64,000 nucleotides of DNA from Fennellomyces sp. T-0311 (lineage: Eukaryota; Mucoromycota; Mucoromycetes; Mucorales; Lichtheimiaceae): positions 620,001-684,000 of the forward strand of contig JALLLT010000006.1 of assembly GCA_025266875.1 (NCBI GenBank), read 5' to 3'. Shown one piece after another: positions 1 to 64,000 of this stretch. Made by a program: the position numbers and the translations under genes. Within the stretch, counting starts at the first letter, position 1. Every line of letters begins with the position of its first letter. The notes under the pieces were generated by a model that made no database searches, was not told the DNA's origin, and saw nothing but the letters and a program-made list of their open reading frames with translations.

Positions 1-1446
1 CCACTCACATCACGCTAGCAACCATCAAACCTAATTACCGCCTCTACGTTTTCATCTGCTTATATTTCCTAATTAACCGTATGCGTCAAGTGTGTAACCT
101 TAATCGATGTTACATTGCATAAATCACGGCCTGAGTGGACTCACACCTTAGTAATGAACAATACAAACCTGTGAGATGTGCAAATTAGCTGCTACGCGAT
201 ACTAAGTATGTAACGGCGCATGTACTCTCATCCCAGCGCTACCGATGCTAATAGCTTTTGGATAGATGTCTTGCACCAGATATCAGAAAAAATATCAGTA
301 CCCCAGCCAATTATCGAGTAAGTACAAATCGGGATGCTCGCACATCATAACGCCACTAAAGCACCACATGCAACGTACGATATTTCACCACGCAGATCTC
401 TTACCCTTGATCCTGAATATTCAGTACGTGTCTAGTACAATAATACATTCTACGTATAAGATATACTGTGTAGTACGCGCACTTGGTGATAAAGTTCACC
501 AGATGATAGGAGGGGAAGGGCAACGCTTCAAAATTTTGTCATTTTGTGGTTGAGGTTTTGCATTCAAAGTATCTAGTGAAAGAAGCCTTTTAGTGAATGG
601 CTTTGCAATATCTTTAAAAAACGTAATAGATCTCTTTCTTGAGTGTGCTCGCACATGAATTAAAAGATATCCTACTTATAAGCTGCATAATAAGTGAACT
701 AAATGGATACGCTGTTACACATGATTCGAAAACGCGTTTCTCATGTACTCTGGGGGCAGTTGATGATAGGCCAGGAGCATTATGGCTGGATATTGTTATA
801 CATTTTGTGAATTTATGAAACACTTTATGCCGGAACTTACTACGTCCTAACAGAGGTGGATAATTAGGGTATATACTGAGTTTCCTGAAAGGAGGTCAAT
901 TAATATGTGCATATTAAAGAAAATGGGATACCAATTCTCTAGTCGTCCGCGAAGTGAAGTGTCGGCTGCTTCAATAAGCCTACACATGAGTGCTTGGCTG
1001 CTTATTGGATAAAAGCACAATAATCAGATACAGCGTTTTTAATCCCGCAAACAAGCACAGATCGCCGATACAATATCGTAGTAAAAGGCTTTTTTTACCA
1101 CTTGTTTACAAACTCATCATTTTTCACGATTGAGAACATCCTCAAAATGCGAGCGCTACCGTTCATTACGATATAGTCGACGACAAAACAATCACGGTAC
1201 TTACCTTATATCACAGAGCCAGGCACCCTTTTTTTATAATATATAAGCACTGATATGACTAAAGAAAATAGCTTCAACGGGTTTATGCCAAAACGTACTG
1301 ATCTTTGATCACCAACGATTGCTGTAAGTATAAAAGAGGCTACATCGACTAGAAGCGACAGTAATCTTGACATTGCGAACGGGAAAACGTTTATGCGTCG
1401 AGCGAACTATAAAATTAGGGTAGATTAGAAAGATTATCTATCCTTC
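1..1446. other. Intergenic, no gene seen
   Basis: I see no reading frame with coherent domain content, no splice-linked exons and no repeat shared with the rest of the window. Short frames such as 266-553 are AT-rich and look random. Confidence 0.6.
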
Positions 1447-1519
1447 TGCCTACGATGTGAATCGAACACACGACCTTTGCTTTACGAGAGCAACGCTCTG
1501 CCATCTGAGCTACGGAGGC
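1447..1519 (-). tRNA. tRNA-Thr (anticodon CGT)
   Basis: Read on the minus strand this 73-nt stretch folds as a cloverleaf. The D-arm is GCTCAGATGGCAGAGC. The anticodon stem TTGCT/AGCAA encloses loop CTCGTAA, giving anticodon CGT. The T-arm is GTGTGTTCGATTCACAT, and the discriminator base is A. No intron is present. The acceptor stem GCCTCCG/CGTAGGC has one C-U mismatch at pair 5-68, which is unusual but does not by itself make it a pseudogene. It lies about 200 bp outside the edge of the transposon cluster. Confidence 0.88.
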
Positions 1520-1728
1520 ATCTTCCACAGCATTTTCAGTGGAAGGATTATCCAGATATGGCGCTAAAAAAGCAATTTTTTATTTTTTAAAATATAAAAG
1601 ATTAGTAATTAAAAAAGACTATCAATAGCTACATATTATTTAATTTTAATGCTTAGAAGAGTTTTTATAATTTATTATTAAAGAAAATATAAATATATTT
1701 ATTTTTTTAATTTTTTAATAAGAGAATT

Positions 1729-2122
1729 TGTGGTATCGCTCAATTGGAAAGCTTCAAATGACGAGACCAAAAATAAGATAATGTTTTATTGAAGAGAACT
1801 ACTCTCTATTTATAATGATGATGAGTCGGGACGGAGAAGGTGAATGCTTTTCTATCAGAGCCGAATCCGTGTTATCGCCGTAATCCCTAATGACCATACT
1901 GCCTTATTACGAAGGAGTGGATAGTCATGCAGAGACTGAGTTAACGTGAATGGTCCTTCTTGAAGTCTGAACCCAGATCAAGGTCTCACTGACACACAAG
2001 CCAGTGAACAGGCCAATAGATAACTGTGCGGTTGTTGATGTCGAAATAAAGGAACGGATGTAACAAAGGCTGAGATGGAAAGGTCTGTAGACAATGGATG
2101 ACTGGTATGTCAGGATACGACA
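1729..2122 (-). repeat. 3' LTR of the Ty3/gypsy element
   Basis: 394 bp, TG...CA ends, one mismatch to 7084-7477. Sense-strand promoter TATAAATAGAG and polyadenylation signal AATAAA lie about 20 bp apart, a layout repeated in most LTR families of this window. Confidence 0.95.
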
Positions 2123-2134
2123 TTGCCCCCCTCC
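2123..2134 (-). other. Polypurine tract
   Basis: On the minus strand GGAGGGGGGCAA directly precedes the 3' LTR start TGTCGTATCC. This is the expected primer site for plus-strand DNA synthesis during reverse transcription. Confidence 0.8.
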
Positions 2135-2261
2135 AGACGAAACAACCGTATGAAAAAGGATTGTTGTAGGTCCCTACGCTTGTGGATAAACAGCATACCA
2201 ATGACTAGAAAAACCCGGAAAAAAAACCCAGTGGGAAAAATGATGGGCAAAAAAGTCATGT

Positions 2262-5129
2262 CTAAGCACGTTTTGATTTTATACTGGAGGCAGTGTTGGC
2301 TGCGGCAACACGTCTGCGCTTTGACGAGCGTGTTTCTATATGACTGTGAGCAGAAGTCATGGAGAAGCTGTTAGCTCGCGAGTTTGTACTGGTCCCATCA
2401 GCACGTCTACGTTTGTTATTGGCAGTAGGAGCGGTCGCACGTCGACTCCAATATTGTTGGATGAGATCCAAGCTATTGAAGTGATCGGTAGGTTCCCAAG
2501 TATCTTCATTAGGATCATCATATCCCTTCCAACGTACCCGGTATAGGTATTGGTTGTTACTGTCAAGTTTGTGATCCACAACTGCAAGAATCTCGTATGT
2601 GTCGTCGGATTGTACGGTGGAATCCGGTGAGATTTGCTTGATGTGCGAAGGTGGAACGTTTCTTGATAGCAATTCCCCAGTAGTGTCAGAAAGAACATAA
2701 CTACCCCCTTTGGTAATACCATAGACAGTGTAAGGGCCAACATAAAGAGGATTGGTCTTAGCCGCTCTTGCAATGTTCTTGATCATGACCTTACTGCCGA
2801 TAGGGAAACCATCAATAATGCGGTTCTGACTGTCGAACTTACTTTTCTCAATAGCTCGTACAGCATCCATGCGAGCGCTGATAGCAGGAATGACAACCTT
2901 TTCCCAATCCTCGATGTGTTGCATCAGGGCCTTAGCATCCTTAGAGGATGAAGAGGCTGATCCGAGCTGAACACCGGTATAGTCTTGGAAACCATTAGGC
3001 TTACGGCCAAGCATCACGCTGAAAGGACGAGAACCATGCAATCTGGTATGGCGACAATTCATCGCCATTTGTGTACTGGACACAAAAAGATCCCATTCAG
3101 TGTTCTTTCCTTGTAATCGCTTGATGATGGTGCGCTTTGCAATTCCTACAGCATTCTCGGCGGCACCATTCCCGCGCGGATGATACTTTGAAGATAAGCG
3201 TAGCTCGTAACCAGAGGCTTTAGCAAGAAGTTTGCATAAAGAGTTGTGAAACTCTGTACCCCAGTCATGCGTAAGGACCATAGGATAGCCCAGCAAAGAG
3301 AACACGTCAACTAAAGTATACGCGATGGTGGAAGCTGATTTGTCAGGTATAGCTCGTAACACCACGAAACGTGTGAATATATCCAGCATGACAAGTAAAT
3401 AAGCATTACCACGGTCACTGACAACATTGAAGTCGCCAAGGTCGATTGCCCAATGATCTCCAGGTCTGTCAGCTTTCACGTGTTTCAAAGGATGGTAACC
3501 ATGTTTCCCGATGTTGAAGCGTTGGCAATCGGGGCATCTGGCCACTGTGTTCAGTGCATCCTTGCGAATGTTAGTCCAGTGAAGACTGTCATCGTGAAGT
3601 GCGTTGACAATAGCATCGGCACCGAAATGTCCAAGAAGGTGAGCTTCTTCGAGAAGTCCGGATCGTGCCTCATTCGGAGGTGTGATCATATCAACAGTAT
3701 TGGTCACTTGACTCATACGTAACGCAGGTGACTGCGCGTCTGTTGAAGAAGGCGCATCGCCACTCGTGGCAGGGTCTTTGTCTTTTTCTTCCAACGGACG
3801 CGAGAACAGACGACTCAAGTAATCAGGCAGCAGATTCATAATGCCAGGAATGTGCGCTACTCGAAATGAATAATCGCCAATGACATCGTACCAATTGATA
3901 ATCATCTGGTTTGCAACCGGTTGGGTATGAAGAAACGTAAGCACGCGATGGTCGGTGTAAACCGTGAAAGGTTTACGTGTACCCCACAACCACTGACGCC
4001 ATTTCTGTAGACAGTAGACGATTGACAACAATTCACGCTTTGTAGTTCCATATCGGGATTCACTAGAGGTGAGTGCTCGAGCCACGAAACCAATGTAACG
4101 ATATTGATTGTTAATGACTTGGAACAGCATTCCTCCAATGGAAGTTGAACTAGCGTCTGTAGCAAGACGAAGCTCATGCTTCATATCCACGTTGCTTAAA
4201 ACAGGTGCGCGTGAAAGTGCTTCCTTCAATCGTTCGAATGCCTCGGTGTGTTTGATAGTCCAGAGACCATCCAGAGAGCGAGCGTTTCGTAACTGATCAA
4301 GTGGACGCATCAATTCTGCTGCACGTGGTAGGAACGAGCGGAAGAAATTGCACAGGCCAAGAAAGCTCTGCACATCGCGACCTGTCTGAGGTCTAGGCCA
4401 ATCAAGCACGTTGGACACCTTTCGAGGGTCAAGTGCGACACCAAGAGACGAGATCTGGAATCCCAACAAGTACACACACTTTTGTGCAAAGTGACACTTC
4501 TTCCTGTTCAAGGTAAGGTTCACGGATGTCAATCTTTTCACCAGTTCAATGACGTGCAACTTATGTGTCTCCAGATCTGGCGACGCCACAATGCAATCAT
4601 CGAGATAGGTTTGCACAAATGGGAGATCGTGCGTCAACTTAGTCAGCAAAGCACTCCATTGTTGAGGAAGGATCTTCAATCCAAAACAAGCACGCTTCCA
4701 GATATAGCAAGTCTTATCGACAATCATGCCGAGCTTGAATTGATCCTCTTCTGCTATTGGCATGGTATTGAAAGCTGCGGTCACATCACAGACACTGTAT
4801 ACCGTGTTACCAGATAACGAGGAAAAGATGGAAGGTATATCGCGCATAGGGAAGTTGTAGTCATCGAGCATGACATTGATGTGCCGTACGTCCATACACC
4901 AACGATACGCAATGGGTTCGCCAGAGACTGGATCGCGTTTGGGGACACAAGTCAAGCCACTGTTGAATGGTGTGTAAGTAGGAGATACTGCGATCACCCC
5001 AGCTTCTAACCATTCGTCCAGCTGTTTCCGAAGAACTGGTTTCAGTGCATCTGCAACTCGGTATGGCGAGCGGTATGCACTTTCCCTGCAGGAGTGGGTA
5101 AACGTACCACTGCTTCTGGCATCGTACAA
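2262..5129 (-). CDS. pol: Pol polyprotein: reverse transcriptase, RNase H, integrase, chromodomain
   Basis: This 955-codon open frame is uninterrupted. Reverse transcriptase shows the first Asp in CDVTAAF (about residue 114) and the YLDD box (about 174). RNase H has ATDASS and YTDHR. Integrase carries an H-H-C-C zinc finger ending CPDCQR. Its catalytic triad lies in WAIDLGDF, LTHDWGTEF and GNGAAENAVG. The C-terminus is a chromodomain with the aromatic pattern YEIL...WKGY...TWEP, which in chromoviruses binds methylated histone H3 and steers integration to heterochromatin. The first ATG here is not the real start: the frame belongs to a gag-pol polyprotein whose upstream part (5110-7001) lies in other frames. 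It is therefore probably not translated in full today. Confidence 0.92.
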   Translation of the reverse strand: MYDARSSGTFTHSCRESAYRSPYRVADALKPVLRKQLDEWLEAGVIAVSPTYTPFNSGLTCVPKRDPVSGEPIAYRWCMDVRHINVMLDDYNFPMRDIPSIFSSLSGNTVYSVCDVTAAFNTMPIAEEDQFKLGMIVDKTCYIWKRACFGLKILPQQWSALLTKLTHDLPFVQTYLDDCIVASPDLETHKLHVIELVKRLTSVNLTLNRKKCHFAQKCVYLLGFQISSLGVALDPRKVSNVLDWPRPQTGRDVQSFLGLCNFFRSFLPRAAELMRPLDQLRNARSLDGLWTIKHTEAFERLKEALSRAPVLSNVDMKHELRLATDASSTSIGGMLFQVINNQYRYIGFVARALTSSESRYGTTKRELLSIVYCLQKWRQWLWGTRKPFTVYTDHRVLTFLHTQPVANQMIINWYDVIGDYSFRVAHIPGIMNLLPDYLSRLFSRPLEEKDKDPATSGDAPSSTDAQSPALRMSQVTNTVDMITPPNEARSGLLEEAHLLGHFGADAIVNALHDDSLHWTNIRKDALNTVARCPDCQRFNIGKHGYHPLKHVKADRPGDHWAIDLGDFNVVSDRGNAYLLVMLDIFTRFVVLRAIPDKSASTIAYTLVDVFSLLGYPMVLTHDWGTEFHNSLCKLLAKASGYELRLSSKYHPRGNGAAENAVGIAKRTIIKRLQGKNTEWDLFVSSTQMAMNCRHTRLHGSRPFSVMLGRKPNGFQDYTGVQLGSASSSSKDAKALMQHIEDWEKVVIPAISARMDAVRAIEKSKFDSQNRIIDGFPIGSKVMIKNIARAAKTNPLYVGPYTVYGITKGGSYVLSDTTGELLSRNVPPSHIKQISPDSTVQSDDTYEILAVVDHKLDSNNQYLYRVRWKGYDDPNEDTWEPTDHFNSLDLIQQYWSRRATAPTANNKRRRADGTSTNSRANSFSMTSAHSHIETRSSKRRRVAAANTASSIKSKRA

Positions 5130-7001
5130 TAGGCATCCTTTGGTATAGCCGCGTTAGCATCCAGGTACGGGGCAAGAGCATCAAGAAACGATTGCTGCTG
5201 TTCCTTGCTACCCGCTGGACTGGCGTTTGGGATATACTCATCTGGCATCGTAGGAGGATCTCTGGGAACTCCTGGTCTGTGCCAACAATAAGGAAGATTG
5301 CCAATGTATATACCAAAGTGATGTTTGATGTCATTGCCAATGGCAATATCAGCATTACCATGTAATCGAACACTTCAAAGTGATGGTAGATAGCTTTGTC
5401 ATTGCAAGAAATAAGTAATTTATTCTTTGTAATTCCTAATCTAGGTACAAGAGTCCCTTTGTGTGCAGTGTGCACATGACCAGGCCGAGGCTCCACTTGC
5501 CAACCCATTTGCTTACACAGCGACGAGGAAACAGTGCTATGTGTCGCGCCAGGATCAAGGAGCGCAAGGAACTTGTGTTTTTCTAGGTAAACAGGAATGT
5601 AATATGAGCGTGTATTCTCGAAAGAAAACTCATGTGAAGACTGTGTAGACTTACAATCTGTACAGGGACCAACCGCGAGGTCCAAATCACCCATGACGAT
5701 GTCCAAATCGTCGTCGTCATCATCCTTCTTCTTAGGAGGAGCAGGAGGCTCGGACTCCACAACATCAGACGAACGGATCGCCAATGTTTGGCACTTGTGC
5801 CCATGTCGCCAAGGAGCACCACACTTGTGACAGGTATTGCCACGTCTAGGGCACCAGCAGAAGAAGAGGAAGATGAGGATGCAGATGAGGGTCCTGACGA
5901 ACCCAAAGAAGAGCCCGAGGAAGAGCCCGAAGGTGAGCCAGCAGAAGACGAGGCCCGGAAGGGGTTGTGCATGCTTGCACTCGAACCAACCGAAGAACTT
6001 TGAGCTAGTACCTTAGCTCGTACCTTGCAGTCCTTGGTGTCATGACTACCATTCCCGTGAAGCTCACAGAATTGCGAGGGTCTCTCCACACGGCGGCGTT
6101 TGCCATCTCTACGAGACGACGAACCACCGGAAGAAGCGGCAGTAGAGGAGGAATCATCCCCCAAAGAGGAAGGAGCGGAGTCCCGAGTCCGATTGGCCTT
6201 GCGGGAGCGAGCCTTGTTGACGCCCTTCTCCAGAGCGAGAGCGAGGAGGAAATACCAGCCAAAGTGTTCTTCTGGTGCGACGGCAAACCAGCACGAGCAG
6301 TATACACCCGGTCTTGAAGGTCAGGTAAGAGGGCATCGATATACTTGTTCACCATAACGAAGTTGTCATCGGCTTTGGCATCGCGGCGGAGCTTCTCAAA
6401 GCGGGCGGTGAAAAGCGCAACAGTCTCCGACGAACGCATTTGTACACTCATCAACTGATCTGTCAAATCCGCTACACGATCAGCTTCATTAACATCCAGA
6501 TCTTCGACCAGACGGGAGCGAGCAAAGGACCAGGGCCTATCGTGTACGGTTCAAGGTTAACCGCAAACCAAGAACGATGCTCAGGGGAGAGCAACATAGG
6601 GAGGAATCGTGGCCAAGACTTGTCAATATCCCAGCCATCACCATAAACACATCTTCAAACTTGGTAAGACAATCGTCTAAAGTGGGGAAAGTGGACGCCG
6701 ACGGTTTCCACACATAACCAGACCATTGCAGGCATGGCAGGTTAGACGGTGCACGACCCAAACGGTCAGGAACGGAAGCTGCGGCTACAGCAGGAGCGAA
6801 AACAGCTTGGGCAGCAGCGGCAAAGGAGATGGCTTCTTGCAACCGAACCATGTGGGCCTGAAGTTCTTGAGCATTACCATTCCCGGAAGCAACGGCATTG
6901 GTAAATTCGCGGGTTACACGAGCCAACTCCGCTCTCAGATCGGCAATGCCTTGACCAGCATCTTCTTGAACCGAAATGGAGTTCGTCGAATGTTCAGACA
7001 T
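5110..7001 (-). pseudogene. gag: Frameshifted gag-protease of the Ty3/gypsy element
   Basis: The likely gag start is the ATG at 7001. Coherent coding continues through successive pieces in different frames, with shifts near 6650, 6230, 5860, 5340 and 5110. The capsid-like part contains the typical DKSWPRFLP and LTDQL stretches. It is followed by a Ser-rich linker with a Cys/His motif (CELH...H...C, with His where a zinc knuckle usually has its second Cys). A second knuckle, CHKCGAPW...HKC, sits next to the 5860 shift. The aspartic protease site is LLDPGATHS, with Pro where Ser or Thr is usual. Five frame changes are too many for programmed shifting, so this copy should not make Gag. Confidence 0.8.
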
Positions 7002-7083
7002 GATATGAGGTGGAAGAAAAGGTAAGGTAAGGTATGTAAAAAAAAGGTTTAGAGTAGAGTTCGAAAGAATTCGTCAAAAAAAA

Positions 7084-7477
7084 TGTGGTATCGCTCAATT
7101 GGAAAGCTTCAAATGACGAGACCAAAAATAAGATAATGTTTTATTGAAGAGAACTACTCTCTATTTATAATGATGATGAGTCGGGACGGAGAAGGTGAAT
7201 GCTTTTCTATCAGAGCCGAATCCGTGTTATCGCCGTAATCCCTAATGACCATACTGCCTTATTACGAAGGAGCGGATAGTCATGCAGAGACTGAGTTAAC
7301 GTGAATGGTCCTTCTTGAAGTCTGAACCCAGATCAAGGTCTCACTGACACACAAGCCAGTGAACAGGCCAATAGATAACTGTGCGGTTGTTGATGTCGAA
7401 ATAAAGGAACGGATGTAACAAAGGCTGAGATGGAAAGGTCTGTAGACAATGGATGACTGGTATGTCAGGATACGACA
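7084..7477 (-). repeat. 5' LTR of the Ty3/gypsy element
   Basis: 394 bp, paired with 1729-2122. It carries the minus-strand TATA box and polyadenylation signal and is followed outside by the GAATT duplication. Confidence 0.95.
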
Positions 7478-7485
7478 GAATTACT

Positions 7486-8018
7486 TGTCAGAAATGTGAG
7501 TGGAGAGTAGGAGCACGACCTAATAGAAGATAGCTAGGAACAAGACGGAGATAAGAATACTACTCTACTAAAGGATAATACAACTACTAACCAATCAACA
7601 AGAATGCAAGAACCTACGAGAATGGATCAAGCGGCAAGACAGAACAAGACAAGAACAAGACTAGACTAGAAGGTGGGTGTTAGGTGCTTTCCACTACGCA
7701 TTGACCACATGGATGGTTACCAATGGCAAGACCGGACAAGGACAAGAACTAGGATAGAGGTGGATCCTAGAGGTTGGTCAAGACAAGGATAAGGTAGATA
7801 GAATAATGTGACGAGATAAACTGATGCCTTTATTGCTCTTATTCTTATCCGATATATATACCCAATGCTCGCAAGAAATAATAAATACAACGATGGAATT
7901 AATGACAATGAAGTACAATATCGGTAAGATGAGCAATAATGCAGGGTAATATTAATGAAGTAAGGGGAAGGGGGTGACAACGATGCATACTGTTACTATG
8001 TCCTAATCGGTCATGACA
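7486..8018 (-). mobile_element. Solo LTR, 533 bp (family J copy 1)
   Basis: Ends are TGTCAGAAATG and GGTCATGACA, flanked by the perfect 5-bp duplication TTACT (7481-7485, 8019-8023). It is inserted a few bases inside the MULE terminus. The minus strand carries a TATATATA box and CAATAAAGG. A second copy at 16158-17875 is broken by two later insertions, and this copy supplies the empty sites for both. Confidence 0.92.
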
Positions 8019-8106
8019 TTACTACAGGTACAACAAAATTTCAGCTTAGCCACGACAAAAAATTGAATTAGCCAATCAGCTTTTCTTAATAAAACATGTA
8101 AAATAC

Positions 8107-8423
8107 TGTTGTATCCACAACATGATTATAGCTTATGCATCATTTACCCTTGTTTGCTTATTGACAACGGGTTACTTTAATTTTCCGATCTACAGCCACA
8201 TCCCTGTCTTGACATGCATTCATCATAATAACCTTGCCTATCTTAGTGAAACCCACATAACCCTGGTTACCACAGCGGTTCATGTGCCTTACAACCATGT
8301 CAATGATCCAACCCCTCGAGAATAAGCTTTTATTATTTAAAGTGATAATTCAACATACGAAATAAATCAGTCATTACTTGAGTTTCATCACTTACCTGCC
8401 TTTTACTATTGTTGAATATCACA
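8107..8423 (+). mobile_element. Solo LTR, 317 bp (family F copy 1)
   Basis: Starts TGTTGTATCC, ends AATATCACA, flanked by AATAC (8102-8106, 8424-8428). Copies of exactly the same length lie at 13589-13905 and, inverted, 14642-14958. It interrupts the left inverted repeat of the MULE. Confidence 0.93.
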
Positions 8424-8458
8424 AATACCAAAAAACTTGTCATGCCCTCATAACTGCT

Positions 8459-9141
8459 TGTCGTATTCCCGACATACACTATCTTCCATGGTTACATGCT
8501 TTTCCTTCGTTATGCTATATCCGCGGTCATTACGACATCAACAACCGTACAGTTATCGATTGCCTTATTTGCTCTTATGTGCAACCATTGCATTGCTCTT
8601 ATGTGCAACCTTGATTCGGGTTTACCGATCGTAAGGCAACTCCTTTAACTTGGTTCCATATGTTCTTCGGCTCCTTCATCTATAAGGCAAGATCATATGA
8701 AAGTCGGCAATAACATTGTGGTGTCCAGGAGTTAAGACCGAGAAGGTGTTAAGGAGTTAAGCCCGGATAAGAATTCAAATACTGAGAATTGCACTCAGCT
8801 GAATAAGCATTCAGAATCATGGATGGTACTACGTACCTGTACCACATAGTACAATAGTAGTAGAATAGTATATAAGCTTTATTGAATGGATAGTAGAACG
8901 GGAGCTGATCTTCAGAATAAATCCGTGTCTCAAAGGATTCCTATTTGTCTTCATATTCCTACTATCACTTACATTCAACCAGATAACACAAACATGGATC
9001 ACAGGCTTATTAGACAAAGCATTCGCCTTCTTCGTCCCGAACTCATCAACAGTATAAATAGAGAGCAGTTTTCCTCAATAAAACATTATCTTATTTTGGT
9101 CTCGTCATTCGAAAGCCTTTCCTCGTTTAAACGATACCACA
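8459..9141 (+). mobile_element. Solo LTR related to the Ty3/gypsy LTR, itself interrupted
   Basis: Starts TGTCGTATTC, ends GATACCACA, and is flanked by CTGCT (8454-8458, 9142-9146). It aligns along its length with the 394-bp LTR of the intact element, including the TATAAATAGAG and AATAAA blocks. Differences are a 24-bp internal tandem duplication near 8577-8612 and a 274-bp nested insertion at 8717-8990. It lies about 100 bp upstream of the MULE gene start. Confidence 0.92.
8717..8990 (+). mobile_element. LTR nested inside an LTR, 274 bp
   Basis: Starts TGTGGTGTCC, ends GATAACACA, flanked by AACAT (8712-8716, 8991-8995). When it and one AACAT are removed, the host LTR reads through into the matching part of the 394-bp LTR consensus. 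It contains TATATAAGC and AATAAA signals. Confidence 0.9.
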
Positions 9142-9240
9142 CTGCTATGCTCATCATTTACTGCCTGATCCTAATTTGTGAGCTTGTGCTTTGTGATCTT
9201 ACATTCTTCAACATTACGTACATCACATAATCTACTCTTA

Positions 9241-12200
9241 ATGGAGCAAATCAACATTACTGAAGATCCTATTATCATTACGACTAAGTTGTCTACTGCA
9301 ACGCTAAATCGGCGCTACCAAACCCTTAGTGAATCACGTCAGGTGATAGCAGCAGAGGTTGTACAAGAATGCAAGTTCCCAGTTGTGACAGGAACAAGCA
9401 ACAACCATAGCGTCTACTTGTGCTGCAAACACTATGGGGATTTACGTTCCCATAAAGGCAAGTTTGTTTAAGAACTAAGACATTTATCGAAACATACAGA
9501 AGCATATAGATGTTAATAAAGTAAGATCAGGTGTCAATAATGAAAATGGATTAAATGAGGATACTACAACCGCGCGTAAAGCGTATACTTGCAACAACGG
9601 TGTAGTAAAGAAAAACCTGACAAGACGCTCAACAAAGACTGGTTGTACATGGAAAGTGTATGTCTCAAAGATAAAAGCCGACAAAGGGAGGTGGACCATT
9701 AAGCTCGCAAAGAGCAGCTTTGGTCACAATCATAAGCTGTCTAAAGATCGAAAAATGTATCACGAGCTACGAAAGCCTACTGGTGAACAGCAGATCGGAA
9801 TTGGTATGATGATGCAAGCAAACGTGCCACCGAAGCAGATCTTGGAGTTTATGGGTGCCGCAGATAAAACGTTGCAAATGAAAGGCAAGGATCTGTACAA
9901 CTTCCGCCAAAAATACATGAGCAATGGCGACTCAACTACGACCGAATTTGCTGCAATCATCGATGACCTTTCGGCGTACAACTATATTTTTCGAGCACAA
10001 TTGATGACTGACAACAACAGGCTCAAGTCTATGTTCATCACACATAACAGATGCATCGAGCGAACAAGATCATTCCCCGAGGTCATAATCATCGATACAA
10101 CCTACAAAACGAACATAAACAAGATGCCGGTTGTCAACATTGTTGGTATTGATAACCTTGCATCGGAATACGGGTGTCGAAGCCTACGATCATTCTTTGT
10201 TGGTGCAGCAGTTGTTGTGGACGAGAAGCTCTTGTCGTACAAGTGGATATTGCAACAGCTTAAAGATATCGTGTTTTACGATGATATGAAACCGGGTATA
10301 TTCGTTACTGATGATGACAAGGGATTGCGTGCCGCGCTTCAAACTGTGTTCCCGAGCTTGCCACATATCCTATGCGCATGGCATATTCGCAAAAATTTCA
10401 TTGCCAAAGCAGGTACTTCATTCAAGCAAGGCACAGATGAATACAAGTACTTCACCCTATGGTGAAACAACCACAGATGATAATAATAGAAGATATTTCC
10501 TATCGGATAACACATATCGGTTCAACATCATCACGAAGTGTACTTACATAGTAACTTGTCTACACGGATTAAAAATTAAACCGTATGAACGAATGGGATA
10601 AACTCAACAGGACATGGAATTGACTCCAATATAGCAATGCGGTCATTACACTGCATGGCAGATGTCAAAGACATCCTCAGATCCGCATGATCAGAACAAA
10701 GGAAAGGATCCTATACGTCCTCCATCCATTCAGGCAATTCTGAAGACGAAACACTATCTAAACTGCCATCGCTAATTCAATACACAAAAAGATATAAAAG
10801 CATAGAGCGTTGCATTCAATAAAGCATATCCGAAACTTCAAAGATACTTTTATAAGTCTCTTTTTATTCTTTGTACCGTTGATTCACTTCACACCCAATC
10901 GTGTATTAGTCAGCTAATCTGGTGCCGTAACGAAGATGACTTTGAGACGGCCATCAGAAACTACCGTGCAGCCATCAAAGGCGTCGTAAAGGAAAAAGAA
11001 CTGAGCAACTACTTGGATTTGTTAGTGTACCATGACTCTTACTGTCTAGATCACTCATTCTAATCGCATACATATGCATAGACTTTACGATTACAAGGAA
11101 AAATGGGGCGGTCCATGGATGGAAAAGCTTATGCACCTAGGCGCCAGATCATCGCAGAGAGTCGAGGGTACGCACTGGTCTATCAAAAGCATACTTAACA
11201 CACCCGGCAAACTCTCCAAGCTTTTTAAGTCCATAAGAATATATCTGGAAAACGAGGTGGGTTGTGGAGTTATAGTTCAACTAACTAAAGGCCGATTATG
11301 TTAATTATCTGCCTAACAGGACGCAAAAGCGGTAACCAAACATGAAGAGGAATACCTCACAAGATTGGTAATCAAAAGCGGTGACGATATCGACAGAGGC
11401 ACGATGAAAATTATGCAAAGGCTATATGGCCGCATTTGTCAATTTGCAATCTTTGCAATCAACGTCGAGATCCGCCGTGCTAAGGATAAAGCAATCAATG
11501 ACAAGCACTTAAATGAGTGTGATTGCGCGGTGAGTGTGAACTTTGGGTTACCATGCTATCATATTCTGTTCCAAGCTGCTGCTGGTGATCTCAAATCATT
11601 TATTATTGACCCGAGCACCATTGATGCAAGATGGCATCTAAGAACCACCAAGGGTAAGTTACCTACTCATTTTTTGCTAGCACGTTATATTTAACCATAA
11701 CTGCTCTACATCAATATGCAGATCATGTTTCATATACGCCAATCGTCGATAATAACGTCCTCTACGCTAATGGATCGGAAGACATACGTGTTCAAGAACG
11801 CTTTAATAAGCTAAAACATGATATAGCCACTGCATATAAGGACTGTCAAACAAGCTCCCAACGTATTGAACTTCTGATGGCGTTGGAGCAGACGCTCTCT
11901 GGCTTCGTAGCGGTGGATGTTAATGACATTTACCTTCCTACAGATGTGAAAACAAAAGGCAGACCCAAGCTCACGAAAGGTTCAAGATTGCCGTCGTTGT
12001 GGGAACATGCAGAGGCGAAGCAGAAAAAAGAAGCCGAGAAAAAGAAGCGAAAGGACGTAGAATCAATGCAAGATAGAGAAGAGAACCGGCGTCCTACCAA
12101 GAGGTACGGAATACGTACAGGTAAACAGTGTATTTGAAAAGAGTAGTTGATAAACTTCTTGTACTCTTTAGAGTCCGTTTTGCGACGCCTCCTCCTGTCG

Positions 12201-13044
12201 TATCCAGTGGTATCGGGAGACAAATGAGTTGTATCTAGTGTAACATGCGGTAGCTTAAGAATAGTCTATTTTCAATTTGTGTTTCTCTCTCTCTTTTCCG
12301 GAATAAATCTCTCCTCAAAAGAGTCTCACGAATTACTTCGTCCATACACACACCTAAACACACCTAAACACTTCACCTCCAGATGACCAGCTGTACTATG
12401 AAGTCAGCGGAGCACCTTTTGATGTACATCCTGAAATCCCAAAGGAGTATGTTACTCGTGTTGTTGACATACGGAGCGATGGATGGTGTGGATATCGAGC
12501 AATTGCCTGTCACGTAACAGGGAACCAGGATGACGCCGTGTCTATTAAGCAAGCTATGCTGCAACAGCTTCTTGAAAACCTCGAATTCTACGAGCAAAAT
12601 CTCTGGGGCGGACACAAATGTATCACTGAGGAAGTTCTTAATCGCCTCAGATACCAGCAAAACTTTGGTGTATCATCCTGCAGTATCGATTACTGGATGG
12701 ACGCAACCATTGAATTGCCGATTGCTGCCGATGCGTTTAATATGCCTTTTGCAGTTTATTCGACCGGTAACACGACTGAACAACCAACCTTATACCTGCC
12801 ACACTTTGAGCCACATACCAGAATTCGCCGCTCTCCAGGTATTATACAACACACCGATGGCAATCATTTCGTTGCGCTGCATGTTCGCAAGAGCATCAGT
12901 AGCATAACGTGGCCTCCAGTCAGCCAAGGGTATTTAAATAGATGTGATAAGGCAGGTATACCTGACCCCCGCTACACTTTCTGGCGATATTTAAGCATTG
13001 CGCCAACTCCCCAAGTTAACCCCCCTATCTTTTTAAGCATTTAA
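9241..13044 (+). CDS. MULE transposase with FAR1 region, SWIM finger and OTU protease domain (disrupted by two LTRs)
   Basis: Exons: 9241-9457, 9510-10464 continuing at 10925-11020, 11082-11256, 11320-11653, 11722-12120, and 12174-12195 continuing at 12381-13044. Lengths sum to 2,862 nt (953 residues) once the LTRs at 10465-10919 and 12196-12375 and one copy of each target duplication are skipped. Intron 1 uses a GC donor (G|GCAAGT). Domains: a Cys/His FAR1-type DNA-binding region (about 50-145, ending HNHKL); a MULE catalytic core with Asp in IIIDTTYK (about 267) and VTDDDKG (about 340) plus CAWH; a SWIM finger CDC...CYH (about 548); and an OTU domain with DGWCGYRA (Cys about 768) and GNHFVALH (His about 896). 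The first three match FAR1/MULE transposases. The OTU part is a deubiquitinase-type fold not needed for transposition. Both LTRs sit inside exons, so the present transcript is broken. Confidence 0.88.
10465..10919 (+). mobile_element. 455-bp LTR-like insertion in the transposase exon
   Basis: Flanked by TGGTG (10460-10464, 10920-10924). Removal with one TGGTG rejoins the transposase frame exactly. It contains TATAAAAGC and CAATAAAGC spaced as in LTRs, but the ends (AAACAACC...GCTAATC) lack TG/CA, so the class is less sure than for the other insertions. Confidence 0.75.
12196..12375 (+). mobile_element. 180-bp minimal LTR in the OTU exon (family L copy 1)
   Basis: Starts TGTCGTATCC, ends CACTTCA, flanked by CCTCC (12191-12195, 12376-12380). 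It splits the exon just upstream of the OTU catalytic motif; removing it restores the frame. An inverted 179-bp copy is at 15055-15233. Confidence 0.9.
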
Positions 13045-13463
13045 AACATATAGATCATTGATAACATATTGGTATATAGATTCTATATAGCACACGCTTC
13101 GGTTTTTGGTTTTTCTGTCGTCCTATTATTGTTGCATATATCCGAAACAGAAACTACACAAAATTACAGTAATGCTTCTAAAAAATGTCGGTAGTATGTA
13201 CATGGTTAGTAAATATTTATGGTCTCGTTTCAGAGTTATACCATAGGTATAGTATGAAGGTAATGTAGCGTCAATAAGTAGATATTGCTTGATTTGTACG
13301 TATGTGCTGTAAAAAGCGCTTTAAGTGATCAGAAAAGAGCAATAATCTTTATTAGTACTCGAATTTGAGTCAAAGAAAATAAGATGATAACACGAGGCAC
13401 AAGTACGACGAGCTAAACAATAATGTGAGGCGTAGAAGTCATATAGGGCACGACAGAAACAAG

Positions 13464-13576
13464 GGGCACGACAAGTTTTTTGGTATTTTACGTGTTTTAA
13501 TAAGAAAAGCTGATTGGCTAATTCAATTTTTTGTCGTGCCCGAGCTGAAATTTTTGTGGCGCCCGTAGTAATTCTC
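13464..13576 (-). repeat. Right terminal inverted repeat of the MULE
   Basis: 113 bp, the reverse complement of the reassembled left repeat. It is preceded inward by another GGGCACGACA block (13446-13455) that also occurs at 13464-13473 and, inverted, near 13532-13541. These are possible transposase-binding sites (inference). Confidence 0.88.
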
Positions 13577-13588
13577 TTTTAATAATAT

Positions 13589-13905
13589 TGTTGTATCCAT
13601 AACATGATTATGGCTTATGCATCATTTACCCTTGTTTGCTTATTGACAACAGATTACTTTAATTTTCCAATCTACAGCCACATCCCTATCTTGACCTGCA
13701 TTCATCATAATAACCTTACCTATTTTAGTGAAATGTACATAACTTTAGTTACCACAGTGGTTTATGTGCCTTACAACCATGTTAATGATCCAACTCCTCA
13801 AGAATAAACTTTAATTATGTAAAGTGATGATTCAACATACAAAATAAATCAGTCATTACTTAAGTCTCATCACTTACCTGTCTGTAACTATTATTGAGCA
13901 TCACA
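13589..13905 (+). mobile_element. Solo LTR, 317 bp (family F copy 2)
   Basis: Same ends and length as 8107-8423 but more diverged. It starts 3 bp after the MULE target duplication. The flanks AATAT and TCTGA do not match, so the right or left border has probably been rearranged. Confidence 0.85.
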
Positions 13906-14067
13906 TCTGATAATAATAGACATCTCTATCATATTCTCAATTAAGATATTAACAATACTTTATTTCCAGTAACTGTTTACCACAGCAGTAGATATAAATA
14001 CTGGTTGTAATCCTACATTGAATGAAAGGAAAAACCTGAGTTTCACAGGATCCATCCTTTTTGATCA

Positions 14068-14434
14068 TGAAGTCTTCTAAATTCCTCAGATGACACCAGA
14101 AATAAGCTTATGTTTTATTAAAGGAAGTTGCTTTCTATTTATACTAATGATAAGCTGGGATGGAGAAGACCAATGCTTTATGTAATAGTCCCAAAGATCT
14201 ATATTATCACCAAGTTTTATATGATCTTACCATATTATCGAAGACGCTGAAGATCTGAGACCAAGTTAACGGATTTGCCTTACATGATTGGTAACGCCTG
14301 ATCAAAGTTGCACATAAGAGTAAGTAGGGCCATCGATAACTGTACACTTGTTGATGTCATAATGACATTGGATGTAATTAAGGACTAAGAAAAGCATGTA
14401 ACCATAGATGATGATGTATGTCAGGAATATGCCA
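14068..14434 (-). mobile_element. Old diverged solo LTR of the Ty3/gypsy family
   Basis: Read on the minus strand, it starts TGGCATATTCC and aligns with 8459-9141 and the 394-bp LTR, including TATAAATAGAAAG and AATAAAAC. Ends are decayed (TGG instead of TGT) and no target duplication is visible; the left border is approximate. Confidence 0.7.
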
Positions 14435-14489
14435 TACCACAAAGACCATGACTCTTCTTTCAGCAAAACCAGAGCTGTTGATGGGTTCC

Positions 14490-14641
14490 TGGAGGCTATG
14501 TATTGTATATCAAGCTTACAAGTGTTCAATATGAGTCTTAATTGTAGTATCTGTACTAAGGACAGGTTATACGACTTTGTGCGATGGCTTCAGCAAACAA
14601 AAGTCAACAGTCTTACACTACTTCAAGGAGTTTTGTACTTC
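14490..14641 (+). other. Short open stretch, possible fragment of a cyclin-like exon
   Basis: Between two LTRs an open frame reads LYDFVRWLQQTKVNSLTLLQ and then stops in the LTR at 14642. The pattern resembles the start of a Pcl-type cyclin box, but it is too short to be sure. It may be a host or transposon exon cut off by the LTR at 14642-14958. Confidence 0.25.
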
Positions 14642-14958
14642 TGTGATATTCAACAATAGTAAAAGGCAGGTAAGTGACGAGACTCAAGTAATGACTGATT
14701 TATTTCGTATGTTGAATCATCACTTTAAATAATAAAAGCTTATTCTCGAGGGGTTGGATCATTGACATGGTTGTAAGGCACATGAACCGCTGTGGTAACC
14801 AGGGTTATGTGGGTTTCACTAAGATAGGCAAGGTTATTACGATGAACGCATGTCAAGACAGGGATGTGGCTGTAGATCGGAAAATTAAAGTAACCCGTTG
14901 TCAATAAGCAAACAAGGGTAAATGATGCATAAGCCATAATCATGTTGTGGATACAACA
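14642..14958 (-). mobile_element. Solo LTR, 317 bp (family F copy 3)
   Basis: Inverted relative to the other two copies, ends TGTGATATTC and GGATACAACA, flanked by the perfect duplication ACTTC (14637-14641, 14959-14963). Confidence 0.93.
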
Positions 14959-15054
14959 ACTTCTAAATAGTATCTCTTGCTTGGCTAGTTACCTACATTA
15001 TTTAAGCTTTCTCTATACCAACAATACCAAATCCAAAGAAACTGTGTCATTAAC

Positions 15055-15233
15055 TGAAGTGTTTAGTGTGTTAGGTGTGTGTGTGGACGAAGTTATTTCG
15101 TGAGACTCTTTAGAGGAGAGATTTATTCCGGAAAAGAGAGAGAGAAACACAAATTGAAAATAGACTATTCTTAAGCTACCGCATGTTACACTGGATACAA
15201 CTCATTTGTCTCCCGATACCACTAGATACGACA
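15055..15233 (-). mobile_element. 179-bp minimal LTR (family L copy 2)
   Basis: Near-identical inverted copy of 12196-12375, sharing the TCTCTCTC tract and GGAATAAATC block. Flanks TTAAC (15050-15054) and TCAAC (15234-15238) match at four of five bases. Confidence 0.85.
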
Positions 15234-15293
15234 TCAACAAAAGTACCTGCTATATTTGGGGATAGTCATGGTCTTTTTTACATGCTTCAGAAG

Positions 15294-16009
15294 TGTGATA
15301 AAAGAAGGGTAAAAACTTATATCAATTGAAAGTCGCTGAGAGCGGAATAGAGCTCTGTTATAAGATTGATTGCCTCGATATTCTATGATAGTACTCTATT
15401 ATACTGGTCTGTTCAGATCATCGTTTACTACGATATTCTAGCCCTTCTTTCATCGGATGCTTCTTTAGCATCTTTTCATTTCTTTAGTGTGTCGGTTCTC
15501 TCTTTAGACTCGCACTAAGGGATATATTCCTTGATTACTTTTATTCGATTTCTCGTTTTTCTGAATTATCATGTCAGCTGTTAAATCAAGAGAGAGAATA
15601 AGTACGAAAGACAAATATGTCAACGAGACTCAAAAAGGTAACTGATTTATTTCATATGTTTTGCTCTCTATTTATAATAAATGCTTATCATGATGGGATT
15701 TCCTTAAGCCGGTATTTCCGTGAGTGATATGTAATGTCAACCTTATTATCGTTGAGCAGTTACGGATTGTGATGATCGGTAGGATGAATGCTGACAGAGC
15801 ATATCCGTGAAGAGACGCGTTGACCGGAAGGTCGTGTCTATGAGCAACCTGATTGGCTGAGTATTTGGTAAGCATGAAGCTCAACGTTCCGATGTCGGAA
15901 GTGGGAAGCGGCGGTAAGGATGGAAAGCTCTTATTCGCTGACGGACAGCATAGATGACAAAGAAGCTTGCTAGGGTGTGTTCATGTTGGATACAACATCA
16001 GCTACGACA
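15294..16009 (-). mobile_element. Solo LTR (family I copy 1) carrying a nested LTR
   Basis: Ends TGTGATA and ACGACA, flanked by AGAAG (15289-15293, 16010-16014). It is related to 16384-16674. It is interrupted by the LTR at 15579-15997 directly after ATTATCATGTCAGC, a stretch that is continuous in the other copy. Confidence 0.88.
15579..15997 (-). mobile_element. Nested solo LTR, 419 bp (family H)
   Basis: Ends TGTTAAATC and GGATACAACA, flanked by TCAGC (15574-15578, 15998-16002). The minus strand has TATAAATAGAG followed by AAATAAATC. Confidence 0.9.
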
Positions 16010-16383
16010 AGAAGGACCTAGGAAGGCTCATCTTGGCAGAGTCAAAGGTTGTATAGGCGATCATGCTTTGAACTTTGGCATGTTGCTGACATTTGCTAGT
16101 CAAGAAGCTTCATAGTGTAGACTTTGAAGTGGCCGCCGGTGTACATGACATGGAGAATGTCAGAAATGCGAGTGGAGAGTAGGAGCACGACCCAATAGAA
16201 GATAGCTAGGAACAAGACGGAGATAAGAATACTACTCTACTAGAGGATAATACAACTACTAACCAATCAATAAGAATGCAAGGACCCACGAGAATGGATC
16301 AAGCGGCAAGACTGAACAAGACAAGAACAAGACTAGGCTAGAAGGTGGGTGTTAGGTACTTTCCACTACACATTGACCAAATG

Positions 16384-16674
16384 TGTGATATAGAAGGATC
16401 AATTGGTAACAATAAAGAGTCGCTGAGACCGTAAAATAAATCTCTGTTCTGGTTCCATTTTCATCTGCTAAACTAGTGCCTTATTTATACTGCTGACTAC
16501 GGCACATCTTTGACTGTCCTTCTAGCATCTTCTAGTTATTGAAGGTACATTTGTCATCTAGTGATGTTTCACTGAGTGTCGCTCTTCACTCTGATTGTTT
16601 CACTTCCATATTTTTATCCGAACTTATGTTTATCCGAATACATCTTTATGCGAATTATCATGTCAGCCACGACA
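16384..16674 (-). mobile_element. Nested solo LTR, 291 bp (family I copy 2)
   Basis: Ends TGTGATATAG and CCACGACA, flanked by AAATG (16379-16383, 16675-16679). The minus strand carries TATAAATAAGG. The empty site is CATTGACCACATGG in the first J copy. Confidence 0.92.
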
Positions 16675-16972
16675 AAATGGATGGTTACCAATGGCAAGAC
16701 CGGACAAGGACAAGAACTAGGATGGAGATGGATCCTAGATGTTGGTCAAGACAAGGATAAGGTAGGTAGAATAATGTGACGAGATAAACTGATGCCTTTA
16801 TTGCTCTTATTCTTATCCGATATATATACCCAATGCTCTCAAAAAATAATAAATACAACGATGGGATTAATGACAATGAAATACAATATCGGTAAGATGA
16901 GCAATAATGCGGGGAAATATTAATGAAGTAAGGGGAAGAGGGTGACAACGATGCATAATGTTACTATGACCT

Positions 16973-17856
16973 TGTAACAGTGCAGACCACAGTATACTTA
17001 CAATTGTGTGCGTTGCTGTGAGTCAGACAATGTTACGATAATGACCCGAAGGTGGAACCGGTTATATGAGAGTATAAACGATGAGGATTCTTGTATCCAG
17101 GAATCCTGCTTTATATATATGCCAGATATTAGGGGTAATAACTAAGGCGTCTATGATCTACAATCTACGAATTCCATCTAAGCTATACCTAATCCTAATA
17201 TCCTTATCCAACCATGCGCCGTGTGGGTTGTCGCATGCTACGTCTATCAATACGGTATATGTATTTCTGCATGGTGTTATGCCGTATCTCTATCGATTTA
17301 GACACAACTGAAAATTTGACAAGAATAGCTTGTCTTAATGAGTTTTTCGTATAATACCTAAACACAGGTTAGTAACCTAAAAGGTTAGTTAAATTGACCG
17401 CAGGAGTTCTTGAGCTTGGACTTATATTTCGGATGCCAACTGCAGTAATATCTAGAAAAAAAAACTAAATACGTCTCAAAAGAGAAAAAGCTAAAAAGTA
17501 AGTTTAGCAGGAAAAGAACTGTAGTTTATTGAAAATACGAACGCTCTATTTATACCTTATATATTCCAGCTATATATTTCTAGAATCTAAGGGTATTCTG
17601 GATAATTACACTAAGGAGGAACAGATAGCTGTTCTGATAAGATCTTTTTCTGAACAAGGTCTCGTATTCTGAACAAAAAATTCGTTTCTGGATAATTATT
17701 CGTTTCTGGGTAATTTTAGGTTTCATATGAACCAATAAGGTTTTACCATTCCAAGTGACCTTAACAGATTTTAGTTTTCAGAACCAAAAGTAGCGTAACA
17801 ATGGCGATCAACCGGGTTGCAGGTTGGATAACGTCAGTAATGGACACACCATTACA
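16973..17856 (-). mobile_element. Nested solo LTR, 884 bp (family K)
   Basis: Ends TGTAACAG and ACCATTACA, flanked by GACCT (16968-16972, 17857-17861). The minus strand has TATAAATAGAGCG then CAATAAAC. No coding potential was seen in it. Confidence 0.88.
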
Positions 17857-18136
17857 GACCTAATCGGTCATGACAGAGAACATAAACACAAACCTTCTGT
17901 AGATACACCTTTTTTATTTTGGTCACCTCGTAAAATCATGTCGCACAGCTAGTATGTGACCTTGGTAGTCATTGTAGGTGCAGTCAATGGTGAAGATGTA
18001 CTTTTCAGGAAGCTTTCTCTGTTTCAAATTACAATATGTTACTTAGTTAACTTGAATCTCATTATATCGAACGCATTAAAGTATGTACTACGACGAGAAA
18101 GTCGTATCCATAAGTAACGGGAGTATAAAGTTATCA

Positions 18137-18518
18137 TGTGGTATCGCTCAATTGGAAAGCTTCAATGACGAGGCCAAAAGTAAGATGATGTTTTATTGAG
18201 GAAAACTACGCTCTATTTATAATGAAGATGAGTCGGGACGGAGAAGGTGAATGCTTTTCTATCAGAGTCGAAGCCGTAGTCTCTAATGACCATACTGCCT
18301 TATTACGAAGGAGCGGATAATTATGCAGAGACCAAGTTAACGTGAATGGTCCTTCTTGAAGTCTGAGCCCAGATCAAGGTCTCACTGACGCACAAGCAAG
18401 TGAACGGGCCAATAGATAACTGTGCGGTTGTTGATGTCGAAATAAAGTAATGGATGTAACAAAGGCTGGGATCGAAAGGTATGTAGACAATGGAGGACTG
18501 GTATGTCAGGATACAACA
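18137..18518 (-). mobile_element. Solo LTR of the Ty3/gypsy family, 382 bp
   Basis: Closely matches the 394-bp LTR of the intact element apart from a small internal deletion and scattered changes. Flanks TATCA (18132-18136) and TATCG (18519-18523) match at four of five bases. It shows this chromovirus family has been active locally more than once. Confidence 0.92.
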
Positions 18519-18875
18519 TATCGCTCTTCTAGTTCGTACTTCGCAGCGTGGATCAGACTGGAAAAGGCCAGATTTCTGTTCTTTTTTACAAGCCTTTTTT
18601 AAGTTTGCTTTAAAAAGCCTATTCAGGGACAGCTGGTCCAACCAACTGTTTACAGCAATCTCTAATAGGGTCAGTACTACAGCGAAATGGCATTATCAAA
18701 AATGGAATGTGACCCATGTTCATGCCCGCTTCAAAATATAGCCCAGTAGGAAGATGATAATCAACTGTGGGTGACGCACTAGAAATAATACGAGATATAC
18801 AATAAGGGCAGGATTGGTTACGCACGTAATGAGGCAATATTGCTGCACATGGGGATAACGGCGTAGAGTCAATTT

Positions 18876-19080
18876 GGGGCGCGTTCGGATCCAGAAGTCA
18901 TTCAAAAGTGATTTTGAAAATATCGTCCCCACCATCTTAAAAAATAGCTTTTCTTTCTGAAAATGCACTTTTAAAAGATGTTTTTGAGAAAAAAGCCACC
19001 CTGGTTCAAAATAACATTTTTTTCTTGTGCGTAGAATATACTAATAAAAATGCCTTCTGGTGGTTATCCGAACGCGCTCC
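18876..19080. mobile_element. MITE-like element, 205 bp
   Basis: Inverted ends GGGGCGCGTTCGGAT and ATCCGAACGCGCTCC (14 of 15 match) enclose AT-rich, non-coding sequence. The terminal motif resembles those of hAT or PIF/Harbinger-type non-autonomous elements. I could not define a matching target duplication, so the superfamily is open. Confidence 0.7.
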
Positions 19081-19234
19081 TAATACATCGCATAAATAAA
19101 AAGTATAGTCAATAAAATGACACGATCAATAGATATCGGTGAAGCTACATTTTATAGGTATTAAAATACGTATTAAATAACAGAAAGGATGTAAAACAAA
19201 ATATTATCGTCTAAGTCTACTGTATAACAAGTGA

Positions 19235-21950
19235 TTAGAAATGGGGTACATCGCATGCCCGCAGAATAAGGTTGACTATGGCAAAAGTTCCTTCGCCGAG
19301 CACAAATCCACTTGCAACAATAATGATAAATACTTTGCCAACTTGGCGCTGATACGAGCCGAAAAGCTTGTTCGAAATCGAATGCGTATTCTGCTGTGAA
19401 GAATCACAGTACCGATCCCACCAGTGTCCAAGAAAACCACCAATCACACGAGCCAATGTAAAGCTTGGTGGGTTATACATGCCGATTGCAAATGCTATTC
19501 CCTGCGGAATATATCTTCGCCAGCCTACGTGCTGCGATTCGGGGTTGCTTTCCTTGAGCAAGACAAAGATCGCAAATAAAAACGAAAAAAGTAAAACAAA
19601 TTCGGTCACATGTGGTGGCAAAGGATGACCATTAACGAGACGTGACATGTCTAACCATACGTGCGCCGTAGGTACAGGAAACTCGGGGCCAGGAATGCTG
19701 TAAACCGTTGTATATAGCTTGTACGCACCTGATGAATTTTGGGATTAGAATAATTCACACCAGTTTGTTACTGCAACACACCTGTGGCAACAAAGGCACT
19801 AACAAATGAGCCTATCAATTGACCATAAAATTGGGCCTTCGGAGACGCTTGCAGTAAATGTCCTGTTTTTAAATCTAAATTCATCAATCAGTATATGAAT
19901 TCATTCTAGGAAGATCGAGCCTTACCCTGCATCAAGTCGCCTGTTTACCCAATGCAAAAAACAATCAGTATTTGTTTAGATAATAGCTACCGCGATATAG
20001 CTTACCAGCTTGCTGTGCGCCTATCCACATACGAGAGAAGGTCAGTAAAGATGCTTCCAAAACAGTCCATATTTATTACCTGCTTCAGCAATGCCACCTG
20101 CTATCAGGTTCGCCGCGATTCCACCAGGCATTACCAGAGCAAATATCACCTGACTGATCTTCCCAATTCCACTCACCTAAACAGGTTATACATCAGCATA
20201 GAAGTAATGCAAGCTAAATAAAACTTACTGGATTTAAATCTGTCTCACCCAATGCTCGCACAGCAAGTATGCTTAAGAACATAGCGACCGCAACCGCGAG
20301 GATGGCCATACGAACAGGCAGCACATCTGTGCCAAATATAATTGCAACGGTACATACACACAAAGCAGTTGAAGCAGCAAGGCCAATGAGCGTTGTTGAT
20401 GGTTTGACCAGTTGCTCCGGAGGAGCATCCGTTTCTTCTTTCTCCGCACCATTCCTTCCTTCCTCTTCTTCAGTCCATTCTTGTTCTATATGTGTCTCGG
20501 CATTGTTTGCATCGGATGCACGGTCATCAGCATCGACGCGATGATACCTAGGTCCTTGCGTCTTTCGCCTATATGTAAATTTGACAATAGAGCGTACGAG
20601 CACAATGCCCAATGATACAATAGACTCTGCGATCATGACACCTAATGAAATCCACAAGATCCAGCCTTTCGATCCAGTTTTCCAATCAGAGACAGGACCT
20701 GGCGCCCATCCAGCATAATGGGCAATGGGTGATAGTATACCCCAGCCAATTACACATCCCAGAAGCATTGAAATTGTTGTTGGTAAACCCTTTTAATATA
20801 ATAAGTAACCGTGACAAATAACTGCCTATTACCACTTACCATAATAATTCCTTGGCCCACATAGCTCAAGCTAGGTGTAAAGTACCATTCCCATTTAACA
20901 AAGTCGACAAGATTGAAAGAAAGCCAGTTAAACAGTGGAAGTGCGTATATGATTGGGAAAAAGTAGGACAAGAGCGTGTATGCCGATGACAAACTGAAAG
21001 AAATGATAAGAGCTTGGAGTTTCAGAGTCCAACTCTCTTCGTTGTCAGATTGTTGCGAAGAAAGATTTTGCTCGGAGTGCGAGATTGGCGTGAGTGCTAC
21101 GCCAGATTGGGTGGAGGAGGTAGACGTTGGTGAATAAGTTGGACTTGAGGCTGATTCGAGTAGTGGCCGGTCTTCATGCGCCAATACCGAGTCTCGGCCA
21201 GACTGATGGCGACGCCGCAGCACCGGTTCCTTTCGATCCTGGTGTAACAGGGAAATCATCTGCGCTGTAGCTGTGCCCGATGGAAAACGTAGCTTTTCGC
21301 GAATGATTGTTTGTTTGCGTAAAGGAACAGCGAAGAAGACGCCAAAGAATGCAACACCCAGCGACCACAAGATCAGTTGCCACCCTGGTAATATAATTGG
21401 GCCATCTGGATGATCGCTGGTAGTTAGTAGTCCCAGCGCTGGAATAATACCAACGAAGCCTAAAGGCTGTAGTTTAGCAAGCAGATCCACACCTATTCTC
21501 GAAAAGCTAACCTGCCGCCAGAGGCATAGTTGCTGTAGCAACCGCTGTTGTTTGGAGAACTACGTTTTCGATCGGTCCAAACGGCGTATCAAGCTTGTGT
21601 CGGAACGGTTTAAAGGCAGCATATCCGAGCAGCGATGCTTGTAGCGACATCATGGAGATCCAACCTGTTTGCAATCCAAAGTACATATTGGAAAAACACA
21701 TTACACTTCCAATTAGTAGACCAACAATGGTTGCCCGGATCTGCACGATCCATGTCAATAAAACGCATTCGGTTAAACAGAGATAAGCGATAACGTTACG
21801 GTAAAGTGTTGGTGAGTCACTTCATCGCTGGAACCTCGTTGCGCCTCGTCTTCTACAGTAGTGGGTAACTTTTAGACTGTATATCGAGGGAGAGTGTGCC
21901 AAAGCTAGCATTTAACCTTCTATAGAACCGGATCGTTGAATGGTTGCCAT
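19235..21950 (-). CDS. OPT-family (oligopeptide / YSL-type) transporter
   Basis: Exons from 21740 are 21740-21512, 21459-20840, 20789-20229, 20176-20080, 19940-19926 (15 nt), 19874-19782 and 19728-19235, totalling 703 codons with stop. Hallmarks are FSNMYFGLQTGW, LAAGFVGIIPALG, FPSGTATAQ, the NLIAGGIAEAGDLMQD loop (built across the microexon) and DLKTGHLL. Many hydrophobic segments fit 14-16 membrane helices; a long acidic loop rich in Glu lies mid-protein. The family imports small peptides or metal chelates by proton symport at the plasma membrane. One upstream exon ends at 21800 (HQHFT) with a 59-bp intron after it. The start is uncertain: the ATG at 21950 is a candidate but does not join in frame by any clean splice I found. 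Confidence 0.88.
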
Positions 21951-22114
21951 GCAAGAACAAAAGACTGAGCCTTCACCAGCAACTGCTTACAAATACATTC
22001 CGAAAAGTCCGGCGAATGAAAGCATATCATCAGAGTATGGCGAATTGATGACTCGAGTGGCGCGCGTGATATCGTACAAACAAAAGTTTATTTATATGCA
22101 GAGCGTGTACAAAT

Positions 22115-23882
22115 TTATACAGTCGTTGCAAGCTTCATGACGAATTTTGTTTTCGGATGATCTGGTCCAAACACCACCGATCTAACTTGGGCAGCATTGT
22201 GGAATGCATCCCGGGCCTCTTTTCGCCATCGCTTCTGCAGCATCGCTCGGTCCTGGTTTTTGTTGGCCATTAGGTCGCATAGCTCGCCCAAGTTCTGCCA
22301 AAAGTCTGAAATTTCTGGTGTGTTCTTAGGTAAGCTTTCTTTGGCATGCTCCTCCATTGTTTCTAGGATATATCGATTGACATTGATAGCGGCATTGATG
22401 TCCTGACTATGTCGTAGGCAGTTCATCAAAGGAATGGATGCATTAAGCCGGACAGCATTGCGTGGGTGCAGTTCACCGCCTTTAGTATTGCCACTTGACG
22501 TTGACGCAACCAGTGGCTCCAGCTTGGACCGCGCTCGTTGATAGTTGCGTTCCTTCCTAATTGCTGTAATACCTTCCATATACATTGCTTGCGCTTGGTT
22601 AATCGTTGACAACACTGATTCTGCCGAGGCGGCACTGCCACAATTTGCGCATTTCCAGTCTCCGCTTGCCTCATCAAGGGTGGATCTTCCTCTAGCAAGA
22701 TCATCCATTGTTGAGGGGGGGATCACATAGACGTCTTGATGACATGCCTCGCACACGATACTTTGCAGAAAACGATCAACGGATGCATCCATTGGCGTTG
22801 TGCACCTTTTGCACTTACACCAGAAGTGCTTTGAGCCTAATAGGTCCTGGCGACGTTCATCCCGCGAAGCATACAAATCAATGTAGCTTACGGTGAGTTC
22901 CTCATCTCGCTTTACGGGCCGAATTGTCCTGAAGGCAAGCTGTCCATTCTGTATACCCACAAATGCACAATTTGGATTACATGCGTGATTGAAAAACATT
23001 GCTCCGACGGGGAAAAGCCCCAGTGCAACATCTGTGTTTCGTGCTTCGTTGTCGCCTAAGCCATGTGCATTCGAGTTAATTCTATCACCAAGATCAGCTA
23101 TTAATTCTAAATGTGTTAGTAACTGTTGCTTGATTACCTGCATGCAAGTGTAACCACATCATCAACTGGGATCTGCATAGTTTCTGGCATTTCCGGCAAA
23201 AGGCGTTCAGCTTATTTGGAGAGTGAGAAAAGTAGAAACTGATATGCACATATATGCGAGCACTTCACTTACCAGCTTCTGTAATGACCCGGATAAATGC
23301 TGGATTTGCATGGTTGCGATGGCTTATGAGGTCATTCGTACACCAAAATGGTGTCGGAGCCCTGTTTTGTTTATCTTTGCGATCGGTGTCTCGCTGGCGT
23401 CTGGCAAGTAGTAACGTAATCAGGCGTAAAAGATCGGGGTCTACGTCGGTTGCACGTGCGACACTATCGACCTGAGACATAGTCGAGCAGACAAGGGCAT
23501 GTGTATCGTCACACTCAAGGCATTCTTTGGAGCAGTAGAACGCTTTACCGCAGTCCGAGCACATCATCTTTGTCGCAAGGGTGTTGAGACATACGTGACA
23601 ATGTTGATCTAAATATTCTGACCGAACGACAAATGCTGTTGCCTGCTCGAGGCATACTGTTGTGCCTTCATCTAACGTTTTAGCTGCAGCGGCGTGCCGT
23701 CCTTTGGCTTTGGTATTTCGTAAAACTACTGGATACTGTTGCATAACTTGTTCATAGTATGGATTGATGGGATCAACGGGAACAGACGATGTTTTCTTCT
23801 TCTTTTTGGTGCTTTTTTTCTTTGGTTCTGGCTCAACATTCGGATTGTGTTGAACAATTTCCGGTTTTGTCTCGGCTACCAT
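22115..23882 (-). CDS. SMYD-like SET and MYND domain protein
   Basis: Three exons, 23882-23273, 23210-23138 and 23081-22115, sum to 549 residues. The start has a strong context (ATCACCATGG), although an upstream in-frame ATG exists at 23978. After a Lys-rich N-terminus (PKKKSTKKKKK) comes the first SET segment (KGRHAAAAKTL...GTTV). A MYND zinc finger with CHVCLN, CSDCGKAFYCS and C-terminal His/Cys follows. The second SET part carries NHACNPNC and ELTVSYIDLY, and a Cys cluster CKCKRC is the post-SET. The split-SET layout is typical of SMYD lysine methyltransferases acting on histones or cytosolic proteins. Intron 2 (23082-23137) has a textbook branch site TACTAAC. The substrate cannot be told from sequence. 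Confidence 0.88.
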
Positions 23883-26800
23883 GGTGATATTTTGCAAAGA
23901 AAGAGGTTTTGGAAAAAGGAGCGCGCAAATGAAAAATTCTGTAAAGTGTGACGTATCAGTGAAACCTTTCAGATACAAGGCCGATTCGGGTGTAACATGA
24001 AGTAAGGTGTGACAATCAGGAACGATTGGTCAGTAATACAGTATAACGTGGGAAGACCAGTCGGTTGACACGGTGTTTTGACGATGCTAAAATAATTTTT
24101 GACATCTCAATTAACTTCCATGGTATTCTATTACGCAAAATTAGTTACCATGTGGTTGTAAAAGTGCCAAATTACTCTAGCGTATTGATTGATTCAAGTA
24201 GAAATAGAGTTGACATGCACTCAATGATAAGTGCTTGGCAAGTCGCGTGAGAAAGAGAATTTTCGAAATAGTATAGCTGAGCTTTCACGGTACAGTCTCT
24301 TTTTTTCTTGGAAACGACAAGACGCCCAGATCTCGATGTGCTATTCTTAGACAGGGCTTCTTGGTTGCCTGTCGGAGAAAATGAACTGCTGTTACCATGG
24401 ATTCTGTTTGCTCATCACGTACAATATAGCTAAGCAGCTACTGAATTATGGTTATTCATACAACGTAGTAATATAAAAACTTGTATATTAACTCATCACG
24501 CTAAAGTACAAACGTATGATAAGAAATATCTTGGCATCTGAGATTCACGATAATGTGTATAGCAAGATCCAAAACTACGGCACAAGAGGCTATAATTGAA
24601 CGAATCCGGGATCGGTCATTCAATTTTTGTTTCAAATAATTTGGCCTTGATGGCCAGGAGCCAATGCTTTCTTCAGAAAATACGATATAGTAAATACAAG
24701 CCATTTTCGTATGGTGCAGTACAGCAGCCTTTATCCAAGCATGCGCAGATGACAAAAAAGAACCTCAGAAATATTCGGAGAGCATCAATTAATGAACCAA
24801 AAAGAAAGTAAGACCACGTACTGGCCGAACGGAATCGAGTATTCATGACGTGCACTTTAGATACTTTGTTGTTTCTATAAAGATCAAGATAATCCATTTA
24901 TGTGTTAACAAGTATTGCACGTGACAGAGTCTCTGATTTCTTCAAAAGCCACCCTGTACATCAACTTTTATATAACGTTTATGGCCTCTGTAAGTACTTT
25001 GATCTCTAGATACAAAATAAGGTGGTTGAAAGTTAAAAGACACTAGCAGATTAAAATATGCGCTCATCCCAAAAATAGTGACTTCGACACCATCTATATA
25101 ATTATATTTCTATTACTTGGGTATACTGTAAGAAGGGAAGATTTGTCCAGTTGTTCCCTAGAGTTTCTCTGTATTGATATCCATAGTTATATGGTACATA
25201 AGTGCTTACGCAAGCTTTTCGTTTTAAGTACATACGGGGGTATTGCCAAAAATGTCAATGCCCGTTACCATGCGCAACCAAATCTTTAGAATGTTCCATC
25301 GGTGCAGCACGGCTTAACTGTCATCCGCGGAATAATACCTATCCGTCAATCCACCATCTATTGGACTAGAATTACGCAAACAAATACATCGGATCTGAGT
25401 ATCGCGCTGCTCCGTGGCATAAGAGTTATAGTCATATGCGTACGTGGTCCAGTCTCTGGAAAAGGAACTTAAGACCCGCTCCAGATCAACTCATCATATG
25501 TTTATGATACATTGTGACGTTGGCCAAAACCACTTGATTTGGAACACGATTCTACCTTTCCAATATAGGAAGGGAAAACCTCAGTGGAAAAATAATAGAT
25601 AACTTTTGAAGCAACTCATGGTTGTGTCTAGATCATACTTTTTACGAGCATCGTTCAATTGATCATTTAAGGTGCGAAAAACAGAATGTGAGTCCATTGC
25701 AGGAAAATAAAGTCAAGAACTTGGTAGAATCCTGGTTTGACTTTATACCATTCATTTTCACGATACTATGTACACTTTTAGAATAGTACGTGAAAAATAC
25801 ATAATTTACGGGGCTGTTATTTCTCCATGGTTTTCACGATATAGGCCATAAGAATAACAAGTATACAAAACTCGATATGCATCTTGCTATATGCATCTTG
25901 GAGTTTTCTTTAAATATATGTGCTATTTTGATCAATTCTAAGGTAAATACCGATTGCTTGATGTACATAGACCGCTGATGAATTCCGTACTATAATATGA
26001 TCTATACTTGTGAAGTAGTGATATATCATGTCATCATCACCGAAGAAATAAATTGGCAGCACTGATGGACGATGGAAATAGCTTCCGAAGCAACATTCAT
26101 AATTTTAGCCAGTACTTCCACAGCACAGTACTACTTTCAGTAACGATCACGCTTGTACCTGCTTACTAATATCATGACCACTCTTACCAACCCTACCGAC
26201 GAATGTTCGTTGTACTTCTTTTTCATATCATTATGTTAGTTGGTCAATACAGATATAAAACCCGCTGGAGACCAGTCTGATAAGCACACATGTCGGTTTC
26301 ATGTCTACTTTACTTGTTTGGGCACCCATGAAAAAGCAAAAGCAACCTGAAGCTAACGACTAATGACTACCAAATCGAATACATTGGGCACTATATATAC
26401 TTATTATCTTTTTCATTGATATCCCAATGTTAGCTTTGACGCATGGCAATCGAGTCCATTATGCTTAACCTGAATGTATATTAAACAATACTGCAGAAGA
26501 ACTCTTACTTGAGCAGATGCATAGCACAAACAATGCCAAAGTATAAACTGAATGTTCTGTGCATGATAATATTATTAATGCTCGGCATCATGTTGCTTGA
26601 TGAGCACAAAATTTAAAAGCTAATTTACTCCTTGTAGATCAAAAATTACCTGTCCCTTTAAGTGCTAGTGTGATCTTGGAAAAAAGTAATCGCCTATCGA
26701 CTTGTTCATATAGCTGCTTGTATATCTTGTCGCTGTTCAAGCCTATGTTTACTTTGAGGGTGTAGTACCAGCCTATCGTGTGTAACCTGCAGGCTTTCTA

Positions 26801-27434
26801 TATGTTTGATTATTAATTTTTTGCTTGCTTATCAACAAATCGAATAAAGAGCGCCTCACACCTTTCAACTACTTGTATAAATCACCTAGTCTGTCAACTA
26901 GTAAGATCAGCAAAATCAAAAGATCAATGCACCGGTAAAATGGTAAGATTTTGGTGTATAGGGAGACAATAGAAAAAGATAGACTGGGAATCACAATGTA
27001 TTTGTCAGCCAGTGAAGGCCTTAGAATCAGTCCGCCGATTTTCTTAGTTTGGCTTTCTTAGTTTGGAATACGCAAGCACTTCTCCAAATCGGAATAAAAT
27101 TTTTTTCATCAGCGCTGCAGATCATAGACTTTTGTGACATAGTATCCCACCGCAGCAGGAGAGGATAAATATGTCATAAGCAACGTAAAAACGTACCTAA
27201 ACTGGTCCATTTACGGAATCGGCGACGGCTTTTATAACTTCTAATTTCACCGCAGTAAGCGTTGTGGCACCGAAAGTGCTACGAAGACGCCATCATGTCG
27301 CGCTGAAACATACGGACCATGCCTAACAACAGTTAAAATTCCGCATTTTTTTTGCTTTGATAAGCTGGCAGGTTATAAAAGAACAGGGCGTCTACGGATC
27401 AGATTTTTTTTTTTCATCAGCTCTGATCTTTACA
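23883..27434. other. Long intergenic region upstream of the ABC transporter
   Basis: AT-rich with no coherent coding. The right part, roughly 26230-27430, is recognisably duplicated upstream of the pseudogene at 34210, with shared blocks such as GCAGATCATAGACTTTTG against GCAGATCATAAACTTTTG. I see nothing else in it. Confidence 0.6.
26230..27430 (+). repeat. 5' flank duplicated with the ABC gene (copy A)
   Basis: Diverged but collinear similarity to about 33040-34210: AAACCCG...GGAG near 26260 against 33070, GAAAAAGCAAA near 26330 against 33140, and the GCAGATCAT block near 27113 against 33965. The promoter region was therefore duplicated with the gene. Confidence 0.7.
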
Positions 27435-30400
27435 ATGGAAGCTGGAGTTACTACCTATCATACCAATGGAATACATAGGACATCCTCGGCACCCTCGGTG
27501 GACACTATCACTGCAAATCAACCAGGCCACAAGGAAACTTATGGCGAACCAGGTGCAAACATTGTAGATGTTGATGGTACTTGTCTCCTCCGCAATGCTA
27601 CTATGTGTATTGTACTAAATGCATATAAACATTAAATTTGTAGCCGCCATCGAAGAATATCATGACATGAAGCGCGAATTATCGCGAATCAGTCGAATTC
27701 CCAGCAAAGCTGAAGAGGAAGGTCGTGCATCGGAAGAAGCTTTTGATCTAGATCAATTTCTGCAAAGTATGTCTTACGAAAACAAAAAGCACGGCAAGAA
27801 ACCGAAACATCTAGGCCTGATTTGGAAGGACTTAGAGGTAGAGGTAGTGTATTTCACCTGAATTTGTCACACTTAAACCCCTGGGCTAAAAATCAATTGC
27901 ATCGTTTTAGGGTCTAGGTGCTGACGCTCACACCATTCCCACCGTTATTACGGGTCTTATGAGCTTGGTACAGCCATGGAAACTCTTTGGTATCGGAAGT
28001 GGCAAAAGCACAAAGAAAATTTTACATCCCGTCTCAGGTTTCGTCAAAGAAGGCGAAATGTTGCTGGTACTCGGCCGTCCCGGTGCCGGTTGTACTACTT
28101 TATTAAAGGTGCTTTCGAATATGCGCGCCTCATACACAAATGTTGCCGGCAGCGTCAGCTACGGTGGTATCGACTCCTGCACATTTTTCAAACGCTACCG
28201 TGGTCAAGTCGTTTACAATGAAGAAGAAGATCAGCATTATCCTACTTTGACTACCAAAGAGACGTTGAGGTTTGCCTTGCGAACGAAAACGCCGGGAAAT
28301 CGTTTACCTGACGAAAGCAAGAAGCTGTTTGCTGATAAGCTTATCTATATGCTCGGCAACATGCTTGGTCTCACAAAGAAAATGGATACTACCGTCGGCG
28401 GCGGCTTCGTTCGCGGATTGTCCGGTGGCGAACGGAAACGCCTATCGATCGCCGAGGCCATGACAACTCAGAGTTCCATCAACATCTGGGACTGTGCTAC
28501 GCGTGGTCTCGATGCAGCATCTGCCCTTGATTACGTTCGATCTCTGCGAATCATGACAGATATTCTCAACAAAACCACGGTTTCAACTCTTTACCAAGCG
28601 TCTAACAGCATCTTTGGCCTATACAACAAGGTGTTGCTCCTTGACAACGGGTATTGCCTTTACTTTGGACCCGTTGAGGAGGCGAAAAGCTACTTCGAAG
28701 ATCTTGGGTTTTACTGCCCACCCCGCAAGTCTACACCCGATTTCTTGACCGGGATTTGCAACCCCTTGGAGCGCGAAGTCAAGCCGGGCTACTCGGTCCC
28801 AGAAACTTCTGCCGCAATGCATCAACGATACATTGAATCAGGTTTATACAAGCGCATGATGCGTGAGCTGCAAGATTACGAAAGCAAGATTGACGACGAG
28901 AAGCCCGCAGATTTGTTCAAGGAAGCTGTCCACGAAGAACACCAGAAATTTGCTCCAAAGAGCGACCCATACACTGCCTCATTTTACCAGCAAGTCGTGG
29001 CGTTGACTATCCGGCAATTCCAACTTTTGTCCAAGAACTACGAGTCGCTCATTTCTCGTTATGGAACCGTTCTTATCCTCGGCTTTGTTATCGGTTCATG
29101 CTTCTACAAGAGTCCTCTGACAGGCGATGGCGCTATTTCTCGTGCAGGAGCACTTTCCTTTACTGTGATTTGTAATGCATTCGTCAGTCACGCAGAATTG
29201 GTGAACTTTATGGACGGAAGACCTATTCTTGAGAAACACAAGCATTTCGCAATGTATCGTCCATCGGCATTCTACATCTCACAGCTCGTTGTAGATATTC
29301 CAATTACAATTGCTCAAGGTAAGCGCAAGTCTGCTTTTCATTTTGAAAAAAAATGTATTAACGAAGATGACTTTCTCTAGTTCTTGTATACCAGATTAGC
29401 TCATACTTTTTGATGGGGCTTTATTCTGATGCCGGCCGTTTCTTCTCCTACTTTATCATCATGGTCTGTCTTACATTTGCGTCGAATGGCTTCTTCCGCT
29501 TCTTTGGTGTTATTACCAACAGCTTTGTTGTTGCAAACCAAGCAAGCTGCCTTATCTTCATCGCATACATGCTGTACATGGGCTACTTTATTAGCTATAA
29601 CTCGATGCACCCTTGGTTCTTCTGGTACATACTATTACTTTCGTGACTTGCTATATACGGCAGTATCTGACCTATCTTTTGAGATAGGATCCATTGGATT
29701 GACCCTTTAGCATACGGCTTTAAGGCACTGATTGTCAACGAGATGAGCGGCCAAGTTTTCTCGTGCGAAGGACCTGGCAATGCTGTTCCATTTGGCTCAA
29801 GCTATACTGACTGGTCCCACAAGATTTGTACCATGAAAGGTGGCAACCCCGGCGAGAACTTTGTACTTGGAGATGACTACCTGCGCGAAGCTCTTGGTTT
29901 TGAACCCTCATGGCTGTGGTCCGTCAACTTTGTCATGATTATTGCTTTCTTTTTGGCATTCACAGCTCTCAATATGTTCCTGGTGGAGAATATCCAAGTT
30001 GGTAGCAATGGCTCTTTAACGAAGCTTTACCTTCCCGGAAAGGCTCCCAAACCACGTACTGCTGAAGAAGAGAGAGAGAGAATCGAACGCCAGCAAAAGA
30101 TCACCGAGGAAATGGACACCATCTCAACTGGAACCACCTTCTCATGGCACCATGTCAACTACTCTGTCCCTTCCAAAGGCGGCCCACTTCCGCTTCTCAA
30201 TGACATTTCCGGTATTGTCAAGCCAGGTCATCTGACTGCGCTGATGGGTTCATCTGGTGCAGGAAAAACCACTCTTTTGGATGTCCTTGCCCGGCGTAAG
30301 ACCATTGGAAAAGTCGAAGGTCGAGTCTACCTGAACAGCGAAGCCCTTATGTCCGACTTTGAGCGTATTACTGGCTATTGTGAACAAATGGATATTCATC

Positions 30401-32155
30401 AGCCAGCTGTTACTGTTCGCGAAGCCATGCAATTCTCTGCCTATTTGCGTCAAGGAGCCGATGTACCACAAAGCGAGAAAGATGCTTACGTTGAGCAGAT
30501 TATCCAACTCTTGGAAATGGAAGACATTGCCGATGCTCAAATCGGTGAAATCGACGAGGGTCTTGGTATCTCTATCGAGGAACGTAAACGCTTGACTATT
30601 GCCATGGAGTTGGTTGCGAAGCCAAAACTTATTTTCCTGGATGAGCCAACATCCGGATTGGACGCTCAGAGCTCATACAACATTGTTCGATTCTTGCGCA
30701 AATTGGCCGATGCCGGTTGGCCAGTCTTATGTACCATTCATCAGCCTTCTGCCATCCTCTTTGAACATTTCGATCATCTGCTTTTGTTAGTCCGTGGTGG
30801 TCGTACCGCTTACTATGGTGAAATCGGTTCCGGTGCCCAAACAATGATCAAGTATTTTGAATCTCATGGCGGACCCCAGTGTGCTCTCGATGCGAACCCA
30901 GCTGAATATATCCTTGAGGTAGTCGGTGCAGGTACCGCCGCCACAAACACTCCCACCCAAGACTGGGCTGATGTCTGGGAAAAATCAGAAGAAGCCAAGG
31001 CTCTTGAAGAAGAATTGGAAGCAATCCACAATATTGCCAATCAGAACCCTACCCGCAAGGCTCTTGCGTATGCCACTCCCTTCTTGACACAGCTTTATTT
31101 GGTTCATAAGCGCCAGAGTCTAGTGTACTGGAGATCATCTGGATACAACCTGGGTCGATTCATCACGGTTACATGCATTTCTCTGTTCCTTGGTTTCACT
31201 TTCTGGAAAATGGGCTCGTCTTTCCAAGATATATCCGACCGTCTGTTCCTCCTCTTCTGTAGCATGATTTTGGGCTACATGATGGTAAGTTTGCGTAAAT
31301 TGAACGTCTATTTATGGATTACTAATCATTACTTTTACTTGCATCATAGATTATTCTTGCGCAGCCAAAGTTCATGACTGAACGCAAATACTTCCGTCGC
31401 GAGTATGCCTCTCGCTTTTACGGATGGGGTCCTTTTGCCATATCATCTATCCTTGTCGAAATCCCGTATATTCTCTTTCTATGCGCTTTGTATATGTTCT
31501 GCCTCTACTGGACTGCTGGATTCCTCAACACTTCGGAAGCTTGCGGACATTACTATCTTATGCTGGTGCTCTTCATTTTTTGGGCGGTCTCGCTTGGCTT
31601 TGTTCTCGGTGGTCTAACGGAAGAAGCCTACATTGCCGCCATTCTAGATCCGTTAGTTATCACAACCGTCATGATCTTTGCTGGTATGGCGCAGACAGTA
31701 TATTCTTTACCTCGCTTCTGGAGCGCATGGATGTATTGGCTCGGTAAGTGCGATCATGAAACCATACCGTATTTCACGATTTACTTATACGCTCACTCCA
31801 TTTAGATCCATTCCATTATGTGATGGAAGGTTTTGCTGTTAACCAACTAGAGGCCTTGACTATCACATGCAGAGATAAAGATTTGTTCAAGTTTACTCCA
31901 CCAACCAATCAGTCATGCGGCGATTACATGCAAGACTTTTTCTCCAATGGTGGCTCCGGTTACCTCGCTGATCCAAGCAGCACTACGGAATGCGAATATT
32001 GCACCTACTCGACTGCAGAGGATTATTACAGTACCACTTTCGATTGGCATGCTTCAAACAAGTGGCGCAACATAGGTATCATTTGTATCTACGTTGTATT
32101 TAACCTTATCGTTTTTGGTGGCCTTGTCTACTGGAAGCGAAAAGCCAGACGTTGA
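27435..32155 (+). CDS. PDR-type ABC transporter (ABCG full-size, pleiotropic drug resistance)
   Basis: Seven exons, 27435-27576, 27644-27843, 27911-29318, 29381-29624, 29688-31284, 31350-31743 and 31806-32155, sum to 1,444 residues, normal for the family. The layout is NBD-TMD-NBD-TMD. NBD1 has the PDR-type Walker A GRPGAGCTT (Cys for Lys), signature VRGLSGGERKR and degenerate Walker B NIWDCATRGLDAAS. NBD2 has a full Walker A GSSGAGKTT and Walker B LIFLDEPTSGLDAQSS, with signature ISIEERKRL in place of the usual LNVEQRKRL. Six-helix membrane domains follow each. A Cys-rich external loop (CEYCTY) and the basic tail KRKARR end it. Such pumps export drugs, sterols or lipids from the plasma membrane. 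A decayed second copy follows at 34210-35575. Confidence 0.95.
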
Positions 32156-34209
32156 GCGTTTACTATTCTCTTACACTTTCTTATTCACTGTACGATACAT
32201 TACTTTTGTTTCCATCGTTTCAACACACCAATACCATCATAAGCAAAATATACAACCAATTTTTTCATGAAAAAATAAACCACGTAGCATATTGTACATA
32301 CACATTTATTTTAAATTATGCGCTGCAGTTTTTATCATAAGATTGACATACAAGAAATAACACTTAAAAGTCGCAGAAGTACCCAGAACAGAGCTAACGC
32401 TAGATCTAATGTGATACTCTTGAAGAATCGGCTAACTTTGAGAACAAAGATTCAAATAGCCCCATAGTTAAATCTCGATTTTTGCGTTTTTTAGTTTTTT
32501 GTAATTTCATACAATGGTGATTGCAAGCAACTCACTGCTGCCACTAGCGACGCAATGTAATCATTTCGCATCACGGAACATCAGAAATTCATTTTTTTTT
32601 TGCCAGAAAAATATGTAAAGGCCTACCAAAAAGGAAAAGCACTCATGAAAGCATGTCATGGCAGCCATTTTGTATGCTTTTGGGATTGCTTTTACACTGG
32701 TGATTACACAGCTGTTCTTTGTTTCTGGAGTGCCTGTACCAATCAGTGATTTGGTTTAAGTCATAGCATGCTTGATGAATATACTAGCGGATTACAAATA
32801 CAATGTTATGTAGCGATATGAATCTGTTTTAGCTACTTTTAGTATGTACGCAGTAGTTTGTCAGCAGTGGAAATAGAGGAATGTTTCATAGGATTATTAT
32901 TAATAAGTAAGGTAGTAATATTCGGTTGCAAGTGTGTTCGTTGTAGATAGTATCACCTTGTGAAAGCTTAAAGTTACATAGATCCAGAAGGATACGACAC
33001 GATAGGCATCTTATTGATTATGTTGCAAGTTTCTCATGATATAATACTATTGACAACTCACATCCTGAAACCCGGTTTCTGGAGCTAATCGGATAATCAA
33101 CATACGCATTGATCTCATGTATACTTTTCCTATCCACAAGAAAAAGCAAATGTACCATGAAGCCAATTAGTAATTGTAGAATGTACGTACTTTTTTTACT
33201 TCATCCCAATGCCGGTTTCAACATATTCGGTAGCGGAGGTGAAATACTGGACGGAATATACAGTTATTAGTACTGCAAAAATGTTCTGGTAAAGATAGGT
33301 GGATGGCGCATATGATACCAAATATTCATTAACTGGAGGGTTCTGTGTATACCGATATTATTGCTACCTTATAAGTATAATATTCTATATGTTATTGGCT
33401 ACTTAAATATCAAACTTATATTCCTTTTTTAAAATGTAACTATTGATCTAGGGAATATTATTTAGCGAAGTGGGATACACAACTTGCTGAACTTTAAACG
33501 TTTATGTATTGCTTACATCGAAGATGTATATAAAGAAGAATATAATATATCTATATAGAAGCAGCTCTGATGCTTTAAAAAATATTGAATCATAACGTAT
33601 GATTTACATCGCCTATAAATAACCAAGCCATCGTATAACTTGTAGGCTTTTTGCTGTCGGTTGACAAGGAAATCGATATTGTATTTTCTCTACTTCAACT
33701 GCTTGTACATAGCATAAAATTTACAGCTTACTGAAAAATAAAGTCTGCAGAACTAAATTAACGTGGAAAGAGGGTAACTATCATGCTTTGATGAAAAGAG
33801 GTAGAGTGTCACCGGAAGGGCGACCGAACGATCACAGTTGATGGTTTTATCAGCTAGTGATTTGAAGTTACTTTTCCTTCGAGCTGCTTAATTTGGTATA
33901 GTCTTATATATGTAAATTTTAGAGTAAGTACTCATGTGCATCCAAAATCTAATTAAATTGCGTTGCAGATCATAAACTTTTGAAACAAAGTATCTACAGT
34001 AACAGAACACGGCAAATATGACCAAAGGACATACCTACGTTGCCTATCTAGTAAATCGTTGACAGTTGGTTGTATCCAAAGTTATGTAAAATGGAATCGA
34101 AGTAATTGATGCATTTCTTTAAGAGTGATATTAATATGACATAATATCGTGGTAAAAGGTGATATCATATACTTTGTACGCTGTAGTTAAAATTTAGTAT
34201 GTTTCGGTT
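32156..34209. other. Intergenic, includes the duplicated 5' flank (copy B)
   Basis: No genes seen. The first 900 bp are AT-rich; from about 33040 the sequence matches the region upstream of the ABC gene at 27435 and leads into its pseudogene copy. Confidence 0.6.
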
Positions 34210-35575
34210 TTGTAAAGCTAGGACGCTAATAAAAGGAAAGGGCGTCATTCCCTTCCACAGTAAAGCTAATACTGAAGGTGTCATTCTAGGCCAATGAGTT
34301 ATTAAGCCGTTCTCCAAATCATCAGTGACACAGTCAATGCAAATATTCCCGGTCAAAGGAAGACTTATGGAGAAACAAGCACAAAAAATGTCGGTATGTA
34401 TGGTAATTATATCCACCCGCAACGCCGTTATGCCTGCGTATCTTATTAAATAAACACAAGCCTTATATTTATACAGCTACCATTTAAGTATTTAACGACA
34501 CGAAAGGCAAACTATCGCGAACCAGTCAAAAGACGGTCGAGCTTTGGAAGTGGTTTCCGATCTACCAAAACATGTCTTACGGGGTCAAAACAGGTTGACA
34601 AAAGTCAAAATATCTGGGTCTAATTTGGAAGGACTTGACATTCCACCATATGTCAAACCATCTGTTCTTTTTCTATATGGACATGATTTTGGGTCACATG
34701 ACGCTACATTGGCGCAGGTAGGAAGATTGCTGCCGAATTACTAATTATTCCTTTCATTATGTATGCAGGTTGCTCTTACACAACCAAAATTCATGACCGA
34801 AGGTATATAAATCCATCTCGAGCGTGCCTCTCACTTTTACGGATATGGCTCTTTTGCCATAGCATCAATCCTTGCCAAAGTTCCATATACTCTCTTCATA
34901 TGTGCCTTGTAAATGTTTTTTCTCTACTGGAACGTCAGATTGATGAACCCTTCGGGATCGTGCAGATATTCTACCTGATGTTGGTGCTCTTCGTGTATTG
35001 GGTCTCATTCGGTTTTGTCGTCGGTGGTCCAATCGAACAGGCCTACATTGCTGCCATTATTGCTCCATTATTTATCATCGTCAACATCGTGTTTTTGCTG
35101 GTATGACACATTATGTTCTCTACCTCGTTTCTGGAGCGCGTGGGTGTATCGGCCAGGTAAAAGTGAGCTATGAAACCATACATCGTTATTTCTTTCAAAT
35201 CTCTTCTGTTTAAATGGATTCTGTTATGTGATGGAAAGGCGTACACTTAACGAAATGAAGTCCTTGAGTGTCGAATGCAATGACAGGGTTCTGTTCAAAT
35301 TTATTCCACCACCTAATCGAACATGCGGTAACTATATACAAGATATCTTCTCCTATGGTAATATTGGTTATCTTATTGATACAAGCGGTACTTTCCAATG
35401 CGGGTCATGCGACCATTTGACTACTGAAGAGTATTATAACATCTGTTTCAACTGGCACGCCTCCACAAAATAGGAAAACATCGGTATTCTCTGTATCTAC
35501 GAAGCATTTGATTATTTAGCTTTGGAGGCCTTGTCTATTGGAAGCGAAAGGTTACATGCTAAACGCTAGTATTGC
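34210..35575 (+). pseudogene. Truncated tandem copy of the PDR-type ABC transporter
   Basis: The left part matches exons 1-2 of the gene at 27435 (about 34330-34400 and 34500-34640, ending GLIWKDL-like). It then jumps directly to the end of exon 5, skipping the equivalent of roughly 27840-31220, that is both ATPase domains and the first membrane domain. The rest follows exon 6 and the last exon in order to about 35570. Introns 5 and 6 are still present (GCGCAGGTAGG...TATGCAG and GGTAAAAG...), so this is a DNA-level tandem duplication and not a retrocopy. Premature stops (near 34808, 34909 and 35471), frameshifts and a lost acceptor before the last exon show it is dead. Confidence 0.88.
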
Positions 35576-35908
35576 AGCATTATTCTATGTTGATCACCTT
35601 ATGGTGCAACGCTATTGTTTCTTAATTTCAGGTTACAATGCAATTATTCTCACAATTCCAGTACATGAGCAACTTCCTGTAACAGAATAATAATACGTCG
35701 CCAAGCATACGTACTAGATGCGCACCCAACAAGTCTATCAGTGAATTCATGGGATTCATATCTTCGATAAAGATAAGAAGAGAAATACTAGTGTTACTCA
35801 TTGAATAATTACTACATAACATTATTATATATCTGCATCTCATTTGTTTAATGGTTTATGAAATCATAAGGGTATCCTGTTCGTCGTTCGCGATGATGAT
35901 TATTTAAG

Positions 35909-37175
35909 CTACAGCATCCGTACTAATTCTTTGGAAAGTTGATGGGCAAAGTCGAGAACCATAATACGTCGGTCATGACCCGCACTAAACATGTATATTA
36001 GATATGGCCTGGAAGAAGGGATGCAGTATGCATACCTGATAATTGTAGTTCGTCCAAGCAAAACGTTAAATATCTTGCTCCCATGACCGCTTTGGAAATT
36101 CAGCACACATTTTCCTGTCTGCGAGTCCCAGACTTTGATAACTTTATCATATCCTGCGGTTACCACCTTGTCCTAATTTTCACGGGTGTTAAAATTGCGA
36201 CAGATGTCTATATATATATGTTACCTCAAAGCAGTCAATCGTTCGTAAGAGATCAGTATGACCAGAATTCATCACTGTCACAGTTTTCCATAAATTGCTC
36301 TTTTTCTCCAACTCCCATACTTGAATATGGCTGCTAAGCCCACCGGCCCAAATGGTTCGGCTACCAGTGACCTGCATGCAGGATAGTCCGCCAATGTCAC
36401 TAGTCAATGTCTCAAGACATGTACCCGTGGCAAGACACCATATTTTCAAAGTCCCGTCCCCTGATGCTGATACAATCCTTTGGTCGTCCAACCGCTTGAT
36501 GGCATTCACCGCTTCTGCATGACCTCGCAGCACATGACGTACTTTACCATCCGTCACGCGCCATACTTGTATTGTGGTATCTCTCGAAACTGTTGCCACC
36601 ATTTCATCATCGAGCGCCAAAATCGACAAGACACTGTGCGCATGCCCCGAATATTGCCGAATCTGGTTCCAGTCCGGTAATGACCATACAGTGCATGTGC
36701 AATCCGATGAACCCGTGACAACGAGTGCTTTCTTTTTCATTGCAACAACGCACAGTATGCTGGCTTGGTGTGCATCATAGCGGGTAAACATACATTTTCG
36801 GGTATTCAGGTCCCACACTTTGATGCTCCGATCACGGCTGACACTTGCAATCGTATGCGTGTCAATCCATGCGGTCGAATAAATACTGTCGTGATGCCGT
36901 TCGTCGTCATTCATATAAAAAACGTGTGGTTCGCCTTGTGCCCACCGCCGGTCAAGTTCCACATGATCTTTGTATAGCTGATAGTATCGGTTGGAAGGTG
37001 GCAATGAAAGTGAAAAGAAACGATTCGAGAAAAGTTGGTACCATAAATGATGATCGTGACAAATATTATATAGGTGGCGAGAAGTCTGTGCTACACGAAG
37101 CACACTTTTTGCGGTGCCGAGATGATGTAATATGCGCACTAAAATTTCGGTGGGCAGTTTGTGCAGTGGCGACAA
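35909..37175 (-). CDS. F-box / WD40 repeat protein
   Basis: Exons 37175-36225, 36172-36036 and 35984-35909 sum to 387 residues. An F-box lies at about residues 4-46 (LPTEILVRILHHL...LWYQLF). It is followed by about seven WD repeats ending in motifs such as SIKVWDL, CTVWSL, TIQVWRV, LKIWCL and IKVWD. This architecture is that of SCF substrate receptors: the F-box binds Skp1 and the propeller binds a phosphorylated target for ubiquitination. It resembles the Fbxw7/Pof1/Met30 group in layout but is shorter, so I do not assign an ortholog. Introns are 51-52 bp. Confidence 0.88.
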
Positions 37176-37245
37176 ATTCTTTTGTGGACCTAAACAAGTA
37201 TGCTCGTTAAAGAAATAACATTAGCGAATGATGTGTATGTGTTGT

Positions 37246-37990
37246 CTAACCAACGAGTCCCATTTGCATCTCTTTTCGTTCGCGTGTTCCAGCCGGCCAA
37301 AATGATAATAGTTTCGATTTCTTTTGCAGCGATGGGTGCTGTTTTATCAAAGGATTAAGAAATCCAGAGTTACTGCTGCTAAACGCTCGTTTACGTCCGC
37401 GTGTGGCATGGCTCGATGACGGGTTCAGGCATTTTGTCACCGCCGTCCCGTCTTTTCGTGGGACGATGGCAACATATGTTGTTGTGGATAGTCGGTAGTC
37501 GTAACTGATCGTTGGATCGTCGTTTAAAAGTGGGGAAGATACACTTAAAAATGTCAGAAATGGTGCATTCATTATATGTACAAGATCGAAGAGAAAAATA
37601 TGGAGAAAGAAAAGAGAAAGAGGGAAGTTTGTTCGACCGAAAAATAAAAGTTATGTTACCTCACTCCGCTGTAAAAGAACGTTTGGGTAGAGGACTGAAG
37701 AGTGTGGGGAAAGGAACCGGGGAAAAAATGATTGGGTTGGACAAGCTCAATGACGCATTGGTTGTTACACGACCATCCATAAACAAATGGGATAAATTTT
37801 GCGATTGGCTGTGTTTGATGTTTTTTTTTTGAAAGAGATCTCTTACCTGGATATCCTTAAAGTGTTTCATCAAACGGCCAATCAGAAAAAGCATTGTATT
37901 CAAGTTACTACCGGCACGAGAGCCGTAGCACCAGGGGAAGGGGAAGGACAGAGGAGGGGATGTGGGGATGAGAAAGTTAGTATCCAACAA
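37246..37990 (-). CDS. Possible small two-exon gene, function unknown
   Basis: A 108-codon frame (37572-37246) with a basic, Ser-rich C-terminal half (RGRKRAFSSSNSG) could be the last exon of a gene. Upstream exonic sequence around 37890-37845 would read MLFLIGRLMKHFKDIQ followed by a good donor (CCAG|GTAAGAG). I could not join the parts with certainty, and I recognise no family. It may be two unrelated frames. Confidence 0.3.
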
Positions 37991-39637
37991 GCAAGGTAAT
38001 ACTCTACTTTGCTAATTCCACCAGCTCCCGCTTTAAGGCATCACGAGATTAACTTTAACACTTGAGTGTTAACGGGAGGTATGTGGTTTACTCCTTCAGA
38101 TTGACAGGTGCACGGAAGAACGTTTTTTTCATAATATCAATATAGCCTAAATAAGGACAGGAACACCAAGATAGAGATATGAATGCAACTTTAAACGATT
38201 AATTTGGTTATCAACAAGGTGGTAGACCGAGAGCATTGTCGCGTGCATGCAAATACAGCGATTCCCTATCCATGCCGCAGTTTATCTGCAAGAAAAACGA
38301 GCTACATGCTGGCGAGGAGTTCATTCTCATGTGCATGCTCCTCTGAAGACTAATGATAATGCATAATATCAGCAAATATGGGAAAGATGAATTAAAGAAG
38401 AGAAATTAGGTACAGCAGATCGATTAACAGTAGATCTGAAAGTATCCTGTTCAGGGTGGGACCAATATGCAGGTTGCGGCTAATAAGGGTCGCTACCTGC
38501 AGCTCGCTCGCAACAGGTGAGAACGAAGCTAGACGGATAAATATACAAAAGGTAAAAAGAGGACCAGACGGGTGGCTTTGGGTATACTTGAAAGCGCGGC
38601 TTCTGGGCGACGGATTTCGTCATGGCAACTGAAGTTCAAAAGAAGGGCTTGAGCTGAAGCAACCCTTGTGTCGACTTTTCGAGAAGGCCAGCTTACATAA
38701 TTTTGACAAAAAAACTTTGGCTGAATTAAGGTTTGGGTCGGGCTTTGCGCGTCCGGGTCACCAATACCAGACGTTATAACATAGCGTGATCTTTGGTTTC
38801 TTTCAAAGCTGGCTGACAAGCAGGGACTCCTATTTTTTTTTTTTGCGAAATTGGGTGTTTTGTAGACTAACAAATGCAGTAATATTGGTGTAGGCTTTCA
38901 GGTCGTGAATAAATGCAGGAATATTAGGAAGATGCAGCAGCAAGGTTGGCAGACATACGCGGCGGCGGCGGAGGAGATGCCGATGCTGGGCGCGGGAGAA
39001 AAAAAGAAGGATCACGCCGCCATACATTTTTCTTGTATGGCTACACAAAAAAATCAAGCTACATTGCTGGTTCACATAAACAGGAAAATCGATATGTCGA
39101 TCGTGCTCTATTGTTGATCCTGGTAAGGAGAGATCGATCGGGAGGAACGTCTTTTATTCTTTAATTTTGTTTATACTGATGCAACGATGTGCACGATCAC
39201 GAAGTAGCGAGGCTGGGATGTGCGCCAAGGTGCATATAATAGCCATGCTCCTATAGCAACTGAGGCCTGTTAGGCGTGTGCGCATGTTAGAGGGCCAACC
39301 TACTGGCACCGGGCGGGCGACCCGAGGAAGATCCACTGCCTCGCTACGGCTCTATCGCGGCTGCTCCCCCCGTTCTCCTTGGGAAAATCCAATCCTCTTT
39401 CGTATGCACTCATATTATGCTCCAGTACCCAGGCAAATTTTTCTGCACAAGGTCTTTGTGTCGGTGGGGCCATTATCCATGCACTCGGAACTGACGGCCC
39501 AATGCGTCATCAGTTCCTTTTTCCCTCTCTTCCCTCTTCTTTTTTTTTGTCGTCACCGCTCCTCTTCTCTCTCTCTCTCTATCTTCCAGCTAGCTTTGCA
39601 CGCTCTCACTTTCACTTTCCCCATTGGGTCTCTGATC
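37991..39637. other. Intergenic region upstream of the UCHL5-like gene
   Basis: No convincing gene. The 3' part (39535-39600) is a pyrimidine-rich tract (TTTTTTTT, TCTCTCTCTCTC) directly before the start codon at 39638, typical of fungal 5' leaders. Confidence 0.5.
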
Positions 39638-41580
39638 ATGACGCAGCGGGAATCTCTCGAGGACGACCCTTGGCTCCTCATTGAGCCCGATCCTGGTATA
39701 TAACGAAGACTGCGTCCCGAGATTATCCTCTCATTGCTTAAGATTGTTAGGATCTTTTTCGCAGCTGTGCACACGTATGGGGGTAAATGGCGTCCAAGTC
39801 GAACCAATACGCAGTTTGAACCGGGACTTTATCCGCGACCTCAGGTACCCAACAGCGGCACAAATAGACGGGCCCCATTTTGCTGACCGTTTTTTAGGCC
39901 TATCTACGGCATCATCCTGCTGCTGCGTCACAAGCCCGAGAAATCCCACAGGGACGAAATGTTTACGACGAATAGCAACGTTTACTTTGCAAATCAGGTA
40001 AGGCGGGCTCCAATTTATGCATCGACGGATCGAGAATTTTTATATGCTTGACCATTAAGGTTGTCCACGACGCTTACGCCATGTACGCGATGCTCAGCGT
40101 CCTGCTCAACCGCGAAGAGTCCCTCGAGCTTGGCGCTGACCTGCTCAGCTTTAAGGAATTCACCGGCGACTTCCCACCAATGGTAGGTCAGGGTGTGCAA
40201 GTGCATAAGGATGCGCACTCTTACAATTAAAGTCCTGTTTTTTTGTCTTATTTTTAATCAGCTAAAGGGGCTAAGCGTGACCAACAGCAAGCGACTCAAG
40301 GACGCACACAACGGCGTAGCCAGGTACGTCTGCTTGGGAAGAGCAAGGGTCAAAAAAGAGAAAGGGATCGAGGCGCACATGGCGTATTAAAATGAGAACG
40401 GGCGAATGAATGTCCTTAACACTCTCCTCTCTCCCCCAATTTGCATGTGTAGACGCAGTCTGAGGCGGTTAGCACGCGGCGACAGCATTTATCACTACAT
40501 CAGTTATCTACCAATTGGAGGCCATTTATGGGAGCTGGACGGATTCAAAAGAGGGCCCCTCCGACTAGGTAAATCAGGGGACATAGCTGGTGATGGGCAT
40601 ATGTGCGCGCGCGTGTGTATGTGCGGATACACGCGCGTGTCGCAAGTCCTGGAATGCGCGGTAGAGATGAAAACACGACGGATGAAACTCATATGATTTG
40701 ATGTACCATTACAACTCGCAGTGCCCTGCACGGAACACAGCTGGCTAGATGCGGCTCGCGCCGAGTTACAACGCAAACTTGACATGTAAGTTGTGTGTGT
40801 GTGTGTGTGCGTGCGTGTGTTTGTCAGTGGTAGTCTCGTTATCATCCCTTTTCCCACAATAGCGTTTTGTTATTCTTATTCTGATTTTAAGATCTATGCA
40901 CCAAACGCACATGTTTGCTTTTATTATGACAGATGCCAACGACAGCAGATCCCATTTTCGGTATGGTCCGTCATCGAAGACCGACGGCACGTATATCAGC
41001 GACGACTGGTCGGAAAAGCTTATCTGAGAAGCGCCATCGAACGTCAGCTCGACTATTGTGATCCAAACTGGCGCATCGCCTTTCGGGCTCATCAATGGGA
41101 AGACGAGTATAAGCACGCATTGGAGACTGTAGGTTGTGCAATATGCACCGAGTTTAGCACAATGCTAACCTCAGTTCACAAAGGAAAGATGTAAACGCGG
41201 AGTAGCGCTGCACATTTACTATCCACTGTGTCGCTCGATAGAGGATCTTCCCGCGAACGACCGCGCAGAGCTGGACGCTGAGGTGGAGACGGGCATCAAC
41301 GGGCGGCCGGTGCAGGAGTTGGTGGACCTGTGGCTGCAGAATCAGGACGATTCGATCAGACTGTATGCGCGTCTTGGAGAAGAGCAAGACAAACACGAGC
41401 ACTATGAGGTGAGGATAGTATGCGCGTTGATGGAGTGATATGCATAGTTAACCATGTTTCTCGACCATCAAGAACGACACCGTCCGCCGCCAGCACGACT
41501 ACACGCCGTTCATCCGCACCTTCATCAGCCGGCTCGTGGCGCGTGGACATCTCCAGCGGATGGTAGCCGACCTATCATAA
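39638..41580 (+). CDS. UCHL5: UCHL5/UCH37-like protein, catalytic Cys replaced by Tyr
   Basis: Ten exons: 39638-39695, 39751-39844, 39898-39997, 40060-40182, 40262-40323, 40453-40568, 40722-40785, 40933-41128, 41175 (or 41184)-41408 and 41473-41580. Both acceptor choices keep frame, giving 384 or 381 residues. UCH features are PWLLIEPDP at the start, GVNGVQVE, PIYGIILLL, the oxyanion Gln in FANQVV, His in IYHYISYLP and Asp in LWELDG. The nucleophile position, NACA in active family members, reads DAYA here (codon TAC), so hydrolase activity should be lost. The C-terminal domain QHDYTPFIRTFISRL matches the UCH37 tail that docks on the proteasome subunit Rpn13 or on INO80, but it ends early without the basic KEKE tail. 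A scaffold role is inferred. Confidence 0.88.
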
Positions 41581-42107
41581 ACTCCTAAGTGGGGAAATCG
41601 CCAGCGCCCCTCTCTTCAAGCCTCCCCTTTTTCTTTCTTTCTTTCTAACGGTGTGCATGCATGCATTTTCATAATGTTACTTTCTATGAACTTTCCCTCC
41701 TGTGGCTATTTTTTCTCTTCTTTTTTTTATATATGCATCGGGAACACCCTTCCCATCGGTATCTTTTTTTTTTTTACTTCTCTTTGGATTTGCAGTAGTA
41801 TTCATCAACGTCTAATTTGCTTTCTTCACTCTACTTTAAAATTATGTGCATCTTTATTTGTCTTCATTCCGTTGGATTCCCTATTCTATGTCTTTTTACA
41901 AAAACAAAGCAACATTGTCAGCAGCTGTTAAGAGCGGGCCGAATCGCCGGCTGTTTTTCATTCCTTTTCGCCCCTTGATAAAAGGGAAAACACCCGAGCA
42001 AGTGGGCTTAGACAAATGCGACGACATGAGGGGGAGGCGAGTAACATAGAGAGGGAGACCGCGAGAAACTTTGCAAGGGAGGGCCAAGGGGAGCCAAGCA
42101 AGCCTAT

Positions 42108-42625
42108 TCAATCAAAATTCGGTACCATGCTGAAATCATATCCAGGGTACTTGTGGTATGCATAGTACGCCAGATAAAGGTGGTACGCTCCTAAACGCTC
42201 TCCATATAAGCTGCCGTCGCTACTTTCTGTCTTTTTATCCACTTGCCTGGAATGAACATTACGGAGCCAAGCACAATGAACGGGATGCCGCGACTGAGCC
42301 AAACCTTGTTGATAAAATTAGCTTTTTTTTTGTTGCGAATTGTCGTTTCATACACCAGCCTTACATCTGACGTAATGTGCCCCAGCTTAATCAAGACACC
42401 CACAACAATCAACGCCGAGCCCATGGCAAATAGTAGAAATGCCAAGCATATTGCCTTCCATGGTACTAGAAAAGAACAGTTGAGCTTGCATTGTGTCATT
42501 GTCCGTTTTACTATACTTTGCGGTTCCGGTGTGACGAATTGCTCGGCTGAAAAGCCAGTATCGTCTTGCAATTCAATGAACTGCCTACGTTTAGACTTGT
42601 GCTTCAATGGGTTACGCATTCTCAT
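42108..42625 (-). CDS. TMEM230: TMEM230-like two-pass membrane protein
   Basis: Four exons, 42625-42517, 42465-42365, 42304-42247 and 42190-42108, give 116 residues. Helix 1 is AICLAFLLFAMGSALIVVGV after an IPWK motif. Helix 2 is GIPFIVLGSVMFIPG, and the tail AYHLYLAYYAYHKYPGY ends in VPNFD. The IP[YW]K entry, the FxPG exit and the Tyr-rich tail match TMEM230, a protein of endosomes and secretory vesicles. Intron 3 (42191-42246) has a GC donor (AG|GCAAGT). The gene is divergent from the deacetylase gene with 399 bp between the starts. Confidence 0.85.
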
Positions 42626-43024
42626 TCCGAAAAAAAAGTTGGCTGCAGTTGCAGGAATTTATATATGGTAGTGTAAGAAAGGGCTCGTGACATTTTCTAC
42701 TTTGGTGCAACCCCAGTAGCTGCGTATAGCTGTTACGGAAGCAGTGCTATCGTGTTATCGTTCGTATTATTAAAATCCGCCCGAAAGACAGAGCAGCAGC
42801 GGCCATGGTTATACGCAAGCCATGGCAACGCAATTGATTGTTTGTAACCATGACCTGTGTTCAGTATGGCATTATTCAAGAACCCAGACAGAAACATGGC
42901 AACGGCGGCGCTTGAACGTAATGTGGGAGGGGGTTACAGCACCAAGAAAAGAGATTCTCTTTCTTTTTCTTTCACTCGAAAAGAACCTTTTCCGTACGCG
43001 CATTTAAAGAGACTTCATTGCAGC
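42626..43024. promoter_or_regulatory. Shared divergent promoter region TMEM230 / histone deacetylase
   Basis: 399 bp lie between two start codons pointing outward. I see no clear TATA box in a fixed position. The part next to the deacetylase start is pyrimidine-rich (TTCTCTTTCTTTTTCTTTC at about 42954). Confidence 0.45.
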
Positions 43025-44947
43025 ATGACGAATTCATACAGCCTTGCCGATTGTTCCAAAAAGCGCGTGTGTTACTTTTACGATCGTAAGTTCAGGAACA
43101 CGGGATCACGGAAAGGCAAACTCACCGACTTTTTTTTAATGGATCCAAAGATGACGTGGGGAACTTTAGCTATGGCCCAGGTGCGTAAGCCTTGCAAAAC
43201 CTGTGTAGGAGAATGTCCTTGCTGATTATTTTATTGTTCTAGGTCACTACATGAAGCCAAAGCGCATGCACATGGTGCACAACATGGTTGTCAATTACGG
43301 ACTGTATCATAAAATGGACATTGTGGTATGCTATCCGCTATCTTTCAGAACGCTTTGCATGAGTATGTAACATACTGAGACGGTGTTAGAAACCAACACG
43401 CCTTACTGCTTTCCAAATGACGCGATTCCATTCGGACGAGTATATCAACTTTTTGCAGCATGTGACACCAGATAATGTGGAACATCTCGCTATGCAACAT
43501 GGTGGATTGGAGCAGGGAATTGCTCGATGTGAGCCATCCGTTCTATTTTAGCATGGATGACGATCTAACCTTGCATTTTCACAGTCAACGTGGGAGAGGA
43601 TTGTCCGGTGTTTGATGGCTTGTTTGAATTCTGCTCCATTTCGGCGGGTGGAACGATTGGTGCTGCCAACAAATTACTGAGTGGCGAGGCAGATATTGCC
43701 ATCAACTGGTCAGGCGGTCTCCATCACGCTAAAAAGACCGAAGCGTCCGGTTTCTGCTACGTGAATGATATTGTACTGGGTATCTTGGAGTTACTTCGGT
43801 AAGTTTTTTTTTCATTACGGCCAATGTGTTCGGTAACAGAGGCCCCATAGATTCCACCAGCGCGTTCTCTATGTCGATATCGATGTACACCACGGCGATG
43901 GCGTTGAAGAGGCCTTTTACACCACGGACCGAGTCATGACCTGCTCCTTCCACAAATTCGGCGAGTTCTTCCCCGGAACAGGCGATATCAAGGCAAGTCG
44001 ATATTTACACATAAGAAAAAGTGTCTTTGATTGACACGTTCGTTAGGATACTGGCCTAGGAAAGGGCAAAGATTATGCAGTAAATGTTCCGCTCCGAGAC
44101 GGTATCGATGACGAAGCCTACAAGAATGTATTCCGACCCGTAAGTCGATATCCTAGTATATATAAACGGCTGCTTATTAACGCGTGATTTGCTGGCAGAT
44201 TATTCAACGAATCATGGAATGGTTCCGACCAGGTGCAGTGGTGTTGCAACTTGGCGGTGATTCATTAGCGGGCGATCGATTAGGATGTTTCAACTTGTCC
44301 ATGCGTGGTCACGCGTCGTGCGTCGAGTTCTTAAAGTCGTTCAACGTACCAATGATCATGGTCGGTGGAGGAGGATACACGATTCGAAACGTGGCACGGA
44401 CGTGGACCTTTGAAACCGGACTGGCGGTCGGAGAGGATTTGTCAGCAGGTACGTTGCACAAACAATGCATCCTTTGAATAAGCTAATGAAGGCTATTCAG
44501 TTGAATTGCCGTTCAACGATTACTTTGAATACTATGGTCCCGAGTACAAACTGGACGTACCATCGAACAACATGGCCAACCACAATACCCCCGAATACTT
44601 GGATCGCATCATGTAAGATGAGTAACTACGGCTCTATTTCCAGTTGCTGATCCCTTTTTCATCCAGCGCCAAAATCACGGACAACCTCCGAAACTTGCCA
44701 TTCGCTCCATCTGTACAAATGCAAGGTAATTGCTTTTATAAGTAGGTGTGAGATTAGACCACTGATCGATTCTACAGAGGTGCCACGGGATATTGATATG
44801 GACATTGACGGTCAAGACAGCGAACACGACGAGACCGATTTCCGCCAGACGCGTACGTATTCTACTAGGTATATCCATATTGAATACTGACTCGTGGTTG
44901 TCTTTACAGAACGGCATCGATTAGAACGAATGGGTATTTTCTCATAG
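43025..44947 (+). CDS. RPD3: Class I histone deacetylase (Rpd3/HDAC1 type)
   Basis: Twelve exons, 43025-43085, 43151-43180, 43243-43325, 43390-43528, 43585-43798, 43851-43992, 44047-44139, 44199-44448, 44501-44612, 44667-44725, 44778-44852 and 44910-44947, sum to 431 residues. Zinc and charge-relay residues are in place: [15 protein letters not shown], the Asp of [11 protein letters not shown] and the transition-state Tyr in [19 protein letters not shown] and [14 protein letters not shown] are family hallmarks. The protein removes acetyl groups from histone tails in Sin3-type corepressor complexes. A short insertion (HGGLEQGIA) precedes FNVGEDCP. Intron 6 (43993-44046) uses a GC donor (AAG|GCAAGT). 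The C-terminal acidic tail is short. Assignment to Rpd3 over Hos2 rests on these motifs. Confidence 0.95.
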
Positions 44948-45078
44948 TAGAGGCAAAAAATCAAACAATGTATTCCATTATATTTTATAACCTACCAAGC
45001 AGTGCAGCAGTACCTAATAGACAATGTCATATTATTTTTTCCCTTGCAGTTACAAAAAGGCTCTAAACATTATTGTTT

Positions 45079-46393
45079 CTATGCTGATGCAGGTGATAGT
45101 GGCCGAGGCGGTGATGGCTCTTCTGCAGTCGAGCAGTGTGCAAACAAGTCGATTAAGTCGGTAATCACATCTGAAAGGGGGAAAGAGGACGTTATTTGCA
45201 CCCCAAAGTTATCAATGCGTAGCTTGGACCAACTTTAGCAGGCAACCCAGATAACTTACCACAGACATTTTGTACAGATATATTTTCGGATGCGCCCCAC
45301 ATGTCAACCCACTAATTGTATTCAATGTTATTGATAAGCGCACCGATATTTTTTTGTGATCATTACCTGGTTCATATTGACCGGTAATTCCGCTTGACAT
45401 AGTTGAAGTGCAAGATATAAACAGCCAAGTGCAACCTCAGCTGTGGTGCGCGTCAAAATGATCCTTGGTGAACATATACTATTTTCGTCGCATAAGAAGA
45501 TGGTTCTTTCAATCGCGTCTTCTTGGGTTACCTGTCCCAGCAGAACATCCATGCCAACCGAGCGATCGTACTTAATTCCGGATCCATTTCTAGAAAGCAT
45601 CGTTAATTGTTGCCACTAGATAATAATAATAATAATAATAAACGCTTACCCTGTTCCATGCTCCGCCAGACATCTCTTTGGTGACCTGAATGCCGACGAT
45701 CATGCTTCGAAGACGTTGCGAACCAAGAAACCGATGCCATGTCACGTAGTACGCTCAGGCAATACGTGAATGGTAACGAGACTTCTAGATCATAGCCGAG
45801 GGCACGTACTAGCAACAATTCACCGGTAACAAGCGACGACCGCATTTTGAAGTATGTCTCGTCGATTTGGAGAATGCCTTCTTTTGGATGATAATACCTG
45901 GCACAATATCAAAGTTAAGGTTAAGGAAAAATGGCGCGAGGGAGGTAAACGAACCGATATCCCACGTTGACCAAATCACGTACTTTGCGAGGCACGTCCG
46001 TTGCTTTGCATGCTAAATGAAGACACGTGGTTGTCAACAGCTAAACGAAAACAATAGGGTCAATAAGGTTTTTTTTTGTTTTAAGCTTGCCAACCTCTTC
46101 ACTGGTATTTAAAGGTAGCGATTCGTCAACAAAACGATCGTTGCGTGATGGTTTGCCGCCTTTATTGAGAAGCATAAATCGATTGAACTGATGATAGTAC
46201 ATTATGGCAGTCGCGGTCGTTCGTACGGGGCTACATATCGCATAATCAGTCGTTTTGTTGCATTGACTTCTTTTTTTTTCTGTTGAATGCTTTACAGTTC
46301 AAGCATAGCACCAGCTTGACGCAGGTAATGGATCGAGGCTAAATTAGGAACAAGTGGTAGCAGCGATGCCTCTTCATGTTGTTCGTCATTCAT
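45079..46393 (-). CDS. CCNQ: Cyclin Q (FAM58)-like cyclin
   Basis: Eight exons, 46393-46296, 46230-46095, 46040-45955, 45897-45650, 45589-45532, 45463-45367, 45311-45260 and 45170-45079, sum to 288 residues. The first cyclin box contains TATAIMYYHQFNRF, LHLACKATDVPRKVRDLVNV and YYHPKE. The second contains STIARLAWMFCWD and EVALGCLYLALQ followed by a Trp pair-like segment and DLIDLF. The R-D-L/I-N-V and LYLALQ patterns match cyclin Q, the partner of CDK10 in animals. It is a transcription-type cyclin and probably not an oscillating one (inference). It converges on the deacetylase gene with 131 bp between stops. A TAA microsatellite lies in intron 4. Confidence 0.82.
45621..45642. repeat. TAA microsatellite in a cyclin Q intron
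   Basis: Seven perfect TAA units inside the 60-bp intron 45590-45649, between donor and branch region. Confidence 0.9.
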
Positions 46394-46643
46394 GGAAGTT
46401 GGCCTCGATTAGAAAGTATACAAAAGCTGCTGTTTCCTCCTGCTAGTCGCAAGTGTAGTTTGGCTCGCTGGGAATGAATTTAACGGTTGTTACACGCCGC
46501 CGCGCGACAACATCTTCTAAACTTGGCTTGATGACGTGTTATCCAGTCGCCATGGAGACGGTGGTAAAGTGGTCCATGAGGCGTAGAGTATATAAACATT
46601 GAAAGGGTTCTTTTATGTACATTTTGAGAAGATCAACAATAAA

Positions 46644-49600
46644 TTAATACCCGGTATGCAGCTCCTTCTCGATCTCGGAAAACAAATCCAACTTTTTCTC
46701 CTGTTCTACTGATATTGTTGGTGGTAACTGTTGTTGTTTCTGTTGTCGTCGACGCTTCACACTTCTCTCCAGTGCATCACAGTAGTTTTGATACTTGATA
46801 ATCTCATGCAACAAATAATTTGACTTGGATTCCCAGTTGGTCATGACCTTGGCATGGTTTTGACTTTTGCTTGGAAACTGCATTTTGCGTTATAAGCTTT
46901 CTTGTTACCTTTACACATGTATGTCAATCTTACCTTGACAAGGATTTTTCGCTTGAGTTCGCGATGTTCATTGATTTCGTCGCTTAGAGCATCCAGATGC
47001 TTTTGAAGGGCATCGAATTGAACTTGTTCATCCGATGTACTAGAGACTGTAGGTGGTGCTGGTGGTCGCCAGTCGTATATACTGAGAGCATCCGGATCAC
47101 CCAAATATTTGCCCGAAATTTCGAGCGCATCCAAATCCAAAATCACGTCGTTGAGACACGATCCCCAGCCATATTCCATGTTGCTCACACCACCAGGCAA
47201 TGGTTCTTTGCTCTGTCTCGCTGCCCAGTAATTGCACGTCTCCACCCATTCATTCACTTGCTCCTGCGATGGCGCTTGGAACAAAAACACGCCACCGTGC
47301 GATTGCTGGATAGCAAACACGTGAGGTCGTTGTCGATTGTATCCAGGTGGCGGTAAAATGTTGGATAACGAATGGTTGAGTGTAACCGTACCCAAAAGTT
47401 GCATCGATGACTAGAACAGGTTTTAACGAAAAGAAAAGCTTCACGAGTAGAAAAAAAAACAACAACAGCAACTTACTGCCCATGGTGTAGTTGATGGTTT
47501 GCTACCTTGTAACGAATCGGCCAATGTCGTAAAGCTGTTCACACGCAACATACTTCGTCGTTCTTCACCTGTACTGCCTTGCATAGCATACATTTTCAGC
47601 TCTCCATGACCCACGACCAAAAAACATTCTCGCCACTCGCGGTGTTTTGCCTTTTGATTTCCGTTCTCCAACAAATGCTTTCGTACAACGACGCCTTCCT
47701 TCAAATACGGTGGACGACTTGTGAATAAATCCGATGCGTGCGACTGCATAAAGCTCATCATTGGCTGGTGTGGTGATAACAGCGTATTGTTGCGCGCAGA
47801 TGAAGCAAACGATGCGCCCGACGTATGAGACGAGAATGAATCACGACGCGGAGATCCCAAGGGTGATGATGGATTGCTCATCTTTTCCTCTGCTGGGTAA
47901 ATAACCGCACTTTCTCGTCCTGACTTGTTGCGAATCATGGTATTGACGCTTCGCGTAAACTCGGCCACTCTTCGACCGCCCAACATACTTGCGCGCTTTT
48001 CGGTTGTATTGGTTACCGACAGTTGCTGCGACTGCTGTTCGAGTGGTTGAAGAATTTGACTCTGTTTGACAGAAAGATAGAGCTCTTTGAGATAAACCTC
48101 CATGTCGGATTCCCAGATTTTGGTGAACAGTTGACCAGTGCGATCCCGTTTTTCGGGTGGCAGCGATTTAACTTGGTCCCGAATAGTCGACATTGTGTTT
48201 CGAACAAACGCCTGCCGCGTCATTCTAGCATGATTGCCCTGTGCCACGTGGAGATCGGTATTGAGCAGTAATAGTGAATATGCAACCGCATACACAATAT
48301 CTATTTCTTGCTTAGCCTCACGACTTTCCTTAAAAGATTTAGCTTTACCATCGTTGCCAAAGATACTCTGTGGATTGCATTGCCAGAATCGTCTAGCAAA
48401 GGCTTCCAAAATTCGATCAATCTGCTGAGCTTCGGCTTTGAAATAAAGTTTGCTGCACAGTTTTCGGAATGCTTTATCCAGCAGCATATTCGTAAACTCA
48501 AAATGGTTCATGTAATATACGAGCGCTTCTGCATGCAGCGGTTTCCTGAAACATAAGGAGGTGTATTAGACCGAATTCTGGAAAATCAGATAAAAAAAAC
48601 TCACGCTTGGCCCAACCACTCTGCAGCCTTTTCTCGTGGAACAAATGACTCGTCATGATTCCATATCTTATCTGCGGCATCCCTTGGTTCCTCCTTGGCT
48701 TGCCCGTCTACCTGAGTTTCTAATTTGATCTCGGGCAATTGTTTTCGTACAGGTCGAGGTGGTGGTGACAATGATGATGGCGGGTTTGATAATTCTAGTT
48801 TTGCACTTCCGCTTTGCCGCTTCCAATCCAACATGGATTGTACCATATCCTGAGAAGGTCGACGTTGTACCGGGATCGAAGGAACCGGTGGTGGTGGTGA
48901 TGTTGGTCCAATGCTAACCATCAATCCCCCAGCACTACCGAAATGGCCTCCGCTCAACCGTTTCGAAAGTCGTCGTCGTTCGTTCTTTTCACGTTCAATG
49001 TCTTCCATCGACATCCCCGTGGCATCCACAAATAAATCGTCGTCATCGCTACTATCGTCGTCATCGCTAATTTCATTATTGACGTAGGTTACACCGTTGC
49101 CATCATCATCTTGCTCGATATTATCATCTTGCTTTTCATCAGTGTTGTCGTCATCGTCTTGCAAATCAAGTGCACTTTCGCTCGATGGTCGAGATTCAGG
49201 TCCAAATGTGCTGTAAAGTGAATACGTTCCTGATGACTTGCCAGTAGATGCATTGGACCATCGCGAAAATCGTTGCGTCTTGACCAATGATTCGTCTTCT
49301 TCTTCTTCTTCCTCATCCAATTTTTGTTGCTGTATTTGGTAATTGTAAATGTTATTGTCGATGGGATAGCTTGGCATTTCAGTGAATGGTTGTGGCTTTT
49401 GCAGGATGCCTCGCAGAGGTTGCTGCTGTACTTGGGATGGTCGGTGTTGCTGCGGTTGTGGTAACGGTTGCGGTTGTTGTAGTATAGGCTGCGGCTGTTG
49501 TGGTGCATTATTAGGTGTGTAATTATTATTAGTAGAATTATGGTAATTTCGAGCGTTGGTATTGGCATTATGAGGTGATGTTGTTTGAGGTGGTGGTAAA

Positions 49601-50303
49601 TTGTACATGGAAAGAGGTGGGCCTTCAACGATGCGAGCAGGTGGCGTTGGACGTGACCGAAGTTCGGCAGGAATGGATGACAACAAGCTATCTGACTCTT
49701 GCAAGCCAGTCTTTAGCTCGGGTTTGCGGTATACGTGTTGCCCGACTTCAATGGAGGGTATCTTGGGAGGTGGTGGAGCTGGGGGAGCGAGCGGTATGTT
49801 GTGTGGATTATCGGGTGATGTTGGCGAGGTAGGAACATGGTGATGGTGATGGTCTGGTTGCTGTTGCTATAGAAACTGGTTGTCAGTGCTTTTTGCATCA
49901 TGTGAACAAATCCATTGGTACCTTATTTCCCAACTTTTTCAAGAGTTTACCAAAACCACCTGTTTTGTTCTTTGAAGGCTATATGATTATCTAATGTTTT
50001 AAACAAGAACGGTGACACAACGTTATTTCTTACTTTTTTTAATGGCTCGGCGGGTGTCATGAGTGTTCCTGGTGAAGATACGGTTTCTCCTTGAATAGGC
50101 ATCGTAGGATCGTTGAACCGACCATAGGAGCGTATGGTATCGTATTTGGCTCGATGTGGTGCAGACGAAGAAGGTGCCAAACGACGAGAAGAAGGAGGAT
50201 CGGGTGCATTGCGTGTGGGGATGAATTCATGTTGCTGTATTACCGCAGGAGGAGTGGCGGATAATGATCGATTGCGACGATGGGATCGATGATTGTAGGC
50301 CAT
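46644..50303 (-). CDS. Sec7-PH guanine nucleotide exchange factor for Arf GTPases
   Basis: Six exons, 50303-50034, 49978-49922, 49866-48605, 48545-47477, 47410-46934 and 46877-46644, sum to 1,122 residues. The first 500 residues are low complexity, with Pro, Gln and Asp runs. A Sec7 domain at about 520-690 contains the catalytic glutamic finger FKAEAQQI, then RRFWQCNP, LLLLNTDLH and MTRQAFVRN. A PH domain at about 770-960 (YLKEGVVVRKH...REWRECFLVVG...VNEWVETCNYWA) is followed by a coiled coil. Sec7-PH-coiled-coil is the EFA6/Syt1 layout. The protein should load GTP on Arf at the plasma membrane or endosomes, with the PH domain binding phosphoinositides. I do not choose between the Syt1 and EFA6 orthologs. 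Confidence 0.9.
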
Positions 50304-53030
50304 TGGGAAGTTTTTTCAAAAATGCCAAAGAGGAAGAAGGAGAGTGAGGGAAGGTTTGGCCAGATATATTTTGTTTCATTTGCGCGAATACTTTGAGCAC
50401 CAGCGCGGTTGTGCGACATGGATGCATTTTTGGACCTGAGACACATGGAATGGCGCCTATCCCGATTTTCACTCGCTTTATAAAAACGCTCCCTGAAAAA
50501 CTTTATATTGTTTCGTTTTGATTTGGCATGGCTAATTAGACTACAAAATGAGAGAAACCCACGCATGGATCATATGAAGGTGCTTTTTGGTTCCTTGTTG
50601 TTGCCGTCGATCCTTGCAGAACCTGTCACGGATGTGCGTTATATACACTCCTTGCTTTCCTCCAATTGAAGTAGATCCCGTTTATTGTTTGCTTTTGCCA
50701 TGCGACTTGAGCCCGTGCTTTCTTTTCGTTGCTTGCCACCTTTTCGGTAACTCTATTTTTATGTAACTAGCACGCTTGTATACATAGCGCCACAGCTTTA
50801 CTTTGCATTACCTAAAATCGTAAATTGCTAATATTTTCTAGTCTTGCTTCGTAACCATCGAGACTCTCTCTTGTGAAACATGGTAACGCATTGGGTTCGG
50901 CTGCATTAGAGCCGTGAGACTTGCTGTGTATCATGATGCAAAACTTGTGTAGCGTGTACTTTTCGGTTATGTAATCGTGTTTCATTGCTCTTTGTATGAA
51001 TTTTGTTGTGCCTCAGAATATTCCTATCTTCCGTTCGCATTATGTGTTGGTGCCTGGAAATATTCATCACGTGATCCAGGTGCATTCCAGGACATCGGTA
51101 CATTGTTAAACTACCCATAAACTTTTGCCTGCCAGCGGTGTGATGTATACTTCGAGTAGATCCCCGAGATCCGAGAAATTTGCAGTCCTATATGCGAGAA
51201 CATACTTATGTAGCTCGAAAAGCCGCTGACTGTTCTTTAGATAATTGTACGTAAAATAAATATACTTGGTAAGGTTTATTTTCTATAGACGTTAGTACAC
51301 TTCGTGTCGATATACGTACGTACTGTATCAATATATAGCGACAACACCACGAGATTATATGTCACTTTGTCTGGTCAAGAACCCACGAAGTTATAAGGAT
51401 ACACAACGGTAATGCGGCATTACAGTCAAATATTTTCGGTATATGCTCTAACTTCATTCAAACTAAATTTCAGGTAGTTGTAGATAGATATATATACAGC
51501 ATCATTTGAGAATTGCTTTAACCTCGCTTAGTTATTGCTTCGCAGCTTTAGATTTTCCAAGACAAACGGCAGTTCTATTTTTGGTCAATCAAGAACTTTC
51601 AATGTGTTACAACAGCTTATCATAATGCAAAGTTCTGAGTCGTGAGGCTTGGAAGAAATAAGAGTGACAAATAACCTTATTATTTGTCATGCATCATGCA
51701 TTCCATGTCGATCTTTCAGAAAAAGGTCATAGAAAGAAAACAACTTTCTCTTTAACGTCTTTCATGCATGATAGTTCATTTTTATTATTAATAGGATGGT
51801 TACTCTGATCTAAACCTAACTGGGTACGGACGTAATATTGAATGTATATGAGAAAGGCTATTTCCGATACGCGCTAGGACGAATTGAGTGATGAGCACGG
51901 CCGTCTCTAGTAACAAAACTCCGGTAGAGGGTTGCTCATATTACGTTAGTAAACAGCTTTGTTAAACGTGGAAGCATCTGTAAGGTAGCAAGCGATAGGC
52001 CCAGAGTGAAACCTAGATGGTAACGCGATTAAACCTGTTTGAAAGGTCAGCTACAATCATTTCAATGCTCGCGTCGTCGAAACGCACATGTTGGTTTAAG
52101 AATTACGTAGCTACCTTGGAATTAGAGCTCAGTTCTATTACAGAGCTCGATACTGTGACAGGTGAGGAATATGTCAGGAATGCCTCATGTGTATTTGAAT
52201 TCTGCGCTTAAGAGTGGCAGATAGTGCGGGAGGATCCTTCCGATTGGTATACCGATGTTTTATTCATACTCGTACCAATTACCAAGAGGCTTTCTAATGC
52301 GGGTACATGCATGCCCTCTCACTCTCTACTCTGCCATTTTACCGTATGAAGTTTGAAACTACCTACGTAGACTGAAAGGATTTACAAAAGTTTGCTTCGG
52401 CGACAATATATACTCATGTCGATCTCATATGAAGGATAACTCAGCGGCTAACCTTGTTGTACAACCTTCGATATTAAATATGCAGATAACTTTGACAGGG
52501 TGTCCGATGTTCAATTTCTCAGCCAACTTTTTTTCTTTACCTTTCTCTCCTTTTCATATTATGAACGAGCCTTATTTATTCTTGTTGATTTTCATTTGAC
52601 TTTGACATTATTTTTAAAACAGAATGTTTGAAGGTTTGTTGTTGACGAAATACACTTTTGGTGTAACATTCACGCAACTTTGAGCGGTTCTTTCGAAGGT
52701 GGTGAATTGGCTACTAAATGTGGTATTGAATGCTTGAAGGCTCAAGACGCCTAACACTTGAAACCAGTAGGATTCGCGTAGTAGAAACTCAACATTTCGA
52801 GACCGGATGCTACTTTGACTACCCAAATGCTAAAGACGATGACATGGTCTTTAAGAACTATGCTTATGTATGTCGTTGAATTAATCAATGCTACAAGTGG
52901 ATGCAATATGATATACAAAAGAATGGTGAGGGAGGTCACATATCCTTCCAATGAGCAGTGTCTCGATAGCACACGCCGCACAAAGCATTCATCTTTGAAC
53001 CGGAAACACACATAGCCAGAAGAAAAAGCT
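50304..53030. other. Intergenic, nothing recognised
   Basis: About 2.7 kb between the Sec7 gene start and the CDT1 gene end. Open frames are short and lack domain content or splice partners; no repeats of the LTR families occur here. Confidence 0.55.
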
Positions 53031-54643
53031 TTATTTCTTTGATTTGGCACGTATCTAGCGAGAAGAGCAGTAAGCATACCATAACCCGATCATGGCTACC
53101 ATCACTTACGCGGTCCATCAGCGCCTTGCGGCGGTCCTTTACAGAACCTGTACCGGTTATTGGTGGCAACGTAGCGTTTGCCTTATCGGCCTCTTCCTTC
53201 CGCCGTTCCTCCAAGCGAAGCAAATCGCGCATTCCACTTGGCATGTTTGCGGTTTTCAGCCACTTGTCCTTGTCGACGATCTTTTCGATCTTTGGTAACT
53301 CAATTTCAGGTATAACGAGCTTCCCCTTGTTTTCGGCGAAATAGCTCTCCATCTTGTCCGCCAGTATGTTCTTTCGCTCTTCAAGCTGCTTTCCCGAAAG
53401 CGGCGCCTTCCACTGTGCACCCAGTTCCACTGAATACGTTTCTATCATTTTCCCTGCCACAGCCAGCTCTTTGGGTTGGATGCGATACAGCGCCGGCGCG
53501 AGATATAAAATCTTTGCGACATGTGACATGGTGATGTTCCTAACAACATGCGTTTTAGTGTTCGTTTTCGTCCCCTTTTTTAACCGCATACTTTTTGGTG
53601 GTGCCCCGCAACATCGGCTGGATCTTGTGGAACATGGGAATGCGGTTGTTGGCCGTTTGAAACATGATGGTGATGTCCAGGTCGTTTCGTAACTTGGTCA
53701 GCGTGTCCTTTTCATCCTGTAGCCGCGCCTCGTCGCTCTGTATCCCATTCCACTTAGTCTTGTAATGCGCATATGGCGATTGCTATTTTACCTCGATGTA
53801 AAGCGCTCGCTTCCATGGAGCGATGTGCTCTTGAGACCGTGCTGATTCCACTTCTGGTGTGCTCGTTTTTACGTCAGGCTCCTGCTCAACCTCGGTTTCG
53901 CTCTTTGGTCCAACTTCAGCCACAGGTTCCGGTGACTGAGGAGCTGCCCTCTCCTCTTCAGCACACGCAGGTTGTTTTTCTGCTTTGGGCTCGTCTACAG
54001 ATGCATGGACATGAGGAATTGGCTTCGTTTCCTGCGTTTCGTCGCTATGCTCAACCGCACGTTCCTCAGCAACTGTTCTCTGTACGCGCTGTTTCTTTGC
54101 TTTATGTTCAGCAATAGGTTCGTCGGCTTGAGCAGATGGTTCTTCCACCTGGACAAGCTGCTCCTTTGCCGTTTCGGCGGGTTTGACAGCAAAGTCCAGT
54201 ACCCGTTGCTTTTTTGCTTTATGTTCTTTGGTCGATCCAGGTGTCGTAGCACGTTTTTTGCCGTTCACTTTCGCCGTCGATCGAGATTTTTCTGATTGCG
54301 CGTAGTCATGGAGCGTGCGTTGGTCCGTTTTGCGAGTCCTCAGTCGAGCGCTTTGACGGTTCGGCGTCTAAAGCTTATATAAGCAAACCAAGACGGATAA
54401 AAAAAAAGCAACTACATGATCGATCGAAGCGTCCTACCTTTTCTTCGACAACAGCTTGCTTCAATGGTGGATCGTCGTCGTGCTTAACAGGAGGATGAAA
54501 GGGACTCACTGCCTGTGGAACACCATGCTTAACGTCGTTTGCAGACTTCTAAAGTGGCGCAATGGTTAGAGCGAGGCAAGGTTTGCGATGCGGAGGGCGG
54601 CCTAACTTACTCCCACAGTGCGAAGGCCAATGCGTGTCTGCAT
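53031..54643 (-). CDS. CDT1: CDT1 DNA replication licensing factor
   Basis: Six exons, 54643-54611, 54548-54438, 54367-53792, 53737-53592, 53539-53110 and 53054-53031, sum to 439 residues. A TAG in the mid-gene frame is removed by a 54-bp intron (53738-53791). The N-terminal half is charged and repetitive (EHKAKKQRV twice) and holds QRTLHDYA, a PCNA-interacting motif with Lys at +4, as in CRL4-Cdt2 degrons. The middle winged helix reads IPMFHKIQPML and MSHVAKILYLAPALYRI, the Cdt1 fold that binds geminin-like partners and MCM. The C-terminal domain ends RIRAKSKK. The protein loads MCM2-7 helicase at origins and is destroyed in S phase. The N-terminus is poorly conserved, so recognition rests on the two folded domains. 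Confidence 0.82.
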
Positions 54644-54800
54644 TTTCGCTTTGAACAAAAGAACGCGTCAAAATGTGAAGCTGGCTCAAAAAAGAGGCGT
54701 TAAGCTTTGGAAATCGATTTCTCTTTTTCCAATAACCCACGTCACTGGTAGACTCCGTCCAACTCTTACTTGAGCTTGTTCAATTGCTCATCCTAAAGTA
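54644..54800. promoter_or_regulatory. Short divergent promoter CDT1 / ARP1
   Basis: 157 bp separate two outward-facing start codons. No clear TATA box was seen. Confidence 0.45.
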
Positions 54801-56153
54801 ATGAACTCTGAATTTGATGATGTACGTCTTGTCCGCATTTTGCTGCTGCTGTCCAGCTGACCCCCTTTCCTAGGTATTGACAAACCAACCCGTCGTCATT
54901 GACAATGTATGTTGTTTGCCCTGAAAAAAAACAAAGAGTCGCGCAGAAAGACCGATATATTCACGTTCTATAGGGATCAGGTGTCATCAAGGCTGGTTTT
55001 GCCGGTGAGGAGCAGCCGAAATGCTTCTTTCCATCGCTGTAGGTTATGCGACAGATGACATTGTAGAAAGCTAAACCTTATGTTGCAGAGTGGGACGGCC
55101 CAAGCATGTGCGTATTATGGCGGGTGCGGTCGAAGGCGATACGTTTATCGGGCGAAAGGCGCAGGAGCTTCGAGGATTGCTCAAGATCCGGTATCCTCTC
55201 GAGCATGGCATTGTGACGGACTGGGAAGACATGGAGCGTATCTGGCAATACATCTACACCGACGAACTCAAGACATTGTCCGAGGAGCACCCGGTGCTGC
55301 TGACCGAGGCTCCCCTCAACCCGCGCATGAACCGCGACACCGCTGCTCAGATCTTTTTCGAGACCTTCAACGTACCTGCCCTCTTCACATCCATCCAAGC
55401 CGTTCTGAGCTTGTACTCGTCGGGCCGCACCACCGGCATCGTGCTCGACTCGGGCGACGGCGTCACTCACTCGGTGCCCGTCTACGAAGGGTTCGCCATC
55501 CCTCACGCCATTCGTCGCATTGACATTGCCGGTCGCGACGTGACCGAGTATCTGCAACTGTTGCTGCGTAAATCGGGCTACAACTTCCACACCACGGCCG
55601 AAAAGGAGGTCGTACGCATCATCAAGGAAAAGACCTGCTACATAGCTCAGAACCCGGCCAAGGAAGAAAAGGAAATGAGCGGTAAAATGGATGACTTTAT
55701 GCTGCCGGATGGAAACATCATCAAGTTGGGTGCGGAACGATTCCGGGCCCCGGAGATTCTGTTCCAACCCGAACTCATTGGTGAGGAATACCCGGGTATC
55801 CACCAGGTCATTGTCGATTGCATCAACAGAGCCGATCTCGATCTCCGCAAGTCGCTTTACTCCAACGTCGTCTTGTCCGGAGGCTCCACCCTATGCAAGG
55901 GCTTTGGCGAGCGGTTACTCTCCGAGATCAAGCGACTAGCACTGAAGGATATCAAGATCAAGATCTACGCTCCACCCGAGCGCAAATACAGCACATGGAT
56001 CGGTGGCTCCATTCTGGCGTCGCTCAGCACGTTCAAAAAGGTATGTGGCCATCGATGCGCGCCACTGAAAACTCACCTTGCTCGCATTAGATGTGGGTCT
56101 CTGCGGAAGAGTACCAGGAGGATCCTGACATCATCCATAAAAAGTCGTTCTAG
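54801..56153 (+). CDS. ARP1: Actin-related protein 1 (centractin, dynactin subunit)
   Basis: Five exons, 54801-54821, 54874-54906, 54974-55038, 55089-56040 and 56091-56153, give 377 residues, the size of centractin. The actin fold is clear: [19 protein letters not shown] (phosphate loop 1), LDSGDGVTH (phosphate loop 2), [20 protein letters not shown] and the C-terminus [11 protein letters not shown]...HKKSF. The family-specific [16 protein letters not shown] and [12 protein letters not shown] favour Arp1 over actin. It forms the short filament of dynactin that links dynein to cargo. The first exon is only 21 nt. Exon 4 is visibly richer in G+C than its surroundings, as expected for a highly expressed gene. 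Confidence 0.95.
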
Positions 56154-56346
56154 AAATACCCTCCGAAAGCCTTTGTATGTGTGTGCGTGTGCGTGTGTGC
56201 GTTTGTATGGCGCTCTTTTTTACTTCCCTATACCAAAAAAACAAGCAGCGGAAAGAAAGAAACGACCAAGCTTTGTACTCTTTTTCTCTTGTTTCTTCTT
56301 CTCCCCCCCTTTGTCGTCGTTTATAACTATAAAGCCACTCTAAATG

Positions 56347-59300
56347 TTACTTCCTACTACGATCCTTGTTTTGCTTGAAGCACAGGAACTGGACCACCGT
56401 GCTTTTGCGACTAAACACCAGCAAATCCTTGACGTGGTTGAGCTCCGCCTGCAACTCGCCCGAGTTTTGCTGTTGCGCGTCGTACGATTGTTCGATCGAT
56501 TGGTAGATGAGTTGAAGTGTATCCGACGCCGCCGGTGTCACATATTGCTGCAATGTTTGGTGCATGAATTCGATTTCCAGCGTAGCTTGAAGCATGCCGC
56601 CCATCCCGAATCGCTCCACCTGACGGAAGCTTTCCAAGCAGTCGTTGGCCATGTTCTCAAGTAACGCCGACACAGCTCGATGCACCAGTTGCTTGGTCAC
56701 GCTGCTCACTTGCGAATGCACCATCACAAGTGTCATCAATGCCTCGTATACGTACGAATGCACCTCGGTGGGTTTGGGTATGCTGTACCAGTCAACCCCG
56801 CTCAGCAAGATGCCTTGGCGGATGATATCGCGGATAAGCCCAGATTTACGCTTGATGTAGTCATTGAACAGAATCTTGTCGAGCTGATCCACAACTTCCA
56901 ACAATGTCTACCAAATGGACTTTTTTGTTAGCAACCGCCTCTGCCGGTGTGCCCAGTGAAACGTTTACCTTGAGATCTTCATCCATATTGCACTTGTAAG
57001 CCAAGTTGAACAGGCCAACCAATTTGGGAATCACGGTGCTTCGCATATGCGCCAGATTCGCCACAGTGAGAAGAATACGCATGTCCTATAGCAACGAGAA
57101 TCAATACGTTGCTAACGCAAAAGGAATCATCGGTTACCATGGAATGGACATCAATCTTGTCACGCTTCTTGGCGAGCTGCACTTCCTCTTTTTCATTCAA
57201 CGGGGTATAATCAGAGAAAGCAAGACGGACAAGACCATCGAGGAAGGTATATGTTGATTCCAAGAATGATCCGCGAATCTTTTCCACATATTCAGGCTTG
57301 ACTTCGGGACGTTCCTGCTTGGCCATATCATCCACTGTAACGATATATGTGGATATTCTGAACGTGGATCGAGCACAAAACTTGTGATAATCGTAATAAC
57401 GTTTCAACAATCCTGTGCAGTGCGGAATTTCCGTATCAAAGATCCATTCTTCCAACATGTAGAATGTCTTTGCATCTCGTTCCCAGCACTTGCAAATCAC
57501 ATCGATAAATTTCCACCGCGCCTTTTCGATCAACTCTGTTAATCCAGAGAACGCCTCGCCAGCGAGATGGATCGCGCTGATATCGTTGACACAGTGTCCC
57601 AAATCATTGATGATGCGCGTCAAATACTCGGATACATGGATCGAACTGGCGTTGACGGGTAAAAACGCCGGCATCACCACGGATTCAGTGCCATCATTGT
57701 TTTGCTCGACTGGCATGTCCCGCATGTTCAAATCGAAATGATCAGATATCAGTTGTGCATACATGTTGACAATGTTGCGTGTCATTGATTGACATTGCTC
57801 AACCTTGCCGAGGTCAACGCCCTGGCGTCGTCGACGTCCACCTTCAGTCGATTTGGCTGCTGTGCTCGCCTTTGAAAGCATGATTAACTTTGAAATGTCT
57901 CGGATATGATTGGAGATCAAACCTTGTGTGCGAATTTGCCTTCGATAAAGGCCGTGGAGAGTCGCCAGAAGTCAGGTAGGCAGCGCAACAACAGTGCTGA
58001 CAAGGACTTGACTAGATCCGATGTAATGCGCCAATACTGATTATCTGGATCCCTGTCTAATATATGCTTTAGCCGACATGAAGCGTTGCTAGGAACCCTT
58101 TCTTTTACCATTCGAGTCAAAACTCTTGGTTCGAACCTGTTCAATGCCCTTTTTCAAAGCCAAACTTCGTTGCACATCAGATTCTTCTTGTTCATTGACT
58201 GCTCGATGCGCATGCAGCTTCTTTGCACTCGTCTCATAAGTCTCTTTCAATAGGCCGATAATCCATTGGTATTGACTATCCAGATAGAACCATGCAGGGT
58301 CCTCGGTAGTATCGAGATCAAACAGAAAGCTATTGGTGATCCATAAGTTTCCATGGGATCATGTAACAAATAAAAAGACATACTTGATGGTCTTTTCTTG
58401 CTCTTCCATACTTCGCCAAGGGTCGGCCAGCATCTTGAGGAGCACTTGACGAAGCTCAACCACAATCTTGTTGACCTCAGTCCAGACTTTTTCAAACACC
58501 TTGCGATGCAATTCGGATATATTGGCATCGTCTGCTCTGTATTCGTCGGCATCGTAATCGTCGTCGTCGAAATCCACCGTACTGTTCCTTTGCAAATCGT
58601 TGTATAGGAATTTTCCCTTTTTGTAATCACGAATTGCTGTTTCATATTTATGCTACATTCACGTAATAATTCAGTCGAATAAATCAGCAGTTGCAACACA
58701 TTTCTATTACCTGTTTGATGGATTCGAGAAGACTGCTTGGAAGATTGAAGAAAAACTTGTATCGTTGCAATACGGTCAATGTACTTCGCACCTTGTCCAC
58801 TTTTTGGCGCCGTTCGACAATGGGTCCATAAATTTGATCTGCGCGTGCATTGGCTTCGTTCAATGCTGATTCAAGAGATCGCGTACCGTATTCTTCTTGC
58901 GGGTTCAATTGTTTCGATTTCATTTCTTCGTATACATGATCGACGGTTACTTTGGCACTGACGAATCGATCAAAGTTGCTATGGACCAAATGTTTCAATG
59001 CCTCCGCACGTTGGTCGACGCTCAACCGAAGTCGTTCTTCACCAGAAATCAATTCGTTGTACGTCGTGTCCTTGTGGACTTGTTGAAGAAACAGGCGCGG
59101 TTGAAAAGACTTGTTTGTAATCACAAGTGCGGATCCTAAAGACACGTTTCTATCAGACATGCGACAAGCCGAAAAAAAACACGTACGTTCTTTAAGTTGG
59201 GTAATATTGGTAGCGCTATGTCGAACGTTGCTATATGTAGAGTTAATTCTTTTGTCTGTTGCCACGGTAACAAAGTATATCTTACTCGTCAAAAATGGAG

Positions 59301-59524
59301 CCACGAATACCGAGTGGATCGGCATCGTCCGCAAATTGTAAATCGTTCGAGTCTTTTGGTTCATCGAAACGGTGAGAGAAATGGCGGAGGGTTGCGTCGG
59401 AAACCGTAGCATCGTCCAAGGGAACTTGATCAACCCATACTTCTGGCTCTAGGGAATCGAGCTCATAAAATCGTAAAATAGCTGCATCTTCGGCATACTC
59501 GGGAACGTCCGAGCGATTAATCAT
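56347..59524 (-). CDS. SEC5: Exocyst complex subunit Sec5 (EXOC2)
   Basis: Nine exons, 59524-59286, 59215-59187 (29 nt), 59135-58711, 58652-58384, 58329-58109, 58056-57923, 57869-57138, 57085-56969 and 56907-56347, sum to 908 residues. Recognition comes from LVHSNFDRFVSAKVTVDHVY, RYKFFFNLPSSLL and YETAIRDYKKGKFL, which mark the N-terminal Sec5 core. Further support is CLPDFWRL and the long helical-rod C-terminus. The protein tethers secretory vesicles at growth sites in the plasma membrane as part of the octameric exocyst. The acidic run DFDDDDYDADEY is local. As in other fungi no N-terminal TIG domain is present. The 29-nt exon is needed to keep the frame. Confidence 0.9.
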
Positions 59525-59649
59525 GTTTCTTTTGATGATGACCTGTTGCTCGAAATGGTCAACAAGTGCACGCTTTGCATTATCTGACTTTTAATCATTT
59601 CAACAGAACCGGGCGTGTGTCGCAGCATATCTTTTTTCTTTTTAACTCC
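59525..59649. promoter_or_regulatory. Very short divergent promoter SEC5 / CSA
   Basis: Only 125 bp lie between the two start codons, so 5' leaders and control elements of both genes must overlap or be minimal. Confidence 0.5.
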
Positions 59650-61284
59650 ATGTACAGCTTTTTAAAGAAACGCGAACATGGCATCATTCGTCCTTGGAAA
59701 TTCGTTCGCGCTGAATCGACAAAACGAGCTTATTCACTGCAATTGAGCCCTTCAAAGGAGATTGCTCGCCTTCATCGGGGTACATAATAAAAAAAAACCA
59801 ACCTTTTCAACATTGTTCAAGTCTCCGGGTTTAAAAAGCTGATCGTCAACCTTCCTTTTTTTTTTTTTTTCTTTTTTTCAACTGGCGTGTTAGGCCCAGT
59901 ACAGTCAATAAAGATTGAAACGATTGAGCAACGATAGTAAGCCTTTTCTTTAATGGAACGACGCAGAAAAAGTTAAAAGAAATCCAGTATGTTGTCAGGT
60001 GGAAGCGACGGAAGGATCCATGTCTATGATCTGAATACGCCGCCAGATAGCAATGACCACGTGCGCATTGGTTCGGTGGCGAGTGTCTCGAGGTAAATAA
60101 TGCACCATCGCATCTCAATTCAGGCAATCTCATAAAACCCAAAAAAAAAGAGAAAACCGACATCGCTTTGCTGTGACAACTGTATCCTGGTTTCCATTCG
60201 ACACTGGCATGTTCGTTAGCTCGAGTGCCGACAAGACGATCCGGGTATGGGATACCAACTCAATGACGGTAATAATAGATCAAGGGGGGAGGAAGGCTTG
60301 TGCATTCTGCAAAAAACAAGTAGACTTATGCATTGATGTATATATATATAGCCAGCGTGTATATTTGATTTGGATTCGCATGTACATTGCCAAGCTATTT
60401 CACCGATTGCATCGCATTGTTTGGTTGCCAGTACGTTACCTTTTCCTTTTATATCCTTCTATTTAGAATTACTTTGCTAGGTGCTGCGGAAGAACCAAGA
60501 ATCCGTCTTTGCGATCTAAAAAGCGGGGCTAGCACACATTCATTAATGGGTCACAATGGATCGGTCTTATCGGTCGCATGGTCCCCGCGTCAAGAGCACG
60601 TGCTGTATTCGGGCGGGTAATATATCAAGAACCCCGCTTTTTGTAATACCTATTCATGGTTGCTATAATAGAGTTGACGGCACGGTCCGGATATGGGACA
60701 TCAGACGGGCCGCTGCATGTTTAATGTCCCTCGACCAACACAATAGTGACAATGATGCATTAGCTGATACGAACAAGGCACACGGCGCCGGCGTCAACGG
60801 ACTTGTTTTTTCAAGTGATGGATCCAAGCTGGTCACGCTCGGACTCGATGAAAAGATTCGGATGTGGGATGCTTATACGGGTCGGAACACCCTCGTTAAT
60901 TATGGCTCCTTATGGCGTAACCGATTTCAGTGGTACATGGAAGCTGCCGTATCAGGTCCGGACGTGTGGCCACCACTCTTGTATGTGCCCAGTGACGATC
61001 AGCAGGTCCTCGTGTATGAGCTCAATACAGGTCGATTATCAAGGCGACTAAAAGGCGCATATGGACGTGTGACTTGCGTCGAGAAACGGTCCGGCCTTCA
61101 AGAGCTGTATAGTGCATCTAGTGATAACGAGATTTTGATCTGGGAACCAGCAGAGGATCATAATTCAACATTGGAGGATGAACATCCGAGTGAAGTAAGC
61201 ATATTTTCCCAATTGTAAGAAAAGAGTGGCTAGCTCAAATTCGATCGTTAGGAAGATGCTTGGAGCGAAAGCGGCGAGGAGTGA
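59650..61284 (+). CDS. ERCC8: CSA/ERCC8 WD40 protein of transcription-coupled repair
   Basis: Exons 59650-59779, 59894-59936, 59988-60082, 60153-60268, 60352-60430, 60481-60616, 60672-61194 and 61252-61284 give 384 residues. The third-fourth exon border is less certain (an alternative uses a 31-bp intron). Hallmarks shared with human CSA are [10 protein letters not shown] near the start, [56 protein letters not shown]-like [18 protein letters not shown] and the acidic end [11 protein letters not shown] seven-blade propeller serves as the DDB1-bound receptor of a CRL4 ubiquitin ligase that acts on CSB and stalled RNA polymerase II. Many fungi lack a clear CSA, so this well-conserved copy is informative. 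Confidence 0.92.
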
Positions 61285-61513
61285 AAAGTCACCCGGTCCG
61301 CAGGCTTAGTGACCGATTTGGAAGGGGGAGCTTAATTGTTTTTGGGATCTCTTCTGTTTGATCCTGTGCAACAGTGCGTCGAAAACAACAACAAACAGTA
61401 GTAGGTGCTTTTGTATATAAACAGGGGACCGATGGGCCCTGGCTATCCTTTTTCTTCTTTCTGTTTCATACTTTTCTATCTTTTTTTGTTCACATCATCG
61501 TACATCATCCACC

Positions 61514-61950
61514 ATGGGTTGCTGCTTCTCACAAACTGACAAGGTATATATATATATAACCTGATGAGACAATAAAAAAACGCGATCATTCGTAGTAACA
61601 TCATGCTTTGTTCCAGACCACCGTTTACGAAGTAACGCTTGACGCAAACGGTGTCGCTAGACGTGTCCCTGCTGGCACAGGGACGCACTTTATCCATGTT
61701 TCAAGTGATTATGAAACACATTTGGAGGAAAAGGTACTCTTTTTTTTCAAATCCGACATTACTGTTTTAACTAAGTCCTTACGTATTATAGCACTATACT
61801 TTGCCTAGCAATGTAGATACTATCAGCAAGCCCGATCCGGCACATAAACAAGGACGTTATCCATTTTTGCCAGCTAGATTGTCACCGATGCCACGACCTA
61901 ATCCAAAGATTTCGCCAGTAGTAGATGATGAAAAACAATCATCTCCGTAA
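61514..61950 (+). CDS. Small MGCC-start, probably dual-acylated protein
   Basis: Three exons, 61514-61543, 61617-61733 and 61792-61950, sum to 101 residues. The start context CACCATGG is strong. MGCCFSQTDK has Gly2 for N-myristoylation next to two Cys that could be palmitoylated, a membrane-anchor signature also seen in LAMTOR1 and some Galpha-like proteins. The rest (TTVYEVTLDANGVARRV ... RLSPMPRPNPKISPV) is not a family I recognise; it lacks the LAMTOR1 helices. A role as a small membrane adaptor is inference. Confidence 0.72.
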
Positions 61951-62689
61951 ACAAAAACGACACGCTCCGCCGTTTCTTTTGTATATTTTTTTTTCGGATG
62001 GCGTTCACAGGTCATCTGGTATTTTGTGTTCTATATATCCTTCTCTTTTTACTATATATAATTAAAGTTCTGCCTTTTGTTCTTCCATAAACATAAGTTT
62101 TCCCGGACCTATTCTTCTCTTTTATCCGATGGCGTTGTAATCGTAGTTCCCGGATTTACACTCTATGTCAACTATACGCAGCTAATTAGCGTCGATAGGT
62201 AGTACGTATGCTCTGTACTACAATGTGGTTACCCGTCATCTCATTATGAATAGCGGAAACTTACAAGTGCACAAGTCCTTTCCTCTAAATTACTCGTTAT
62301 CAAAAAAAAACAACTTTGGTAACCCAATGTTGTTACATTCCGAGTTCTCGAGTTTTGTCGATTACCTTGAACCTTGGCGCACGCCCGGCGGCCAATTAAT
62401 CCTTAAAAGGCATTCTTCTTTGTATTCGTCATCGATGGTGGTCCTTTTCGCGCAAGAAGCTCACTGTTACCTCATATACTATATACTGACTCACAATGTG
62501 TTCTAATTAGGTACGGATCAGCGTTTCAAAAAAGTAGGTGGGTTCCACGACACCAAAGCGTTTCTCCGATGATGTGGATATCGATGGCTGAAATCCAATG
62601 TCTGGCGCTACTATTTTGTAGCGTAAACAAGCTAGCGCGTTCAAAGTTGGATCGAAATGTAACGAACCCATTTAAGGTGCTGTATCTAA

Positions 62690-63720
62690 AAACAACCACT
62701 TCTTCAGAACGCGATTTTCATCCGAAATTGCCATTGTTTGGTAAACGAACCTTATATCTGTCATGGTTCACACCGTCGCTGTTTTCTTTTGAATCCTTCG
62801 CTGGCAATATTATACATACAGCTGCTGCTGTTCGTAAGATAGAATGCGGCGCATGTTGTGCTTCGCTTATTCACAGACATATCTCACGAATCTCGGAAGG
62901 ATCAAGAAGCTGCGCCTTCCATTTTCCAAAGATGTTGCCAAGAATAACTTTATTACATATCATCAATTGACCACCTTTCCTCGCACAACAGCATTTGATC
63001 GTGCCAAAATTAAGTTTTGGAATCTATCTTGCTTTTCCATTCACTCCTTCTCAAACTATCCTTGCTGACCATGGCTTTAGTAATAAAGCCGAAAAGATGC
63101 CCTTCTTTGCAGCTGTTTTGAGCAGCGTGAGAAAACAGGCTTGTAAAAAGGCTTTGAACAAGACAAGCCTCATTTCTTGCCGTGGCAGGCTTCTGATCGG
63201 TGCAAAACGCGATTCTCACACTTGACACACCATGGCATCGATTCAAGAATCATTCCAACAAATGAGGCTTGATCCAAGTCGTACACTTTGCTCCAGAAAT
63301 ACTTTGCAATCCACATATGGATGAATCAGTATATGATGCTGCAATATTATAGAGACATAAGTTCCGTCAAATCTCAGGGCGCGTTGCATAATGCAGTTCT
63401 TTTTTTAGAACCTGTCTTGGCCAACCGCCACATAATTTACCAACAGCTATCCAGCAACTGTCTTTGTGGCGCGCATACCATGCAAAGTGGCCGAGTCGAG
63501 AGCGCCTCTACAAACTGTATGATGGAGTTTTCACTACCAAATTGTCCGATTTGCAACCAATTCGACACGGACCGCTACTTCCTCTGGGATTGTTCAAAGA
63601 AGTTACAAGTCTGGTAAGGCATAACTCAACGTTTTCTCAAGACATCTGCTTAATTGACATTCGACCATCTTTTGATCGATCCACCAACATCGATTACTGT
63701 CTGCGATAGCACACATGTTA
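62690..63720 (+). pseudogene. Decayed LINE-like retrotransposon 3' part
   Basis: Fragments in several frames follow the order of a non-LTR element C-terminus. There is a segment like the post-reverse-transcriptase region (LSWFTPSLFSFESFAGN, then LRMLCFAYSQTY in another frame). Near the end a zinc-finger-type stretch reads NCPICNQF...FLWDCSKKLQVW, as in the terminal motif of many LINE ORF2 proteins. Stops and shifts abound. No poly-A tail or target duplication was located. Confidence 0.45.
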
Positions 63721-64000
63721 CAACATGAACGATCATTCTCTGTATTCTCTCAGACATTTGGCGTGCACACTGGCGTTTTGTTTTCGATGATGAACCATGC
63801 TCGCTCTGGAAGTGCCTAATGGCCTGACCAGATAAACTGCCCTTATGATGAGTGGCTCCCTGCGGAAAATGCCGCATGTCCTCTTTCATGCTCACCAACT
63901 CCCAAGAGTTTTTCCTGCTAATTGTCGTTTTCTATCATTAAATAGGTTAAACACAGTTTCCGTCACAACTACGGTGCGGGCGTTCCTTATTGACTGCACG

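What the first reader, a model, noticed from the sequence alone, without database searches (positions are those of the whole stretch)
1722..13576. A MULE DNA transposon can be reassembled from six superimposed LTR-type insertions
Seen: a 9-bp duplication TTTTAATAA bounds 1722-13576, with 112/113-bp inverted repeats starting GAGAATTACTAC. Six internal insertions each carry a perfect 5-bp duplication (GAATT, TTACT, AATAC, CTGCT, TGGTG, CCTCC). Deleting them leaves 3,908 bp with one spliced 953-codon frame. Nine-bp duplications and long inverted repeats are established MULE traits. Inference: the element was autonomous before the insertions.
Basis: partly seen in the sequence, partly recalled or inferred. 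Interest (0 to 1): 0.85.

Follow-up and report, generated by a model that had tools for sequence, protein, structure and literature searches.

The report
Jumping gene riddled by retrotransposons
A cut-and-paste jumping gene in a mould's genome was broken up by seven later retrotransposon insertions, most of them crowded into the end next to a tRNA gene; the layering is real and mostly ordinary, but the crowding by the tRNA gene and an extra protease-like part on the jumping gene are worth testing.

Summary
The structure is real. A Mutator-like element (MULE) spans 1722-13576, with a perfect 9-bp duplication and inverted ends of about 113 bp. The host is almost certainly Fennellomyces sp. T-0311 (Mucorales). 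Its genome holds five other elements or single ends of this family: one uninterrupted (C132, about 3.98 kb), two with their own perfect 9-bp duplications. Two corrections. (1) The claimed TGGTG duplication is wrong: natural copies and other copies of that LTR give CACCC, 21 bp more MULE sequence and seven more codons. (2) The CTGCT insertion holds a further LTR (duplication AACAT), so there are seven insertions on two levels. The inserted LTR families are multicopy; insertion 1 is a two-LTR Ty3/Gypsy element with chromodomain. Prior autonomy is plausible from open exon pieces but unproven; the empty site could not be tested. Two extras: the gene ends in an OTU-like domain, a pairing seen at 45 of 80 OTU-like places; and four of six first-level insertions lie 208-324 bp upstream of a tRNA-Thr gene. 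Elsewhere in the genome LTRs (chiefly insertion 3's family) look enriched near tRNA genes, mainly upstream: a post hoc, small-sample lead. Nested insertion into MULEs is well known.

The parts
1713..1721 (.). left copy of the MULE 9-bp target duplication TTTTAATAA
13577..13585 (.). right copy of the MULE 9-bp target duplication
1722..1728 (+). first 7 bp of the left inverted end (GAGAATT); continues at 7483-7485 and 8024-8106, together beginning GAGAATTACTACAGG as at the left ends of C161 and C9
8024..8106 (+). main piece of the left inverted end
13463..13576 (-). right inverted end, about 113 bp
1729..7477 (-). insertion 1: Ty3/Gypsy element with chromodomain, LTRs 1729-2122 and 7084-7477 (99.746% identical over 394 bp, one difference), duplication GAATT
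7486..8018 (.). insertion 2: solo LTR 533 bp, duplication TTACT
8107..8423 (.). insertion 3: solo LTR 317 bp, duplication AATAC
8459..9141 (.). insertion 4: solo LTR (8459-8716 + 8991-9141), duplication CTGCT, itself interrupted
8717..8990 (.). insertion 7 (second level): solo LTR 274 bp inside insertion 4, duplication AACAT
10458..10891 (.). insertion 5: solo LTR 434 bp, duplication CACCC (corrected border)
12196..12375 (.). insertion 6: solo LTR 180 bp, duplication CCTCC
9241..9465 (+). MULE gene, first open piece (MEQINITE...), intron border uncertain
9500..10457 (+). MULE gene, exon 2 left of insertion 5 (start uncertain); MULE transposase domain PF10551
10897..11038 (+). MULE gene, exon 2 right of insertion 5 (end approximate)
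11086..11256 (+). MULE gene, exon 3 (approximate), with RVEGTHW
11320..11655 (+). MULE gene, exon 4 (approximate), CxC(x9)CxH SWIM-like motif
   Evidence: motif read by eye
11724..12122 (+). MULE gene, exon 5 (approximate)
   Evidence: joints as in the annotated relative P0010
12171..12195 (+). MULE gene, exon 6 left of insertion 6
12381..13044 (+). MULE gene, exon 6 right of insertion 6: OTU-like domain, DGWCGYRA ... GNHF
1446..1520 (-). tRNA-Thr(CGU) gene; the MULE and its insertions lie on its 5' side

Best explanation
A Mutator-superfamily DNA transposon of about 3.9 kb, encoding a MULE transposase with a C-terminal OTU-like domain, inserted by cut-and-paste and duplicated 9 bp (TTTTAATAA), 202 bp upstream of a tRNA-Thr gene. 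Later, LTR retrotransposons integrated seven times, six directly into it and one into an LTR already there, each duplicating 5 bp. LTR-LTR recombination then left six of the seven as solo LTRs; the Ty3/Gypsy element at the left end is recent (LTRs differ at 1 of 394 bases). The gene is interrupted inside exons by insertions 5 and 6, and the left inverted end by insertions 1, 2 and 3, so this copy should be dead. Shown: anatomy, duplications, colinear natural copies, multicopy LTR families. Inferred: MULE first and LTRs later (forced by the nesting), solo-LTR formation by recombination, earlier mobility, present inactivity.
For: Inverted end: 11 matches, 9 of them outside this element. Perfect 9-bp duplications at three copies: window, C161 TTAATGAAA, and C9 left end with C181 right end TTTACATTA. 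MULE domain E 1.2e-19; exon-2 product 94-98% identical in C161, C132, C9. Flanks join with gap 0 in natural copies: insertion 5 in C132, C131, C9; insertion 6 in C132, C161, C131. LTR searches returned 40-77 rows each. Insertion 1 codes RT, RNase H, integrase and chromodomain in Gypsy order.
Against: C132 lacks a perfect 9-bp duplication (AAATAAG occurs on both sides, on the right 7 bp further out) and C131 shows none. No empty site was available. About 37 bp beside insertion 4 that C161 and C9 have are absent in the window, and the flanks at insertions 3 and 4 align only loosely on several sides because of small indels there. In C161 insertion 5's site is interrupted by another insertion (gap 1,815), and in C9 insertion 6's flanks were not found. 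'LTR' for insertions 2-7 rests on TG...CA ends, 5-bp duplications, copy number and, for several families, pairs about 5 kb apart; their internal parts were not read.
Confidence: 0.94

Rival explanations
1. On why the insertions crowd: tRNA-gene-directed integration. Some LTR families of this fungus integrate within some hundreds of bp of tRNA genes, mainly upstream, and the MULE happened to occupy that zone upstream of tRNA-Thr.
For: Insertions 1-4 lie 208, 211, 294 and 324 bp upstream of the tRNA in pre-insertion coordinates; 4 of 6 in the first 125 bp of a 3,929-bp element has P about 1.5e-5 under uniformity. With the window tRNA left out and all 290 LTR places used, 6 of 43 tRNAs have an LTR within 1 kb upstream (4 of 43 within 500 bp); in the shift test (42 usable tRNAs, shifted by 3-30 kb) the counts are 6 upstream and 9 on either side, null means 1.45 and 2.33, reached or passed by 2 of 5,000 and 0 of 5,000 shifts. 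MULE transposase places: 0 of 43 within 2 kb on either side. Insertion 3's family alone: 4 of 43 upstream, 0 of 43 downstream within 1 kb.
Against: Post hoc. The upstream bias is weak: 3 of 43 downstream within 1 kb (null mean 0.95, 264 of 5,000 reach 3). Families 1, 2, 6 and the inner LTR of insertion 4 have no other case within 1 kb upstream. ARAGORN found no tRNA in 24 fetched copies of families 2, 5 and 6 with 1.5-kb flanks (3 of the 24 are the window's own; one flank ends inside a tRNA listed). Ten further places of insertion 3's family include none within 1 kb of the 44 tRNAs. The tRNA list is partial (63 of 1,670 candidates scored) and several cases sit on contigs with low coordinates, probably short and repeat-rich. 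Insertions 5 and 6 lie 1.6 and 2.9 kb away.
Confidence: 0.4
2. On why the insertions crowd: ordinary accumulation. Retrotransposons pile up in old transposon islands, and the left-end cluster is chance.
For: 12 of 24 fetched LTR copies have a piece of one of these LTR families in their 1.5-kb flanks, 9 of 21 without the window's own (a wider count with TE proteins, 16 of 24, may include the elements' own bodies). More LTRs of the same families lie at 13589-18518. [quoted passage not shown]
Against: Does not by itself explain four hits in 125 bp or the excess near tRNAs.
Confidence: 0.5
3. Not a MULE but a chance or segmental arrangement of repeats.
For: None found.
Against: Several natural copies with matching ends, colinear gene and 9-bp duplications.
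Confidence: 0.01

Closest known systems
MULE-Mucorales (group 5 of Dupeyron et al. 2019, PMC6446971; passages seen)
   Same: Mucoromycota host, one ORF, SWIM finger (here SWIM-like by eye)
   Different: listed with 10-bp duplication, 40-bp inverted ends and no other motif; here 9 bp, about 113 bp and an OTU-like domain. Phylogenetic placement was not tested
MuDR-6_HM (Cnidaria; same table)
   Same: MULE with an 'Ovarian Tumour Gene' motif
   Different: cnidarian, no inverted ends listed
Ginger1 transposons and OTU-bearing Helitrons/Helentrons (PMC2836005, PMC6431247; passages seen)
   Same: OTU-like protease on a DNA transposon protein
   Different: different transposase or replication proteins
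Nested insertions in coding MULEs of maize and rice (PMC3903597; abstract and passages seen)
   Same: LTR elements inside MULEs, often several per element in maize
   Different: plants; here a fungus, mostly solo LTRs, four at one end
Pol III-directed LTR elements: Ty3, Ty4, Tj1, Beta/Tca8, Tyl3, Tyl6, Ylt1 (PMC5911963, passages); DGLT-A and Skipper-2 (PMC5006619, passages); Ty1 (PMC3545840, start of abstract in a listing)
   Same: position upstream (Skipper-2: downstream) of tRNA genes
   Different: here only an association at about 0.2-0.7 kb for one family, in a group of fungi for which I saw no report

Membership tests
Mutator-like element (MULE) | 8-11 bp, typically 9-bp target duplication | tested here: met
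   of six elements: 3 perfect, 1 imperfect, 1 absent, 1 with one end only
Mutator-like element (MULE) | long terminal inverted repeats | tested here: met
   about 113-117 bp in five elements; the single C35 end is shorter
Mutator-like element (MULE) | MULE transposase domain with DDE residues | tested here: met
   PF10551 E 1.2e-19; D, D and E motifs (IIDTTYK, TDDDKG, RVEGTHW) read by eye, motif recalled
Mutator-like element (MULE) | SWIM zinc finger (common, not universal) | tested here: inconclusive
   CxC(x9)CxH by eye in exon 4 (consensus recalled); no Pfam match
MULE-Mucorales group 5 | 10-bp duplication, 40-bp inverted ends, no extra motif | tested here: not met
   9 bp, about 113 bp, OTU-like domain
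OTU cysteine protease | OTU fold with Cys and His catalytic motifs | tested here: inconclusive
   Pfam OTU E 0.022 and 0.15 for P0010, none for P0009, all below cut-off; a four-row profile finds OTUD5 in PDB at E 0.0045 and 0.0098; low-confidence model (pLDDT 46.8) ranks DUBA/OTUD5 first, E 0.13, not significant; DGWCGWRA in 12 of 26 loci of distant families
Ty3/Gypsy chromovirus (insertion 1) | RT - RNase H - integrase order, chromodomain, LTRs, 5-bp duplication | tested here: met
tRNA-gene-directed LTR retrotransposon | significant excess of copies at a fixed side of tRNA genes | tested here: inconclusive
Autonomous, active element | intact gene and demonstrated transposition | not testable with these tools
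   open pieces only

The most novel reading that the evidence does not exclude
In Fennellomyces (Mucorales) some LTR retrotransposon families (chiefly that of insertion 3, perhaps those of insertions 4 and 1) are directed to a zone about 0.2-0.7 kb upstream of tRNA genes. The MULE sits in that zone upstream of tRNA-Thr and recorded repeated hits, four of them within about 116 bp. This would be Pol III-directed LTR integration in an early-diverging fungal lineage.
Probability: 0.35. Interest if true: 0.62.

Novelty: new member of a known kind. Interest (0 to 1): 0.42.

Why it matters
The locus is a clean layered record: a transposon and seven later insertions, two of whose borders natural copies fix to the base. 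It gives (a) a Mucorales MULE family with an OTU-like domain, an accessory that the survey passages I saw list only for a cnidarian MULE, and (b) a testable hint that LTR retrotransposons of early-diverging fungi use tRNA genes as integration landmarks, as in yeasts and dictyostelids.

Tried and rejected
Rejected: chance or artefact (natural copies exist). Rejected: TGGTG as a duplication. Tried without success: identifying the host by rRNA (not completed); done instead by an annotated protein, P0010, of Fennellomyces sp. T-0311 on a contig of 1,313,056 bases, exactly the length of C161. A single-sequence fold of the OTU-like piece was useless (pLDDT 37.2); a three-row alignment gave 46.8. A pattern for tRNA B boxes gave 20 rows against 10 in its control and was not used for counting. 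A diverged query added ten places of insertion 3's family and no new tRNA case. The order of insertions 1 and 2 cannot be told from their overlapping duplications. A link between MULE places and tRNAs was looked for and not found (0 of 43 within 2 kb), although the inverted end of the C132 copy ends 1.7 kb upstream of a tRNA.

Literature: no report of OTU-bearing fungal MULEs or of tRNA-directed LTR elements in Mucorales was seen in ten searches (capped listings) or in passages of eight papers. The Muszewska 2017 survey of fungal cut-and-paste transposons is not held, so this absence is weak.
Full report
1. Where it is. The window is G000:C139:620001-684000 of a 45.6-Mb, 182-contig assembly. 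A protein search with the OTU-like piece of C132 found a hypothetical protein of Fennellomyces sp. T-0311 on a contig of 1,313,056 bases, the exact length of C161; its letters agree with the C161 copy (by eye). So the host is almost certainly this fungus (Mucorales, Lichtheimiaceae). The rRNA route did not complete.

2. The MULE. TTTTAATAA flanks GAGAATT (1722) and GTAGTAATTCTC (13576). The 113-bp right end has 11 matches in the genome, two of them this element's own ends: pairs at C132 (88427-92409), C161 (21647-27433) and C131 (88151-98039), single ends at C9, C181 and C35. C161 has a perfect 9-bp duplication (TTAATGAAA). The C9 left end and the C181 right end share TTTACATTA and are most simply one element split over two contigs. 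C132 has only AAATAAG on both sides, displaced by 7 bp on the right; C131 has none; C35 has one end. Exon 2 carries the MULE domain (E 1.2e-19); its product is 94-98% identical in C161, C132 and C9. The remaining listed matches, of 115 in all, are pieces of the decayed C131 copy (66-85%) and more distant families, at most 56% identical.

3. The insertions. BLAST of the window against C132 gives three long colinear blocks of the MULE body that break only at insertions 5 and 6. Corrected list: 1, 1729-7477 GAATT; 2, 7486-8018 TTACT; 3, 8107-8423 AATAC; 4, 8459-9141 CTGCT; 5, 10458-10891 CACCC; 6, 12196-12375 CCTCC; and 7, 8717-8990 AACAT, inside 4. For insertion 5 the flanks join with gap 0 in C132, C131 and C9, for insertion 6 in C132, C161 and C131; C161 at site 5 is interrupted by something else, and C9 did not yield site 6. 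The flanks at insertions 3 and 4 align only loosely on several sides because of small indels, and about 37 bp next to insertion 4 are missing in the window relative to C161 and C9. Seven other copies of LTR 5 were fetched: six begin TGTGGTGAAA (one seen as reverse complement) and one TGTGGCGAAA. Rows returned: 40, 46, 44, 42 and 40 for families 1, 2, 3, 5 and 6 and 77 for the composite insertion 4; each search scored only about 40 candidates, so these are lower bounds. Insertion 1 is a Ty3/Gypsy element with RT, RNase H, integrase and chromodomain on the minus strand and LTRs differing at 1 of 394 positions. I only observed it.

4. The gene. The eight insert-free pieces tested are open; joints of exons 3 to 6 agree with the annotated relative P0010 (by eye). 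Intron 1 is uncertain. C132 departs in frame in the SWIM-like exon and C161 has about 1.8 kb inserted in exon 2. Thus autonomy before the insertions is plausible, not shown.

5. The OTU-like domain. The last 220 residues score below the Pfam OTU cut-off (E 0.022; P0010 0.15 and P0009 no match). A profile of four rows finds OTUD5 in PDB (E 0.0045 and 0.0098). The structure model is poor (pLDDT 46.8), yet its first two PDB matches are OTU proteases (E 0.13 and 0.97, neither significant). The motif DGWCGWRA appears in 12 of the 26 fetched loci of more distant MULE places (L025-L050; many loci end before the site); the window motif DGWCGYRA is not matched in the decayed C131 copy, and one other regex match (L009/L014, DGSCETRV) looks like chance. 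A Lichtheimia corymbifera MULE protein ends in the same stretch (P0006; by eye). In this genome 45 of 80 OTU-like places lie 1.2-1.95 kb downstream of one of the 115 MULE places on the same strand, where about 0.003 per place is expected; 35 of 80 are not so placed, among them the C161 and C9 copies of this family, whose spacing is stretched. Published: Dupeyron et al. 2019 list an ovarian-tumour motif for a cnidarian MULE and none for MULE-Mucorales (PMC6446971); OTU domains also occur in Ginger1 and Helitrons (PMC2836005). A role in ubiquitin removal during transposition, as proposed for Ginger1 in that paper, is the likeliest use here; it is inference.

6. The tRNA gene. A tRNA-Thr(CGU) gene lies at 1446-1520, minus strand, so the MULE is on its 5' side. 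In pre-insertion coordinates insertions 1-4 lie 208, 211, 294 and 324 bp from it; 5 and 6 at 1,635 and 2,934. I compared 44 tRNAs (partial list: 63 of 1,670 candidates scored) with the LTR places: first 258 places, with 32 of the 77 rows left out, then all 290. Without the window's tRNA, 6 of 43 have an LTR within 1 kb upstream and 3 of 43 downstream (2 of 43 in the first count). Shifting the 42 usable tRNAs by 3-30 kb gives means of 1.45 and 0.95; 2 of 5,000 shifts reach 6 upstream, 264 of 5,000 reach 3 downstream, and 0 of 5,000 reach 9 on either side (mean 2.33). MULE places: 0 of 43 within 2 kb. The upstream cases come from family 3 (4 of 43), family 4 outer (1) and family 5 (1). Against it: no tRNA by ARAGORN in 24 fetched loci of families 2, 5 and 6, ten new family-3 places without a case, post hoc choice, partial lists. 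I rate tRNA-directed integration at 0.35-0.4; the recount did not move this, since the upstream result stayed and the side bias became weaker.

7. Known or new. [quoted passage not shown] tRNA-directed LTR elements are known in yeasts and dictyostelids (PMC5911963, PMC5006619). The element is a new member of a known kind; the OTU-like domain in a fungal MULE and the tRNA association are the parts worth following.

Noticed in passing
window 1446-1520 and 1722-9146: Four of six first-level LTR insertions crowd into the first 125 bp of the MULE, 208-324 bp upstream of a tRNA-Thr gene.
   Followed up: partly
window 13589-13905: Full-length solo LTR of insertion 3's family (about 90% identical) starting 4 bp right of the MULE duplication, without a matching 5-bp duplication (AATAT / TCTGA).
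   Followed up: partly
window 14642-18518: More LTRs of families 3, 6, 2 and 1 (98%, 96%, 95%, 90%): the region is a transposon island.
   Followed up: no
L013 about 1710-3532 (C161): About 1.8 kb inserted in exon 2 of the C161 MULE copy; the frames at its two ends look inverted-repeated, as in a DNA transposon (by eye).
   Followed up: no
L017 (C9) and L016 (C181): Left and right ends of one MULE copy on two contigs, sharing TTTACATTA: probably an assembly break in a nested copy.
   Followed up: partly
L056: A family-5 LTR inserted inside another, 88% identical, family-5 LTR.
   Followed up: no
window 20750-57920: Host genes by Pfam: OPT transporter, SET and MYND proteins, PDR-type ABC transporter, F-box/WD40, Sec7/PH, actin family, Sec5 (9 of 10 frames scanned had a match).
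   Followed up: no
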